Part shown: positions 1-51,327 of the stretch, in pieces
How positions within the stretch are numbered: position 1 is the stretch's first letter
Layout: every line of letters starts with the position of its first letter
Assembly (NCBI GenBank): GCA_027068765.1
Contig: JAMOMC010000009.1
Span: 1 to 51,327, forward strand
Length of the DNA stretch: 51,327 nucleotides
Reading direction: 5' to 3'
Source of the DNA: Campylobacterales bacterium
GTDB lineage: Bacteria > Campylobacterota > Campylobacteria > Campylobacterales > QNZT01
Notes under the pieces: model-generated
What the model was told of the DNA's origin: nothing
Database searches by the model: none
Seen by the model: only the letters and a program-made list of their open reading frames with translations
Made by a program: the position numbers and the translations under genes

Positions 1-498
1 CAAGACATTTTTCATCTTTTCATTATCATAGTTATAGTCTGTATCAAAAAAGCCCATCTCTACAAATGCCCCTTTATATCTTCCATTAACTCCTGTAGAA
101 CTTTGGCTTTTTATTAAATCTTGTTTTAATTTATCAATTGTAATATTTGGAATATTCCAATTTTTTTCTGCTTTTTCTGTACCATTTAATCCTTTTTTAA
201 TAAATTCATTTTGGTTTTTAAACCAACTCCATATAAGCATGTTTTCTAATAGTATTAATGTTTCACCAATGTCAGTCTTATTATCATCTTGGATAAGTTG
301 ATATATAACTACATGATTAAATAGATTAAAATTAAAAAGCCTTATATCAAATGTTGCAGAGTTTATTTTATTTTTATATATCTTTTGCCCAAAATATGTC
401 CATATTACTTGAAAACCTAAAGGATCTGCATTAAGAGCTTTAGTCAAAGTCTTATCATGTTTGGTAAAAATATATTCTTTCTCTAGTTCTTGCACCAT
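1..498 (-). CDS. unrecognised protein, 3' end cut by window edge
   Basis: The frame starts with ATG at 496-498 and stays open for 166 codons to the window edge, so the C-terminus is missing. I do not recognise the family. The N-terminus reads MVQELEKEYIFTKHD, followed by an aromatic-rich stretch around residues 28-40 (PLGFQVIWTYFGQ). There is no signal peptide or clear membrane segment, so it is probably cytoplasmic. A strong Shine-Dalgarno sequence, AGGAGGT (508-514), lies 9 bases before the ATG, and a promoter-like pair lies just upstream, so this is very probably a real expressed gene. It diverges from the truncated AAA+ copy at 669. Its position at the edge of a rearranged accessory island suggests an accessory role, but no function can be assigned. 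Confidence 0.75.
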   Translation of the reverse strand, partial: MVQELEKEYIFTKHDKTLTKALNADPLGFQVIWTYFGQKIYKNKINSATFDIRLFNFNLFNHVVIYQLIQDDNKTDIGETLILLENMLIWSWFKNQNEFIKKGLNGTEKAEKNWNIPNITIDKLKQDLIKSQSSTGVNGRYKGAFVEMGFFDTDYNYDNEKMKNVL

Positions 499-517
499 TA
501 ACCAAGTACCTCCTATG

Positions 518-547
518 TTTATACAAATATCGACTAAAATATAACAA
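518..547 (-). promoter_or_regulatory. putative sigma-70 promoter for the edge gene
   Basis: On the minus strand TTGTTA (542-547) and TATAAA (518-523) are separated by 18 bases, and the ribosome binding site of the gene ending at the window edge follows directly. Spacing and sequence fit a vegetative promoter, but it is only a pattern match in AT-rich DNA. Confidence 0.4.
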
Positions 548-573
548 TATTTATACTATTTATAATTACTTCT

Positions 574-1008
574 TCTTCTACAAGCACATAGATAATAAAA
601 AAACCAGACATAAAGCTGTCTTACCATCACTATATACTCTTATCACAAAACTTGATTAGGAGTACATAATGATAAGAAGAAAAAAAATAAAAATATCAGA
701 GCAAGAGTTTGATAAAACAGAATTTGCAGAAAAAGAGTTGGTAGATATACTTATCTTGTGGATGCTTAGAATCATAAAGCTTAATGGAAATAAAGAGTTT
801 TTAGATGAAGTAGCTTATTTTCTTGATTTGGGTATATTTGTAGATATGGATGCTAAGGATTTTCAGCGAAGAGAACCACTTTCTATACTCAAAAAAAATC
901 TTCTAAAACTTGAAAAAAGAAAGAGATTTACAAGCTCTAAAATTTTGACTGCCAATATTAAGAAAATATCTAAGCTTATGCATCTCAATGGTTATGAAGA
1001 GCAGATAT
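574..1008 (+). repeat. 5' copy of the AAA+ gene region (pairs with 4539-5009)
   Basis: This stretch repeats the promoter region and first 126 codons of the intact AAA+ gene downstream. The match starts at TCTTCTACAAGCACATAG and ends at GAAGAGCAGATAT, exactly where the dnaB ATG begins. It is not identical: there are scattered substitutions, and an in-frame gap removes eight codons after residue 50 of the intact protein. The two copies have therefore diverged by mutation, or came from related rather than identical alleles. Confidence 0.9.
606..621 (+). promoter_or_regulatory. AGACA-N6-TGTCT inverted-repeat motif, copy 1
   Basis: AGACATAAAGCTGTCT is an inverted repeat with 5-bp arms (AGACA/TGTCT) and a 6-bp spacer, 47 bases before the ATG of the truncated AAA+ copy. 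The same core occurs at 2829-2843 before the DUF2779 gene and at 4571-4586 before the intact AAA+ gene. Copies 1 and 3 lie in a larger duplication, but copy 2 stands before an unrelated gene, which suggests a shared operator. The WYL regulator nearby is a candidate binder (inference). Confidence 0.5.
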
Positions 1009-1010
1009 GA
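669..1010 (+). pseudogene. truncated N-terminal copy of the tandem AAA+ ATPase
   Basis: The frame encodes 113 residues that match residues 3-126 of the intact AAA+ protein at 4634-6748, with one 8-residue internal gap. It ends at EEQI because the join to dnaB creates a TGA (1008-1010). The two ATPase cores, which begin near residue 240 in the intact protein, are absent, so no ATPase can be made. AGGAG (658-662) lies 6 bases before the ATG, so the fragment is probably still translated. Its stop overlaps the dnaB start as ATGA, which would couple dnaB translation to it. It could act as a free N-terminal domain, but a broken duplicate is simpler. Confidence 0.85.
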
Positions 1011-2398
1011 GTGAAAATAGACTACACAATTTAAATATCGAAAGAGCAGTTTTAAGCTCAATCCTTTTTGATCCCGCTCTTTATGAGGAGGCGGCGGCAA
1101 AACTAAAACCTAGAGATTTTTACTTGCCAGATCATAGTAGTATATTTGAAGCTATGGAGGAGCTAGAGCGAGAGAACCAACCTATAGATGAAGAGTTTTT
1201 GCGTAAAAAGTTACTTCAAAAAAACAAATTTAATGAAGATGTTTTTATAGAGATTATCTCTTCAAGTCCGCTCTCAAATTCACAAGCTTATATAGGTGAG
1301 ATCAAAGAGAAAGCTGTCAAACGAGAGCTTGTTAAACTTGCAAGACAGATCAAAGAGGTAGCTATTGATCAAGATTTGCCAAGTGATGATGTACTTGATG
1401 TTATACAGAAAAGACTTTATGAAATATCTCTTGATGCAACAACTAAAGAGTTTCGTGACTCTAGTGAGATGGTTATATCTACCATAAAACATATACATGA
1501 AATGAAAAAAAGAGGTAACAATGGAATTATCGGGGTTGATACTGGATTTCGTGAGTTAAATGAACATACGGCAGGATTTACTGAAGGTCAACTCATAATA
1601 ATAGCAGCTCGTCCTGCTATGGGTAAAACTTCGCTTGTTTTAAATATGGCTCAAAAAGCTCTTGATGATGGTAGAGGTGTTGCTATATTTTCACTAGAGA
1701 TGCCTGCAGAAGAGCTTATGACAAGAATGCTTAGTGCAAAAACTTCTATACCTCTTCAAAATTTAAAAGTAGGTGATATGAGTGATGATCAATGGTCTGA
1801 TCTGGCTCGTGCAACCGATGTCATAAGTCGTCAAAAGTTATTTGTAGATGATGATAGTTTGATAAATATAAACCAGATGAGAAGTAAACTTAGAAAGTTA
1901 AAGATGCAACATCCAGAGATTGCTATTATGATAGTTGATTATCTTCAACTTATGAATGGCACAAGTGGTAAAGATAGACATTTAGAAGTGAGTGAAATTA
2001 GCCGTGGATTAAAACTGCTAGCTAGAGAGCTTAATATGCCAATTATTGCACTTTCCCAATTAAATCGTGGTGTTGAGAGTCGTCATGATAAAAGACCAAT
2101 GCTTAGTGATATTAGAGAGTCTGGGAGTATTGAACAAGATGCAGATATCATTCTTTTTGTCTATCGTGATGATGTTTATAAGGGTCGTGCAGAGAAAGAG
2201 AAAGAGAAAAAAGCTAAAGCTGAAGGGCGAGAGTATAGAAGTACTTTTATTGAAAAACCAGAAGAGGATGCAGAGTTAATTATCGGTAAAAATAGAAGTG
2301 GTCCTGTGGGAAATGCAAATATAGTTTTTCAAAAAAGATTTACAAGATTTGTAGACAAGGGGAGTCCTCCTATCGAAATTATTTATGAAGAGAAATAA
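1007..2398 (+). CDS. dnaB: replicative DNA helicase DnaB
   Basis: This is the hexameric 5'-3' helicase that unwinds DNA ahead of the chromosomal replication fork. At 463 residues it has the usual length. An N-terminal primase-interaction domain covers about residues 1-110. The RecA-like motor has Walker A ARPAMGKTSL (201-210), Walker B IVDYLQ (309-314), the LSQLNRGVESR motif (349-359) and SDIRESGSIEQDAD (367-380). A charged lysine/glutamate-rich insert near residues 395-420 is typical of Campylobacterota DnaB. The start MSENRLHNLNIERAV fits the family. The gene begins exactly where a 5' fragment of an AAA+ gene ends, and a 3' fragment of that gene follows it, so the usual promoter and ribosome binding site of dnaB have been replaced. 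As the only dnaB in view and intact, it is probably the essential copy. Confidence 0.97.
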   Translation: MSENRLHNLNIERAVLSSILFDPALYEEAAAKLKPRDFYLPDHSSIFEAMEELERENQPIDEEFLRKKLLQKNKFNEDVFIEIISSSPLSNSQAYIGEIKEKAVKRELVKLARQIKEVAIDQDLPSDDVLDVIQKRLYEISLDATTKEFRDSSEMVISTIKHIHEMKKRGNNGIIGVDTGFRELNEHTAGFTEGQLIIIAARPAMGKTSLVLNMAQKALDDGRGVAIFSLEMPAEELMTRMLSAKTSIPLQNLKVGDMSDDQWSDLARATDVISRQKLFVDDDSLININQMRSKLRKLKMQHPEIAIMIVDYLQLMNGTSGKDRHLEVSEISRGLKLLARELNMPIIALSQLNRGVESRHDKRPMLSDIRESGSIEQDADIILFVYRDDVYKGRAEKEKEKKAKAEGREYRSTFIEKPEEDAELIIGKNRSGPVGNANIVFQKRFTRFVDKGSPPIEIIYEEK

Positions 2399-2612
2399 GG
2401 AGGTCAAAATATAGATTTTTTTCCAATTTAAGATTGATTTGACAATAATTATTTTGATAATGTTGTTTGCTTATGTGAGATTATTTGTGATGATGGCTGT
2501 TGGGTTTTTTCTCTATCTCTTTTTGATCCATTTTTCACAGCATAGTCCGCTTGTGAGTTTGAGAGATTTTGTAGAGAGGTTGGAGGATGAAGTTATGGTG
2601 AAAGGGGTTTAA
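2397..2612 (+). pseudogene. hydrophobic reading frame joined to AAA+ C-terminal tail
   Basis: A perfect AAGGAGGT (2397-2404) overlaps the end of dnaB and is followed 6 bases later by ATA, not ATG. That frame stops after six codons, but removing one T from the T run at 2416-2422 would join it to a frame that runs to TAA at 2610-2612. The only canonical early start in the open frame is TTG at 2439 or ATG at 2460. It encodes about 40 hydrophobic residues (LTIIILIMLFAYV, then VGFFLYLFLIHF), then switches in frame to VSLRDFVERLEDEV, the C-terminal tail of the AAA+ protein. I read this as the remnant of a membrane protein gene once downstream of dnaB, cut and joined to an AAA+ fragment. In Helicobacter comEC follows dnaB, but I cannot show that this is comEC. 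Confidence 0.5.
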
Positions 2613-2640
2613 GATATTAAGGTAGTTAGGTTTATATAAA
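2553..2640 (+). repeat. 3' fragment of the AAA+ gene (pairs with 6662-6749)
   Basis: From GTGAGTTTGAGAGATTTTGT onward the sequence follows the last 29 codons of the intact AAA+ gene with about 15 substitutions, including one that turns GTTGAA into GTTTAA and so gives an early stop. With the 5' copy at 574-1008 it brackets dnaB, as if dnaB replaced the middle of a second AAA+ gene. Confidence 0.85.
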
Positions 2641-2697
2641 TAATTTCTGCTTAATTGTAATTAGATAGAATAGTTAAATATTTGAAAAGGTATAAAG

Positions 2698-2805
2698 ATG
2701 ACAGAAGAAGAAAAATATAAAAATTTTTTTGATAAAATAGAGAAATTTAAAATCAAACAAACTCAACAGAAGCAAAGAGGTTTGAATAACTATAAAAAAA
2801 ATTAG
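2698..2805 (+). pseudogene. 35-codon frame, likely N-terminal remnant of a PD-(D/E)XK family protein
   Basis: The ATG at 2698 is preceded by AAAAGG with a 7-base spacer. The product is strongly charged (MTEEEKYKNFFDKIEKFK, then a glutamine/lysine-rich run and RGLNNY) and ends at TAG 2803-2805. The KxKQxxQKQRGLN(D/N)YN-type beginning is what I remember from N-termini of PDDEXK_4-type nucleases, which are normally several hundred residues long, so this is probably a truncated start. A genuine small protein cannot be excluded. It lies between the AAA+ tail fragment and the DUF2779 gene. Confidence 0.4.
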
Positions 2806-2828
2806 GATTAGTTTGCCTATTATAAACT

Positions 2829-2843
2829 AGACATAAAGCTGTC
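2829..2843 (+). promoter_or_regulatory. AGACA-N6-TGTC inverted-repeat motif, copy 2
   Basis: AGACATAAAGCTGTC lies 20 bases before the DUF2779 start codon and matches copies 1 and 3 base for base over 15 positions. CATAAT overlaps its right end (2843-2848) and could serve as a -10 element, so a protein bound here would block the promoter. The flanking sequence does not match that around copies 1 and 3, so this copy is not explained by the AAA+ duplication. Confidence 0.5.
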
Positions 2844-2863
2844 ATAATAAAAAGGAATCACCC

Positions 2864-4327
2864 ATGACCCTCTCAAAATCTCAATACATCCGAGGACTCC
2901 AATGCCATAAATCCCTATGGCTCCATAAAAACAATCCTGAGTTAAAAGATACTCCAGATGAACAAACTAAGTCGCTTTTTAAAACAGGTGGTAGTGTTGG
3001 GGAGTTAGCGAAAGAGTTGTTTCCTGATGGTGAGGAGGTAGAGTTTAATCCTGATGATTTTTCTAACATGGCAGAAAAAACTAAAGAGCTTATAGCAAGT
3101 GATACTAAAGTTATTTATGAAGCAACATTTAGAGAAAAAGGTATCTTTGCTATGGCAGATATCTTGGTCAAAAATGGTAACACTTGGGATATTTATGAAG
3201 TAAAATCATCTACACAAGTTAAAGAGTATCATCTAAACGATACATCGATACAGTGGTATGCACTTTGTGATACACTGAAGTTAAACCGTGCCTATATCAT
3301 ACATATCAACAACAGTTATATAAGAGAAAGTTTTTTAGATATAGAAGCACTTTTTACCAAAGTAGATATTACAGAGATAGTAAAAGATAAACAGGTTTCC
3401 ATAGAACACAATTTACAACAGATGAAAACAATGCTCTCAAAATCTATGCCAAATATCGACATCGGTAAACATTGCCACAACCCTTACACTTGCGACTTTT
3501 ATAGTCATTGTTGGTCACATGTACCAACTCCATCGGTTTTTAATCTCTACTGGATGAGTGGAAAAAAGAAATTTGAGATGTATGGCAAAGGGATATTGCA
3601 CTATGATGATATTTTACCAAGCATGGTATTAAATAGCACACAAACTTTACAGATAAATACAGCCAAAACAAAAAAGCCTCATATAGATAAGCCTATCATA
3701 AAAAAGTTTTTGCAGAGTGCTATTTATCCGTTAAATTTTTTTGATTTTGAGACTTTTCAAAATGCTATCCCTAGATTTGATAGACAAAAACCTTATGCTC
3801 AGATACCATTTCAATACTCTCTTCATATTCTCTATGAAGATGGAAGAGTTGAACACAAAGAGTTTTTAGGTGATGAAAACAGCGACCCAAGAAAAGAGTT
3901 GATAGCTCAGATGCTTAGTGATATCACACCAACTGGAAGTATCGTAGCTTACAATAAAAGCTTTGAGATAGGTGTTATCAGAGCTTTAGCTAAGTATAGA
4001 GTTGAGTTTTTAGATGCACTTTTGGCATTGACTGATAGATTTGTGGACTTGATAGTGCCGTTTAGACAAAGAGGCTATTATCATCCTGATTTTAATGGTA
4101 GTTTCTCTCTAAAATCTGTACTTCCTGCACTTTTTCCAAATGATAATGAATTAAATTATAAAAAGTTAGAGATACAAAATGGTGGCATGGCTATGGATAC
4201 TTTTGCCAATCTTCACTTGTTAAAAGATAAAAATTTAAGAGAAAAAATACGAGCAGATTTATTAGCCTATTGTTATTTAGATACTTTGGCAATGGTGAAG
4301 ATATGGGAAAAGTTAAAAGATATATAA
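2864..4327 (+). CDS. DUF2779 protein: Cas4/AddB-like nuclease fused to DEDD-type exonuclease domain
   Basis: This 487-residue protein has two apparent catalytic parts. Residues 1-220 resemble RecB/Cas4-type PD-(D/E)XK nucleases: D99 (MADIL) and E112-x-K114 (IYEVKSS) form the expected active site. Cysteines C14, C204, C210 and C216 have the spacing of the 4Fe-4S clamp of Cas4 and AddB. Residues 285-487 are the DUF2779 region and look like an RNase H-fold 3'-5' exonuclease, with D294-x-E296 (FFDFET), D395 and D473 (YLDT) as probable metal ligands. It probably acts on DNA ends in the cytoplasm; substrate and partner are unknown. The ATG follows AAAAGGA at normal spacing. A 48-bp piece of this gene is repeated at 7367-7414. 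The AGACA-N6-TGTC motif shared with the AAA+ gene suggests the two are co-regulated. Confidence 0.85.
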   Translation: MTLSKSQYIRGLQCHKSLWLHKNNPELKDTPDEQTKSLFKTGGSVGELAKELFPDGEEVEFNPDDFSNMAEKTKELIASDTKVIYEATFREKGIFAMADILVKNGNTWDIYEVKSSTQVKEYHLNDTSIQWYALCDTLKLNRAYIIHINNSYIRESFLDIEALFTKVDITEIVKDKQVSIEHNLQQMKTMLSKSMPNIDIGKHCHNPYTCDFYSHCWSHVPTPSVFNLYWMSGKKKFEMYGKGILHYDDILPSMVLNSTQTLQINTAKTKKPHIDKPIIKKFLQSAIYPLNFFDFETFQNAIPRFDRQKPYAQIPFQYSLHILYEDGRVEHKEFLGDENSDPRKELIAQMLSDITPTGSIVAYNKSFEIGVIRALAKYRVEFLDALLALTDRFVDLIVPFRQRGYYHPDFNGSFSLKSVLPALFPNDNELNYKKLEIQNGGMAMDTFANLHLLKDKNLREKIRADLLAYCYLDTLAMVKIWEKLKDI

Positions 4328-4365
4328 TCTTCTAAATCAAAATTTGAAAGTGAAAAATAAAATTT

Positions 4366-4443
4366 ATGGTATACAAACATAATTATGACAAAATTCTCAC
4401 TCGTCTTACAATCATCCTCTCACGTTCTTTTTTAATTTCATAA
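4366..4443 (+). pseudogene. 5' remnant of a WYL-type regulator gene
   Basis: ATG at 4366 opens a 25-codon frame whose first 20 codons (MVYKHNYDKILTRLTIILSR) are nearly the same as the start of the intact WYL gene on the other strand at 8326 (MAYKHDYDKILTRLTIILSR). Most DNA differences are at third positions. After residue 20 the similarity ends and the frame stops at TAA (4441-4443). The many synonymous changes mean this is the debris of a related WYL gene, not a recent copy of the intact one. Confidence 0.8.
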
Positions 4444-4538
4444 CATTTCTTTGCCTAAATAATTTTATAGTGAAATACTGACAAAATTTTGAAAAAGTGA
4501 ATATATAAATAGTTGATTGGAATTGTTATGGTACTCCC

Positions 4539-5009
4539 TCTTCTACAAGCACATAGATAATAAAAAAACCAGACATAAAGCTGTCTTATCATTATTATAT
4601 ACTCTTATCACAAAACTTGATTAGGAGTACATGATGGTAAAAAGAAGAAGAAAAAAAAAGATAAAAATGTCAGAGCAAGAGTTTGACAAAACAGAATTTG
4701 TAGAAAAAGAGTTGGTAGATAAACTTACCTTGTGGATGCTTAGAATCATCATAAAGCTTTATGGAAATAAAGAGTTTTTAGATGAAAATAACTCTTTTTT
4801 AAGAGATGAAGTAGCTTATTTTCTTGATTTGGGTAAATTTGTAGATATGGATGCTAAGGATTTTCAGCGAAGAGAACCACTTGCTATACTCAAAAAAAAT
4901 CTTCTAAAATTTGAAAAGAGAAAGAGATTTACAAGCTCTAAAATTTTGACTGCTAATATTAAGAAAATATCTAAGCTTATGCATCTCAATGGTTATGAAG
5001 AGCAGATAT
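4539..5009 (+). repeat. upstream region and 5' part of intact AAA+ gene (pairs with 574-1008)
   Basis: This is the full-length member of the direct repeat. It keeps the eight codons missing from the other copy and continues into the rest of the gene where the other copy breaks off at dnaB. The two members lie about 4 kb apart in the same orientation, so recombination between them could delete dnaB and the DUF2779 gene. Confidence 0.9.
4571..4586 (+). promoter_or_regulatory. AGACA-N6-TGTCT inverted-repeat motif, copy 3
   Basis: AGACATAAAGCTGTCT lies 47 bases before ATG 4634 and is identical to copy 1 over 16 bases. TATACT about 12 bases downstream may be the -10 element of the AAA+ promoter. 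The role as an operator is inferred from its recurrence before a third, unrelated coding sequence. Confidence 0.5.
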
Positions 5010-6748
5010 TAGAGTATTTTATACTGCTAGACCAGTATGCAATACTTCAAATGACAACAAATTTTCTTGGTAATAGTCTTAATACAATGCGAGCCAAAAA
5101 AATACTTAGTGTTATTTTGGATATTCCTATATCTGGAATCAATAATGCTTTTAAATCAGATTCAAAATTTAGCAAATCCTCTCTAATTACTATTTTCAAA
5201 AATGATACACAGAGTATATCATCAAAATTTCAGATCACTAGCTCAGAGTTTGCAGACAATATGTTAAATCTTGATGAAGATATATCTGAGATGATAAAAG
5301 ATTCTGTAAGACCTTGTAATAAAAGTGATTTATCAATCAAAGATTATGAACATATACAAAAAGATATCGATATCCTCTTGCCTTACTTAAAAACTGCCTA
5401 TGAAACAAAAACATCAGGGGTAAATATACTTCTTTACGGACTTCCTGGAACTGGTAAAACAGAATTAGCAAAAGTTATCTCTAAAGCACTAGATATAAAT
5501 CTTTATGAGATAAGTTATGCAGATACAAGTGATGAAGTTATTAGTAGTAAAGAGCGCCTTATGGCCTATAAAACAGCCCAAACATTTTTTGCTTACAAAA
5601 ATACTATGTTGATGTATGATGAAGCAGAGGATATCTTTGATAGTAGTGATAGTCTATTTATGTCTAAAAAACAGAAAGATAAAGCATGGATAAATAGAAT
5701 CCTTGAAAACAATACTGTACCAACTATTTGGATAACAAACAATATCTATAGTATAGATAATGCCATGATAAGACGCTTTGATGTGAGTATTGAGATGCCT
5801 ATACCTAAAAGATCAAAAAGAGTTCAAATCATCAAAAAATACACTAATAATTTTCTTGATGAACAAAGTATCAAAATTATTTCTGAAAATAAAAATATCG
5901 CACCGGCACTTATCACTCGTGCAGCTAAAGTGATGAGTGCTATACAGACAAATGAAAGTTCCAAAGTATTTATACAAGTGCTAAACAACACACTCAAAGC
6001 ACAAGGATACAAAGAGATAAAAGAGAGTCTCACTAATCCTCTCTCAAATCTCTATGACTCACGATTTATCAATACAACCATGGATTTGGAGGTTTTGGCA
6101 CAGGGTATCAAAAAACACCAAAATGCTCGCCTATGTCTCTATGGAGTAGCTGGAACTGGCAAAAGTACCTTTGGTAGATATATAGCCCAAAGCTTAGATA
6201 AACCTGCTCTTTTAAAAAAAGGAAGCGATTTGATAAGTAAATGGGTAGGAGGAACAGAGGAAAATATAGCTAATGCTTTTGAAGAAGCAAAGGAGGAAAA
6301 AGCAATTTTAATCTTTGATGAAGTAGATAGTTTCTTGGCTAATCGTACACAAGCCGTACGAAACTGGGAAGTAACTCAAGTCAATGAGATGCTTGTGCAG
6401 ATGGAAAATTTTGAAGGTATCTTCATAGCTACAACAAACTTGATGAATAATCTAGATCGTGCAAGTCTTAGACGATTTGATTTAAAATTAGAGTTTGACT
6501 ATCTAAAAAAAGAGCAAGCTTGGAATATGTTTGTTTTGTATTGTAAGGAGTTAAATTTGTCTAAACCTTCTTTTTCATGCAGAAAATCTGTAGAAAATTT
6601 AAGATACCTCACCCCTGGAGACTTTGCAGCTGTTGTGAGACAAAATAGATTTAGACCTATGGTGAGTTTGAGAGATTTTGTGGAGAGATTGGAAGATGAA
6701 GTTAGGGTTAAAGGGGTTGAAGATGTTAATGTGGCTGGGTTTAGATAA
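4634..6748 (+). CDS. tandem AAA+ ATPase with two ATPase cores
   Basis: The protein has about 704 residues. A helical N-terminal region (1-235) precedes two AAA+ modules. Numbering from the first of the two adjacent ATGs, module 1 has Walker A GLPGTGKT (270-277), Walker B LMYDEAED (327-334) and RRFD (381-384). Module 2 has Walker A GVAGTGKS (505-512), Walker B ILIFDEVDS (559-567) and RRFD (614-617). Both look competent for ATP hydrolysis, as in chaperone-like remodelling enzymes of the p97/CDC48/SpoVK kind. No membrane segment or protease domain is seen, and the substrate is unknown. I chose ATG 4634 over 4631 because AGGAG (4623-4627) then has a 6-base spacer, as in the truncated copy at 669. 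It neighbours nuclease, antitoxin and WYL genes, which points to an accessory, perhaps defensive, function. Confidence 0.85.
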   Translation: MVKRRRKKKIKMSEQEFDKTEFVEKELVDKLTLWMLRIIIKLYGNKEFLDENNSFLRDEVAYFLDLGKFVDMDAKDFQRREPLAILKKNLLKFEKRKRFTSSKILTANIKKISKLMHLNGYEEQILEYFILLDQYAILQMTTNFLGNSLNTMRAKKILSVILDIPISGINNAFKSDSKFSKSSLITIFKNDTQSISSKFQITSSEFADNMLNLDEDISEMIKDSVRPCNKSDLSIKDYEHIQKDIDILLPYLKTAYETKTSGVNILLYGLPGTGKTELAKVISKALDINLYEISYADTSDEVISSKERLMAYKTAQTFFAYKNTMLMYDEAEDIFDSSDSLFMSKKQKDKAWINRILENNTVPTIWITNNIYSIDNAMIRRFDVSIEMPIPKRSKRVQIIKKYTNNFLDEQSIKIISENKNIAPALITRAAKVMSAIQTNESSKVFIQVLNNTLKAQGYKEIKESLTNPLSNLYDSRFINTTMDLEVLAQGIKKHQNARLCLYGVAGTGKSTFGRYIAQSLDKPALLKKGSDLISKWVGGTEENIANAFEEAKEEKAILIFDEVDSFLANRTQAVRNWEVTQVNEMLVQMENFEGIFIATTNLMNNLDRASLRRFDLKLEFDYLKKEQAWNMFVLYCKELNLSKPSFSCRKSVENLRYLTPGDFAAVVRQNRFRPMVSLRDFVERLEDEVRVKGVEDVNVAGFR

Positions 6749-6828
6749 AAAGTTAAAAAAACATTTCAAAATGAAATAAAATTTTACTTAAATCTTTTTA
6801 AATAGTATACTTTTAAAAAATAATCAAC

Positions 6829-6857
6829 TTGACAAAATTAACCTAATAGGTTAAAAT
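6829..6857 (+). promoter_or_regulatory. promoter of the mqsRA-like operon
   Basis: TTGACA (6829-6834) and TAAAAT (6852-6857) are separated by 17 bases, close to the sigma-70 consensus. Transcription would start near 6864, just before the AAGGA ribosome binding site (6871-6875) of the shortened toxin frame. The spacer contains the operator, so antitoxin binding should repress the operon. Confidence 0.75.
6839..6853 (+). promoter_or_regulatory. MqsA-type operator palindrome
   Basis: TAACCTAATAGGTTA is a perfect inverted repeat (TAACCTA-A-TAGGTTA). It contains AACCT-N3-AGGTT, the established operator form bound by E. coli MqsA at its own promoter. It lies between the -35 and -10 elements directly upstream of a gene for an MqsA-family antitoxin, so autoregulation is very likely. 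Confidence 0.8.
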
Positions 6858-6880
6858 GACAGTTGAAATAAAGGAACTAC

Positions 6881-6976
6881 TTGGAAAAGAGAGTTACTCA
6901 TCATTTTGATATGCAGAGAGTAAAACTACAGATAAATGATGATGCTATCATCATATCTTTCAAGGAGAGAGATTGA
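6881..6976 (+). pseudogene. MqsR-like toxin with large internal deletion
   Basis: A TTG start with AAGGA 5 bases upstream opens a 31-codon frame: it begins MEKRVTHHFDMQ and ends VKLQINDDAIIISFKERD. MqsR toxins are about 98 residues, commonly start MEKR and end in a VxLxxxDDxxxxSFKE-type strand, so both ends are here and the middle is gone. The catalytic RNase residues of MqsR lie mainly in the missing middle, so the product should be inactive. The TGA overlaps the TTG start of the antitoxin (ATTGA), which keeps translational coupling. That the frame, promoter and operator survive suggests a clean in-frame deletion. It could instead be an unrelated short leader peptide, but the terminal similarity argues against that. 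Confidence 0.6.
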
Positions 6977-7377
6977 AAAATTGTCCTATATGCTATGGTA
7001 AGTTAGAACATAAAAAAAAAGATACCGTTTATGAGTACAAAGGGGAGAAAATAACTATCTCTCAACCTGCTAAGTATTGTCTAAGTTGTAGAGAGAGTTT
7101 TTTGTCAGCAGATGATATAAAAGCTACAAAAAAAGATATTGTTGATTTTAAACGGAGTGTTGATCATCTTTTGAAAACCGAAGAGATTAAAGCTATTAGA
7201 AAAAGGTTAAATCTCACACAGCAAGAAGCTGGTAAGATTTTTGGTGGCGGTATAAGGTCGTTTTACAAGTACGAAACAGGCGAAAATAATCCCCATCGCT
7301 CTTTGGATATACTCTTAAGACTTATCGATAAAAAGAAGATTGATTTAGATGATGTTATGCAGGTGTCAGAGCTTTAG
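6973..7377 (+). CDS. mqsA: MqsA-family antitoxin / transcriptional repressor
   Basis: This 134-residue protein has the two-domain layout of MqsA: an N-terminal YgiT-type zinc finger with C4, C7, C36 and C39, and a C-terminal Xre-like helix-turn-helix (about 70-118) with the GGGIRSFYKYETG recognition region. MqsA neutralises the MqsR RNase through the first domain and binds its own promoter through the second. Translation appears to start at TTG 6973, overlapping the stop of the shortened toxin frame. A perfect MqsA operator lies about 120 bases upstream. Since the toxin is gutted, this is an orphan antitoxin that may act only as a repressor. The last codons and stop lie in a fragment copied from the DUF2779 gene, so the original C-terminus may have differed slightly. 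Confidence 0.85.
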   Translation: MKNCPICYGKLEHKKKDTVYEYKGEKITISQPAKYCLSCRESFLSADDIKATKKDIVDFKRSVDHLLKTEEIKAIRKRLNLTQQEAGKIFGGGIRSFYKYETGENNPHRSLDILLRLIDKKKIDLDDVMQVSEL

Positions 7378-8326
7378 CCAAGTATAGAGTTGAGTTTTCA
7401 GATGCACTTTTGGCTAAATAAATCTTTAAATCCTCTTCAATCTCTTTAGCTATATCCAAAGGCTCCAAGACTTTTAATAGCGGTATCCAATACTTCACCA
7501 AAGGCATTATTTCCATCTGATGACTTATCATTATAGAAAACTCTATGCTTCCATCTTCAAAAAACTCTGTTATCTTTTGTGTTTTAGATAAGGGTTTTCT
7601 TTGAAAGTATTTGGCGATTTTAGTGTCTGCTAAGAGTGTGACTTTAAAAGGCTCTTTGCTTTCATCAAACCAAATGGATATTGCATTGTCTAAAGTTTTA
7701 TCAAGGGTGTTATCTGTGGTAAATGTCTCTTCTTTTATCATGATAGTACTGATATTTTTCAGGTAGTATTTTTTGAGTTTGTTATTTCTCTTATCAAGGG
7801 CTAGGAGGTACCAGTAGCCTTCATAGTTTGCTATCTTTAGTGGTTTTAGGGCTAATGTTTTTTTGTCTGTTTCAAAGTTGTATTGGCAGGTTATAAGTTG
7901 CTTGTTTTTGATGGCAGATTCAAGTTGCTGGATCTCTTTGAGTTTATTACTGATGTCTTCTATGTTTAGTTTGGTATAGATAGGATTGAACTTTTCATTT
8001 TTGATTTTTGAGAGGAGCTTTTTGGCTTTGAGTGCAAATGCACCACTACTGCCATCGATGATACCTTCCATGATGTCAAGTACAACGGCATCTTCTATTG
8101 AGGTAGTTTTTTCTAAACGAAAGCCATCTTGCATCTTCCATTTTTTCTTATCTTGGTAGATAGGAAAAGAGATGAGGCGTTCGTTGAAGTCTCTTTGTAA
8201 AGTACGTTCAGAAACATTGAATTCAGAAGCAAGTTTGGCGATAGAGAGGGCTTCGCCGTCGTTTAGGCGTGAGAGTATGATGGTGAGACGGGTGAGAATT
8301 TTGTCGTAATCGTGTTTATATGCCAT
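7355..8326 (-). CDS. WYL-domain transcriptional regulator
   Basis: This 323-residue regulator has an N-terminal winged helix-turn-helix (about 1-70, with SERTLQRDFN), a central WYL domain with the signature YWYLLALD at 171-178, and a C-terminal WCX-like extension to about residue 300. WYL proteins bind a nucleic-acid-like ligand, and many control phage-defence islands (BrxR, CapW). AAAGGAGAG lies just before the ATG. The last 19 or so residues are read antisense through a 48-bp fragment of the DUF2779 gene, so the natural end was probably at or near residue 304. The 3' end overlaps mqsA by 23 bases tail to tail. A 20-codon fragment of a related WYL gene lies at 4366. It is the likely regulator of the island, perhaps through the AGACA-N6-TGTC sites (inference). 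Confidence 0.88.
   Translation of the reverse strand: MAYKHDYDKILTRLTIILSRLNDGEALSIAKLASEFNVSERTLQRDFNERLISFPIYQDKKKWKMQDGFRLEKTTSIEDAVVLDIMEGIIDGSSGAFALKAKKLLSKIKNEKFNPIYTKLNIEDISNKLKEIQQLESAIKNKQLITCQYNFETDKKTLALKPLKIANYEGYWYLLALDKRNNKLKKYYLKNISTIMIKEETFTTDNTLDKTLDNAISIWFDESKEPFKVTLLADTKIAKYFQRKPLSKTQKITEFFEDGSIEFSIMISHQMEIMPLVKYWIPLLKVLEPLDIAKEIEEDLKIYLAKSASENSTLYLAKALTPA
7367..7414 (+). repeat. 48-bp fragment of the DUF2779 gene (pairs with 3979-4026)
   Basis: The stretch from CAGAGCTTTAGC to GCACTTTTGGC matches codons of the DUF2779 gene at 46 of 48 positions and in the same reading sense, extending with a 3-base gap into GGTGT. It lies at the tail-to-tail junction of mqsA and the WYL gene and supplies both stop regions. 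It looks like a recombination or repair scar. Confidence 0.85.
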
Positions 8327-8665
8327 CTACTCTCCTTTGATATGTGTAAATCGCCAATATTGTAAAACACTTAAACTCTCCTCTTTTAACTTCGTTCTTT
8401 CATGTTTTAAATATATCTGATAGAAGTATTACAGAAGAAATATAACACTTCCAAATCTATAAATTCATAGTAGCCCATGCCTCCTCTACTAAATTGTAAA
8501 ATTAGTGAAATCAATTGAAAATTGTTTTTAGAAATTGTAAAAATTCTTAAGTGGATAATTGGTTATTTTTGGTAGTTTGAATTTGCAAATGGTTTATAGT
8601 TATAAAAATTAAATAATTTTCACATTATACCGATATAAATAAAAGTATTTATAAAAGGGTAGAAA
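8327..8665. other. 339-base intergenic region at the island edge
   Basis: This AT-rich spacer separates the divergent WYL gene and the gene at 8666. On the minus strand a TACAAT element (about 8367-8372) could be the -10 of the WYL promoter. I find no reading frame, hairpin or copy of the AGACA-N6-TGTC motif. It may mark the boundary between the island and ordinary chromosome. Confidence 0.5.
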
Positions 8666-9373
8666 GTGAAAATTTTAGTGATTTTCTTGATTTTTTTTAA
8701 GTTGTCTCTCTCTTTGAGTGCCAATGGAAATTTCAAAGAGTATTTGAAGATGAAAAGTGTTGCATATGAGTTTTATAATCATGGGGATGATAAAGAGGCT
8801 ATTTTGAGTGTAAATAGTTTTATAGATAGATACCCAAAAAGTCAATATGGACGAAATTTATTGGCGACTTTGTACTATTGGCAAGGAGATTTATCAAAAT
8901 CAAAAGCTCTTTTAGAAGATGTTTTAAAAGATGGAAAGTTTCCTCAATCATTGGCACTTTTAAAAAAGATTGAGTTAAAAAAATCTGGGCTTAAAAAAGT
9001 ACAAACAGAGTCTAAAAAGAGTCAGGTTGTTGCTGATGGTGAAGTTAGAGAACTCTTTAAATATGTAAAAGTAGAAAACAGTGTGAGTGAAGCTTTAGAT
9101 ATTAGAAAAAGTGCTTTTGAAAAACTAGATGATTTTTATACAGATAAAAAGTACAATGAGTTTTTAAATCTCTATACTTCATTAGAAAATAGCAATATCT
9201 TAATGCCAACATATCTAAATGTAAATGCACTTTATTGTTCAATTAAATTAAAAGAGTATAAAAAAGCAAAAAGGATTTTGCATATCTATAGGATGCCTGA
9301 AAATGAACACTTAGAGGAGTTGGAAAAACTTGTTGATAGAAAATTACTAGAGGGTCGTTTTACAGGTTTTTAG
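8666..9373 (+). CDS. exported repeat-type protein, TPR-like
   Basis: A GTG start after AGGGT opens a 235-residue protein. Residues 1-19 form a signal peptide (MKILVIFLIFFKLSLSLSA), so the protein is exported. The rest is helical: residues 25-95 look like two TPR-type units (AYEFYNHGDDKEAILSVNSF, then ATLYYWQGDLSKSKALLEDV), a lysine-rich linker follows, and another helical pair covers 150-210. TPR proteins of this size in the periplasm usually hold other proteins together; no catalytic motif is seen. I cannot assign it to a named family. It faces the Ig/cadherin-like gene tail to tail, with a hairpin between them. Confidence 0.75.
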   Translation: MKILVIFLIFFKLSLSLSANGNFKEYLKMKSVAYEFYNHGDDKEAILSVNSFIDRYPKSQYGRNLLATLYYWQGDLSKSKALLEDVLKDGKFPQSLALLKKIELKKSGLKKVQTESKKSQVVADGEVRELFKYVKVENSVSEALDIRKSAFEKLDDFYTDKKYNEFLNLYTSLENSNILMPTYLNVNALYCSIKLKEYKKAKRILHIYRMPENEHLEELEKLVDRKLLEGRFTGF

Positions 9374-9397
9374 AAAGAGCGGTATACTCTTTCTAAA
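9369..9397. terminator. bidirectional hairpin terminator
   Basis: TTTAGAAAGAG (9369-9379) and CTCTTTCTAAA (9387-9397) form a perfect 11-bp inverted repeat with a 7-base loop between two converging genes. The stop codon of the upstream gene is inside the left arm. The stem is AT-rich and the flanking T tracts are short, so efficiency is uncertain. Confidence 0.6.
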
Positions 9398-9403
9398 TAT
9401 TGT

Positions 9404-11113
9404 CTATTGTTCAATTGTTAAAGTATACTCCTTATTTGTATCTGTAGTATTTTCAGCGATAATCATAACTGTAATTAGAGAAAATTCTCCACCAAGACTA
9501 TAAAATCCACCACTATTTTGTGAAATTAACTCTAAATAGTTCTTTATAACATAAAATGGCATATCTTCTCCATCTTCATTTTTAAGAGTTATCTTTATCT
9601 CATCTAAACTATTTGAGTTAAAACTATATCTATCCATATCCCAATTTGGTACAATATCTCCCTTTATGATTATTTTACTTGCATCCAAACCTATAGACAT
9701 ACCTAAAAAATGCTCACTCAAAGCTTCATTCTCTTGTATTTCTACTATATTCTCTACATCATTTACAGTTATATTTATACTTTTTGTACTAGATGCATTT
9801 GCATCACTAGCAGAAAATGTAAAGCTATCAACTCCTATAAAACCTATATCAGGAGTATAAGTTAAATTTGGAGCACTTCCACTTAAAGTTCCATTAGATA
9901 CATCTGAAGAGATTGTAAAACTTAAAGTATCATTGTCTGCATCTGTTGCTGTGAGTGTAAAATCTACAGAAGAGTTTTTATCAACGGTTATATTTTGTTC
10001 TATTGCAACAGGTGGGGTGTTTATTGGTTTGGTAGAATTAATATCTGTTTGAAGTAAAATATTGTCTAGAATTATGTTGCTAGATTCAGTACCAATCACA
10101 TTAACATGTAGATACTCTACTGAAGTCAAGTTAATACCCAAAGTATTTAATGCTTCGGATTTAAGGTCTTTTGTAAAAGATGTTAATTGTATAGAAGTAT
10201 CTTCGCTAATTACATTATAAACATATCTACCCCAATCATGTAAAATCTCTTCACCAATTGACCAGTACCCAGTAGCTGCATCAAAACTATAACCTTCCAA
10301 TTCAGGAAATTCACTAACATATCCTATATAGTTTAAAATACTAGCATCATCATCACTTTTTGCATAAAAAAAGAGTTCATATCGATCAGAAGTTTTGATA
10401 TCCCATTTTACAACAAACTGTTCACTATTTGCCCAATTACTTCCATCATCCATCTTAAGTATATAAGATGCACGATAACTATCTGCATTTGGACCTGTTA
10501 GATTTATCACCCGATTACCTTCGGTTAAAATATTTGTAATCAAACCAGGGTGTATTCGTAGATTTTCCCAGCCATCGGTATTTCCATTTTGGGCATCTTC
10601 ATAGATTGTTTGTGTTGATGGTGTTGTGTCGTTATCGTCATCTCCACCAGTATCATCATCAGGGGTAAACTCTATATTTAAGTCATATAGGTAAGGTCCA
10701 TTATCCCAATCCCATAAACCAATATGCACCTCTTGATCTGCCAATACTCTAAATTCTGTTGATCCAGATATTGCAGAAAAATCATCAGCTAATCTGTAAA
10801 TCCCACTCCCATTACAGACATAGTCAATCTTTACACTTAATCTTTCTTCACTATTGTAAGTTACTTTTACACTTCCATTTGCATTTGGTGTAAAGCTATA
10901 TTTATCACTATCCCAGCTATAATCAATCTCTGCTTTGCCCTCCATTAAAGTGTGTGTAGATAAATTATTTAAGTAGCTAATCTCTGTAGAGGGGCAGATA
11001 CTACTTTGTATGTCCTCTTCTAGTTGGATTACCTCTGCTTGTAAACTTAAAGTAGTTGCTAAGTTTATCGATAGCGCTAAAGCTAGAGTATTTTTATATA
11101 TTTTTTTCATCAT
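9404..11113 (-). CDS. exported Ig/cadherin-like repeat protein
   Basis: A signal peptide (about residues 1-27, ending SLQA) starts this 569-residue exported protein. Residues about 45-150 and the last 110 residues are related modules: each has a WD(S/M)D(K/R)YSF motif (DYSWDSDKYSF; PNWDMDRYSF) and later SGG/SGI(F/Y)(Y/S)L-type strands, as in pre-peptidase-like beta-sandwiches. A glycine/aspartate linker (GGDDDNDT) leads to a jelly-roll-like middle region. An Ig/cadherin-like domain follows (NTPPVAIEQNITVDKNSS, LTYTPDIGFIGVDSFTF, about 365-450) with acidic calcium-type DADND. It is probably a secreted or surface adhesin-like protein; I see no enzyme active site and no sortase or type 9 signal. 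AGGAG-like sequence precedes the ATG. Confidence 0.8.
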   Translation of the reverse strand: MMKKIYKNTLALALSINLATTLSLQAEVIQLEEDIQSSICPSTEISYLNNLSTHTLMEGKAEIDYSWDSDKYSFTPNANGSVKVTYNSEERLSVKIDYVCNGSGIYRLADDFSAISGSTEFRVLADQEVHIGLWDWDNGPYLYDLNIEFTPDDDTGGDDDNDTTPSTQTIYEDAQNGNTDGWENLRIHPGLITNILTEGNRVINLTGPNADSYRASYILKMDDGSNWANSEQFVVKWDIKTSDRYELFFYAKSDDDASILNYIGYVSEFPELEGYSFDAATGYWSIGEEILHDWGRYVYNVISEDTSIQLTSFTKDLKSEALNTLGINLTSVEYLHVNVIGTESSNIILDNILLQTDINSTKPINTPPVAIEQNITVDKNSSVDFTLTATDADNDTLSFTISSDVSNGTLSGSAPNLTYTPDIGFIGVDSFTFSASDANASSTKSINITVNDVENIVEIQENEALSEHFLGMSIGLDASKIIIKGDIVPNWDMDRYSFNSNSLDEIKITLKNEDGEDMPFYVIKNYLELISQNSGGFYSLGGEFSLITVMIIAENTTDTNKEYTLTIEQ

Positions 11114-11224
11114 GTCTCCTTGATTTTTAGAAAGATAAAATTGTGAATAATTTTAATTATTAGAGTAAAAAATTAAGTATATCCAATAGCTATTCTAATA
11201 TAAAAAAAACATTTTGTATATACT

Positions 11225-11260
11225 TTACATAATTAATTTAATAAAAGATTAATTATGTAA
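11225..11260. repeat. 13-bp inverted repeat in divergent intergenic region
   Basis: TTACATAATTAAT (11225-11237) and ATTAATTATGTAA (11248-11260) are perfect complements around a 10-base loop. The position between two divergent genes allows an operator role. A terminator role is unlikely because neither neighbouring gene ends here. Confidence 0.5.
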
Positions 11261-11340
11261 CTTCTTGTAACAAAAACTTTTTGTAATCTACTTTTTAGTT
11301 TATTTTAGCTAGTATGAAAACAGATAAATACCCCTTTTAA

Positions 11341-11428
11341 CCAACAGTTTTCACAACAATGATTTTTATAAAAAAGTTACCGTGATAAAGTCGGTTAGTT
11401 ATGAAGAAAAAGCAGGTAACTTTGTTGG
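11341..11428 (+). promoter_or_regulatory. candidate structured 5' leader of deaD
   Basis: AAAGTTACC (11373-11381) pairs perfectly with GGTAACTTT (11415-11423), and the adjoining GTTGG (11424-11428) can pair with CCAAC (11341-11345). Inside, ACCG (11379-11382) can instead pair with CGGT (11392-11395), so two exclusive folds are possible. It ends 42 bases before the deaD ATG. I cannot match it to a known riboswitch class. Long structured leaders are common for DEAD-box helicase genes. Confidence 0.4.
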
Positions 11429-11470
11429 CTCTTGTATGGTATTTATGATATTAACATAAAGAAAAAATAA

Positions 11471-12943
11471 ATGACATTTGAAGATTTTAATTTTAAACCA
11501 CAGTTAGCTAAAGCTATAAAAGATGCAGGTTTTAAAGAGCCAAGCCCAGTTCAAGCTGAAGCTATTCCCATTGTATTAGATGGAAAAGATATAGTAGCAC
11601 AAGCTCATACAGGAACAGGAAAAACAGCAGCTTTTGGATTGCCAGTTTTGAACTTGATGGAGTGTGATGGTAGTGTTGAGGCGGTTGTTATAGTTCCTAC
11701 TCGTGAACTTGCTACTCAAGTTAGTGATGAGATATTTCGTTTTGGAAAATATCTAGGTATAAATACAGCTACTGTTTACGGTGGTAGCTCTTATAGTAGA
11801 CAGATAAAACATGTTGAAAAAGCTTCGGTTGTAATTGCAACTCCGGGGAGATTTTTAGATCTTTTGTCAAATGGACAAATTAATATATCTCCTAAGTTTG
11901 TAGTTTTGGATGAAGCTGATGAGATGCTTGATATGGGTTTTTTAGATGATATAAAAGAGATTTTTACTCATTTTGGTGGAACCAGACAGACTTTGATGTT
12001 TTCAGCAACTATGCCAAAACCTATAAAAGAGTTAGCAAAAAGTATTTTATATCGTCCAGAATTTGTGACAGTAACAAAAAATAACACAACAAATGAAAAT
12101 ATAAAACAGCAATATTATGTGGTAGATGATAGAGAGAGAGATGATGCTCTTATAAGACTTATGGATTATAAAAATCCTGTTAAAAGTATCGTTTTTTGCC
12201 GTACTAAAAAAGAGGTTGATAGATTATCTACTTTTTTGCTTTCTCAAGGACAGAGTGCAAAAGGGCTTCACGGAGACATGGAGCAAAGACAAAGAGAAGA
12301 GGTAATTCGTGCTTTTAAAAAAGGCTCATTAGAGACTTTGATAGCTACAGATGTTGCAGCTCGTGGACTTGATGTAAATGATGTTAGCCATGTTTTTAAC
12401 TATCATATACCTTTTGATTCTGAGAGTTATGTTCATAGAATAGGGCGAACTGGAAGAGCTGGAAAAGAAGGAGTGGCGGTTACTATCGTTACTCCTCATG
12501 AGTTTAACTCTCTTAAAAAAATTCAAAAAGATGTAGGAAGCAAGTTAGAGTCTAAAGTAATTCCAACAATCCAAGATGTACAGATGAAAAACAAAGATTC
12601 ACTCATAGAAGATATAAGAAAACAAGAGCCAAATGATATAGCTCGTGAGTTAGTAGAAGTTTTGAAAAAAGAGTTTGTTGATGAAGATATAGCACTTAAA
12701 ATTGCAACAATACTCTATAAAGATAACGACATTCAAGGCTCAAATAGAATTGGAAAAAGCCAAGCTGATGTTGATAAACTTTTTGAGAGATTTGAGAGAG
12801 AAGGTAGTGGAAACAGTAGAAACAGAGGCAGAAATAATAGAGGTAGAAACAACAGAGGAGGAAACCGAAACCGAAGTGGTGGTGGAGGCGGAGGAGGAAA
12901 TCAAAGATCAAGGTCAAATAGTCAAAGAAGAGATAGGAGTTAG
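11471..12943 (+). CDS. deaD: DEAD-box RNA helicase (DeaD/CsdA-like)
   Basis: This ATP-dependent RNA helicase of 490 residues helps RNA folding, ribosome assembly and decay, often at low temperature. All motifs are present: Q motif region (1-35), AHTGTGKT (45-52), PTREL (76-80), TPGR (124-127), DEAD (147-150), SAT (178-180) and HRIGRTGR (322-329). From about residue 446 a disordered arginine/glycine/asparagine tail with a run of glycines (470-476) takes over, typical of RNA-binding tails. The ATG follows a weak purine-rich site in an AT-rich leader that may be structured. dapD begins 2 bases after the stop, with its AGGAG inside the deaD 3' end, so the two are cotranscribed. Confidence 0.93.
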   Translation: MTFEDFNFKPQLAKAIKDAGFKEPSPVQAEAIPIVLDGKDIVAQAHTGTGKTAAFGLPVLNLMECDGSVEAVVIVPTRELATQVSDEIFRFGKYLGINTATVYGGSSYSRQIKHVEKASVVIATPGRFLDLLSNGQINISPKFVVLDEADEMLDMGFLDDIKEIFTHFGGTRQTLMFSATMPKPIKELAKSILYRPEFVTVTKNNTTNENIKQQYYVVDDRERDDALIRLMDYKNPVKSIVFCRTKKEVDRLSTFLLSQGQSAKGLHGDMEQRQREEVIRAFKKGSLETLIATDVAARGLDVNDVSHVFNYHIPFDSESYVHRIGRTGRAGKEGVAVTIVTPHEFNSLKKIQKDVGSKLESKVIPTIQDVQMKNKDSLIEDIRKQEPNDIARELVEVLKKEFVDEDIALKIATILYKDNDIQGSNRIGKSQADVDKLFERFEREGSGNSRNRGRNNRGRNNRGGNRNRSGGGGGGGNQRSRSNSQRRDRS

Positions 12944-12945
12944 AG

Positions 12946-14151
12946 ATGGCATTGGAAGTTGTAAAAAACAGTGATGAATTTAAAAGATTTGTAACAAAAG
13001 CAAAAGAGATAAAAAACTATAAAGAGCCTATCGGATTTGGAATTGCAAGGGTAGATAGAGGACAGAAAAATAGTGAAAAAATTCTCCAAGCAACTTATCC
13101 TATCATAAACTGGAATGAAAACTTTGGTTCAGCGGCTGTTTTTATAGCTTCTTTAAATGAGTGTGGCATATGTGTTGATTTTAATAAAGATGAGTTTGTG
13201 ACAGATGTTACAAGAGAGTTTGTTTTAAATACCATGAATGCTTTTGCACCATTTTTAAATGAAGCTGTTGGAGAGGAACATAAAAATGTACAAGTTATAA
13301 AACATATAAATGAACTTTTTGCAACTGATACAATAGGTGATAAATCATATAAAGTTGTATTTATTTTTGAAGATAAAGCCCCTAAAAGTGTTGAGAGTGT
13401 TTATTTAAAACTTTATGCTCTTTCAACTTCAAAAGCAGATTTAAGAAGTTTAAATTTAAATGGAGCATTTGGGATATTAGAAAATGTTGCTTGGAGTGGA
13501 AATACTCCTATTGAGTTAGAGTGGTTAAGAGAGAATGAAATATCTTTAAAACTTGATGCAAAGTATCCAGAAATTAACTCTGTTGATAAGTTTCCTAGAT
13601 TTTTACAACATATCATTCCAGCCTCAAACACAAGAATTTTAGAGACAAGCAAAGTTAGAATGGGAGCACAGCTTCATAGTGGAACAACTGTTATGCCAGG
13701 GGCTAGTTATATAAACTTCAATGCAGGAACAACAGGACCTGTAATGGTTGAGGGTCGTATAAGTTCATCTGCAATTGTTGGAAGCGGTAGTGATGTTGGT
13801 GGAGGAGCTAGTATCTTAGGGGTTTTAAGCGGTACTGATGGAAACCCTATAAGTATTGGAGAAAATACTCTTCTTGGTGCAAACTCAGTTACAGGTGTTC
13901 CACTTGGTGATGGATGTATAGTGGATGCAGGTGTTACAATTTTAGAAGGTACAAAAGTTACAATTTCTACTGAAGAGTTTAATAAAATCAAAGATGCAAA
14001 TCCTAACTGGGATGCTAATGATACAGATGTATTTAAAGGTGGAGTATTAGCTGATTTAAACGGTGTTCACTTTAGACAAGATAGCATTACCGGCACTATA
14101 AAAGCTTTTAGAAGCACAAGAGAAGTTAAACTAAACGAAGAACTTCATTAA
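12946..14151 (+). CDS. dapD: tetrahydrodipicolinate N-succinyltransferase
   Basis: DapD transfers succinyl from succinyl-CoA to tetrahydrodipicolinate in the lysine/diaminopimelate pathway. At 401 residues this is the long form found in Campylobacterota, not the 274-residue enterobacterial form. The N-terminal half (1-220) is a unique domain. The C-terminal part is a left-handed beta-helix with hexapeptide repeats (for example MGAQLHSGTTVMPGASYINF near residues 235-258, then VGGGASILGVLSG and LGANSVTG). The ATG lies 2 bases after the deaD stop, with AGGAG overlapping it. The pairing with an RNA helicase gene is probably operon packing only. Confidence 0.93.
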   Translation: MALEVVKNSDEFKRFVTKAKEIKNYKEPIGFGIARVDRGQKNSEKILQATYPIINWNENFGSAAVFIASLNECGICVDFNKDEFVTDVTREFVLNTMNAFAPFLNEAVGEEHKNVQVIKHINELFATDTIGDKSYKVVFIFEDKAPKSVESVYLKLYALSTSKADLRSLNLNGAFGILENVAWSGNTPIELEWLRENEISLKLDAKYPEINSVDKFPRFLQHIIPASNTRILETSKVRMGAQLHSGTTVMPGASYINFNAGTTGPVMVEGRISSSAIVGSGSDVGGGASILGVLSGTDGNPISIGENTLLGANSVTGVPLGDGCIVDAGVTILEGTKVTISTEEFNKIKDANPNWDANDTDVFKGGVLADLNGVHFRQDSITGTIKAFRSTREVKLNEELH

Positions 14152-14162
14152 ATATAAAAACC

Positions 14163-14186
14163 CTATTTGTTACAATTAACAAATAG
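14163..14186 (+). terminator. 10-bp perfect hairpin between dapD and DUF3137 gene
   Basis: CTATTTGTTA (14163-14172) and TAACAAATAG (14177-14186) are exact complements around a CAAT loop. The sequence GAGTTTTTT follows, so the element could act as an attenuating terminator after dapD. Its right arm also covers the first bases of the AGGAG (14184-14188) used by the next gene, so it might control translation. Confidence 0.5.
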
Positions 14187-14195
14187 GAGTTTTTT

Positions 14196-15044
14196 ATGGA
14201 ATACGGCACAGATATACTCTCACTTTTACAATCATTTGAGCTTCAAAGGGTAGCTTGGCTTAAAAAATTTGGCTTAATTGCTTTAATTGTAGTTTTGCTT
14301 AATATACTTTTTTTTATAAAATTTCGCTCAAATTTTCTCCCTTCACTTCTGTTTGGATTTATCATATTGGTTGGTAGTTATTATATTTTAAATACAAAGT
14401 ATAAAAAACAGCTACAAAATGCTCTAATCCCAAAATTAATTGAAAAAGTAGACCCGAATTTTAGGTGGGAAAAAGATAAAAAAATTGATATTGAACTTTT
14501 AAATAGATTAAAGATTTTCTCTCATAAGATTGAGACTATCACAAGTGATGGAGAAGTTATTTTACAAGATGCAGGAAAAAAAGTGAACTTATCTTTTGTT
14601 ACATTAGAGAGCATGAAGATAGATACAGAGGAGGGTGAACACTTTACAAAAAGATTTGATGGTTTGATAATAGAGTTAAAACTTGGTAAAAATTATAATC
14701 AAAAATATCTATTAGGAGAGGGTGAAAAAAGGGCAGAGTTTGAGGCAGGAGACTATATAAACCCTCCTTATATGGGGTTAAAATTTGTTGGCAGTTTTGG
14801 TGACTTTTCTCTTTATTCAGAAGATGGAGAGAGTAGGTTAGAAGATACTATTGTTCAAAAGCTAATAGAATTTAAAAAAGAGAATAAAAAAGATTTCTGG
14901 GCAATATTTGAAAAAGATAGAGTTTATATATTGGTTGATGATATGCATAATACTCTAGAGTTCTCACTATTTCAAACTTTAGAAACTCAAAATTTTATAT
15001 TGGAATATGTAAAGCTTTTAAAAAATGTTAAAAAATTAATCTAA
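14196..15044 (+). CDS. DUF3137-type membrane-anchored protein
   Basis: The protein has 282 residues with two membrane segments near the N-terminus (about 26-43 and 50-68), then a soluble C-terminal domain. The stretch FDGLIIELKLGKNYNQKYLL and the later two-domain beta-rich region recall the DUF3137 family, whose function is unknown. No catalytic motif is visible. AGGAG at 14184-14188 lies 7 bases before the ATG, partly in a hairpin. Its stop overlaps the converging gamma carbonic anhydrase gene by 4 bases. Confidence 0.7.
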   Translation: MEYGTDILSLLQSFELQRVAWLKKFGLIALIVVLLNILFFIKFRSNFLPSLLFGFIILVGSYYILNTKYKKQLQNALIPKLIEKVDPNFRWEKDKKIDIELLNRLKIFSHKIETITSDGEVILQDAGKKVNLSFVTLESMKIDTEEGEHFTKRFDGLIIELKLGKNYNQKYLLGEGEKRAEFEAGDYINPPYMGLKFVGSFGDFSLYSEDGESRLEDTIVQKLIEFKKENKKDFWAIFEKDRVYILVDDMHNTLEFSLFQTLETQNFILEYVKLLKNVKKLI

Positions 15045-15565
15045 TTATAACTATTTTTAAAACTAACATATCTTTTTGAAGATGCATAAAGCTCTTTTAT
15101 CTCTTTTTCATTTAGCTCTCGTACGACTTTTGCAGGTGAACCCATAATAAGGCTTCTTGGAGGAAAAATTTTATTTTTAGTCACTAAACTTCCTGCTCCT
15201 ACTATCGACTCCTCTCCAATTACAGCACCATCTAAAATTGTAGCACTCATGCCGATTAAACAAGCATTTTTAATTTCACATCCGTGAAGCATGACTCTAT
15301 GTCCAATTGTAACATCATCACCGATAATTGTAGGGTTTCCATCACTCTTATCCTCTTTTTTATAGTGAGTCACATGTACCATGCTTAAGTCCTGGACACT
15401 TACACGATTTCCAATAACAATCTTATGAACATCACCTCTTATAACTGTACCAAACCAGATAGAACAATCCTCTCCAAGAGTTACATCTCCTATCACATCC
15501 GCACTTGGAGCTATCCAACTGTTTTTTCCTATTTTTGGTTTTAAATCTTTATAATTTAGTATCAT
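15041..15565 (-). CDS. gamma-class carbonic anhydrase family protein
   Basis: This 174-residue left-handed beta-helix protein belongs to the gamma carbonic anhydrase/YrdA group. The metal-binding histidines are visible in VHVTHYKK (about 69-72) and in GHRVMLHGC (about 88-96). Hexapeptide repeats run from residue 10 to 140, followed by a C-terminal helix ([18 protein letters not shown]). It may hydrate CO2 or be an acyltransferase-like relative; many YrdA-type members lack strong activity. Its ATG overlaps the end of ppk by 4 bases (ATGA), so the two are translationally coupled. Confidence 0.88.
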
Positions 15566-17655
15566 TTGAATATCTTCTTTATTTTTGTTTGTCTATTTAT
15601 CTCTGTATTTTTTGTATTTGCTTTATATATTTTGTTGATATAGCTTTCTAAGTAAGTTTGAGAATCTATACTTTTTGTATCTTTGTCTCTTTCAATTATC
15701 TTATAGCTATCATCGCTTTGAAGCTCCCAAGAGAGTTCATTGTCATTGATTTGTAGATTTAGAAGATCTTTTATTTTTGAAGATAGTTCTTCATCATATA
15801 TAGGAATCATCAACTCAAATCTCTTTTCAAGATTTCTTGGCATCCAATCAGCACTAGATATAAAAGTTCCAGGAGTTTGATTTTTGAAGTAAAAAATTCT
15901 TGAGTGTTCTAGATATTTTCCTATTATTGACTTTACTCTTATGTTTTCACTTGCCCCTTTAATTCCAGGCTTTAAACAGCAAATACCTCTTATGATAAGG
16001 TCAATTTCAACACCTTCATTTGAAGCTTTATAGAGTGCTTTTATGACGTCTGCATCTACAAGTGAATTCATTTTTGCGATAATTCTACCACTACTCTTTT
16101 TCTCTCTCTCCATCTTTATCATATCAAGCAGAGACTCTTTCATCTGAAATGGTGACATTTTAAGATTGTTTAATTTTTTATTTTTTGAAAAACCTGTTAG
16201 GATATGAAAAAATGTAATAGAGTCAGCTCGAAACTCTGATCTTGATGTAAAGTAGCTTATATCTGTGTAGATTTTTGCAGTTGTTTCGTTGTAATTTCCT
16301 GTTGAGAAGTGTAGATAAATTTTGAGTTTATCATTACTTTTTCTTATGACTTGAGCAATTTTTGCATGCACTTTAAACCCTGGAATTCCATATATCACAT
16401 GGGCTCCTGACTCCTCTAGTGCTTTTGCCCAGATAAGATTGTTCTCTTCATCAAATCTAGCTTTTAACTCTACCATTGCAGTTACTTGTTTGCCATTATT
16501 AGCTGCATCTATGAGTGCTTGGACTATGGGAGAGTTTTTACCAACACGATAGAGTGTCATTCTGATAGAGAGAACTTTAGGGTCTTTTGCCGCACTTTGG
16601 ATAAAAGAGACAACAGGATCAAAACTCTCAAAGGGTTGCATAATCATAACATCTTGGCGATCTAAAATCTTAAAGATTGAGCCATCTTTATTAAAAGGAG
16701 GGAGAGAGCGAGGTTGAAACATTGGTGCATTTAGGTGAGAAAATTCTTTATTTGAGATGATATTCCATAAAGCACTTAGATTTAGAGGAATATCATAATC
16801 ATATATATCCTCTTCATCTATATCAAGATGCAAGATTAAAAAATCCAAAAGTGCTTTATCGCAGTTTTTCTCAATCTCTAATCTAACAAATGCCCCTTTT
16901 TTTCTCCTTCTTAAACCCTGTTCAAGAATCTCCATAAAGTCATCAGCTTCTTCCTCTTCAATAACAATATCAGCATTTCTAGTAACCCTAAATGTAGTCG
17001 CCGCCAAGATATCATAGCCAGGAAAAATATCATCTGCATGTTCTCTAACCAAAGAGTCAAGTGTGATATAGATACCATTTCCAATATTTACAAAACGAGG
17101 TAAAAGTCTAGGTATCCTAATCATTGCAAACTTTGTAATTTGACTATCTTCGTTATCTTGTAATTTTACAGCAAGTGAGAGTGAGAGGTTGTTTAGAGGT
17201 GGAAATGGATGAGTTGCATCTACAGCTATTGGTATTATAACTGGGAATATATTCTCATAAAAAAATTCATCTGCACTCTTTTTTAGCTCTTCATTTAACT
17301 CATTGTAACCCAATATATGAAGATTTGTACTTTTTAATTTTGAGACTATATCTTTGTAGTTTCTCTCTAAAATAGATTTTTCATCCGCAATATATGAGTG
17401 AATCGCAGCTAATTGTTCTTTTGGAGTCATCTTATCTTGACCTGTTGTAGGTACTCTTGCTGAGTATAACTCTTGAAGTCCTGCCACTCTTATCATATAA
17501 AACTCATCTAAATTTGTGGAGTAGATAGCGATAAACTTTAGTTTTTCTAAGAGTGGATTTGACTCTTTTTGACTTTGGCATAGTACACGAGAGTTAAACT
17601 GAAGCCAAGAGAGCTCTCTATTTATATAAAGTTCTGGTCTGTTTAAGTCACTCAT
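15562..17655 (-). CDS. ppk: polyphosphate kinase 1
   Basis: PPK1 makes inorganic polyphosphate from ATP at the inner face of the membrane. The 697-residue length is normal. The N-terminal domain starts [19 protein letters not shown], typical of PPK1. The phospholipase-D-like catalytic domains carry the autophosphorylated histidine in [13 protein letters not shown] (H near 449) and the second conserved histidine in EHSRIFYF (near 584). A glutamate-rich patch (EEEEADD) lies near residue 237. The gene is read divergently from the aldehyde dehydrogenase gene, from a promoter that forms one half of a 25-bp inverted repeat. Confidence 0.95.
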
Positions 17656-17682
17656 AATTTTCCTTATATAATTTTAATTAAC

Positions 17683-17749
17683 TTATTATAGCAAATATTT
17701 TATAATTTTTTAATATTATTAGATAATTATAAAATATTTGCTATAATAA
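17683..17749. promoter_or_regulatory. 25-bp perfect inverted repeat with mirrored extended -10 promoters
   Basis: Bases 17683-17707 are the exact complement of 17725-17749, with a 17-base AT loop. Each arm contains TTTGCTATAATAA reading outward, that is a TGN-TATAAT extended -10 element: 17742-17747 on the plus strand for the aldehyde dehydrogenase gene and 17685-17690 on the minus strand for ppk. No good -35 is seen on either side. A shared regulator or cruciform could control both promoters together. Confidence 0.7.
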
Positions 17750-17825
17750 AAACTTAAAAAATAGAGGTTTAAAGATAAGTTTTTATTATCTTTTTAATGA
17801 AATTATAAATTTTAAGGAACATCAC

Positions 17826-19322
17826 ATGGCATACGACAGACCGCAGTTTTTAGAGGAATATGATAATTTTATAGGTGGAGAGTTTGTAGCTCCAACAGAT
17901 GGAAAATATTTTGAAAAATTTTCGCCAATTGACAATAAACTAATGGCAAAAGTAGCACAATCAAATAAGAAAGATATTGATTTGGCAGTTGCTGCTGGAT
18001 GGGATGCATTTGAGAGTTGGGGGAAGAGTTCAGTTGCCTCAAGATCTGCTGTTTTAAATAAAATTGCAGATGTGATGGAGGCAAATCTTGAAGCTCTTGC
18101 AGTTTGTGAATCTTGGGATAATGGCAAGGCTATTCGAGAGACTATAAATGCTGATCTTCCTTTGGCGATTGATCATTATAGATACTTTGCATCTGTGATT
18201 CGTGGAGAATCTGGAAGTGTGAGTGATTTGGATGCAAATACTGTATCTATGGAAATTCATGAGCCTTTAGGTGTTGTTGGGCAGATTATTCCTTGGAATT
18301 TTCCTCTTTTGATGGCAGCTTGGAAAGTTGCTCCTGCTATCGCTGCTGGAAATTGTGTGGTTTTAAAACCAGCTGAGCAGACACCTATCTCTATTTTGGT
18401 GATGATGGATTTAATCAAAGATGTTGTACCAAAAGGTGTTATAAATGTTGTAAATGGGTTTGGATTAGAAGCTGGAAAACCATTAGCTACACACCCAGAT
18501 ATAAGAAAGATAGGCTTTACAGGTGAGACAACTACAGGACGACTCATAATGCAGTATGCATCTGAAAATATCATACCAGTTACACTAGAATTAGGTGGTA
18601 AATCTCCAAATATTTTCTTTGAGAGTGTCTGTGATAAAGATGATGAGTTTTTAGATAAAGCGATAGAGGGTTTAGTGCTGTTTGCATTTAATCAAGGTGA
18701 AGTTTGTACTTGTCCATCTCGTGCTTTAATTCAAGAGAGCATCTATGATAAGTTTATGGAAAAATGTCTAAAGAGAATTGAAGCTATCAAGATGGGTGAT
18801 CCGATGGAGAGTGATACCATGATGGGTGCTCAAGCATCAAAAGAGCAGTATGAGAAAATTTTAAATTATATAGATATTGGAAAACAAGAGGGAGCCGAAC
18901 TCTTAATAGGCGGAACAAAGTTTGAAAATGAAGCACATCCTGAAGGTTTTTATATAAAGCCAACACTCTTTAAAGGTCACAATAAAATGAGAATTTTCCA
19001 AGAGGAGATTTTTGGTCCAGTTCTAAGTGTAACAACTTTTAAAGATGAAGATGAAGCTATGGAGATTGCAAATGATACTATCTATGGTCTAGGTGCTGGT
19101 GTTTGGTCTAGAGATGTGCATCAGGTTCAAAAATTCTCACGAGGAGTGGAAGCTGGAAGAATTTGGGTAAATTGCTATCATGCTTATCCAGCTCATGCCT
19201 CATTTGGAGGATACAAAAAATCAGGAATAGGAAGAGAGACACATATGATGATGTTAAATAACTATAGACACACCAAAAATGTACTAACTTCTTATGATAA
19301 AAATGCTTTAGGCTTTTTCTAA
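17826..19322 (+). CDS. NAD(P)-dependent aldehyde dehydrogenase, AldB/ExaC type
   Basis: This 498-residue cytoplasmic enzyme oxidises an aldehyde, probably acetaldehyde, to the acid. The nucleotide-binding stretch [18 protein letters not shown], the general-base glutamate in LELGGKSPN (E255) and the catalytic cysteine in GEVCTCPSR (C294) are all present. The C-terminal [19 protein letters not shown] is typical of the AldB branch. A DUF779 gene follows with no gap, a pairing known for acetaldehyde dehydrogenases. AAGGA lies upstream of the ATG; the promoter is in the inverted repeat shared with ppk. Confidence 0.93.
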
Positions 19323-19691
19323 ATGCCAACAAGCAGAGTTGATGTGACCTCTAAAGCAAAAGAGGTGATAGATAAGCTAAGAGATGCACACGGTGAGCTT
19401 ATCTTTCACCAAAGTGGAGGATGTTGTGATGGTACAGCTGTGATGTGCTTTTCAAAAGATGAATTTATGCTAGGAGGAAGGGATCTTAAAATTGGAAATA
19501 TTAACGGTTGTGATTTCTATATGGCAGAAGATCAGTTTGAATATACAAAACATTCACATATAACTATAGATGTAGAGGAGGGGAGAGGTTCTGGTTTTTC
19601 ACTTGAAACCTCTTTGGGGTTTAGGTTTATCACAATATCTAGACTTTTTACAGATGAAGAGATGCAAAATTTAGAAGAGATCCAGATATAG
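19323..19691 (+). CDS. DUF779 protein, partner of aldehyde dehydrogenase
   Basis: The protein has 122 residues and starts with ATG immediately after the aldehyde dehydrogenase stop. The family is recognised by HQSGGCCDGTAVMCF near residues 29-43 and by FSLETSLGFRF near the C-terminus. DUF779 genes regularly follow or fuse to AldB-type aldehyde dehydrogenases; their biochemical role is not established. The GGCCDG cysteines suggest metal or redox chemistry, which is inference. Confidence 0.9.
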   Translation: MPTSRVDVTSKAKEVIDKLRDAHGELIFHQSGGCCDGTAVMCFSKDEFMLGGRDLKIGNINGCDFYMAEDQFEYTKHSHITIDVEEGRGSGFSLETSLGFRFITISRLFTDEEMQNLEEIQI

Positions 19692-19919
19692 AAAATCAAC
19701 ATAGATTTAAGTGCTTGCGGTAACGATACTATTATTATAATTCACTTAGTTTTGATTTGGATATAGCATTGATCGAGTTAAAAGGGCATACTTCTTTTCA
19801 GACTATAGATTTAATTTCACATGACAATAGGAGAAGATATAGTTGATGTAGTAATAGTGATAATATATTTTGTAGAGAATATATATTATGTTAACCAATA
19901 CATGCAGCAATAAAGAGAA
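19692..19919. other. intergenic region between DUF779 gene and mnmE
   Basis: There is no intact gene in these 228 bases between converging genes. A 40-codon open frame with plausible composition (19724-19846, reading DLDIALIELKG in part) lacks an ATG and a ribosome binding site and may be a gene remnant. No strong hairpin terminator is seen. Confidence 0.45.
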
Positions 19920-21263
19920 TTACTTCCCAAGACAAAAACTTCCAAACATCTTATCTAGTATCTCATCTCTCTCAAATACCTTTGTTATTGATGAGATGTG
20001 ATAAATCGCTTCGTTTAGATTATAAGAGAAAATCTCCAACTCACCACTTTTTAAAAAAGCAAATGAGTCATTTATAAATTTTAGTGAATTACAAACAGCA
20101 TCCACTTGTCTTTTGCTTATTAAGATTAAATCATCTGCAGAACTCTTTTGATTAAGCAAAGTAGCTAATCTCTCAATTAAAATTTCTACGCTCTCTTTGC
20201 AACTAAGCGTTAAAGGAGAAAAAATCTCTATCTCTTTTGTATTAAACTCTTGAACTAGATCACTTTTATTTATAACCACAATAATCTCTTTAGAAGAGTT
20301 AAACTCTTTTAGAAGTTTTACTATCTTTTCATCATTGAAATCTTTTTCTAAACTTCCATCAAAAAGTGCTATAACGATATCTGAACTCTCTATAGCAAGA
20401 AGTGATTTTTTTATGCCAATTTTTTCAACTATCTCATCAGCTTCTCTAATCCCCGCGGTATCAACAAATTTTACAAGATGTGTGCCGATTTTTAAACTCT
20501 CTTCAACTGTATCTCTTGTTGTTCCTGCAACTTCACTTATAATCGCCCTATCGTATCTTAAAAGAGCATTTAAAAGTGAGCTTTTTCCTACATTTGGCTT
20601 ACCAATCAAAGAGACTTTAAACCCATCAATCAGCCCTTCTCTACTCTTTGAACCTTCTAATGTTGTATCTAATATATCTCTTATAGTTATAAGTTTTTCT
20701 TCTATTTGTTTTTGAAGGTCTTTTGGTAAATCCTCCTCTGCATAATCGATATTTACCTCGACATATGCAACTATTTCGATAAGTTTATCTCTTAAATCAT
20801 CTACAAATCTTTGAAGCTCTCCTGTTAACTGTCTTGAGAGTATTCTAGCTGCATCTTCACTTTTGCTCTCAATTAATTTTGCAGCAGCTTCTGCTCTTGT
20901 TAAGTCTATTCTGCCATTTAATACAGCTCTTTTTGTAAACTCTCCAGCTTTTGCTAATATCGCTCCCTCTTCTAAGCAAGCATCTATGATTTTGGAAGAC
21001 GAAATCATCCCGCCATGGCATTGAAACTCTACAACATCCTCACAAGTAAAACTATGAGGAGCTTTAAAATATATCACAATTGCTTCGTCAATTATCTCAT
21101 TTTTTGATGTGTATAGATTTGTAAGAGTTGCATATCGGAGTTTAAATGAAGATTTTTTTGTTATTTTTTTTGCAATCTCTAAAGATTTGTCACCACTTAA
21201 TCGAACAATGCTAATCCCCCCTACTCCATAAGCTGTGCTAATTGCACATATTGTTTCATTTAT
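19920..21263 (-). CDS. mnmE: tRNA modification GTPase MnmE (apparent ATA start)
   Basis: MnmE, with MnmG, modifies the wobble uridine of certain tRNAs. The reading frame gives 447 residues if started at ATA (21261-21263), matching the family length. The N-terminus after the start is NETICAISTAYGVGGISIVR, the conserved MnmE beginning. The G1 loop GKPNVGKS lies at 221-228, the G3 region DTAG follows, and the protein ends FCLGK, the CxGK tail needed for catalysis. The first GTG in frame (21077) would remove the first 62 residues, including the formyl-tetrahydrofolate-binding fold, so it cannot be the real start. An ATG at 21257 is out of frame. The start overlaps the jag stop by 2 bases, the usual coupling. 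Either ATA is used or one base is wrong. Confidence 0.92.
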   Translation of the reverse strand: MNETICAISTAYGVGGISIVRLSGDKSLEIAKKITKKSSFKLRYATLTNLYTSKNEIIDEAIVIYFKAPHSFTCEDVVEFQCHGGMISSSKIIDACLEEGAILAKAGEFTKRAVLNGRIDLTRAEAAAKLIESKSEDAARILSRQLTGELQRFVDDLRDKLIEIVAYVEVNIDYAEEDLPKDLQKQIEEKLITIRDILDTTLEGSKSREGLIDGFKVSLIGKPNVGKSSLLNALLRYDRAIISEVAGTTRDTVEESLKIGTHLVKFVDTAGIREADEIVEKIGIKKSLLAIESSDIVIALFDGSLEKDFNDEKIVKLLKEFNSSKEIIVVINKSDLVQEFNTKEIEIFSPLTLSCKESVEILIERLATLLNQKSSADDLILISKRQVDAVCNSLKFINDSFAFLKSGELEIFSYNLNEAIYHISSITKVFERDEILDKMFGSFCLGK

Positions 21264-21967
21264 GAATTAGCCTTTCTAAACTCATTTACGATAACAATTT
21301 TCCTACCATCTCTTAGTGTTCTAATTGCTACATACTTGTCAGGATAAGTTTTTCTTAGATCTTCTAGGGCGATTTTTACTAGAATTCCATCTAAGGGTTT
21401 TGTTTGTGCTTTTGAGTTTGAATCAACTCTCTCTTTTATCCCTATTAAATACTTCTCAATCATCTCTTTTTGATTTTTGAGAAACTCAGCAATTTCAAGT
21501 GAAATATTGAGGTTGTATTTGATTTTTATCCAGTTATGAAGAGCATATGAGAGTGCTTTATATCTATATCCCTCTTTCCCAATTAAAAGTGCCACATCTT
21601 CACCATCTATCTTTATATATAAATCATCCCCATCAAGTCTAAGCTCAACTAATTCAACATTAAAACAGCTTGCATCTAGTAGTTTGTTTATCCCCTCTTT
21701 TATCTCATATTTTATCTTATTTTCATCTTTTTGACTAGAATTGTCTTCTTCTTTCTTCTCAAATTTTGGTTCACTTTTTATCTTGGATGCTTTTTGTTTT
21801 TCACCTTTTAGATAAACTTCTATAATTGCATCTTTACTAAACATTCCTAAAAAACCTGAGCTTGCATTTTGAACTATCTCAATATCCAAATCAATGATAG
21901 AAACATTTAACTCCTTTGAGGCTTCTATATAAGCCTCATCCAGTGTTTTAGCACTAACTCTCAACAT
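21260..21967 (-). CDS. jag: Jag/KhpB RNA-binding protein
   Basis: This 235-residue RNA-binding protein has an N-terminal Jag_N domain (about 1-55, with SGFLGMFSKDAI), a charged lysine/glutamate linker (56-90), a KH domain (about 95-165, with LLIGKEGYRYKALSYAL) and an R3H domain at the C-terminus (175-235). It is encoded in the conserved yidC-jag-mnmE order. The ATG overlaps the yidC 3' end by 14 bases, so expression is coupled. Jag/KhpB binds RNA and affects division and envelope growth in other bacteria; the role here is inferred from the family. Confidence 0.9.
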   Translation of the reverse strand: MLRVSAKTLDEAYIEASKELNVSIIDLDIEIVQNASSGFLGMFSKDAIIEVYLKGEKQKASKIKSEPKFEKKEEDNSSQKDENKIKYEIKEGINKLLDASCFNVELVELRLDGDDLYIKIDGEDVALLIGKEGYRYKALSYALHNWIKIKYNLNISLEIAEFLKNQKEMIEKYLIGIKERVDSNSKAQTKPLDGILVKIALEDLRKTYPDKYVAIRTLRDGRKIVIVNEFRKANS

Positions 21968-23594
21968 TGTTTACAGCTTCCTTTCTCGCTTTCTCTTTAT
22001 CAAAAATTGAGTTTACATAATATTGTTGTGCTACTGAAAAGAGGTTGTTCACAAACCAGTATAGAGTAAGTCCAGCTGGAAATGTCATGAAGAAAAATGT
22101 AAAGATAATTGGTAAAAATCTCATAATTTTTTCTTGCATTGGGTCTGTGAAGTTTGTTGGTGTGATTCTTTGTTGCCAGTACATTGAAGCACCCATCAAA
22201 ATTGGAAGTACAAAGTATGGATCCATAACTGAAAGATCAGTATACCAGCCAATCCACTCAGCATGTTTTAACTCAATTGAGTTTAACAAAACTCTATAGA
22301 TTGCAAAAAATACTGGGATTTGAAGAAGCATAGGAAGACAACCACCCATTGGGTTTGCATTATTCTTTTTATAAAGCTCCATCATTTTAGCATTCATCTT
22401 CTGTGGCTCACCCTTGTGCTGTTTTTGAATCTCTTTTATTTTTGGACTAAGCTCTTTTAGGCGATTCATAGAGACCATACCTTTGTATGTCAAAGGATAA
22501 AGTACAAATCTTATAATTATTGTAATAGCAACAATTGACCAACCCCAATTACCTAAAATTGAATGAATATATTTTAAAAACAAAAACACAGGTTTTGCCA
22601 TAAATGTAAAAAATCCATACTCAATAGTATCAGTTAATCTAGGGTCAATTGAATGAAGTTTATCATACTCTTTTCCACCCATATAACCATCAAGTGTCAT
22701 ATTTTGATTTCCTTTTATAAAAGGAAGAGGTCTATCTTCACTATCTTTTGACATAAAAATATTTATACGGTTATCAAAACTATAAATTGTAGATGTGTAA
22801 TATTTATCATTTGATGATAAAATCGAAGCTCCCATAAAAACTTCATTACCTTCTGCATCTCCATCTTCAATTGTCTCAATTGTTCCATCTGACTTTACTA
22901 TCAGAGTTCCTTTAAATGTATACATGTCAGCTTCAATGTTTGGTCTAAAGCCAGGAGTTATGAAAAACTCATGTGGAGTTGTCAAAGAGATTTGTAGTTT
23001 GTATGTTCCATTGGAGTTAAAAGTTATCTTTTTTGTAATTTCAGTAACTGAAAGTTTCTGTTTTAATATAACTGTTTGTGAGTTATTTCCATCTAAATTT
23101 ATCTCTTTTATATCTGTTTCATAACTTTGTGAAAATGCTTCGTTATTTAGTGCTGCATCTTTAAATCGAATCTCCAAAGGCTTTAGATTAAACTCTGGTG
23201 ATACAAGATTTGGATAAGAGCCATCTTCATTTTTAAAATTCTCTTTTAAAACTTCATATTTTGAAATTCTTCCAAGCTCATCAATTGTAAGCTTATAATT
23301 TTTTGCATTTATCGTAGTTATCGTTTTTGCTCCACTTGGAACTATTGGAGATGCAATGTTTATTGGATTTGTGGTAGTCAAAGCTGTTTGATTTCCATTA
23401 GATGCAACTTGTGTTGTTGTACTCATGGGGGCTTGTATATTACTACTGTTTTGTGCATTTGTTTGTATAGTCTGATTTACATCAGCCAAAGCTTTTTTTT
23501 GTGGGGAAAAATAAAAATCCCAAACGATAAAAAATATAAAACTTAGTACTAAAGCTAGTACCATCCTCTGTGTTTGTGTTAAGTTGTCAATCAA
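21954..23594 (-). CDS. yidC: membrane protein insertase YidC
   Basis: YidC inserts and folds inner-membrane proteins, alone or with SecYEG. At 546 residues it has the Gram-negative layout: an N-terminal membrane segment (about 8-27), a linker, a large periplasmic beta domain (about 75-330), then the conserved insertase core with GWSIVAITIIIRFVLYPLT and GGCLPMLLQIPVFFAIYRVL, and further segments around 440-510. It follows yidD with an 8-base overlap. Together with rpmH, rnpA and yidD it makes the classical ribosome-membrane insertion cluster. Confidence 0.95.
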   Translation of the reverse strand: MIDNLTQTQRMVLALVLSFIFFIVWDFYFSPQKKALADVNQTIQTNAQNSSNIQAPMSTTTQVASNGNQTALTTTNPINIASPIVPSGAKTITTINAKNYKLTIDELGRISKYEVLKENFKNEDGSYPNLVSPEFNLKPLEIRFKDAALNNEAFSQSYETDIKEINLDGNNSQTVILKQKLSVTEITKKITFNSNGTYKLQISLTTPHEFFITPGFRPNIEADMYTFKGTLIVKSDGTIETIEDGDAEGNEVFMGASILSSNDKYYTSTIYSFDNRINIFMSKDSEDRPLPFIKGNQNMTLDGYMGGKEYDKLHSIDPRLTDTIEYGFFTFMAKPVFLFLKYIHSILGNWGWSIVAITIIIRFVLYPLTYKGMVSMNRLKELSPKIKEIQKQHKGEPQKMNAKMMELYKKNNANPMGGCLPMLLQIPVFFAIYRVLLNSIELKHAEWIGWYTDLSVMDPYFVLPILMGASMYWQQRITPTNFTDPMQEKIMRFLPIIFTFFFMTFPAGLTLYWFVNNLFSVAQQYYVNSIFDKEKARKEAVNNVES

Positions 23595-23937
23595 TTGTTT
23601 TTCCTTTGAATGTTTTGATTAGATAGTATTTATCACCATCTTTTGGGACAAGCCAAAATTCTACAATAAAACTGTTTTTACTTTTGTTATGAAGAGAAAC
23701 TTTTTTACTTTTTAAGCTCTTTTTTACAATAGGATAATCAATACCACCAATAAAAAGTTGATTGCATCTCAAAATTCTGGTAAATGTAAACCAAAATGCT
23801 TTAAAAATATTGTTTTTTTGAAATTGCCATTTTGCATACTCTGAACAAGTTGGATAAAACCTGCAACTTCCAAATCCAAGAAGTGTAAAAAATTTTTGGT
23901 AAAATTTTAAAAGTTTAAGAGATAAAGCTCTTATCAT
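23587..23937 (-). CDS. yidD: membrane protein insertion efficiency factor YidD
   Basis: This 116-residue protein is recognised by the cysteine-rich core GSCRFYPTCSEYA (about 23-35) and the RILRCNQLFIGGIDY motif. It is slightly longer than most YidD (about 70-90) because of a C-terminal lysine-rich extension. YidD sits at the inner membrane and helps YidC-dependent insertion. The ATG lies in the end of rnpA (23-base overlap), and the stop overlaps yidC. Confidence 0.92.
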   Translation of the reverse strand: MIRALSLKLLKFYQKFFTLLGFGSCRFYPTCSEYAKWQFQKNNIFKAFWFTFTRILRCNQLFIGGIDYPIVKKSLKSKKVSLHNKSKNSFIVEFWLVPKDGDKYYLIKTFKGKTID

Positions 23938-24274
23938 TTTTATATGCCCCTACCCTTTTAAATGCTTTTCGCATCTGTAATTCTAGTTTTTTAAAATCAC
24001 TCTCAAGTATCTCTTTTTTAGCTACAAATATATAAGTTCCACCACTTAAATTATCTCTAAAAGTAGCAAAAATAACACGAAGTCGTCTTTTTGCAAAGTT
24101 TCTTTTTACAGCATTTCCTACTTTTTTGCTTGCTGTAAAACCTACTTGTAGTTTGTCGGTCTTTTTGTAAAAAATAATAGCAGAGCTTAAATGCTCTTTT
24201 TTGCTATTGTTGTAAAAGTAATTAAATTGTTTTGCATTTTTTAAAGAGTTATACTCTTTTTTTAAACTGCTAAT
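23915..24274 (-). CDS. rnpA: ribonuclease P protein component (apparent ATT start)
   Basis: RnpA is the protein subunit of RNase P, which matures tRNA 5' ends. The frame encodes 119 residues with the signature [17 protein letters not shown] near the middle, preceded by VGFTASKK. No ATG, GTG or TTG lies in frame between the upstream stop and residue 90, so translation must start at a rare codon. ATT at 24272-24274, 9 bases after AAAGGG, gives the family-like beginning (M)[12 protein letters not shown]. It overlaps the end of rpmH by 13 bases, so it would be coupled to rpmH. The 3' end overlaps yidD. A standard start-codon search would miss this gene. Confidence 0.9.
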
Positions 24275-24396
24275 CTTTTTCTTCCCTTTGCTCGTCTTGC
24301 ATTAAGCACTTTTCTGCCATTTTTTGTCTTCATTCTGATTCTAAAGCCGTGTGTTCTTTTTCTCGGTGTATTATGGGGTTGATATGTTCTTTTCAT
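24262..24396 (-). CDS. rpmH: 50S ribosomal protein L34
   Basis: The 44-residue protein starts [19 protein letters not shown] and ends KGRKRLAV, a textbook L34. It binds 23S rRNA in the large subunit. AAGGA lies before the ATG. It opens the rpmH-rnpA-yidD-yidC-jag-mnmE cluster. dnaA, its neighbour in many bacteria, is not here. Confidence 0.97.
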
Positions 24397-24447
24397 TCGA
24401 TTTCCTTGTTAAATTAGTTGCGGATAATATTAAAATATTGCTTAATG

Positions 24448-24681
24448 CTAGCTTTTTTGTCTTTTGGCTTCTGTTAATGCTTCTATTAAATCATCTAAAT
24501 TTTCATAAGGGATGTGTGCTTTCCAGTCAGGTTCATCACTATCTCCTTTTAAAGATATTCCTATACTTACAACAGCCTCAGACTCATTTCCATATGGTTC
24601 ATCTATATTTGATACTGAAATTGTACCATTTTTTGTCCCAGATAATTTAAATGATTTTAATACAGTGCTTACTCCACCCAT
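24448..24681 (-). CDS. small conserved protein of unknown function
   Basis: The 77-residue protein reads VLKSFKLSGTKNGTISVSN, then a VVSIGISLKGD strand and a C-terminal helix (YENLDDLIEALTEAKRQ). The mixed beta strands followed by one helix resemble small single-domain cytoplasmic proteins, with no signal or membrane segment. I do not know its function. AAGGAGAG lies close before the ATG, and the start is 9 bases from the lpxD stop, so it belongs to the lpxD transcript. Confidence 0.75.
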   Translation of the reverse strand: MGGVSTVLKSFKLSGTKNGTISVSNIDEPYGNESEAVVSIGISLKGDSDEPDWKAHIPYENLDDLIEALTEAKRQKS

Positions 24682-24690
24682 TCTCTCTCC

Positions 24691-25641
24691 TTAGTTTTTA
24701 TTAAAAAATTTTGATATTTTGGCTTGTAATTTTAGCCAATCTTTATGTTTTATTAGTGGAAATCCACTATATACTTCATTGCCTTTTATGGACTTTGTGA
24801 CTCCTCCTCTTGCTGCAATGGTAGCTCCTTCTCCAATCTCTAAATGACCAGCAGTGGCACTTTGTCCACCCATAGTTACATTTTTTCCAAGTTTACAAGA
24901 GCCAGATATTCCAACTTGTGAGACTATGATATTTTGTTCTCCTATCTCACAGTTATGAGCAATTTGTACAAGATTGTCAATTTTGCTCCCTTTTTTAATG
25001 ATAGTTTCTCCAAATACAGCACGATCAATGGTTACATTTGCTCCTATCTCTACATCATTTTCAATAACAACTCTTCCATTATGATAAATTTTAATATGTT
25101 GACCTTGTTTTGTATGTGCATATCCAAAGCCATCACTCCCTATAACACTGCCTGCGTGAATGATAGAGTGTTTACCAATCACACTATCATTGTAAATTGT
25201 TACATTCGGGTGGATTATACTTCCCTCCCCTATGCTTACATTTTCACCAATATGAACATTTGAGAGTATCACAACATCCTCTTCTATATATGCTCCATTT
25301 CCTATATGAACACCATCTTGTACAATTGCACTCTTTGCAATTGTTGCTTTTTTGCTTATCCTAATTAATGGTTTTTCAAAATATTTGCTAGCTTTTGCCA
25401 TACTTAAATATGGACTTTCACTAACAATTGCAAAGACACCTTTTGGTAAAAGCTCTACAAACTCTTTTTTTATAAAAACAGCTCCAGCTTTTGTCTTTTT
25501 TAGTGAGTCTATATATCTTTTATTGTCTAAAAAAGATATCTCCTCTTTGACTGCATCTTGAAGTGTGTTTATAGCTAAAACATTAAAATCTTCACCATCA
25601 TATGGAATCTCTAAAAGTTTTGTTAATTCTATTATTTGCAT
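24691..25641 (-). CDS. lpxD: UDP-3-O-acylglucosamine N-acyltransferase
   Basis: LpxD adds the second acyl chain in lipid A synthesis. The 316-residue protein has an N-terminal uridine-binding domain (1-95) and a left-handed beta-helix of hexapeptide repeats (about 100-290). The catalytic histidine is in [13 protein letters not shown], and [21 protein letters not shown] is the conserved loop. The ATG follows the ilvN stop directly, with no gap. Confidence 0.95.
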
Positions 25642-26112
25642 CTATTTCTCCATAGAGACTGAACCACCTCTAACTATCTCTGAGGGTTTGAATTTTTTGA
25701 TAATTTTTAAAAAATTTGTAATTCTATTTGCATCATCAACTGCCATAAGAATTAGTGAATCTTCTGTGGAGTTTGCGACAATTCCATTATAACCTTTTAA
25801 AATTGCATCTAAACCACTTAAATTTCCATCCAATGGGATTTTTACAAGTACCATCTCTTTTTCAACAACATCTGATGTATCGATAACTTTATAAGTTGGA
25901 ATTAACTTATGAAGTTGTTTTGTAATTTGCTCCAACACTCTTTTGCTACCGTTTGTAACGATTGTAAAACGAGAATACTCACTCTCTGGAATTGGTGCTA
26001 CTGTTAAGGACTCGATGTTATAACCTCTACCTGCAAAAAGACTTGAAATTCTTGATAATGCTCCATCTTCATTTTGGACTATTACAGATATTACTTTTCT
26101 AATTTCATTCAC
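25642..26112 (-). CDS. ilvN: acetolactate synthase small (regulatory) subunit
   Basis: IlvN, 156 residues, has an ACT domain at 1-80 (VISVIVQNEDGALSRISSLFAGRGYNIESL) that binds valine for feedback control, and a second ACT-like half. It pairs with IlvB in branched-chain amino acid synthesis. The start overlaps the ilvB stop by 4 bases (ATGA). Confidence 0.95.
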   Translation of the reverse strand: MNEIRKVISVIVQNEDGALSRISSLFAGRGYNIESLTVAPIPESEYSRFTIVTNGSKRVLEQITKQLHKLIPTYKVIDTSDVVEKEMVLVKIPLDGNLSGLDAILKGYNGIVANSTEDSLILMAVDDANRITNFLKIIKKFKPSEIVRGGSVSMEK

Positions 26113-27803
26113 GATAACTCCTTGTCTTCTAACATCATATTATAAAGTGTTCCGCCAGCTGGAACCATAGGTAGTACATTTTCCAATCTATCAATAACAA
26201 CATCTATCATCGCTACACACTTTTTGCTAATTGCATCTTTTAAAGCTTTATCAAACTCCTCTTTTGTTTCAACTCTATATCCAATACCACCAAAACTTTC
26301 ACTTAGTTTTACAAAATCAGGTTGCATACTAAGATCTGTTTCAGCATATCTTTTATCATAAAAAAATGTCTGCCATTGACGAACCATGCCTAAATAGTTA
26401 TTGTTTAAGATGATATTTATAACTGGTATTTTATGCTCAACACAAGTCATAAGCTCTTGAATATTCATCAAGATTGAACCATCTCCTGTTATGTTTATAC
26501 TCACTTTTTCACTATTTGCTTTGTTTGCTCCAAGTGCTGCTGGAAAGCCAAAGCCCATAGTCCCTAATCCTCCACTTGTAAGAAACTGTCTTGGAAATGA
26601 GAATGGATAAAATTGAGCTGTCCACATTTGGTGTTGTCCAACATCTGTAGAAACAAGTGCTTTATCTCCCAAAATCTCTCCAATTCTCTCAACTACCCAT
26701 TGAGGTTTTAATCTATCTGAGTTTTCATTGTAACTTAGAGGATGTATCTCGTCATATCTTTTTAAAAGTCCTCTCCAACCCTCATAATCATCAGGATTTA
26801 TCTTATCTTTTGCTTCTTCTATCATCTGTATCAAAACATTTTCTAAATCTCCAACAATTGGATAATCAACATCAACAAGTTTACCGATACTACTTGGATC
26901 TATATCAACATGTATTATCTTTGCATGTTTTGCAAACTCATCAAGTCTCCCTGTTACTCTATCATCAAATCTAGGTCCTAGGGCTATCATCAAATCCGCT
27001 TCACTCATAGCCATATTTGAAGAGTAGTTTCCATGCATCCCAAGCATCCCTAATAAAAGAGGATTGTCATGACCTAAAACTCCTCTTGCCATCAAAGTTT
27101 CAACAGCAGGAATTCCACTCATCTTAGTAAATTCTCTAACAAGGTTTGAAGAGTTTGAACTTACAATCCCACCACCTAGATATAAAATAGGCTTTTTAGC
27201 TCTACAAATTGCTTCTATAGCTTTTCTTATCTGTTTAACACTACCTTTTGTATGAGGTTTGTAAGTTTTTAGTGAGATCTCTTTTGGATAGTCAAAAACA
27301 CCCATTTGTGCAGAGACATCTTTTGGAATATCAACATGAACAGGTCCGGGTCTACCACTTCTTGCTATATAAAATGCCTCTTTTAAAACTCTTGGCAAAT
27401 CATTAACATCTTTTACAAGATAGTTATGTTTAACACAAGGACGGCTAATCCCAACTGCATCTATCTCTTGAAATGCATCTGTTCCTATCATCGTAATTGG
27501 AACTTGTCCGCTAATCACAACTAATGGTATTGAGTCTGTATAAGCTGTTGCTAATCCTGTTATTGCATTTGTAAATCCAGGTCCACTTGTAACTATTGAA
27601 ACTCCAACTTCTCCACTAACTCTTGCATACCCATCAGCCGCATGAACTGCTGCTTGTTCGTGTCTAGTCAATATATGTTTAAAGTCGTTTGTATACATTG
27701 CATCGTATACATTCATAATAGCTCCACCTGGGTAACCAAAGACAACTTTAATTCCCTCTTTTTTCAAAGCTTCAATTACCATCTGCGAACCGCTAATTTT
27801 CAT
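26109..27803 (-). CDS. ilvB: acetolactate synthase large subunit
   Basis: IlvB is the thiamine-diphosphate- and FAD-dependent catalytic subunit that condenses pyruvate for valine, leucine and isoleucine synthesis. The catalytic glutamate lies in ILTRHEQAAVHAADGYAR, and the TPP motif runs from GDGSILMNIQEL to ILNNN. I start it at ATG 27801-27803 (MKISGSQMVIEALKKEG), the usual family start, behind GGAAGG; 564 residues result. The frame is open to 27851, but those 16 extra codons would overlap the upstream gene and are not typical of the family. Confidence 0.95.
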   Translation of the reverse strand: MKISGSQMVIEALKKEGIKVVFGYPGGAIMNVYDAMYTNDFKHILTRHEQAAVHAADGYARVSGEVGVSIVTSGPGFTNAITGLATAYTDSIPLVVISGQVPITMIGTDAFQEIDAVGISRPCVKHNYLVKDVNDLPRVLKEAFYIARSGRPGPVHVDIPKDVSAQMGVFDYPKEISLKTYKPHTKGSVKQIRKAIEAICRAKKPILYLGGGIVSSNSSNLVREFTKMSGIPAVETLMARGVLGHDNPLLLGMLGMHGNYSSNMAMSEADLMIALGPRFDDRVTGRLDEFAKHAKIIHVDIDPSSIGKLVDVDYPIVGDLENVLIQMIEEAKDKINPDDYEGWRGLLKRYDEIHPLSYNENSDRLKPQWVVERIGEILGDKALVSTDVGQHQMWTAQFYPFSFPRQFLTSGGLGTMGFGFPAALGANKANSEKVSINITGDGSILMNIQELMTCVEHKIPVINIILNNNYLGMVRQWQTFFYDKRYAETDLSMQPDFVKLSESFGGIGYRVETKEEFDKALKDAISKKCVAMIDVVIDRLENVLPMVPAGGTLYNMMLEDKELS

Positions 27804-27840
27804 AGTACCTTCCCCCATATTTTTTGCAAGTATAGCAAAA

Positions 27841-28272
27841 CTACTTTTCAATCTCTATATCATCAAATATAGCCCTATTTTTTCTCTCTTTGCAAAAACC
27901 TTCTTTTTTTAGTGCATCTATAAAATTTTCAACATTTATGTTATCTACTACTTTAAATTTCTGTATAAATATATCATCAATATCTACTGCATATTTTTTT
28001 GTAAGGTATTTTGTGATTACTGATTTAAATCTCTCTTTCCCTTTTGATGTAAAAAGATCTTCAATATAAAAGCTACTAATAACGATATTTAGTGCATCTA
28101 TAACTTTATGTCTACTCTCTTTTAAATCTCTTCCATCAAACAAAAGTGAAAACTCTATCTTTTTTAACTCATTACTGTTTTTTGAAAAAAGATCACTCTC
28201 AAAGTTTTTTATCTCCAGAACATCACCCCAAAGAGAGATGCAAAGAGCTAAAAGAAGAGTAATCTTTTTCAT
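27841..28272 (-). CDS. FliL-like exported protein
   Basis: The protein has 143 residues with a signal peptide (1-16, ending LWG). The rest fits a FliL-type domain: KIEFSLLFDGRDLKESRHKVIDALNIVIS, then EDLFTSKGKERFKSVITKYLTKK and a terminal strand IFIQKFKV. FliL supports flagellar stator function, but true FliL has a membrane anchor rather than a cleaved signal. Here the gene lies between htpG and ilvB, away from flagellar genes. It is therefore a FliL-like protein whose role is uncertain. It starts 4 bases after the htpG stop. Confidence 0.65.
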   Translation of the reverse strand: MKKITLLLALCISLWGDVLEIKNFESDLFSKNSNELKKIEFSLLFDGRDLKESRHKVIDALNIVISSFYIEDLFTSKGKERFKSVITKYLTKKYAVDIDDIFIQKFKVVDNINVENFIDALKKEGFCKERKNRAIFDDIEIEK

Positions 28273-28276
28273 AATT

Positions 28277-30115
28277 TTAGAGTGAACCTACTATTAGTTT
28301 ATTTACTCTATCAGCAAAACTTGCACTATCTTCTATCTTCATACCCTCACTAAGTTTTGCCAAATCTAGTAAAATATGAGAAACATTTGTAAGTGTTACA
28401 AAATCTTTACTCTTTTCTAATTTAGCAAAGATCTCATGCTCTGCATTTATCTCTAAGATAGGCTTTACAGCTGGACTCTCTTGACCCATCTGTTTTAACA
28501 TCTGTTGCATCGCAAAATCAGGATCCTCTTTATCATAAACAAGACAAGCTGGAGATTTTTTAAGACGAGTGGAAATTTTTATATCTTTAACTTCATCTTT
28601 TAACTCTTCTCTCATCTTAACTAAAATTTCAGCAAATTTCTCATCTAACTCTTTTGTATCAACACCCTCTTTATCTATATTTGCACTGTTTGCTGGAGAG
28701 AGAGGTATCTCTTTGTATTGTCCAATATTTGGAATTACTATCGTATCAATCTCTTCATCAAGAATTAAAACCTCAATCCCTTTTTCATCAAAACCCTCAA
28801 TAAGTGGAGAGTTTTTCAACATACTTGCACTCTCACCAGTGATATAGTAGATCTCTTTTTGATCTTCACCCATCGCCTCTTTATACTGTGAAAGATCTAT
28901 AAGCTCATCTCTTTTTGAAGATTTAAACAGTAAAAGCTCAAGAAGCAGATCACGGTTTTCAAACTCACCCATAATTCCCTCTTTTAAAACTCTTCCAAAC
29001 ACTTCATAAAACTTTTTATAAGCTTCAAAATCTTTGTTTTTGAGTTTTTTAAGCTCACCCAAAATCTTTTTAACAGAAGCTTTTTTAACTTTTGATAAAA
29101 TTACATTTTGCTGTAAAAGCTCTCTTGAGACATTTAAAGGCAAATCCTCAACATCAATCACACCTCTTACAAATCTAAGATAAGTTGGGAGCAACTCTTT
29201 ATCATCATCAGTTATAAAAACTCTCTTTACATATAATTTAATCCCAGATTGATAATCAACTCTAAAGAGATCAAATGGTGCAGATTTTGGTATATAAAAA
29301 AGAGTGTTATACTCTATAGTTCCCTCTGCTTTTGTATGAATATAGAGAGTTGGGTCTTCACTATCGTGAGATATACTTTTGTAAAAATCTTTATATTCGT
29401 TATCTTTTATCTCACTCTTGTTCATTCTCCAAAGGGCTGAAGCTTTGTTTATCTGGTCATTTGTAATCTCTGTTTTTCCATCTTCCTCTTTGCTCTCTTC
29501 TAAAAAAATTGGAAATGGTATATGGTTTGAGTACTTCTCTATAATACTCTTAATTCTATAAGGCTCTAAAAACTCACTCTCATCATCTTTTAAATGAAGT
29601 ATAATTGTAGTTCCGTGAGTATCTTTTTTATAGCTCTCTAGCTCATACGAACCACCACCTTCACTAGTCCAGATATTGGCACTTTTTGAAGTAGCTTTTT
29701 GGCTTATAACTTCTACTTTATTTGCCACCATAAAAGCTGAATAAAACCCAACACCAAATTGACCAATGAGTGAAGAGTCTTTTTTTGCATCTCCACTAAG
29801 TTTCTCTACAAATGATTTTGTTCCGCTTTTTGCAATTGTTCCGAGATTTTTTATAAGCTCATCTTTGCTCATTCCAATACCACTATCACTGATAGTTAAA
29901 GTTTTTGCATCTTTATCTAGTTTTATTTCAATTTTTGCCTCATACTTTAAATCTTTGTATTTATCATCACTTATACTTAAGTAATTTAATTTATCTAAAG
30001 CATCTGAAGAGTTTGAGATAAGCTCTCTTAAAAATATCTCTTTATTTGAATAGAGTGAATGGATCATAAGATCTAATAGCTGTGTTACTTCGGTTTGAAA
30101 CTCGTGTTTTGACAT
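28277..30115 (-). CDS. htpG: chaperone HtpG (Hsp90 family)
   Basis: HtpG is a 612-residue cytoplasmic ATP-dependent chaperone dimer. The N-terminal GHKL ATPase is clear: [26 protein letters not shown] and [14 protein letters not shown]. The middle domain (about 225-490) contains the conserved [13 protein letters not shown], and a C-terminal dimerisation domain ends at LIVGSL. Its upstream spacer is the beginning of the long minus-strand array down to mnmE. Confidence 0.96.
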
Positions 30116-30653
30116 GAATATCCTCTTTTTGATTAAAATTTATTGGAATTTTATCAAAAAATACTTATAGGACTGAAATCTACTGTTAAAAACTCTGGAT
30201 TTTCAATGTTATATCTTATAAAAGCTAGAGAGTATGTTGTGCCAACAACTGAAGATGTAACACTCTCTCCTGCTGTGACTTTATACGATATTTTTATAAA
30301 AATAAGATTAGTACAATATAGATGTTTGGTGAAAATATACTTTTGATTTGGAAATCTAATTTATTCTTTGGTTAATTGTTACTTGTGTAGAAAGTTATGT
30401 ATATAAGTTCAAAGAAAAAAACTTCTAAAATTGAAAAGAGTGGAACAAAACTGGGATAGTGGAGATGGTTTAGAAGTGGAAAATTGTTGAAATGATGGGG
30501 TGTGTTGTTACAAAAAATCTATTTAAAAATAAAAAGAGATTAACAACAAAAAATCTAAATGATTAAAGATTTTTAATTATTTGCCGATTTAATAAAGCTT
30601 TATATATTTTTACAATAAAATAGAAGTTAAATAATTAGATTAGGTTGTAGATT
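30116..30653. other. 538-base divergent region with possible gene remnant
   Basis: This spacer between htpG and the S4 gene should hold both promoters. A plus-strand frame at 30143-30346 (67 codons) contains a coding-like stretch (SMLYLIKAREYVVPTTEDVT, then LSPAVTLYDIFIKI) but lacks a good ribosome binding site and has no recognised relatives; it may be the relic of an inserted gene. The remaining 300 bases are AT-rich, with no RNA gene or mobile element that I can recognise. Confidence 0.45.
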
Positions 30654-30902
30654 TTGAGAATCGATAAGTATATAAACTCCGTAAATATCACAAAAAGAAG
30701 AGCCGTTGCAGAAGATATGTGTAAAAGCAAAGTTGTATCTCTAAATGGGATTGTTGTAAAACCTGCAAAAAATGTAAAAGTTGGAGACACTATAGAGATA
30801 GCCTATCTTGAGAAAACTATCCGCTATGAAGTACTACAAATTCCAACAACAAAAACAATTCCAAAAAGCAAACAAGATGAGTATATAAAGGATCTAAGTT
30901 GA
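30654..30902 (+). CDS. S4-domain RNA-binding protein (Hsp15/YbcJ-like)
   Basis: This 82-residue protein starts at TTG and consists of an S4 RNA-binding domain: MRIDKYINSVNITKRRAVAEDMCKSKVVSLNG, then KNVKVGDTIEIAY. Small proteins of this type bind rRNA or stalled 50S subunits. Its TGA overlaps the TTG start of trpD, so the two are coupled. Confidence 0.88.
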   Translation: MRIDKYINSVNITKRRAVAEDMCKSKVVSLNGIVVKPAKNVKVGDTIEIAYLEKTIRYEVLQIPTTKTIPKSKQDEYIKDLS

Positions 30903-31882
30903 ACTTTAATGAGGCAAAAGAGCAATTTGAGAAACTTTTTAATAACAAAATGAGCGAAAACGAAGCAAAAGAGTTATTGAGTTCACTCTATCAAAGAGGT
31001 GAAAACTTTGAAGAGATTGCAGCGGCTGCTGAAGTTATGAGAAAAAACTCTATAAAATTAGATATTGATGAGTCGCTTCGTGATAAGCTTATAGATGTAG
31101 TTGGCACAGGAGGAGATAAGAGTGGGAGTTTTAATGTATCAAGTACAGTATCTTTGCTTCTTGCATCACAAGGATGTGTTGTAGCAAAACATGGGAATAG
31201 AGCCATCACAAGCAACTCAGGCTCAGCCGATATGTTGGAGACTTTAGGGATAAATTTAAACTTAAACACCCATCAACAAACAAAGATGCTAATGGAGTGT
31301 GGATTTACCTTTATGTTTGCCCAAAGCCATCATCTAGCTATGAAGCACATCATGCCTATTCGAAAATCTTTACCTCATAGAACTATCTTTAACATATTAG
31401 GACCTCTCACAAACCCAGCGGGAGCTAAAAAATATCTTTTAGGTGTTTTTGATAAAGCTTATATTGAAAATGTTGCAAAAGCTCTTTTTAGACTTAAAAC
31501 TAAAAAAGCTTTTGTTGTTAGCTCAAACGACTTTATGGATGAAATTAGCGTTAGTGATGTTACACACTTTGCAAAACTAGAACACGGAGAGATTAATTAT
31601 GGGGTGATTGACCCTCGTGAGTATGGTATAAAACGAAGCAATTTTTTAGAGATTAAAGGAGCAGATGCAAAGGTAAATGCTAACATCACTATGGATATTA
31701 TAAAAGGTCAAGAAAAAGGAGCTAAAAGAGATATAACTCTTATAAACTCAGCTTTTGCTTTAGTTGCAAATGAGAGTGCAAGAGATATACAAGAGGGTTT
31801 AGAGATGAGTAAAGATGCAATAAGTTCAGGTAAGACTGCACAGCATCTTAAAAAAATTATAGAAATCTCAAATAAGCTTTAA
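30899..31882 (+). CDS. trpD: anthranilate phosphoribosyltransferase
   Basis: TrpD joins anthranilate and PRPP in tryptophan synthesis. The 327-residue protein has the PRPP-binding VGTGGDKSGSFNVSS (about 68-82), the anthranilate site KHGNRAITSNSGSADMLETL and the second motif HHLAMKHIMPIRKSLPHRTIFNILGPLTNP. The TTG start overlaps the S4 gene stop. Other trp genes are not in the window, so trpD is separated from them. Confidence 0.95.
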   Translation: MNFNEAKEQFEKLFNNKMSENEAKELLSSLYQRGENFEEIAAAAEVMRKNSIKLDIDESLRDKLIDVVGTGGDKSGSFNVSSTVSLLLASQGCVVAKHGNRAITSNSGSADMLETLGINLNLNTHQQTKMLMECGFTFMFAQSHHLAMKHIMPIRKSLPHRTIFNILGPLTNPAGAKKYLLGVFDKAYIENVAKALFRLKTKKAFVVSSNDFMDEISVSDVTHFAKLEHGEINYGVIDPREYGIKRSNFLEIKGADAKVNANITMDIIKGQEKGAKRDITLINSAFALVANESARDIQEGLEMSKDAISSGKTAQHLKKIIEISNKL

Positions 31883-31885
31883 AAG

Positions 31886-32293
31886 ATGATAAAATCCATT
31901 GATGAGTTAGATGATATATCTTTGAAGATAAAAGAGCTTCTTCCCTCTTATGGTATTGTTCTTTTGGTTGGAAATTTGGCTAGTGGAAAAACAACTTTAG
32001 TAAAAAACTTTGCTAAACATCTTGGACTAAAAGATGAAGTAAGCTCTCCTACATTTTCAATTTTAAATATCTATGATGATAAGCTCTATCATTATGATAT
32101 TTACAATGAAGGAGTTGACAAATTTTTACAAAGTGGTCTTTTAGAAAATCTTGAACTTAAAGGTTATCACTTTATAGAGTGGGCAGATGAGAATTTAGAA
32201 AAAATTATAAAAGAGTTGGGATTTTTATCTATTAAAGTAGAAATATCACCTTTAGATAAAAAAAGAGAGTATAGGATAAGTTATGGCACATAA
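31886..32293 (+). CDS. tsaE: tRNA threonylcarbamoyladenosine biosynthesis ATPase TsaE
   Basis: The 135-residue ATPase has Walker A GNLASGKTT (29-37), the SSPTFSI switch near residues 53-59 and the terminal FIEWADE motif. TsaE works with TsaB and TsaD to put t6A on ANN-decoding tRNAs. It starts 3 bases after trpD and overlaps lptB by 11 bases. Confidence 0.93.
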   Translation: MIKSIDELDDISLKIKELLPSYGIVLLVGNLASGKTTLVKNFAKHLGLKDEVSSPTFSILNIYDDKLYHYDIYNEGVDKFLQSGLLENLELKGYHFIEWADENLEKIIKELGFLSIKVEISPLDKKREYRISYGT

Positions 32294-33008
32294 ACTAAAA
32301 GCACAAAATCTCTCAAAAACTATCAAAAACCACCAAATCATAAAAGACTTCTCACTAGAAGTATGTAGTGGAGAGGTTGTTGGGCTTTTAGGACCAAATG
32401 GAGCTGGAAAAACTACTACATTTTATATGATTTGTGGATTAATCGCTCCAAGTAGTGGAACAATTTTTTTAGACAAAAAAGATATCTCCGCCACATCTTT
32501 ACACAAGCGGGCAAAGATGGGCATAGGGTATCTACCGCAAGAATCTAGCATCTTTAAAGAGTTAACAGTAGAGGAGAACCTTCTTTTAGCTTGTGAAATT
32601 GTCACAAAAAACAAAAAAGAACAGATGAAAAAGACAGAGCATCTTTTAGATATTTTAAATATCGAACCAATTCGAGACCGCTTAGGAATAAGTTTGAGTG
32701 GAGGAGAGAGAAGAAGATGTGAAATTGCTAGATCTTTGGCAATTGAGCCTAAGTTTTTACTGCTAGATGAGCCTTTTGCAGGAGTTGATCCACTTGCTGT
32801 TATGGATATACAAAAAATTGTAAAAGAGTTAAAAGGGCTTGGTATTGGTATTTTGATAACAGATCACAATGTGAGAGAGACTCTTAGTATTTGTGATAGA
32901 GCTTATGTTATTAAAAGTGGTGAGCTGTTAGATAAAGGAACAAGTGAAGAGATTTTTAATAGTAAAAAAGTACAAAAATACTATCTTGGGGAGAATTTTA
33001 GAAAATGA
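32283..33008 (+). CDS. lptB: LPS export ABC transporter ATPase LptB
   Basis: LptB powers LPS extraction from the inner membrane with LptFG. The 241-residue ABC ATPase has Walker A GPNGAGKT (37-44), the Q loop in GYLPQESSIF, the signature LSGGERRR (138-145), Walker B LLLDEPF (159-165) and the H loop ITDHN. rpoN follows with a 4-base overlap, as in many proteobacteria (lptB-rpoN). Confidence 0.95.
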   Translation: MAHKLKAQNLSKTIKNHQIIKDFSLEVCSGEVVGLLGPNGAGKTTTFYMICGLIAPSSGTIFLDKKDISATSLHKRAKMGIGYLPQESSIFKELTVEENLLLACEIVTKNKKEQMKKTEHLLDILNIEPIRDRLGISLSGGERRRCEIARSLAIEPKFLLLDEPFAGVDPLAVMDIQKIVKELKGLGIGILITDHNVRETLSICDRAYVIKSGELLDKGTSEEIFNSKKVQKYYLGENFRK

Positions 33009-34276
33009 AAATGAGACAAAATGCATCTATAACAACAAAACAAGCACCTTCCATCATAAGCTGGTTACCAATACTCCAAGCTGATATAGAAACCCTAAAA
33101 GAGACTCTAGATAATGCAGTAAGAGAGAACCCTTTTGTAGAGATAAAATCTGGCAGTGAGATAAGACAAAACAATCCAAAAACAAAAATTGAATCAACTA
33201 GAAATAAAGGTGTATCAAACTCATCTTCAAATGAGATAGAAGCTTTAACATTAGATGAAAAATCACTCTATGATACACTAAATGAACAGGTAATTAAACC
33301 TCTTTTTCCAACAATAAATGAGCAGACAATTGCTTTTGCAATTATTGATAATATCAATGCAAATGGCTATTTTGAAGGAGAGATTGAAAAAATTGCTAAA
33401 ACTTTAAATGCAGATGCATCTAAAGTTGAAAAGATAAGAAAAAGATTTGAATATCTTGAACCTAGTGGTGTTGGAGCAGTTGACTTATATGAATCATTTC
33501 TTTTTCAACTTAATAATTTTGAGTTAAAAGATGATGTTGCTAAGTGCTGTATTCGAATGATAAAAGATTTTGAAAATCTTGAAAAGTATCAAAAAGATGA
33601 GCATTTCACGGCATCTTTAAGAGTTATAAAAAAGTTTCAAAACCCCCCTGCTTTGGAGTATTTAAAAGAACAAGTTCAAATCATTCCTGATATTTTCATA
33701 CATAAAATTGATGATAAAATAGTAGTTTCATTAAATAGATCGTACTACCCAGATATACAATTAGATATTGGTGGAATTGATGTAAAATTTGATTTTATAA
33801 AAACAAAGATAAAAGAGGCCAATGCTCTTATAGATGCACTTGGTCTAAGAAAAGCAACTTTAGCAAAAATAGCAAATATGATTTTAGAGTTTCAATATGA
33901 TTTTTTTAATGGAGGGGCGATAAAACCTATGAAACTTGATGATATAGCTGCAGAACTTGGGCATCACCACTCAACAATATCAAGAGCAGTATCAAACAAA
34001 TTTCTCTCATGTGAGAGAGGAATTTTCCCTATAAAAGATTTTTTTGCAGTGGCACTTGGAGATGATAAAAGCACCTCCAACAGTGAAATCAAATCTTATA
34101 TTGAGTATCTTATAAAGAATGAAAATCATAAAAAACCTTTAAGTGATGAGAAGATAAAAAAAGAGGTTGATGAAAAGTTCAGTTTAAAAATTGGCAGAAG
34201 AACTGTAACAAAATATAGAATGCAATCAGGATTATCAAGTTCAAATGAGCGTAAAAAGCTCTATGCATTTATATAA
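33005..34276 (+). CDS. rpoN: RNA polymerase sigma-54 factor
   Basis: RpoN directs polymerase to -24/-12 promoters that need AAA+ activators; in Campylobacterota it serves flagellar and other genes. The 423-residue protein has the glutamine-poor region I (ASITTKQAPSIISWLPILQ), a core-binding region, the helix-turn-helix with GHHHSTISRAVSNKF and the RpoN box GRRTVTKYRM near residues 398-407. The ATG overlaps the lptB stop. Confidence 0.95.
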   Translation: MKMRQNASITTKQAPSIISWLPILQADIETLKETLDNAVRENPFVEIKSGSEIRQNNPKTKIESTRNKGVSNSSSNEIEALTLDEKSLYDTLNEQVIKPLFPTINEQTIAFAIIDNINANGYFEGEIEKIAKTLNADASKVEKIRKRFEYLEPSGVGAVDLYESFLFQLNNFELKDDVAKCCIRMIKDFENLEKYQKDEHFTASLRVIKKFQNPPALEYLKEQVQIIPDIFIHKIDDKIVVSLNRSYYPDIQLDIGGIDVKFDFIKTKIKEANALIDALGLRKATLAKIANMILEFQYDFFNGGAIKPMKLDDIAAELGHHHSTISRAVSNKFLSCERGIFPIKDFFAVALGDDKSTSNSEIKSYIEYLIKNENHKKPLSDEKIKKEVDEKFSLKIGRRTVTKYRMQSGLSSSNERKKLYAFI

Positions 34277-34290
34277 AAAAAGGAGAGTTA

Positions 34291-35340
34291 ATGAGTGAAA
34301 TTGAGAAAATTAGGCACTATTTTTTCTATTTTTCAGCATTTGTTATCATTGTTGGAGGATTGAAGTTTGCTAGTAAGGCTATTATAATCTTATTTTTAGC
34401 AATTTTTATAGCGTCTATTATCTCATCTGCTCTTACAAAATTACAGAAGATTAAAGTTCCTAAATTTTTATCATATATCATAGTCTTTTCAACAATAATT
34501 ACAGCTGTACTTTTTGTTGTCTATGTTGTAAATACTTCTTTTAAAGATTTTAGTAACAATATACCGTTTTATGAGGTACAACTAAAATCTTTAGCTACAA
34601 AGGTTATAGCTTGGCTTGGTGGATTTGGATTTATTATCGACCCTAAAGAGATTATGGATAATCTTAGTTTTGGAGCACTTTTTAACCTAACTGCTACAAC
34701 GGCTGGAAATGTTGGTTTATTTTTATCAAAGATGCTTTTAGTTTTTATTGGAGTTGCTTTTATATTGGCTGAAGGGAGTAATTTTGAGAAAAAGTTAGAT
34801 ATTATCTTTAAAGGTAATGCAGACTCAAAAGAGAATTTTCAACTCTTTTCTCACAATATTCAAAAATATTTCACAATAAAAACATTAACAAGTCTCTTAA
34901 CTGGTGCTTTTATAACAACTATTTTGATATTTTTTGAGATAGATTATCCAATTTTATGGGGTTTTTTAGGATTTATCTTAAATTTTATTCCTGTTGTTGG
35001 TTCATTAATAGCGGCAATTCCTCCACTTTTACTAGGGTTAATAAGTTTAGAGTTGACATCTGTTGCTTGGCTTGCATTTTTTTATGTAGTGATAAACAAT
35101 CTAATCTCAAATGTATTAGAGCCTAAGTTTATGGGACAAGGTTTAGGTCTTTCGGCTGCGGTTATATTCTTTTCACTTATCTTTTGGGGTTGGGTTTTAG
35201 GACCTGCGGGAATGTTTTTAGCAGTCCCACTAACTATGACACTTAAAATCGCATTTGACTCAAATCAAAATACAAAATGGATAGGTATACTATTTTCAAA
35301 CTTAAGAAAAAAAGAGAAAAACACTTATAATGAGCTATAA
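34291..35340 (+). CDS. AI-2E family (YdgG/PerM-type) membrane permease
   Basis: The protein has 349 residues with about seven membrane segments in two groups (about 10-85 and 150-330) around a periplasmic or cytoplasmic middle part. The region GFILNFIPVVGSLIAAIPP, followed by EPKFMGQGLGLSAAVIFFSLIFWGWVLGPAGMFLAVP, is the family signature. Members export autoinducer-2, sodium/lithium ions or unknown solutes, so the substrate cannot be named. AAAGGAGAG precedes the ATG. It converges on the cytochrome gene. Confidence 0.88.
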   Translation: MSEIEKIRHYFFYFSAFVIIVGGLKFASKAIIILFLAIFIASIISSALTKLQKIKVPKFLSYIIVFSTIITAVLFVVYVVNTSFKDFSNNIPFYEVQLKSLATKVIAWLGGFGFIIDPKEIMDNLSFGALFNLTATTAGNVGLFLSKMLLVFIGVAFILAEGSNFEKKLDIIFKGNADSKENFQLFSHNIQKYFTIKTLTSLLTGAFITTILIFFEIDYPILWGFLGFILNFIPVVGSLIAAIPPLLLGLISLELTSVAWLAFFYVVINNLISNVLEPKFMGQGLGLSAAVIFFSLIFWGWVLGPAGMFLAVPLTMTLKIAFDSNQNTKWIGILFSNLRKKEKNTYNEL

Positions 35341-35350
35341 TTCAAAGCAT

Positions 35351-35385
35351 AGTATTAAAAATTAAATAGCTCTTTTTTTAATACT
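35351..35385. terminator. hairpin between converging genes
   Basis: AGTATTAAAAA (35351-35361) and TTTTTAATACT (35375-35385) form an 11-bp perfect stem around a 13-base loop. The right arm is in the last codons of the cytochrome gene. The stem is all AT except the outer pairs, so it would be a weak bidirectional terminator. Confidence 0.45.
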
Positions 35386-36452
35386 CTAAATCTTTTTGCA
35401 TCTTTGTTATTTTGAAGTTTAAACTTTTCAAGTAGTAATGGTTTTATAAGATATAGTCCAAGTGTGAGTGCTACTTTATCACCTTTTTTTAATTTTATAT
35501 CATAATCGATAGATTTTTTACCATAAAGAAGTGTATCTGACAACTCATCATCTGCATCCCAAGACATAGACAATTTCCCATCTTTTGATAAGGTTCTTTC
35601 AAAAACATATGGTTTTAGCTTTAGAGTTTTACCCTCACTTATGAGCTCAACTTTAAGAAGTCCTAAACGAAGAGGATGACCAAAAAGTGCATGATTTGCT
35701 TTGTTTATCACTTTTATATTAAATCCTCTATCAGTTTTTTTGACTACAAACTCTACAAATTCTCCCATCTTTTCACTCATTTGATGTATACCTGCTATAC
35801 CATGATAGGCATGAGTTTTGCTATTGTAAAGTGTCACTTTACTACCTACAATTTGTGGCATGTGGCAACTTATACAACTCTCTTTATCATTTTTATCAAT
35901 CTTTGCATCAAGCATTAAGGTATCGATACCGTGTTTGTTTAGTCTATGTGAGTGACATCCTAAACAGATATTCCCATCATAATAGCCTCTATTTGTATAG
36001 TCGATTTTATGATAGGCTGAACCAGCTGTTTCATTGATGAGACCAAATAAACTTGATTGTTTTTTAAACTCAATATTTTTTTCCTCTTTTTTACTAATAT
36101 CTGCTGAGTAAAACCATCTCTCTTTGGTGTTTATAATATTTTTATTGGATTTTTCTTCCTCTATGACATCTTTTATATTGTGACAATCAATACATGAGAT
36201 AGATACATCTTTTCCAGCTTTTTTATAATTTGGTGAGTGGCATTTTGAACAACTATTATTGTTATCATGGTACTCAGGGTGAAGCTTCCAGATAGCTTTA
36301 TTTATAGGATTGGTTATAATTGATGCTTTTGCATGTGAAGAGCTGTAATACTCTTTATAGATAATTGGATGGCATTTTTTGCACACTAAAGACTCATTAA
36401 TAGAAGCAAAAACAAGAGTTGATAAACCAAGTAGTAGTAAAATAATTTTCAT
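35355..36452 (-). CDS. periplasmic pentahaem c-type cytochrome
   Basis: A signal peptide (1-16, ending VFA) sends this 365-residue protein to the periplasm. Five CXXCH haem sites are visible: CKKCH, CSKCH, CIDCH, CLGCH and CISCH. All lie in the first 200 residues with extra histidines between them, followed by a beta-rich haem-free C-terminal domain (about 220-340). The arrangement recalls cytochrome c554 (NrfA/HAO-type) electron-transfer proteins. Redox partner and substrate are not shown, since no quinol dehydrogenase or reductase gene is next to it. It is transcribed alone. Confidence 0.88.
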   Translation of the reverse strand: MKIILLLLGLSTLVFASINESLVCKKCHPIIYKEYYSSSHAKASIITNPINKAIWKLHPEYHDNNNSCSKCHSPNYKKAGKDVSISCIDCHNIKDVIEEEKSNKNIINTKERWFYSADISKKEEKNIEFKKQSSLFGLINETAGSAYHKIDYTNRGYYDGNICLGCHSHRLNKHGIDTLMLDAKIDKNDKESCISCHMPQIVGSKVTLYNSKTHAYHGIAGIHQMSEKMGEFVEFVVKKTDRGFNIKVINKANHALFGHPLRLGLLKVELISEGKTLKLKPYVFERTLSKDGKLSMSWDADDELSDTLLYGKKSIDYDIKLKKGDKVALTLGLYLIKPLLLEKFKLQNNKDAKRFRVLKKELFNF

Positions 36453-36514
36453 AAAAAATACCTTTAAAAGCTATCCTAATTTTAACATAAGTCTCATAAT
36501 TTTTCACTCTCAGG

Positions 36515-37804
36515 TTAATAAATTACTGAAGTTCCCCCACGATTAGCTGAGTGATAAATAACTGTTTTATATCTAATAGAAAAATATTTAAGTAAAATCT
36601 TCTGAAGAGTTGGCTGAATTGAAGGAGTAAACCAAGCATTATTACTAGTTGCAATCATAAGCTTTGGACTTCCAACATAAAGCTCCTCTCTTGTTGCTTC
36701 GTAACAGATAGCATTTCTAAAGACTTCACCTTTAATCTCTACATCAGTTGGAAAAAGAGCTGTTTTATAATCTTTAGCCCCATTAAAGAACATATCATTA
36801 ATCAACTTTTTAAAAAATTTTGGAAGAGGTATCTCCTCTCCAAAAGGGACTAAAACTACTTTATCTGCTACTTTTACCTCACCATTTATAAAATAGTAAG
36901 TAGAGTTATATGCATCTGTATCCTTTGCATAAAGAGCACCTGTAACAATTATTATCTCTTTTGATAGCTCTTTTAACTCATTCATCATCTGTTTTTCTAA
37001 ATTTAAAAACATCGCAAATGCACTCTCACTAAGTACAACTATATCGTAGTTTTGTTTTATAGCTTTTTTTATAATATCTAAGTTGTTTTTTATGGACTCT
37101 TGGCGATATGACTCTTCCCATTTTATATCTTGAGATAGATAAGTGCTTGATAGATAAATTTTATGTTTTGAGGTATGTAAAGATTTTCCAATTTCAAAAT
37201 TTAAACTAGCTACTAAAAATAAAACTCCAAAAATTCTCTGCCAAGACTTAAGCACAATAAAAAGTGAAATTGAAAGTAAAAAAAGCCCAAATTGCCACTT
37301 ATAAACACCAAATAGAGTATTAACCAAAGTTAGTTCAGGAATAAACCAGTTAAAGCCTAAAGGGTGAAAAAAGCTAAAACCTAAAAAAAGTAAAGCTCTC
37401 GCAAATGGATTTACAAATATTCCAATAATCCAAAAAAACAGACCATATCCAAAAGATACAAAAAGCATCATAATAGGTATAAGATAAGAAACTCCATAAA
37501 ACCTAAACGAAAATCCAATCCAATAAAACCACAAGCCTCCTATAAAAAACCCTGCCCAAAAGAGTGTTTTTTTATCTGCTTTTAAAAGCAGATAAAATCC
37601 TAAAATTGCAGATACAGAGTTGATTATTTTTAAAATATCTTCATTTAGGAGTTCAAAATATGAAAGATATATAAAAAGTGAAAGAAGTATAGCTATTAAA
37701 AAGCCTTCTATTATATTAGAAGTGCTAAGATAATCCTTTAAATTTTTAATCTTAAAGGATGGATATGTCAGAGTCAGGAAGTGTTTTAGCATCGTTATTA
37801 CCAT
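36515..37804 (-). CDS. lnt: apolipoprotein N-acyltransferase (start uncertain)
   Basis: Lnt adds the third acyl chain to lipoproteins in the inner membrane. The protein has several membrane segments in the first 200 residues and a nitrilase domain with the triad residues in VLSESAFAMFL (E), KVVLVPFGEEIPLP (K) and NAICYEATREE (C). It is shorter (429 or less) than the enterobacterial form (about 510), as in related bacteria. Every ATG, GTG or TTG near the N-terminus lies inside the divergent yajC gene: 37804 and 37792 are the ATG choices. The conserved part begins near NIIEGFLIAILLSLF at about 37710, where no canonical start exists. The true start may thus be a rare codon. Confidence 0.88.
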   Translation of the reverse strand: MVITMLKHFLTLTYPSFKIKNLKDYLSTSNIIEGFLIAILLSLFIYLSYFELLNEDILKIINSVSAILGFYLLLKADKKTLFWAGFFIGGLWFYWIGFSFRFYGVSYLIPIMMLFVSFGYGLFFWIIGIFVNPFARALLFLGFSFFHPLGFNWFIPELTLVNTLFGVYKWQFGLFLLSISLFIVLKSWQRIFGVLFLVASLNFEIGKSLHTSKHKIYLSSTYLSQDIKWEESYRQESIKNNLDIIKKAIKQNYDIVVLSESAFAMFLNLEKQMMNELKELSKEIIIVTGALYAKDTDAYNSTYYFINGEVKVADKVVLVPFGEEIPLPKFFKKLINDMFFNGAKDYKTALFPTDVEIKGEVFRNAICYEATREELYVGSPKLMIATSNNAWFTPSIQPTLQKILLKYFSIRYKTVIYHSANRGGTSVIY

Positions 37805-38046
37805 TAGTTGTTTTATTTGGAATTTTTTACTTTTTAATTATTCGACCGCAACAAAAGCAGGCGAAACAGCTAAAAGAGATGATTGAATCTCTCAAAAAAG
37901 GTGATAAATTTGTCACAAACGGTGGTTTAATCTGTGAAGTTTTAAAACCTGAAGAGGATTTTATCAAAGCAAAGCTTAACGAAGATACGATTGTAAAAAT
38001 AGACAGATCATTTATCTCAAGAAAAATAGAGGAACAGGCAAGTTAG
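37765..38046 (+). CDS. yajC: preprotein translocase subunit YajC
   Basis: YajC is a small single-pass subunit of the SecDF-YajC accessory complex. The 93-residue protein has one membrane segment (LLPLVVLFGIFYFLIIRP) followed by the PQQKQ motif and a soluble tail. I start at the second ATG (37765) because AAAGG (37754-37758) has a 6-base spacer to it and none to the ATG at 37759. secD follows 1 base after the stop. Confidence 0.93.
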   Translation: MSESGSVLASLLPLVVLFGIFYFLIIRPQQKQAKQLKEMIESLKKGDKFVTNGGLICEVLKPEEDFIKAKLNEDTIVKIDRSFISRKIEEQAS

Positions 38047-38047
38047 C

Positions 38048-39613
38048 ATGAACTACAGACTTATTATATTTATAGTCGCCATTATTTTTGGTGTAGTGAT
38101 GTCTATACCATCACTTTTACAGACAGAAAAAGGCTCTAAAATAACCTTGGGACTTGATTTGCAAGGTGGGCTTCATATGCTTTTGGGAGTCAAAACTGAA
38201 GAGGCAATCAAATCGAAGATAAAAACTATCGCTTCAAGTATTAAATTTTCTACTGATGATAATGATATCATTATAGATGAGTTAAAAATTCACGATGAGT
38301 TTGTCTCATTTGAGCTACTAGATGCAGATGAAGTTGTCTATATAGCTAAAATGCTAGAGGAGATACCAGGTCTAAATGTTCAAAAAAATGGGCTTAAATA
38401 TGAAGTTTTTTTAACAGATGAAGAAAAGGTTAGTGTTAAAGAGTATGCTATAAAACAAGCTGTTGATACCATTAGAAATAGATTAGATCAATTTGGTTTG
38501 GCTGAACCTACAGTTGCAAAACAAGGAGAAGATAAGATTTTGGTCGAACTGCCTGGAATTAAAACTCCAGAAGATGAGAAAAGAGCAAGAGAGCTTATAG
38601 CAAAACCAGCTTATCTTCAAATGATGGCAGTTGATGAAAAAAGAGCTGATCAAGTCTATACATTAAGTGAAGCAGAAGCAGCTGAGTATGGAGACGTAAT
38701 ATTGCCAGATATAAATGGTATTGACAAACATATACTAAAAGAGGTTCCTATACTAGATGGAAGTATGTTAATAGATGCAAGAGTTGCATTTGATGAGTCT
38801 AATCAGCCTATAATCAATTTCACACTAAATAGCGAAGGTGCTAAGATATTTGGTAATTTTTCAGGTGATAATGTTGGAAATAGAATGGCAGTAGTTTTAG
38901 ACTCAATTGTCTACTCCGCACCAGTAATTCGAGAGAGAATTGGTGGAGGAAGTGGTCAGATAAGTGGAAGTTTTAGCATCCAAGAAGCACATGATGTATC
39001 AATTGCACTTCGTTCAGGAGCACTTTTGGCTCCTGTTGTACTTTTAGAAAAAAGAAGTGTTGGACCATCTTTGGGAGCTGATAGTATCAAAGCTAGTTTA
39101 ATTGCTCTAGTTGCTGGATTTTTACTCGTCTTTTTCTTTATGATTTTCTATTATGGTTACTCAGGAGTTATTTCAGATATTGCTCTTATTACCAATTTGT
39201 TTTTAATAATTGCAATTATGGCAATGTTTGGAGCCACACTTACTCTGCCTGGAATGGCAGGAATTGTCTTAACAGTTGGTATGGCAGTAGATGCAAATGT
39301 TATCATAAATGAAAGAATTCGTGAACTTTTAAAAAGTGGTGCTACCATAAAAACAGCAATTGAAAAGGGTTATGCAAATGCACTAACAGCAATTTTAGAT
39401 GCAAATATCACAACTTTGATAGCTGCTGTTATCTTATATGCTTATGGAACTGGGCCTATAAAAGGATTCTCTTTGACTATAAGTATAGGTATCTTAGCTT
39501 CAATGTTAACAGCGATTTTAGGAACTCATGGTTTTTATACTTTCTTATATCCAAGAATTAACAAGAGTAAGAACCTTCGTAAATGGTTTGGTATAAGAGT
39601 GAAGGAGAAGTAA
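38048..39613 (+). CDS. secD: protein translocase subunit SecD
   Basis: SecD uses the proton gradient to complete protein export. The 521-residue protein has an N-terminal membrane segment, LGLDLQGGLHMLLGV near residues 33-47, large periplasmic domains (50-340) and five C-terminal segments with AGFLLVFFFMIFYYG and GMAVDANVIINERIRE. Its TAA overlaps the secF ATG by one base, which keeps production of both subunits coupled. Confidence 0.96.
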   Translation: MNYRLIIFIVAIIFGVVMSIPSLLQTEKGSKITLGLDLQGGLHMLLGVKTEEAIKSKIKTIASSIKFSTDDNDIIIDELKIHDEFVSFELLDADEVVYIAKMLEEIPGLNVQKNGLKYEVFLTDEEKVSVKEYAIKQAVDTIRNRLDQFGLAEPTVAKQGEDKILVELPGIKTPEDEKRARELIAKPAYLQMMAVDEKRADQVYTLSEAEAAEYGDVILPDINGIDKHILKEVPILDGSMLIDARVAFDESNQPIINFTLNSEGAKIFGNFSGDNVGNRMAVVLDSIVYSAPVIRERIGGGSGQISGSFSIQEAHDVSIALRSGALLAPVVLLEKRSVGPSLGADSIKASLIALVAGFLLVFFFMIFYYGYSGVISDIALITNLFLIIAIMAMFGATLTLPGMAGIVLTVGMAVDANVIINERIRELLKSGATIKTAIEKGYANALTAILDANITTLIAAVILYAYGTGPIKGFSLTISIGILASMLTAILGTHGFYTFLYPRINKSKNLRKWFGIRVKEK

Positions 39614-40584
39614 TGGAGTTTTTTAAATCAGATAAAGTATATGACTTTATGGGTAAAAGCAAGATATTTTTTATATTTTCAGCACTACTTATTTTAGTAT
39701 CTTGGGCAATAGTATTTACAAAAGGTCTAAACTATGGTATAGACTTTGCAGGTGGAACACTTGTGCAGGTAAAATATGACAAAGAGGCTCCTATAAAAGA
39801 GATAAGAGAAGCTGTAACTAAGATAGAACAGTATAGAAGTGCAACTGTAACAGAATTTGGTTCCCCTGATGAAATTGTTATAAAAGTCCCTACATCTTCA
39901 AGCTCTGTTGCTAGTGATATTGGTGATGAGATAAGAGAACTTATCAAAGATACAGGAAATTTTGAGGTAAGAAGAGTTGATATGGTTGGACCAAAAGTTG
40001 GAGATGAGCTTCGTACAAAAGGTTTAATGGCTATGCTCTTATCTATCATCGCCATATTAATCTATATCGCTTTTAGATTTGAGTGGAGATTTGGTGTTGC
40101 ATCTATCTTTGCATTAATTCACGATGTATCTATTGCTCTTGGAATGATTGCCCTTTTTGCAATTGATGTAAACTTAGATATTTTAGCCGCAATTTTGACC
40201 ATCATGGGGTACTCTTTAAATGATACAATTATAGTTTTTGATAGAATTCGTGAGGGTATTAGAGGATCAAAAGTATATGACTTGTTTAAGATTATTAATG
40301 AATCTGTTACAAAAACTCTCTCTCGTACAACTTTGACATCATTAACAACATTTTTTGTGGTTTTGACACTATTTTTATTTGGTGGAGAGATTATAAATGG
40401 ATTTAGTTTTACAATGCTTGTTGGTATCGTTGTTGGTACTTATAGCTCAATTTTTATAGCTTCACCATTTTTAAAATGGCTTGGATTTGATGTTAAAGAT
40501 TATAAACTCAATGAAGCTAGAAAAGAGAAATTAAGAGTAGAAAAAGAGAAATTAAGAGCTCAGTATGAGGGCGGTACTCTTTAA
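39613..40584 (+). CDS. secF: protein translocase subunit SecF
   Basis: SecF is the smaller partner of SecD. It has an N-terminal membrane segment, GLNYGIDFAGGTLVQVKYD near residues 31-49, a periplasmic part and five membrane segments with IIVFDRIRE. The start at 39613 (MEFFKSDKVYDFMGKSK) has AAGGAG 5 bases upstream and overlaps the secD stop; an ATG 30 bases earlier is unlikely. Length is 323 residues. Confidence 0.95.
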   Translation: MEFFKSDKVYDFMGKSKIFFIFSALLILVSWAIVFTKGLNYGIDFAGGTLVQVKYDKEAPIKEIREAVTKIEQYRSATVTEFGSPDEIVIKVPTSSSSVASDIGDEIRELIKDTGNFEVRRVDMVGPKVGDELRTKGLMAMLLSIIAILIYIAFRFEWRFGVASIFALIHDVSIALGMIALFAIDVNLDILAAILTIMGYSLNDTIIVFDRIREGIRGSKVYDLFKIINESVTKTLSRTTLTSLTTFFVVLTLFLFGGEIINGFSFTMLVGIVVGTYSSIFIASPFLKWLGFDVKDYKLNEARKEKLRVEKEKLRAQYEGGTL

Positions 40585-40612
40585 TGTTTTCAAAATTTTA
40601 TAAAGGATAGTT

Positions 40613-40951
40613 ATGGATTGGGGAAGAGTTATATTTATATTTTTTGCTCTAATGAGTTTAACAACAACTGCAGGGTTTTTATATGAGCATAACACAACAG
40701 CTCTTTTTGTAGCTGCTAGTATAAATCTTGTATCAACTCTTTTAAAAATTGGAGTCAAAAATGTACTCTCAGCAGAGTTATTTGCCTCATCTTTGGTAGC
40801 AGACTTGCATCTCATACCCGCACTTTTAATGATACTTTTGTTTCAAGACACTCAAACTGCTATTGCTTTAGCCATTGGTGGGATGATTGCAAATGTTTTC
40901 TCAATGGCATTAGTGCTGATTGAATCAGCAAAAACAAAAGAAGAGTTTTAG
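40613..40951 (+). CDS. DUF6394 small membrane protein
   Basis: The protein has 112 residues with three or four membrane segments (about 4-22, 28-45, 63-80, 83-103). It matches what I remember of DUF6394, a family seen mainly in Campylobacterota and relatives, often between secF and leuS. Function is unknown; the position suggests the inner membrane. AAAGGA precedes the ATG by a normal distance, and leuS follows after 8 bases. Confidence 0.82.
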
Positions 40952-40959
40952 GAGAAAAA

Positions 40960-43401
40960 TTGGAGTACAACCCATCAGAAATTGAGAAAAAATGGCAAAA
41001 GTTTTGGAGAGAAAAAGATAGTTTTGAGCCAAGTAAAGATTTTTCAAAAAAGAAAAAATACATACTTAGCATGTTCCCATACCCAAGTGGAAAAATCCAT
41101 ATGGGTCATGTTAGAAACTACACAATCGGAGATGCAATTGCTAGGCATTACAGAAACCAAGGGTTTAATGTCCTTCACCCTATTGGCTGGGATAGCTTTG
41201 GAATGCCCGCTGAAAATGCGGCAATAAAACATAAACTTCATCCAAAAAAATGGACTTATGAAAATATAGAGTATATGAGAAATGAATTACAATACCTTGG
41301 TCTATCGTTTTCAAAAAATAGAGAATTTGCTACAAGTGATGAGTTATATACAAAATTTGAGCAAGAGTTTATTATCAAGATGTACGAAGAGGGACTTTTA
41401 TATCAAAAAAGTCAAAGTGTAAACTGGTGTGAGAGTTGTCATACCGTCTTGGCAAATGAACAAGTTGTTGAGGGATGTTGCTGGAGATGTGATAATGAAA
41501 TTTGCCACAAAGAGATGCCTGGATATTATATAAAGATAACTCAATATACAAAAGAGCTTCTTGAAGATTTAAAAACTTTAGAAAAAGGTTGGCCAAAACA
41601 AGTTTTGACTATGCAAGAGAATTGGATAGGAAGAAGTGAAGGTTTAGAGTTCTCTTTAGTTTTAAGTGATGAGTCAAAAACAAAACTTAACAACAATTTT
41701 GATAGCTATAAAGTCTTTACAACAAGAGCTGATACAATCTACGGAGTAACCTACTCTGCACTAGCCCCTGAACACAAAATAGTAAAATACTTAATACAAA
41801 ACTCTCTTTTAACTAAAGCAAAAATTGAAAAAATTGAAAAAATGCAAAATGTTAGCGAAAGGGATAGAGGATCTTTAGAAAAAGAGGGAATTAGTCTTGA
41901 TTTAGAAGTTATTCACCCTCTTAGTGGAGAAAAAATACCTCTCTTTGTGGCTAATTTTGTTCTTGTTGGATATGGTGGGGGTGCTGTTATGGCAGTTCCT
42001 GCTCATGATGAGAGAGATTATGAATTTGCAAAAAAGTATAACTTACCTATAAAAGAGGTAATAAAAGCAGATAATAGCGATATCTCAAAATCTGCTTTTA
42101 CAGATGAGGGCATACTTATAAATAGTGATATATTTGATGGTTTAAAAAATACAAAAGCTAAAAAAGAGATAATTAAACATTTTGAAAAAAACTCTCTTGG
42201 CAAAAAAGTAATAAATTATAAACTAAGAGATTGGGGAATTAGCCGTCAAAGATATTGGGGAGCACCTCTACCTTTTATACACTGTAACTCTTGTGGGCTT
42301 GTACCTGAGAGTATTCAAAACCTTCCTGTTACTCTTCCAGAAGATGTAAAGATTACTGGTGAGGGAAATCCACTTGAGCATCACAAAAGCTGGAGAGATT
42401 GCATCTGTCCAAAATGTGGAAACAAAGCACTTAGAGAGAGTGATACTATGGATACTTTTGTTCAAAGCTCTTGGTATTTTTTAAGATATTGTAGTGAAAA
42501 TTTAGAAAACAGAGCATTTGATAACAAAGATGTAAATTACTGGATGAGTGTTGATCAATATATTGGTGGAATAGAACATGCAATACTACATCTTTTATAT
42601 GCTAGATTTTTTACAAAAGCTTTGAAAAAATTGGGTTATATCGATATAGATGAACCATTTTCAAATCTTTTAACCCAAGGTATGGTCTTAAAAGATGGCT
42701 CCAAGATGAGCAAATCAAAAGGAAATACAGTAGACCCTGATAAAATCATAAAAGAGTATGGGGCAGATACAGCAAGACTTTTCATACTCTTTGCGGCTCC
42801 TCCAATAAAAGAGTTAGAGTGGAATGATAGTGCAGTTGAAGGTGCTTATAAATTTATAAAAAAGCTGGTTAACAGATCTAAAAATGTACAAAAATGTACA
42901 AAAATCATAAAAATAGATCACAGCAAACTAGAAAAAAATGAAAAATTAGCTCGAATGAAAGTCTACGAAGCCCTTAAAAGATCAAATGAAGCATATGAGG
43001 GAAGTTTTACATTTAATACAGTGATAGCTGGAGCGATGGAGGCTTTAAATGCTCTAAGTAATCAAGAAAACCCTGATGTTTGGAGTGAGGGATATTTTGT
43101 TCTTCTTCATATTTTAGAGCCTATAACTCCTCATATATCTTGGGAACTTAGTGAAAAATTTTTTAATTTAGAGAATTTTAAAGAGATAAAAATACCACAG
43201 GAGGTTTTTGAAGTTGATACAATTACCTTGGCTGTTACAATTAATGGTAAAAAAAGGGAACAGATAGAGGTAGATAAAAATCTTGAAAAAGAGAAGATTT
43301 TAAACTTAGCAAAAAATGCTTCTTCAAAATGGTTGGAAAACAAGGAGATAATAAAAGAGATTTATGTTCCAAATAAGCTGATAAACTTGGTTGTGAAGTA
43401 G
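40960..43401 (+). CDS. leuS: leucyl-tRNA synthetase
   Basis: LeuRS charges tRNA-Leu. The class I motifs are present: HMGH (47-50) within [18 protein letters not shown], and KMSKS (about 582-586). Two zinc-type cysteine sets are visible (CESCHTV with CCWRCDNE near 155-175; CNSC with CPKCG near 440-490), and an editing domain has TRADTIYG. Length 813 is normal. The start is TTG (40960) with GGAGAAA upstream; [16 protein letters not shown] is the family beginning. lptE follows after 3 bases. Confidence 0.97.
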
Positions 43402-43404
43402 ATT

Positions 43405-43905
43405 ATGATAAGAGCTATATTATTGACTTTACTCCTATTTTTTATAAGCTCTTGTGGATATAAACCAACTTCTATTTATACAAAAGATGTTTTAGGAGAG
43501 AGTATCTATGCGGAAGTTAAAATCTCTTTAGAAGATCCTGAAAACTCAGTTATCATAAAAGATGCCGTAAATGAAGCGATAATCAGCCAATTTCACTCAA
43601 TTGCATCAAATAAAAAAAATGCGACATCAAAACTATATCTTGTTTTAAAATCTGTATCATTTGTACCAATTGAATATGATAAAAATGGATATGTAACAGC
43701 TTATAAAACTCATGTTTTACTACAAAGTAGATATATAGACAAAGAGAATAAAAACCACACTATTACAACTTCTGGAAATTACGATTTTCCAATTGAGTCA
43801 AACTCACTTATCTCAGATACAAAAAGATTTGAAGCTATAAAGTTTGCTAGTGCAAAAGCCTTAGATGAGCTTAGATCAAAAATTGCTATTAGGAGAATTA
43901 AATGA
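43405..43905 (+). CDS. lptE: LPS-assembly lipoprotein LptE
   Basis: The 166-residue protein has a lipoprotein signal with lipobox ISSC near residues 14-17, followed by GYKPTSIYTKDVLG, the common start of LptE-like proteins. LptE plugs the LptD barrel at the outer membrane and helps LPS insertion. The fold is predicted from beta-strand pattern and helices, as sequence conservation is weak. It overlaps the following gene by 4 bases (ATGA). Confidence 0.8.
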   Translation: MIRAILLTLLLFFISSCGYKPTSIYTKDVLGESIYAEVKISLEDPENSVIIKDAVNEAIISQFHSIASNKKNATSKLYLVLKSVSFVPIEYDKNGYVTAYKTHVLLQSRYIDKENKNHTITTSGNYDFPIESNSLISDTKRFEAIKFASAKALDELRSKIAIRRIK

Positions 43906-45440
43906 CAATAAACGACATAGTAAGAGAGACTCTAAAGAGATTAAACTCTAGTAAAACGCCATTAACTCCAGATAACTATATGAAAGTTTTTTGTAATATT
44001 GCTTCAAAAAAAGGTTTTGATTTAGTTGATTGTAATAAAAAAAAGAAATTTATCTCTAAGCTAAATCCATTTTTAAAAGAGGATATTGAGAAGTATAATA
44101 TAAATAATTTAGATGAGCTTTTAACATATTTAGTAGCTTCATTAAATCGTCTTGCTGGACAAGAGAAAAACAAACAAAATTTAATTTTGACAACTTTAGT
44201 AAAAAGATTACTACAAAATATAACACTTTTACACAATAAAAAAGCTAGTGAACTGGCAAATGCATCTTTAGAGAGGATAGAGTATTTATCAGATTATAAC
44301 ACCTTTGAGATTATAAAAGATAAATGGTTTGATTTTTTAACATCTTATGATGATAGCTTTTTTGATAAGTTAAATGACTACTCAAAAATTACAAAAAATG
44401 ATTTAGAATTTACGATTGAAGAGATATTTAAAACTTTAACAAAAGAAAAAGAGATACAGACAGTAGATGCAATGGCTTCAATGATAATAGCATCTCTTAC
44501 TCCATCTCTTACAAATGAGATGGATGATGAGCTTGCTAGTTTGAGCTATGAGCTTAAAAATGCACCTCATATCATAAATGAAATAGATGTACAAAAAAAA
44601 ATCAAAACAATGGTTAAAAAAAGAATTGAGATAGACAAAGAGGAGGTGAAGAGAAAAATTCTCTCACTCGATGAACTTTTAGGAGATGTATCTGAAAGAA
44701 TTGTAAATTTTATAGACAACAGCAATCTAAGCCACGATAGAATAAAAGATATAAAAAAAGAACTTCAAAACTTTGACCATAAAGATCACAATTTTGAAAC
44801 TATAAAACTAAGACTAATCAAAATTGCAAGCTCACTAGAGATAGAGACAGATCTTTTAAGTGAAAAGATGCGAGCTGATGATATAATAGTTAAAAAACTG
44901 CAAGTAAAAATAAAAAAACTAGAGAGTGCTTTAAGTATTGCCAAAAAAGAGAGTAAAAAAGATTTTCTAACCTCTTTAGTATCAAAAAGAGGTTTAGACG
45001 AAGAGTTAAATAGAGTTGATAAGAGTTTTAGAAGGCATAAAATCAACTACTCAATATGCTTTTTTGATATAGACCACTTTAAAAAGATAAATGATACTTT
45101 TGGACACGAAGCTGGAGATGCGATACTTAAAAAGATGGGTGCAATTTTTCTTGAACTAAAAAGAGATATAGATATTATCGGCAGATACGGAGGTGAAGAG
45201 TTTTTAGCAATACTTCCAAGTACGCCACTTAGTGGTGCTTTAGTATTTGCACAAAAAGTTAGAAAAGAAGTAGAGAGATTTGATTTTTTATATAAAGATC
45301 AAAAAGTTTCAGTAACCATAAGTGCTGGAGTTGCAAATTGTGATGAAAAAGATGAACAGAGTGATTTGATAACACTTACGGATGCAAGATTGTATGATGC
45401 TAAAGACGCTGGTCGAAACAGAGTATTTCCAGAGGCATGA
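43902..45440 (+). CDS. GGDEF diguanylate cyclase with helical N-terminal region
   Basis: Residues about 345-512 form a GGDEF domain with the active-site GRYGGEEF and the substrate region FFDIDHFKKINDTFGH. The inhibitory I-site RxxD is present as RDID, five residues before GGEEF, so product inhibition is likely. The N-terminal 340 residues are helical, with no membrane segment or PAS/GAF domain that I can recognise. It should make c-di-GMP from GTP in the cytoplasm. It sits between lptE and folC with 4-base overlaps on both sides, so it is expressed with envelope and translation genes. Confidence 0.92.
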   Translation: MTINDIVRETLKRLNSSKTPLTPDNYMKVFCNIASKKGFDLVDCNKKKKFISKLNPFLKEDIEKYNINNLDELLTYLVASLNRLAGQEKNKQNLILTTLVKRLLQNITLLHNKKASELANASLERIEYLSDYNTFEIIKDKWFDFLTSYDDSFFDKLNDYSKITKNDLEFTIEEIFKTLTKEKEIQTVDAMASMIIASLTPSLTNEMDDELASLSYELKNAPHIINEIDVQKKIKTMVKKRIEIDKEEVKRKILSLDELLGDVSERIVNFIDNSNLSHDRIKDIKKELQNFDHKDHNFETIKLRLIKIASSLEIETDLLSEKMRADDIIVKKLQVKIKKLESALSIAKKESKKDFLTSLVSKRGLDEELNRVDKSFRRHKINYSICFFDIDHFKKINDTFGHEAGDAILKKMGAIFLELKRDIDIIGRYGGEEFLAILPSTPLSGALVFAQKVRKEVERFDFLYKDQKVSVTISAGVANCDEKDEQSDLITLTDARLYDAKDAGRNRVFPEA

Positions 45441-46597
45441 AATTAAAAAAATTTTTAGATAAAAAACCTCTATATTATAAAGAGATAGACTATAAAAGAA
45501 TGCCTAAAGCTTGGGATAGTATAAGAGAACATTTTGATCTTCCTATAATTATCCATATAGTGGGAACAAATGCAAAAGGTAGTACAGGACGATTTTTAGC
45601 TCATTTTTTATACAAATGTAATATAAAAGTTGGTCACTACAGCTCACCTCATATCTTAAAATTCAATGAGAGAATTTGGATAGATGGAAAAGACATCAAA
45701 GATGATGTACTTGAAAAAAATCACCAAAAATTACTCTCAATTTTAAGCCAAGAGTTTATAAAATCTCTATCTTATTTTGAATATACAACACTTTTAGGAA
45801 TGCTTTGTTTTCAAAAATGTCAATACCTTATCTTGGAGGCTGGACTTGGAGGAGAAAAAGATGCGACATCTGTATTTGGAAGTGATTTAACTCTAGTAAC
45901 TCCAATATCTTTAGATCATGAGGAACTTTTAGGAGATAGTGTTGAAAAAATATCTACAACAAAATTAAAAGCTATTCGAAAATTTGCAATACTTGGAAAA
46001 CAAGAAGATAAAATTATCTATAAAGTCGCAAAAACTGTAGCAAGAAAAAATAATTTAGAGATATTTAGATATGACCATTTTTTCTGTTTTGAAGGCATTG
46101 AAGAGGCTAAAGAGACAATAAAAAAGTTAAATTTAGCAGATTTTTTTGTTGACAATCTTCTACTTGGTATGGCTGGAGCAAAGTTTTTTGGTTTTGATAT
46201 AAAGTTTGAAAAGATGCTAGATTTAAAACTTTTTGGAAGATGCCAAAAGATAAATCACAATATCACAATAGATGTAGGTCATAATGTTGCTGCGGCAGCT
46301 GCTCTTTTTGAACACTTTAAAAATGAGAAAATTATCTTGATTTACAACTCTTATGCAGATAAAAATTATGAGAAGATATTAAAAATCTTTCTTCCTATTA
46401 TTAAAAAAATTGAACTTTTGCCGATATTAAGTGAAAGAGTTGAACAAAAAGAGATTTTAGGTGAAATCATAAAAAAACTAAACATCCCTTTTAGTGACTT
46501 TAAAAAAATTAATGAAAATGAAAAATACTTAGTATTTGGTTCATTTTCTCTTATAGAGGAGTTTTTAAAATATTATGGAGAGTACAAACAAAAATAA
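45437..46597 (+). CDS. folC: folylpolyglutamate synthase / dihydrofolate synthase
   Basis: FolC adds glutamate to folates. The 386-residue protein has the P-loop GTNAKGST (43-50), the YSSPHI motif near residue 66, the catalytic-region EAGLGGEKDATSVF, the LDHEELLG motif (magnesium histidine) and the C-terminal Mur-ligase-type domain with DVGHN. It starts in the preceding stop (ATGA) and overlaps the M23 gene by 23 bases. Confidence 0.92.
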   Translation: MKLKKFLDKKPLYYKEIDYKRMPKAWDSIREHFDLPIIIHIVGTNAKGSTGRFLAHFLYKCNIKVGHYSSPHILKFNERIWIDGKDIKDDVLEKNHQKLLSILSQEFIKSLSYFEYTTLLGMLCFQKCQYLILEAGLGGEKDATSVFGSDLTLVTPISLDHEELLGDSVEKISTTKLKAIRKFAILGKQEDKIIYKVAKTVARKNNLEIFRYDHFFCFEGIEEAKETIKKLNLADFFVDNLLLGMAGAKFFGFDIKFEKMLDLKLFGRCQKINHNITIDVGHNVAAAAALFEHFKNEKIILIYNSYADKNYEKILKIFLPIIKKIELLPILSERVEQKEILGEIIKKLNIPFSDFKKINENEKYLVFGSFSLIEEFLKYYGEYKQK

Positions 46598-47393
46598 AAT
46601 ATTTCTCTCAATTGCGGTAGTTGTCACTTTTACATTTTTTATTATAGCTGTAGTATCTATATTTTTCACTCAAAAAACAGATAAAATTCAAAAAGAAAAA
46701 ATAGCACTTATAAAAGACAATCTTACTCTTAAAAGGAGTATTGAGAAAAAAGAGGTTGATTATGCCCTTTTAAGAGAGAAAATTGGAGATATTGAAGAGA
46801 TTGTTAATGAAAAAAGTATAGACAATAAAAATATTGAAAAACTTCTCCAAACACTATCAACAAAATCAAAAAAGCTCATTGTTGACTCTATTCCCAGTGG
46901 TTATCCTTTGAATTCAAAAAGAGTTACATCAGAGTTTGGATATAGAATTCATCCAGTTTATGGCAAAAAGCGTTTTCATCACGGTCTTGATTTTGGTGGA
47001 AAACTAGGAACTCCAATCATCTCTACAGCTGATGGAATAGTAGAGTTTTCTGGCTTTGATAAGGGGTATGGAAATCTTGTTATGATACATCACAATTTTG
47101 GTTTTAAAACAGCATATGGGCATATGTTGAAAAATCTAGAGGTTAAAAAGGGTGATTTTGTCAAAAAAGGTACGGTTATCGGGTATCTTGGAAACACAGG
47201 TATCTCAACAGGTCCTCATCTTCATTATGAGATTAAGTATATAAAAAACGTCATCAATCCAAAAAACTTTTTAAGTTTAAATATTGAAAATTTTGATAAA
47301 ACTATAAAAAGAGAAAACTCAATTCTTTGGAAAGGGTTAATTGGAGCTGTAATGAACCAATATGGAAGAATTGGTTTAGCAAGACTTCTTTAA
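46575..47393 (+). CDS. M23 family metallopeptidase (peptidoglycan hydrolase)
   Basis: The 272-residue protein has an N-terminal membrane segment (about 9-31), a coiled-coil region (about 38-95) and a C-terminal LytM/M23 domain (about 110-235). Zinc ligands are visible as HHGLDFGG (about 135-142) and HLHYE (about 214-218). Anchored to the inner membrane, it should cut peptidoglycan cross-links in the periplasm. Campylobacterota relatives (Csd/Pgp3 type) shape the cell. It ends 2 bases from the converging helicase gene. Confidence 0.88.
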   Translation: MESTNKNKIFLSIAVVVTFTFFIIAVVSIFFTQKTDKIQKEKIALIKDNLTLKRSIEKKEVDYALLREKIGDIEEIVNEKSIDNKNIEKLLQTLSTKSKKLIVDSIPSGYPLNSKRVTSEFGYRIHPVYGKKRFHHGLDFGGKLGTPIISTADGIVEFSGFDKGYGNLVMIHHNFGFKTAYGHMLKNLEVKKGDFVKKGTVIGYLGNTGISTGPHLHYEIKYIKNVINPKNFLSLNIENFDKTIKRENSILWKGLIGAVMNQYGRIGLARLL

Positions 47394-47395
47394 AA

Positions 47396-49426
47396 TCACT
47401 CTTTTAACATACCAGCTTCAACTAAAAATGGTGATCTTATATAATCTATCTTTTTAACTCTATCATATTTTGCAAAAGATAAATAAAGAATATCTTTAGC
47501 ACGAGTGAGAGCCACATAAAAAAGTCGTCTCTCCTCCTCAATATCTCCTCCATTTTTGCTCATCAACTTTCTATTTGGAAATCTTCCATCCATTAAATCA
47601 ACGATATAAACCTCTTTAAACTCCAAACCTTTACTAGCATGTATACTCAAAAGATTAACTCCCTCACCCTCACTAAGCTCCCCTCCTCCCAAAGTCAAAG
47701 CATTGATAAAACGAAACTTATCACTATAAGGTCTGGATAAATCTTGAAGTAAAAGAGCTTTTCTTTTTATATTTATAAGAGCTTCTTTTTTCATACTCTC
47801 ATCAATAGATGCATCTTTTCTTGTAGCTCTTTTTGTTGCTAATCTCTCAGTTATAAGTTCAAAAAGTTTTGATTTTGTTATATTTTTTACAAGAGCTTGT
47901 GGAGAATCTATATCAATTGAAGAGCTTATAAAAATATAAAAAGCATGTAAGTAAGTTGCTAAGTCATTATTTATTTTAGAGTGTTTTAAGATAGGATTTT
48001 TCAAAAACTTCTCATCAAAACCCATCTTTTTAAACCTCATAACACTTTCCTCTTCGATAATTTCATCAAAAAGTCCTAATTGATGGTTTACAATTCCTCT
48101 TTTAAAAGGGTTTTTCTTCTCTTTTGGATGTAAAATACCCATTAGTATATTTCCATCTCCAACTTTATAAAGTGCATCAAAAAGATCCTTGGCAAAAACA
48201 CCACCTACCCCTTTTGCATACTCAAAAATATGGATAAAACTCATCAAATCTCTAGGATTTATCAAAATTGTAAACATATCAAGCATAGCTTTTACCTCTT
48301 TGGTATCAAAAAAACTAGTCCCACTTTTTCTCTTACACCCAACTCCAAGCTCTCTTAAGTGAGCCTCTATACCATCTGCACTAGAGTTATTTCTAAAAAT
48401 CACAGCTATCTCTTCGTGAGGAGTTTTACTATCTTTAATCTTTTTTGCAATTGCACTATATTGGTCAAAAAGCTCACCAAAAACCATAAGTTTAGGAGGT
48501 GAAAAATCTCCATCTCTTGTAACTTCTAGTTTTTTTGGGTAAATTCTAGGATTTTTCTCAATTACTTTATTTGCCAAAGAGAGTATTGGGGCGGAGGATC
48601 TATAGTTTTTATTTAGAGAGAAGATTTTTGCATCTTCAAACCTATCTCCAAATGAGGCAATTATATTTATATCCGCTCCATTAAATCCATAAATACTTTG
48701 ATCATAATCCCCAACACAAAAGAGCGACTCTCTTTTAAAACCACTTATGAGTGAGCCTTGGAGCCTATTTGTATCTTGGTACTCATCAACTAAAATCTCT
48801 TGAAATTTTACATCACTCTCACTTAAAAAAGTTCGAAAATCTATCAAAAGATCATTAAAATCAACATATCCAAACCTCTGTTTCAACTCTTTAAACTCTG
48901 CATAAACATCATCATAAACATCTTCAAAAGGTTCATGGTCAGCATTTTGTTTACTAACCCACTTTCCAAACTCAAGATCTGAAACCATGTTTTGATAAAG
49001 AGAGTGAAGATCATACAGATAGCCTGCTGAATACGGAGAAGTATCTGCATCTATATAAGAGAAGTTTCTCTTCTCAGTGATAGATTTTAAAACCATTTTA
49101 AGCTCTTTTGGCTGCTTTAATACTATCTTTTTTCCACTCTCTTTTAAAAGACGATAACTAATCGCATGAAAAGTTCCAGATTGAATTTTTTTAGCAAGCT
49201 TTTCATCAAAGTTTTTTGCAATTCTATCTATCATCTCTCCAGATGCTTTGTTTGTAAAAGTTAAAAGAAGAAGATCTTTAGGATCCACCCCTTTGTTTAA
49301 CAAATACCCAATACGAGCAACAATTGTCGAAGTTTTACCAGTACCGGCAGATGCGATAATAAGATTGTTTCCATAAGGAGCCGTAGCAGCTTTGAACTGC
49401 TCTTGATTTAATTTAGATAAAGGCAT
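47396..49426 (-). CDS. UvrD/Rep-type DNA helicase
   Basis: This superfamily 1A 3'-5' DNA helicase has 676 residues. Motifs: Walker A SAGTGKT (26-32), VDEYQDTN (Walker B, about 217-224), GDYDQSIYGFNGA, LNKNYRS, and the late motifs LLSIHASKGLEF and EERRLFYVALTRAKD. It could act in repair (UvrD/PcrA) or replication restart (Rep); sequence alone does not separate these. thrC lies directly upstream with no gap. Confidence 0.93.
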   Translation of the reverse strand: MPLSKLNQEQFKAATAPYGNNLIIASAGTGKTSTIVARIGYLLNKGVDPKDLLLLTFTNKASGEMIDRIAKNFDEKLAKKIQSGTFHAISYRLLKESGKKIVLKQPKELKMVLKSITEKRNFSYIDADTSPYSAGYLYDLHSLYQNMVSDLEFGKWVSKQNADHEPFEDVYDDVYAEFKELKQRFGYVDFNDLLIDFRTFLSESDVKFQEILVDEYQDTNRLQGSLISGFKRESLFCVGDYDQSIYGFNGADINIIASFGDRFEDAKIFSLNKNYRSSAPILSLANKVIEKNPRIYPKKLEVTRDGDFSPPKLMVFGELFDQYSAIAKKIKDSKTPHEEIAVIFRNNSSADGIEAHLRELGVGCKRKSGTSFFDTKEVKAMLDMFTILINPRDLMSFIHIFEYAKGVGGVFAKDLFDALYKVGDGNILMGILHPKEKKNPFKRGIVNHQLGLFDEIIEEESVMRFKKMGFDEKFLKNPILKHSKINNDLATYLHAFYIFISSSIDIDSPQALVKNITKSKLFELITERLATKRATRKDASIDESMKKEALINIKRKALLLQDLSRPYSDKFRFINALTLGGGELSEGEGVNLLSIHASKGLEFKEVYIVDLMDGRFPNRKLMSKNGGDIEEERRLFYVALTRAKDILYLSFAKYDRVKKIDYIRSPFLVEAGMLKE

Positions 49427-50905
49427 TTAACTCTTTATAAACTTTAAAATCTCTTCTTCAATCAACTGTTTATCTACAATCACATCGTGTAAAATCTCTT
49501 TATCAAAAAGCTCCATAACAGATGGTGTAATCTCTATATTTAGCTCTTTTGAAATAGTTTTTAAAGCCTCTAGGTCAGAGTATTTTTTATTATCATCATT
49601 AATCGCATTTAACATAGTTGGAGCAAATTTTGTCCACTCAGCAGTTGAACAGAGAATCATTTTCAGATTTTTTTTCTTTAATTTATCATATGCTTTAATG
49701 CAAGTTGCTGTATGAGGATCCATAACATAACCTTTTTTTGCATATTTTTTGATACTCTCTTTTCCAAACACATCATCAGAAAAAACAGCAGCAAAATCAC
49801 TTTGAAGCTCTTTTAACTCCCAATCTTTTAAAGTATAAAAATTTTCTCTATTTAAACTCTCCATAAGCTCCCTTGTTCTATTTGCACCAAATTTATCAAA
49901 TAAAACTCTCTCAACATTTGAAGATTTTAGTATATCCATAGCAGGTGAAGATGTGGATATTAACTCTTTATCTCTTATATCATATTTACCCTCGTTAATT
50001 AAATCAGTCAAGACATTGTTTGCATTTGAAGCTATGAGGATTTTCTCTATCGGAAGTCCCATTTTTTTGGCATAATAAGCTCCCAAAGCATTTCCAAAAT
50101 TTCCACTAGGGATTGTAATATAAATCTTCTCACCCTCTTTAATCTCACCTCTTTTTAAAAGCTCAAAATAGCCTTTTATATGATAGATGATTTGTAAGAT
50201 TATCCTCCCAAAGTTAACAGAGTTTGCAGCTGATAAAGAGATGGAGTTTTTTTGAAGTTCATCTTTAAATGAGGAGGAGCTTAGAAGAGATTTTAAAGCA
50301 CTTTGAGCATCATCAAAATTACCATTAATTCCAATTATTTTAAGATTTTCCCCACTTTGTGTAACCATCTGAAGTCTTTGAACATCACTTGTACCACCAT
50401 CTGGATATAGGCAAACAACTTGAATATTTTTTTTATCAGCAAATGTATCAAGAGTAGCAGGACCTGTATCTCCACTTGTAGCTGCCAAAATAAGATACTT
50501 TTTGCCACTTTTATCTGCTAGATGTGATAAAATATGCCCAAAAGGTTGAAGTGCCATATCTTTAAAGGCTCTTGTTGGTCCATGATATAACTCATTTACA
50601 AAAAGGTCATCTTCGATTTTCACCAAAGGTGTTGTATCGTTTTTATCATCAAACTTTTTATAAAGCGAAAGTGCATCTTTTAAAACTTCATCTTCTATGT
50701 CGGTTTCAAACATTTTTAAAACATTTAAAGCTAGCTCTTCATACGATAAGTTATAGTTTTTAGATATAAAATCTTTATCTAAAAGAGGTAAAGTTTTAGG
50801 CACAAAAAGCCCTCCAAAACTTGTACTTGGATTTAAAAGAGTATACGAAAACTCTACCTCTTTTAAAAAGCCATCTTCATTTCCACGAGTGCTTATAAAT
50901 TTCAA
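49427..50905 (-). CDS. thrC: threonine synthase
   Basis: ThrC converts O-phosphohomoserine to threonine with pyridoxal phosphate. The 492-residue protein has the PLP lysine in GPTRAFKDMALQPFGH (K115), ATSGDTGPATLDTF and IPSGNFGNALGAYYAKK for the phosphate grip. It starts MKFISTRGNEDGFL, a normal beginning for the longer, fungal/proteobacterial subfamily. It overlaps the argB stop by 4 bases. Confidence 0.95.
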   Translation of the reverse strand: MKFISTRGNEDGFLKEVEFSYTLLNPSTSFGGLFVPKTLPLLDKDFISKNYNLSYEELALNVLKMFETDIEDEVLKDALSLYKKFDDKNDTTPLVKIEDDLFVNELYHGPTRAFKDMALQPFGHILSHLADKSGKKYLILAATSGDTGPATLDTFADKKNIQVVCLYPDGGTSDVQRLQMVTQSGENLKIIGINGNFDDAQSALKSLLSSSSFKDELQKNSISLSAANSVNFGRIILQIIYHIKGYFELLKRGEIKEGEKIYITIPSGNFGNALGAYYAKKMGLPIEKILIASNANNVLTDLINEGKYDIRDKELISTSSPAMDILKSSNVERVLFDKFGANRTRELMESLNRENFYTLKDWELKELQSDFAAVFSDDVFGKESIKKYAKKGYVMDPHTATCIKAYDKLKKKNLKMILCSTAEWTKFAPTMLNAINDDNKKYSDLEALKTISKELNIEITPSVMELFDKEILHDVIVDKQLIEEEILKFIKS

Positions 50906-51327
50906 CTTCTATCCTTTATCTTTATTACTGTTCCTATCCCCTCATTTGTAAAAAGCTCAAGCAACATTGAGTGTTCTACTCTTCCATCGATAATATGAGC
51001 TTTTTCTACTCCACCATTTAAAGACTCCAAACAAGCCTCTACTTTTGGAATCATGCCCCCTTGTATAGTTTTATCTTTTATAAGTATATCTATCTCTCTT
51101 CTAAAAAGTGTTGAAATTAGAGATTTATCTTTATCTAAAACTCCAGGAGTATCTGTCATAAATATAACTTTTTTAGCCTTTAAAGAGAGTGCTATTTTAC
51201 TAGCTGCTAAATCTGCATTTATGTTAAAACCTATATCTCCTATCTTATTACCAGCTGCAATAGGGGCGATAACTGGTATAAATTTTTCATCAATTAAATT
51301 TTCTAACACCTTTGCATCTACACTATC
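50902..51327 (-). CDS. argB: acetylglutamate kinase, 5' end beyond window
   Basis: The frame is open through the window end, giving the C-terminal 141 residues of ArgB. Visible features are FIPVIAPIAAGNKIGDIGFNINADLAA (acetylglutamate site), KAKKVIFMTDTPGVLDKD (ATP site) and GGMIPKVEACLESLNGGVEKAHIIDGR. It catalyses the second step of arginine synthesis. Its stop overlaps thrC, so argB-thrC-helicase form one transcript. Confidence 0.94.
   Translation of the reverse strand, partial: DSVDAKVLENLIDEKFIPVIAPIAAGNKIGDIGFNINADLAASKIALSLKAKKVIFMTDTPGVLDKDKSLISTLFRREIDILIKDKTIQGGMIPKVEACLESLNGGVEKAHIIDGRVEHSMLLELFTNEGIGTVIKIKDRS

Follow-up and report, generated by a model that had tools for sequence, protein, structure and literature searches.

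A near-palindrome between divergent ppk and aldehyde dehydrogenase genes in a Campylobacterales bacterium is probably an inverted duplication of the ppk promoter

Introduction

Does a long, symmetric stretch of DNA between two divergent genes mark a shared regulatory site, or does it record how one of the genes came by its promoter? This question is raised by the region between a polyphosphate kinase gene (ppk) and an aldehyde dehydrogenase gene (ALDH) in a Campylobacterales bacterium (assembly GCA_027068765.1, contig JAMOMC010000009.1), analysed within a stretch of 51,327 nucleotides, here called the window. The original prediction described a 25-bp perfect inverted repeat with mirrored promoters at this locus and proposed that a single DNA structure, or a single dimeric regulator, ties the synthesis of polyphosphate to the oxidation of aldehydes. 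The repeat and its flanking genes proved to be as described, as did, by sequence, its promoters, and the proposed coupling found no support.

Results

The perfect arms at 17683-17707 and 17725-17749 form the outer ends of a longer near-palindrome whose 33-nt arms are complementary at 31 of 33 positions, the outer 25 pairs being perfect (Table 1). Read outwards, the arms are TATTAAAAAATTATAAAATATTTGCTATAATAA on the ppk side and TATTAGATAATTATAAAATATTTGCTATAATAA on the ALDH side, and such near-identical arms around a centre of a single nucleotide are of the kind expected of a fold-back inverted duplication. The repeat is real and lies far beyond chance, since no arm as long was found either in simulations or in the genomic and related-locus background: the perfect arm reached at most 19 nt in 3000 first-order simulations of the 170-nt intergenic region (12% GC; spacer up to 60), among other perfect repeats (spacer up to 30) in 233 kb of sampled sequence from this genome the arms reached 23 nt, and arms of perfect repeats were no longer than 20 nt across 679 kb of related loci. 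Folded as a single DNA strand, the 67-mer has an energy of -19.7 kcal/mol, compared with -5.2 +/- 1.7 for shuffled sequences.

Table 1. Features of the ppk-ALDH locus, with positions in the window
Feature	Position	Strand	Remarks
ppk1, polyphosphate kinase	15562..17655	-	697 aa; NF003924 above cut-off
Near-palindrome	17683..17749	.	67 bp; arms 17683-17715 and 17717-17749; 1-nt centre, base 17716
ppk-side arm, putative source	17683..17715	-	ppk core promoter (-37 to -5); 27-29/33 identity in five near relatives
ppk -10 hexamer TATAAT	17685..17690	-	preceded by TGC; -35-like TTAAAA at 17708-17713; predicted start near 17678
uvrB 3'-end relic	17700..17714	-	ATT AAA AAA TTA TAA (I K K L stop); -36 to -22 of the ppk promoter
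Small palindrome TAATA-T-TATTA	17711-17721		at the centre of the 67-bp repeat
ALDH-side arm, putative copy	17717..17749	+	inverted ppk core promoter facing ALDH; differs from the ppk arm by two substitutions (about -32 and -30)
ALDH-facing -10 hexamer TATAAT	17742..17747	+	preceded by TGC; -35-like TTAGAT at 17719-17724; 17-bp spacer; predicted start near 17754
Second, smaller inverted repeat	17743..17789	.	14-bp perfect arms 17743-17756 and 17776-17789; overlaps the end of the ALDH-side arm
Aldehyde dehydrogenase (ALDH)	17826..19322	+	498 aa; ExaC-like as best NCBIfam model, with a score under its curated cut-off
DUF779 protein	19323..19691	+	directly downstream of ALDH, here and in relatives

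When the own genome was searched for other copies of the repeat, the sole strong secondary match was the repeat against itself in reverse; the remaining matches were weak and lay in AT-rich DNA, and a repeat family was accordingly rejected. With the intergenic region as a DNA query, relatives likewise returned weak AT-rich matches only. The second inverted repeat listed in Table 1 has the arms ATAATAAAAACTTA and TAAGTTTTTATTAT, of which the first seven bases are common to the end of the ALDH-side arm; an arm of at least 14 arose in 6 of 3000 simulations of the stretch that holds it, and it perhaps reflects a second fold-back event.

The two flanking genes are divergent, with the repeat in between, and no regulator gene was found among the genes that adjoin it. 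A gamma-carbonic-anhydrase-like gene (15041-15565, minus strand) overlaps the end of ppk, and apparently the same gene, as judged by eye, follows ppk at two loci of relatives (L007, L008).

By sequence, each arm holds one whole sigma-70 core promoter, from -37 to -5 when TATAAT is set at -12 to -7, and TGCTATAAT is present in both arms, facing outwards. The extended -10 promoters that the original prediction had placed symmetrically in the arms are well formed, and both arms carry gcTATAAT, in agreement with gnTAnaAT, the -10 motif of sigma-70 promoters that has been mapped in C. jejuni and H. pylori (Porcelli et al., PMC3847290). The predicted starts would give leaders of about 23 nt for ppk and about 72 nt for ALDH; the two -10 hexamers are 57 bp apart and the predicted starts 76 bp apart, the arms meeting at about -37. 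ALDH probably now uses the ALDH-side arm as its promoter. An RNA element was considered and rejected, there being no notable Rfam match and both predicted starts falling outside the palindrome, so that transcripts from the palindrome's own promoters would not include it. The ALDH leader showed no unusual structure, and a search for a transcription terminator at the locus found none.

The ppk-side arm has an ancestry in relatives. It is identical at 27-29 of 33 positions to sequence upstream of ppk in five near relatives (G001, G002, G004, G005 and L053), a resemblance that, in arms so AT-rich, is weaker evidence by itself than its length suggests. In these relatives the matching sequence lies 63-79 bp before the ppk match and ends at the same TATAAT, with a nearly equal distance to the start codon in four of the five. 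The arm also contains ATTAAAAAATTATAA, encoding I-K-K-L-stop, which is the coding end of uvrB in G005 and L053 (in G001 with one base different); in these three genomes the uvrB stop is closely followed by the ppk -10 box, so that the ppk promoter overlaps the end of uvrB. In most close relatives uvrB stands directly before ppk, with gaps of 16-200 bp; G001, G003, G005 and many others have this order. In the window's genome uvrB is on another contig (C32), followed by a different gene, and its last 15 nt are still upstream of ppk. The same sequence is found as a relic upstream of ppk in G002 and G004, where uvrB and ppk are separated by independent insertions (L043 of G004, 1245-3281; L045 of G002, 3805-4000), each of which has the last bases of uvrB both before ppk and at uvrB itself. 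Since both insertions left these bases before ppk, it is suggested that they were kept there as part of the ppk promoter. The contact between uvrB and ppk being broken in G002 and G004 as well, the duplication is not necessarily connected with the loss of uvrB.

The ALDH-side arm has no such counterpart. The regions upstream of ALDH in seven family relatives match it at 17-21 of 33 positions, no better than shuffled sequences (means about 18, maxima 21-24), and those of 11 more distant relatives of the order at only 18-21 of 33. Both mismatches between the arms are changes in the ALDH copy, which scores two lower than the ppk-side arm against each of the five best-matching relatives. One arm is thus ancestral and the other new, and the direction of copying would be from ppk to ALDH, because relatives match the ppk arm before ppk, both mismatches fall in the ALDH copy and the ALDH upstream regions are unmatched. 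Four bases are common to both arms and differ from the consensus of the relatives, which points to copying from a single source rather than slow compensatory change; because of these four bases, either the copying would postdate the divergence from these relatives or the arms would have been homogenised afterwards.

In 19 relatives the region before ppk held no comparable repeat (perfect arms of at most 9), nor did the region before ALDH in 11 relatives of the order (at most 11) or in the family relatives examined, and ppk and ALDH were adjacent at none of 80 ppk loci and none of 8 ALDH loci of relatives. The original prediction had itself named loss of symmetry in close relatives as its refutation, and in close relatives the symmetry is absent. 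A shared operator, which should be conserved as a symmetry before the same genes, and a conserved coupling of the two pathways are therefore unsupported, because both the repeat and the adjacency of the genes are absent in relatives. The repeat appears to be an example of rewiring after gene shuffling rather than a conserved regulatory switch.

A different element occupies the region before ALDH in several relatives. Five family relatives carry tandem copies of GCTATTTTCAT 45-70 bp upstream of ALDH, which are missing in the window; in the form GCTATTTT, with an 11-bp period, the tandem is placed some 45-70 bp ahead of the ALDH start in G001, G005, G018, G019 and G013, and a similar motif occurs in a more distant genome (L166). 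The ALDH of the window is without the tandem GCTATTTTC motif found upstream in several relatives, and ATGCTATTT had no occurrence when searched across the whole window. The element is not universal, G004 and others also being without it. Where it precedes the ALDH-DUF779 operon (L034, L035, L036, L037 and L038; L166), the tandem GCTATTTT looks like a candidate direct-repeat site for a regulator.

Discussion

Taken together, the repeat is quite probably an inverted duplication of the ppk promoter, generated by fold-back or template switch after the loss of uvrB and the arrival of ALDH-DUF779. In the ancestral state, ppk would have followed uvrB and been served by a sigma-70 promoter whose upstream half overlapped the uvrB stop codon. 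The two genes would then have been separated in the lineage of the window, with the last 15 nt of uvrB staying in the ppk promoter, and the ALDH-DUF779 operon would have been placed divergently beside ppk. During replication, a fold-back or template switch, for which the small palindrome at the centre of the repeat may have been the seed, would have produced a reverse copy of about 33 nt of the ppk promoter. As a result, ppk and ALDH would each have a core promoter of its own, the two lying back to back and directed separately. The repeat was seen in one genome of the species, and an older duplication kept alike by repeated correction of its arms would look identical. The case for this origin is strong, and that for the copied arm driving ALDH, which we infer from its sequence, is reasonable.

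Control of both genes together by one dimeric regulator bound to the palindrome is highly unlikely. Operators often sit in long symmetric DNA between divergent genes, and each arm has some internal symmetry (TTATA-N10-TATAA); however, TTATA belongs to the uvrB stop region and TATAA to the -10 box, both found at the same spacing in relatives without the repeat, arms of 33 nt are unnecessary for a single dimer, no regulator gene lies directly beside the repeat, and neither the symmetry nor the gene pair is conserved in the relatives examined. What the arms have in common is, as read from their sequence, the promoter itself, and an inverted copy would explain the symmetry without a regulator. Little more can be said for joint switching of both promoters, on or off, by a cruciform that supercoiling extrudes. 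Cruciforms are favoured by AT-rich inverted repeats (PMC10434271), the near-perfect AT-rich 67-mer is very stable when folded and its extrusion would remove both promoters from duplex form, but any inverted duplication gives such stability, which is therefore not evidence of use, and the structure is not conserved.

Reciprocal expression of ppk and ALDH, brought about by RNA polymerase at one promoter hindering the other, is unlikely but less so, given predicted starts only 76 bp apart with arms meeting at about -37. Bidirectional promoters have been reported to compete when one direction is strongly activated (PMC12825309), but the promoters concerned have one -10 element in common and starts that mostly lie 10-23 bp from each other, and the same study treated separate divergent promoters as distinct from direct clashes and saw little competition when activity was basal. 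Hindrance could in any case be a side effect of an inverted duplication rather than a rival to it, and both hindrance and cruciform extrusion are possible consequences of the duplication. The least probable reading, and a very improbable one, is that the repeat is an artefact of assembly or amplification. The genome is a draft of 211 contigs and inverted repeats do arise from fold-back chimeras, but a chimera would normally run back into the sequence from which it came, whereas the arms here stop after 33 nt, differ at two positions and continue into two different intact genes.

Template switching that yields perfect reverse-complement repeats is an established type of mutation (PMC8794818, PMC7202029). 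The locus resembles such template-switch or quasipalindrome mutations in being a short reverse-complement copy beside its source, with near-perfect arms and a tiny centre; it differs from the reported cases, which mostly concern correction of arms, multi-base changes or creation of RNA stems, in that the copied unit is an entire promoter and in that the event would be deduced from its product rather than observed. As in the bidirectional promoters of Warman et al. (PMC12825309), symmetry of sequence would lead to divergent transcription of two genes, but in those promoters a single -10 element is shared and the starts are typically separated by 10, 18 or 23 bp, whereas two -10 hexamers in two separate, complete promoters are found here. 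Gene shuffling followed by promoter turnover has been described for Epsilonproteobacteria by Porcelli et al. (PMC3847290), where genes with new neighbours gain or lose sigma-70 promoters with the -10 motif gnTAnaAT, in line with the situation at this locus; in the accessible part of that report, promoter gain by inverted copying is not described. A literature search of partial coverage brought up no previous case in which a promoter was gained in this manner.

Inverted copying of a whole core promoter by template switch may, as a tentative and rather doubtful generalisation, be a one-step way for a relocated gene to gain a divergent promoter, perhaps one that has repeatedly given rise to divergent promoter pairs in the AT-rich, heavily shuffled genomes of Campylobacterota. 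If true, the traceable source would show a moved gene acquiring its promoter in a single mutation, which would leave a recognisable scar, namely the stop codon of a departed gene mirrored before another gene. Perfect symmetry between divergent genes need not imply a regulator, and the locus has no bearing on any link between polyphosphate and aldehyde metabolism.

Another long palindrome, with 23-bp arms and a 3-nt loop, lies between divergent genes elsewhere in the same genome (L130:10842-10890; G000:C172:30842-30890). Since a relative (L151) carries a shorter core, TTTATGATTAAAAATTAATCAT, upstream of the same gene, the palindrome at L130 may be an operator-like core that was later extended.
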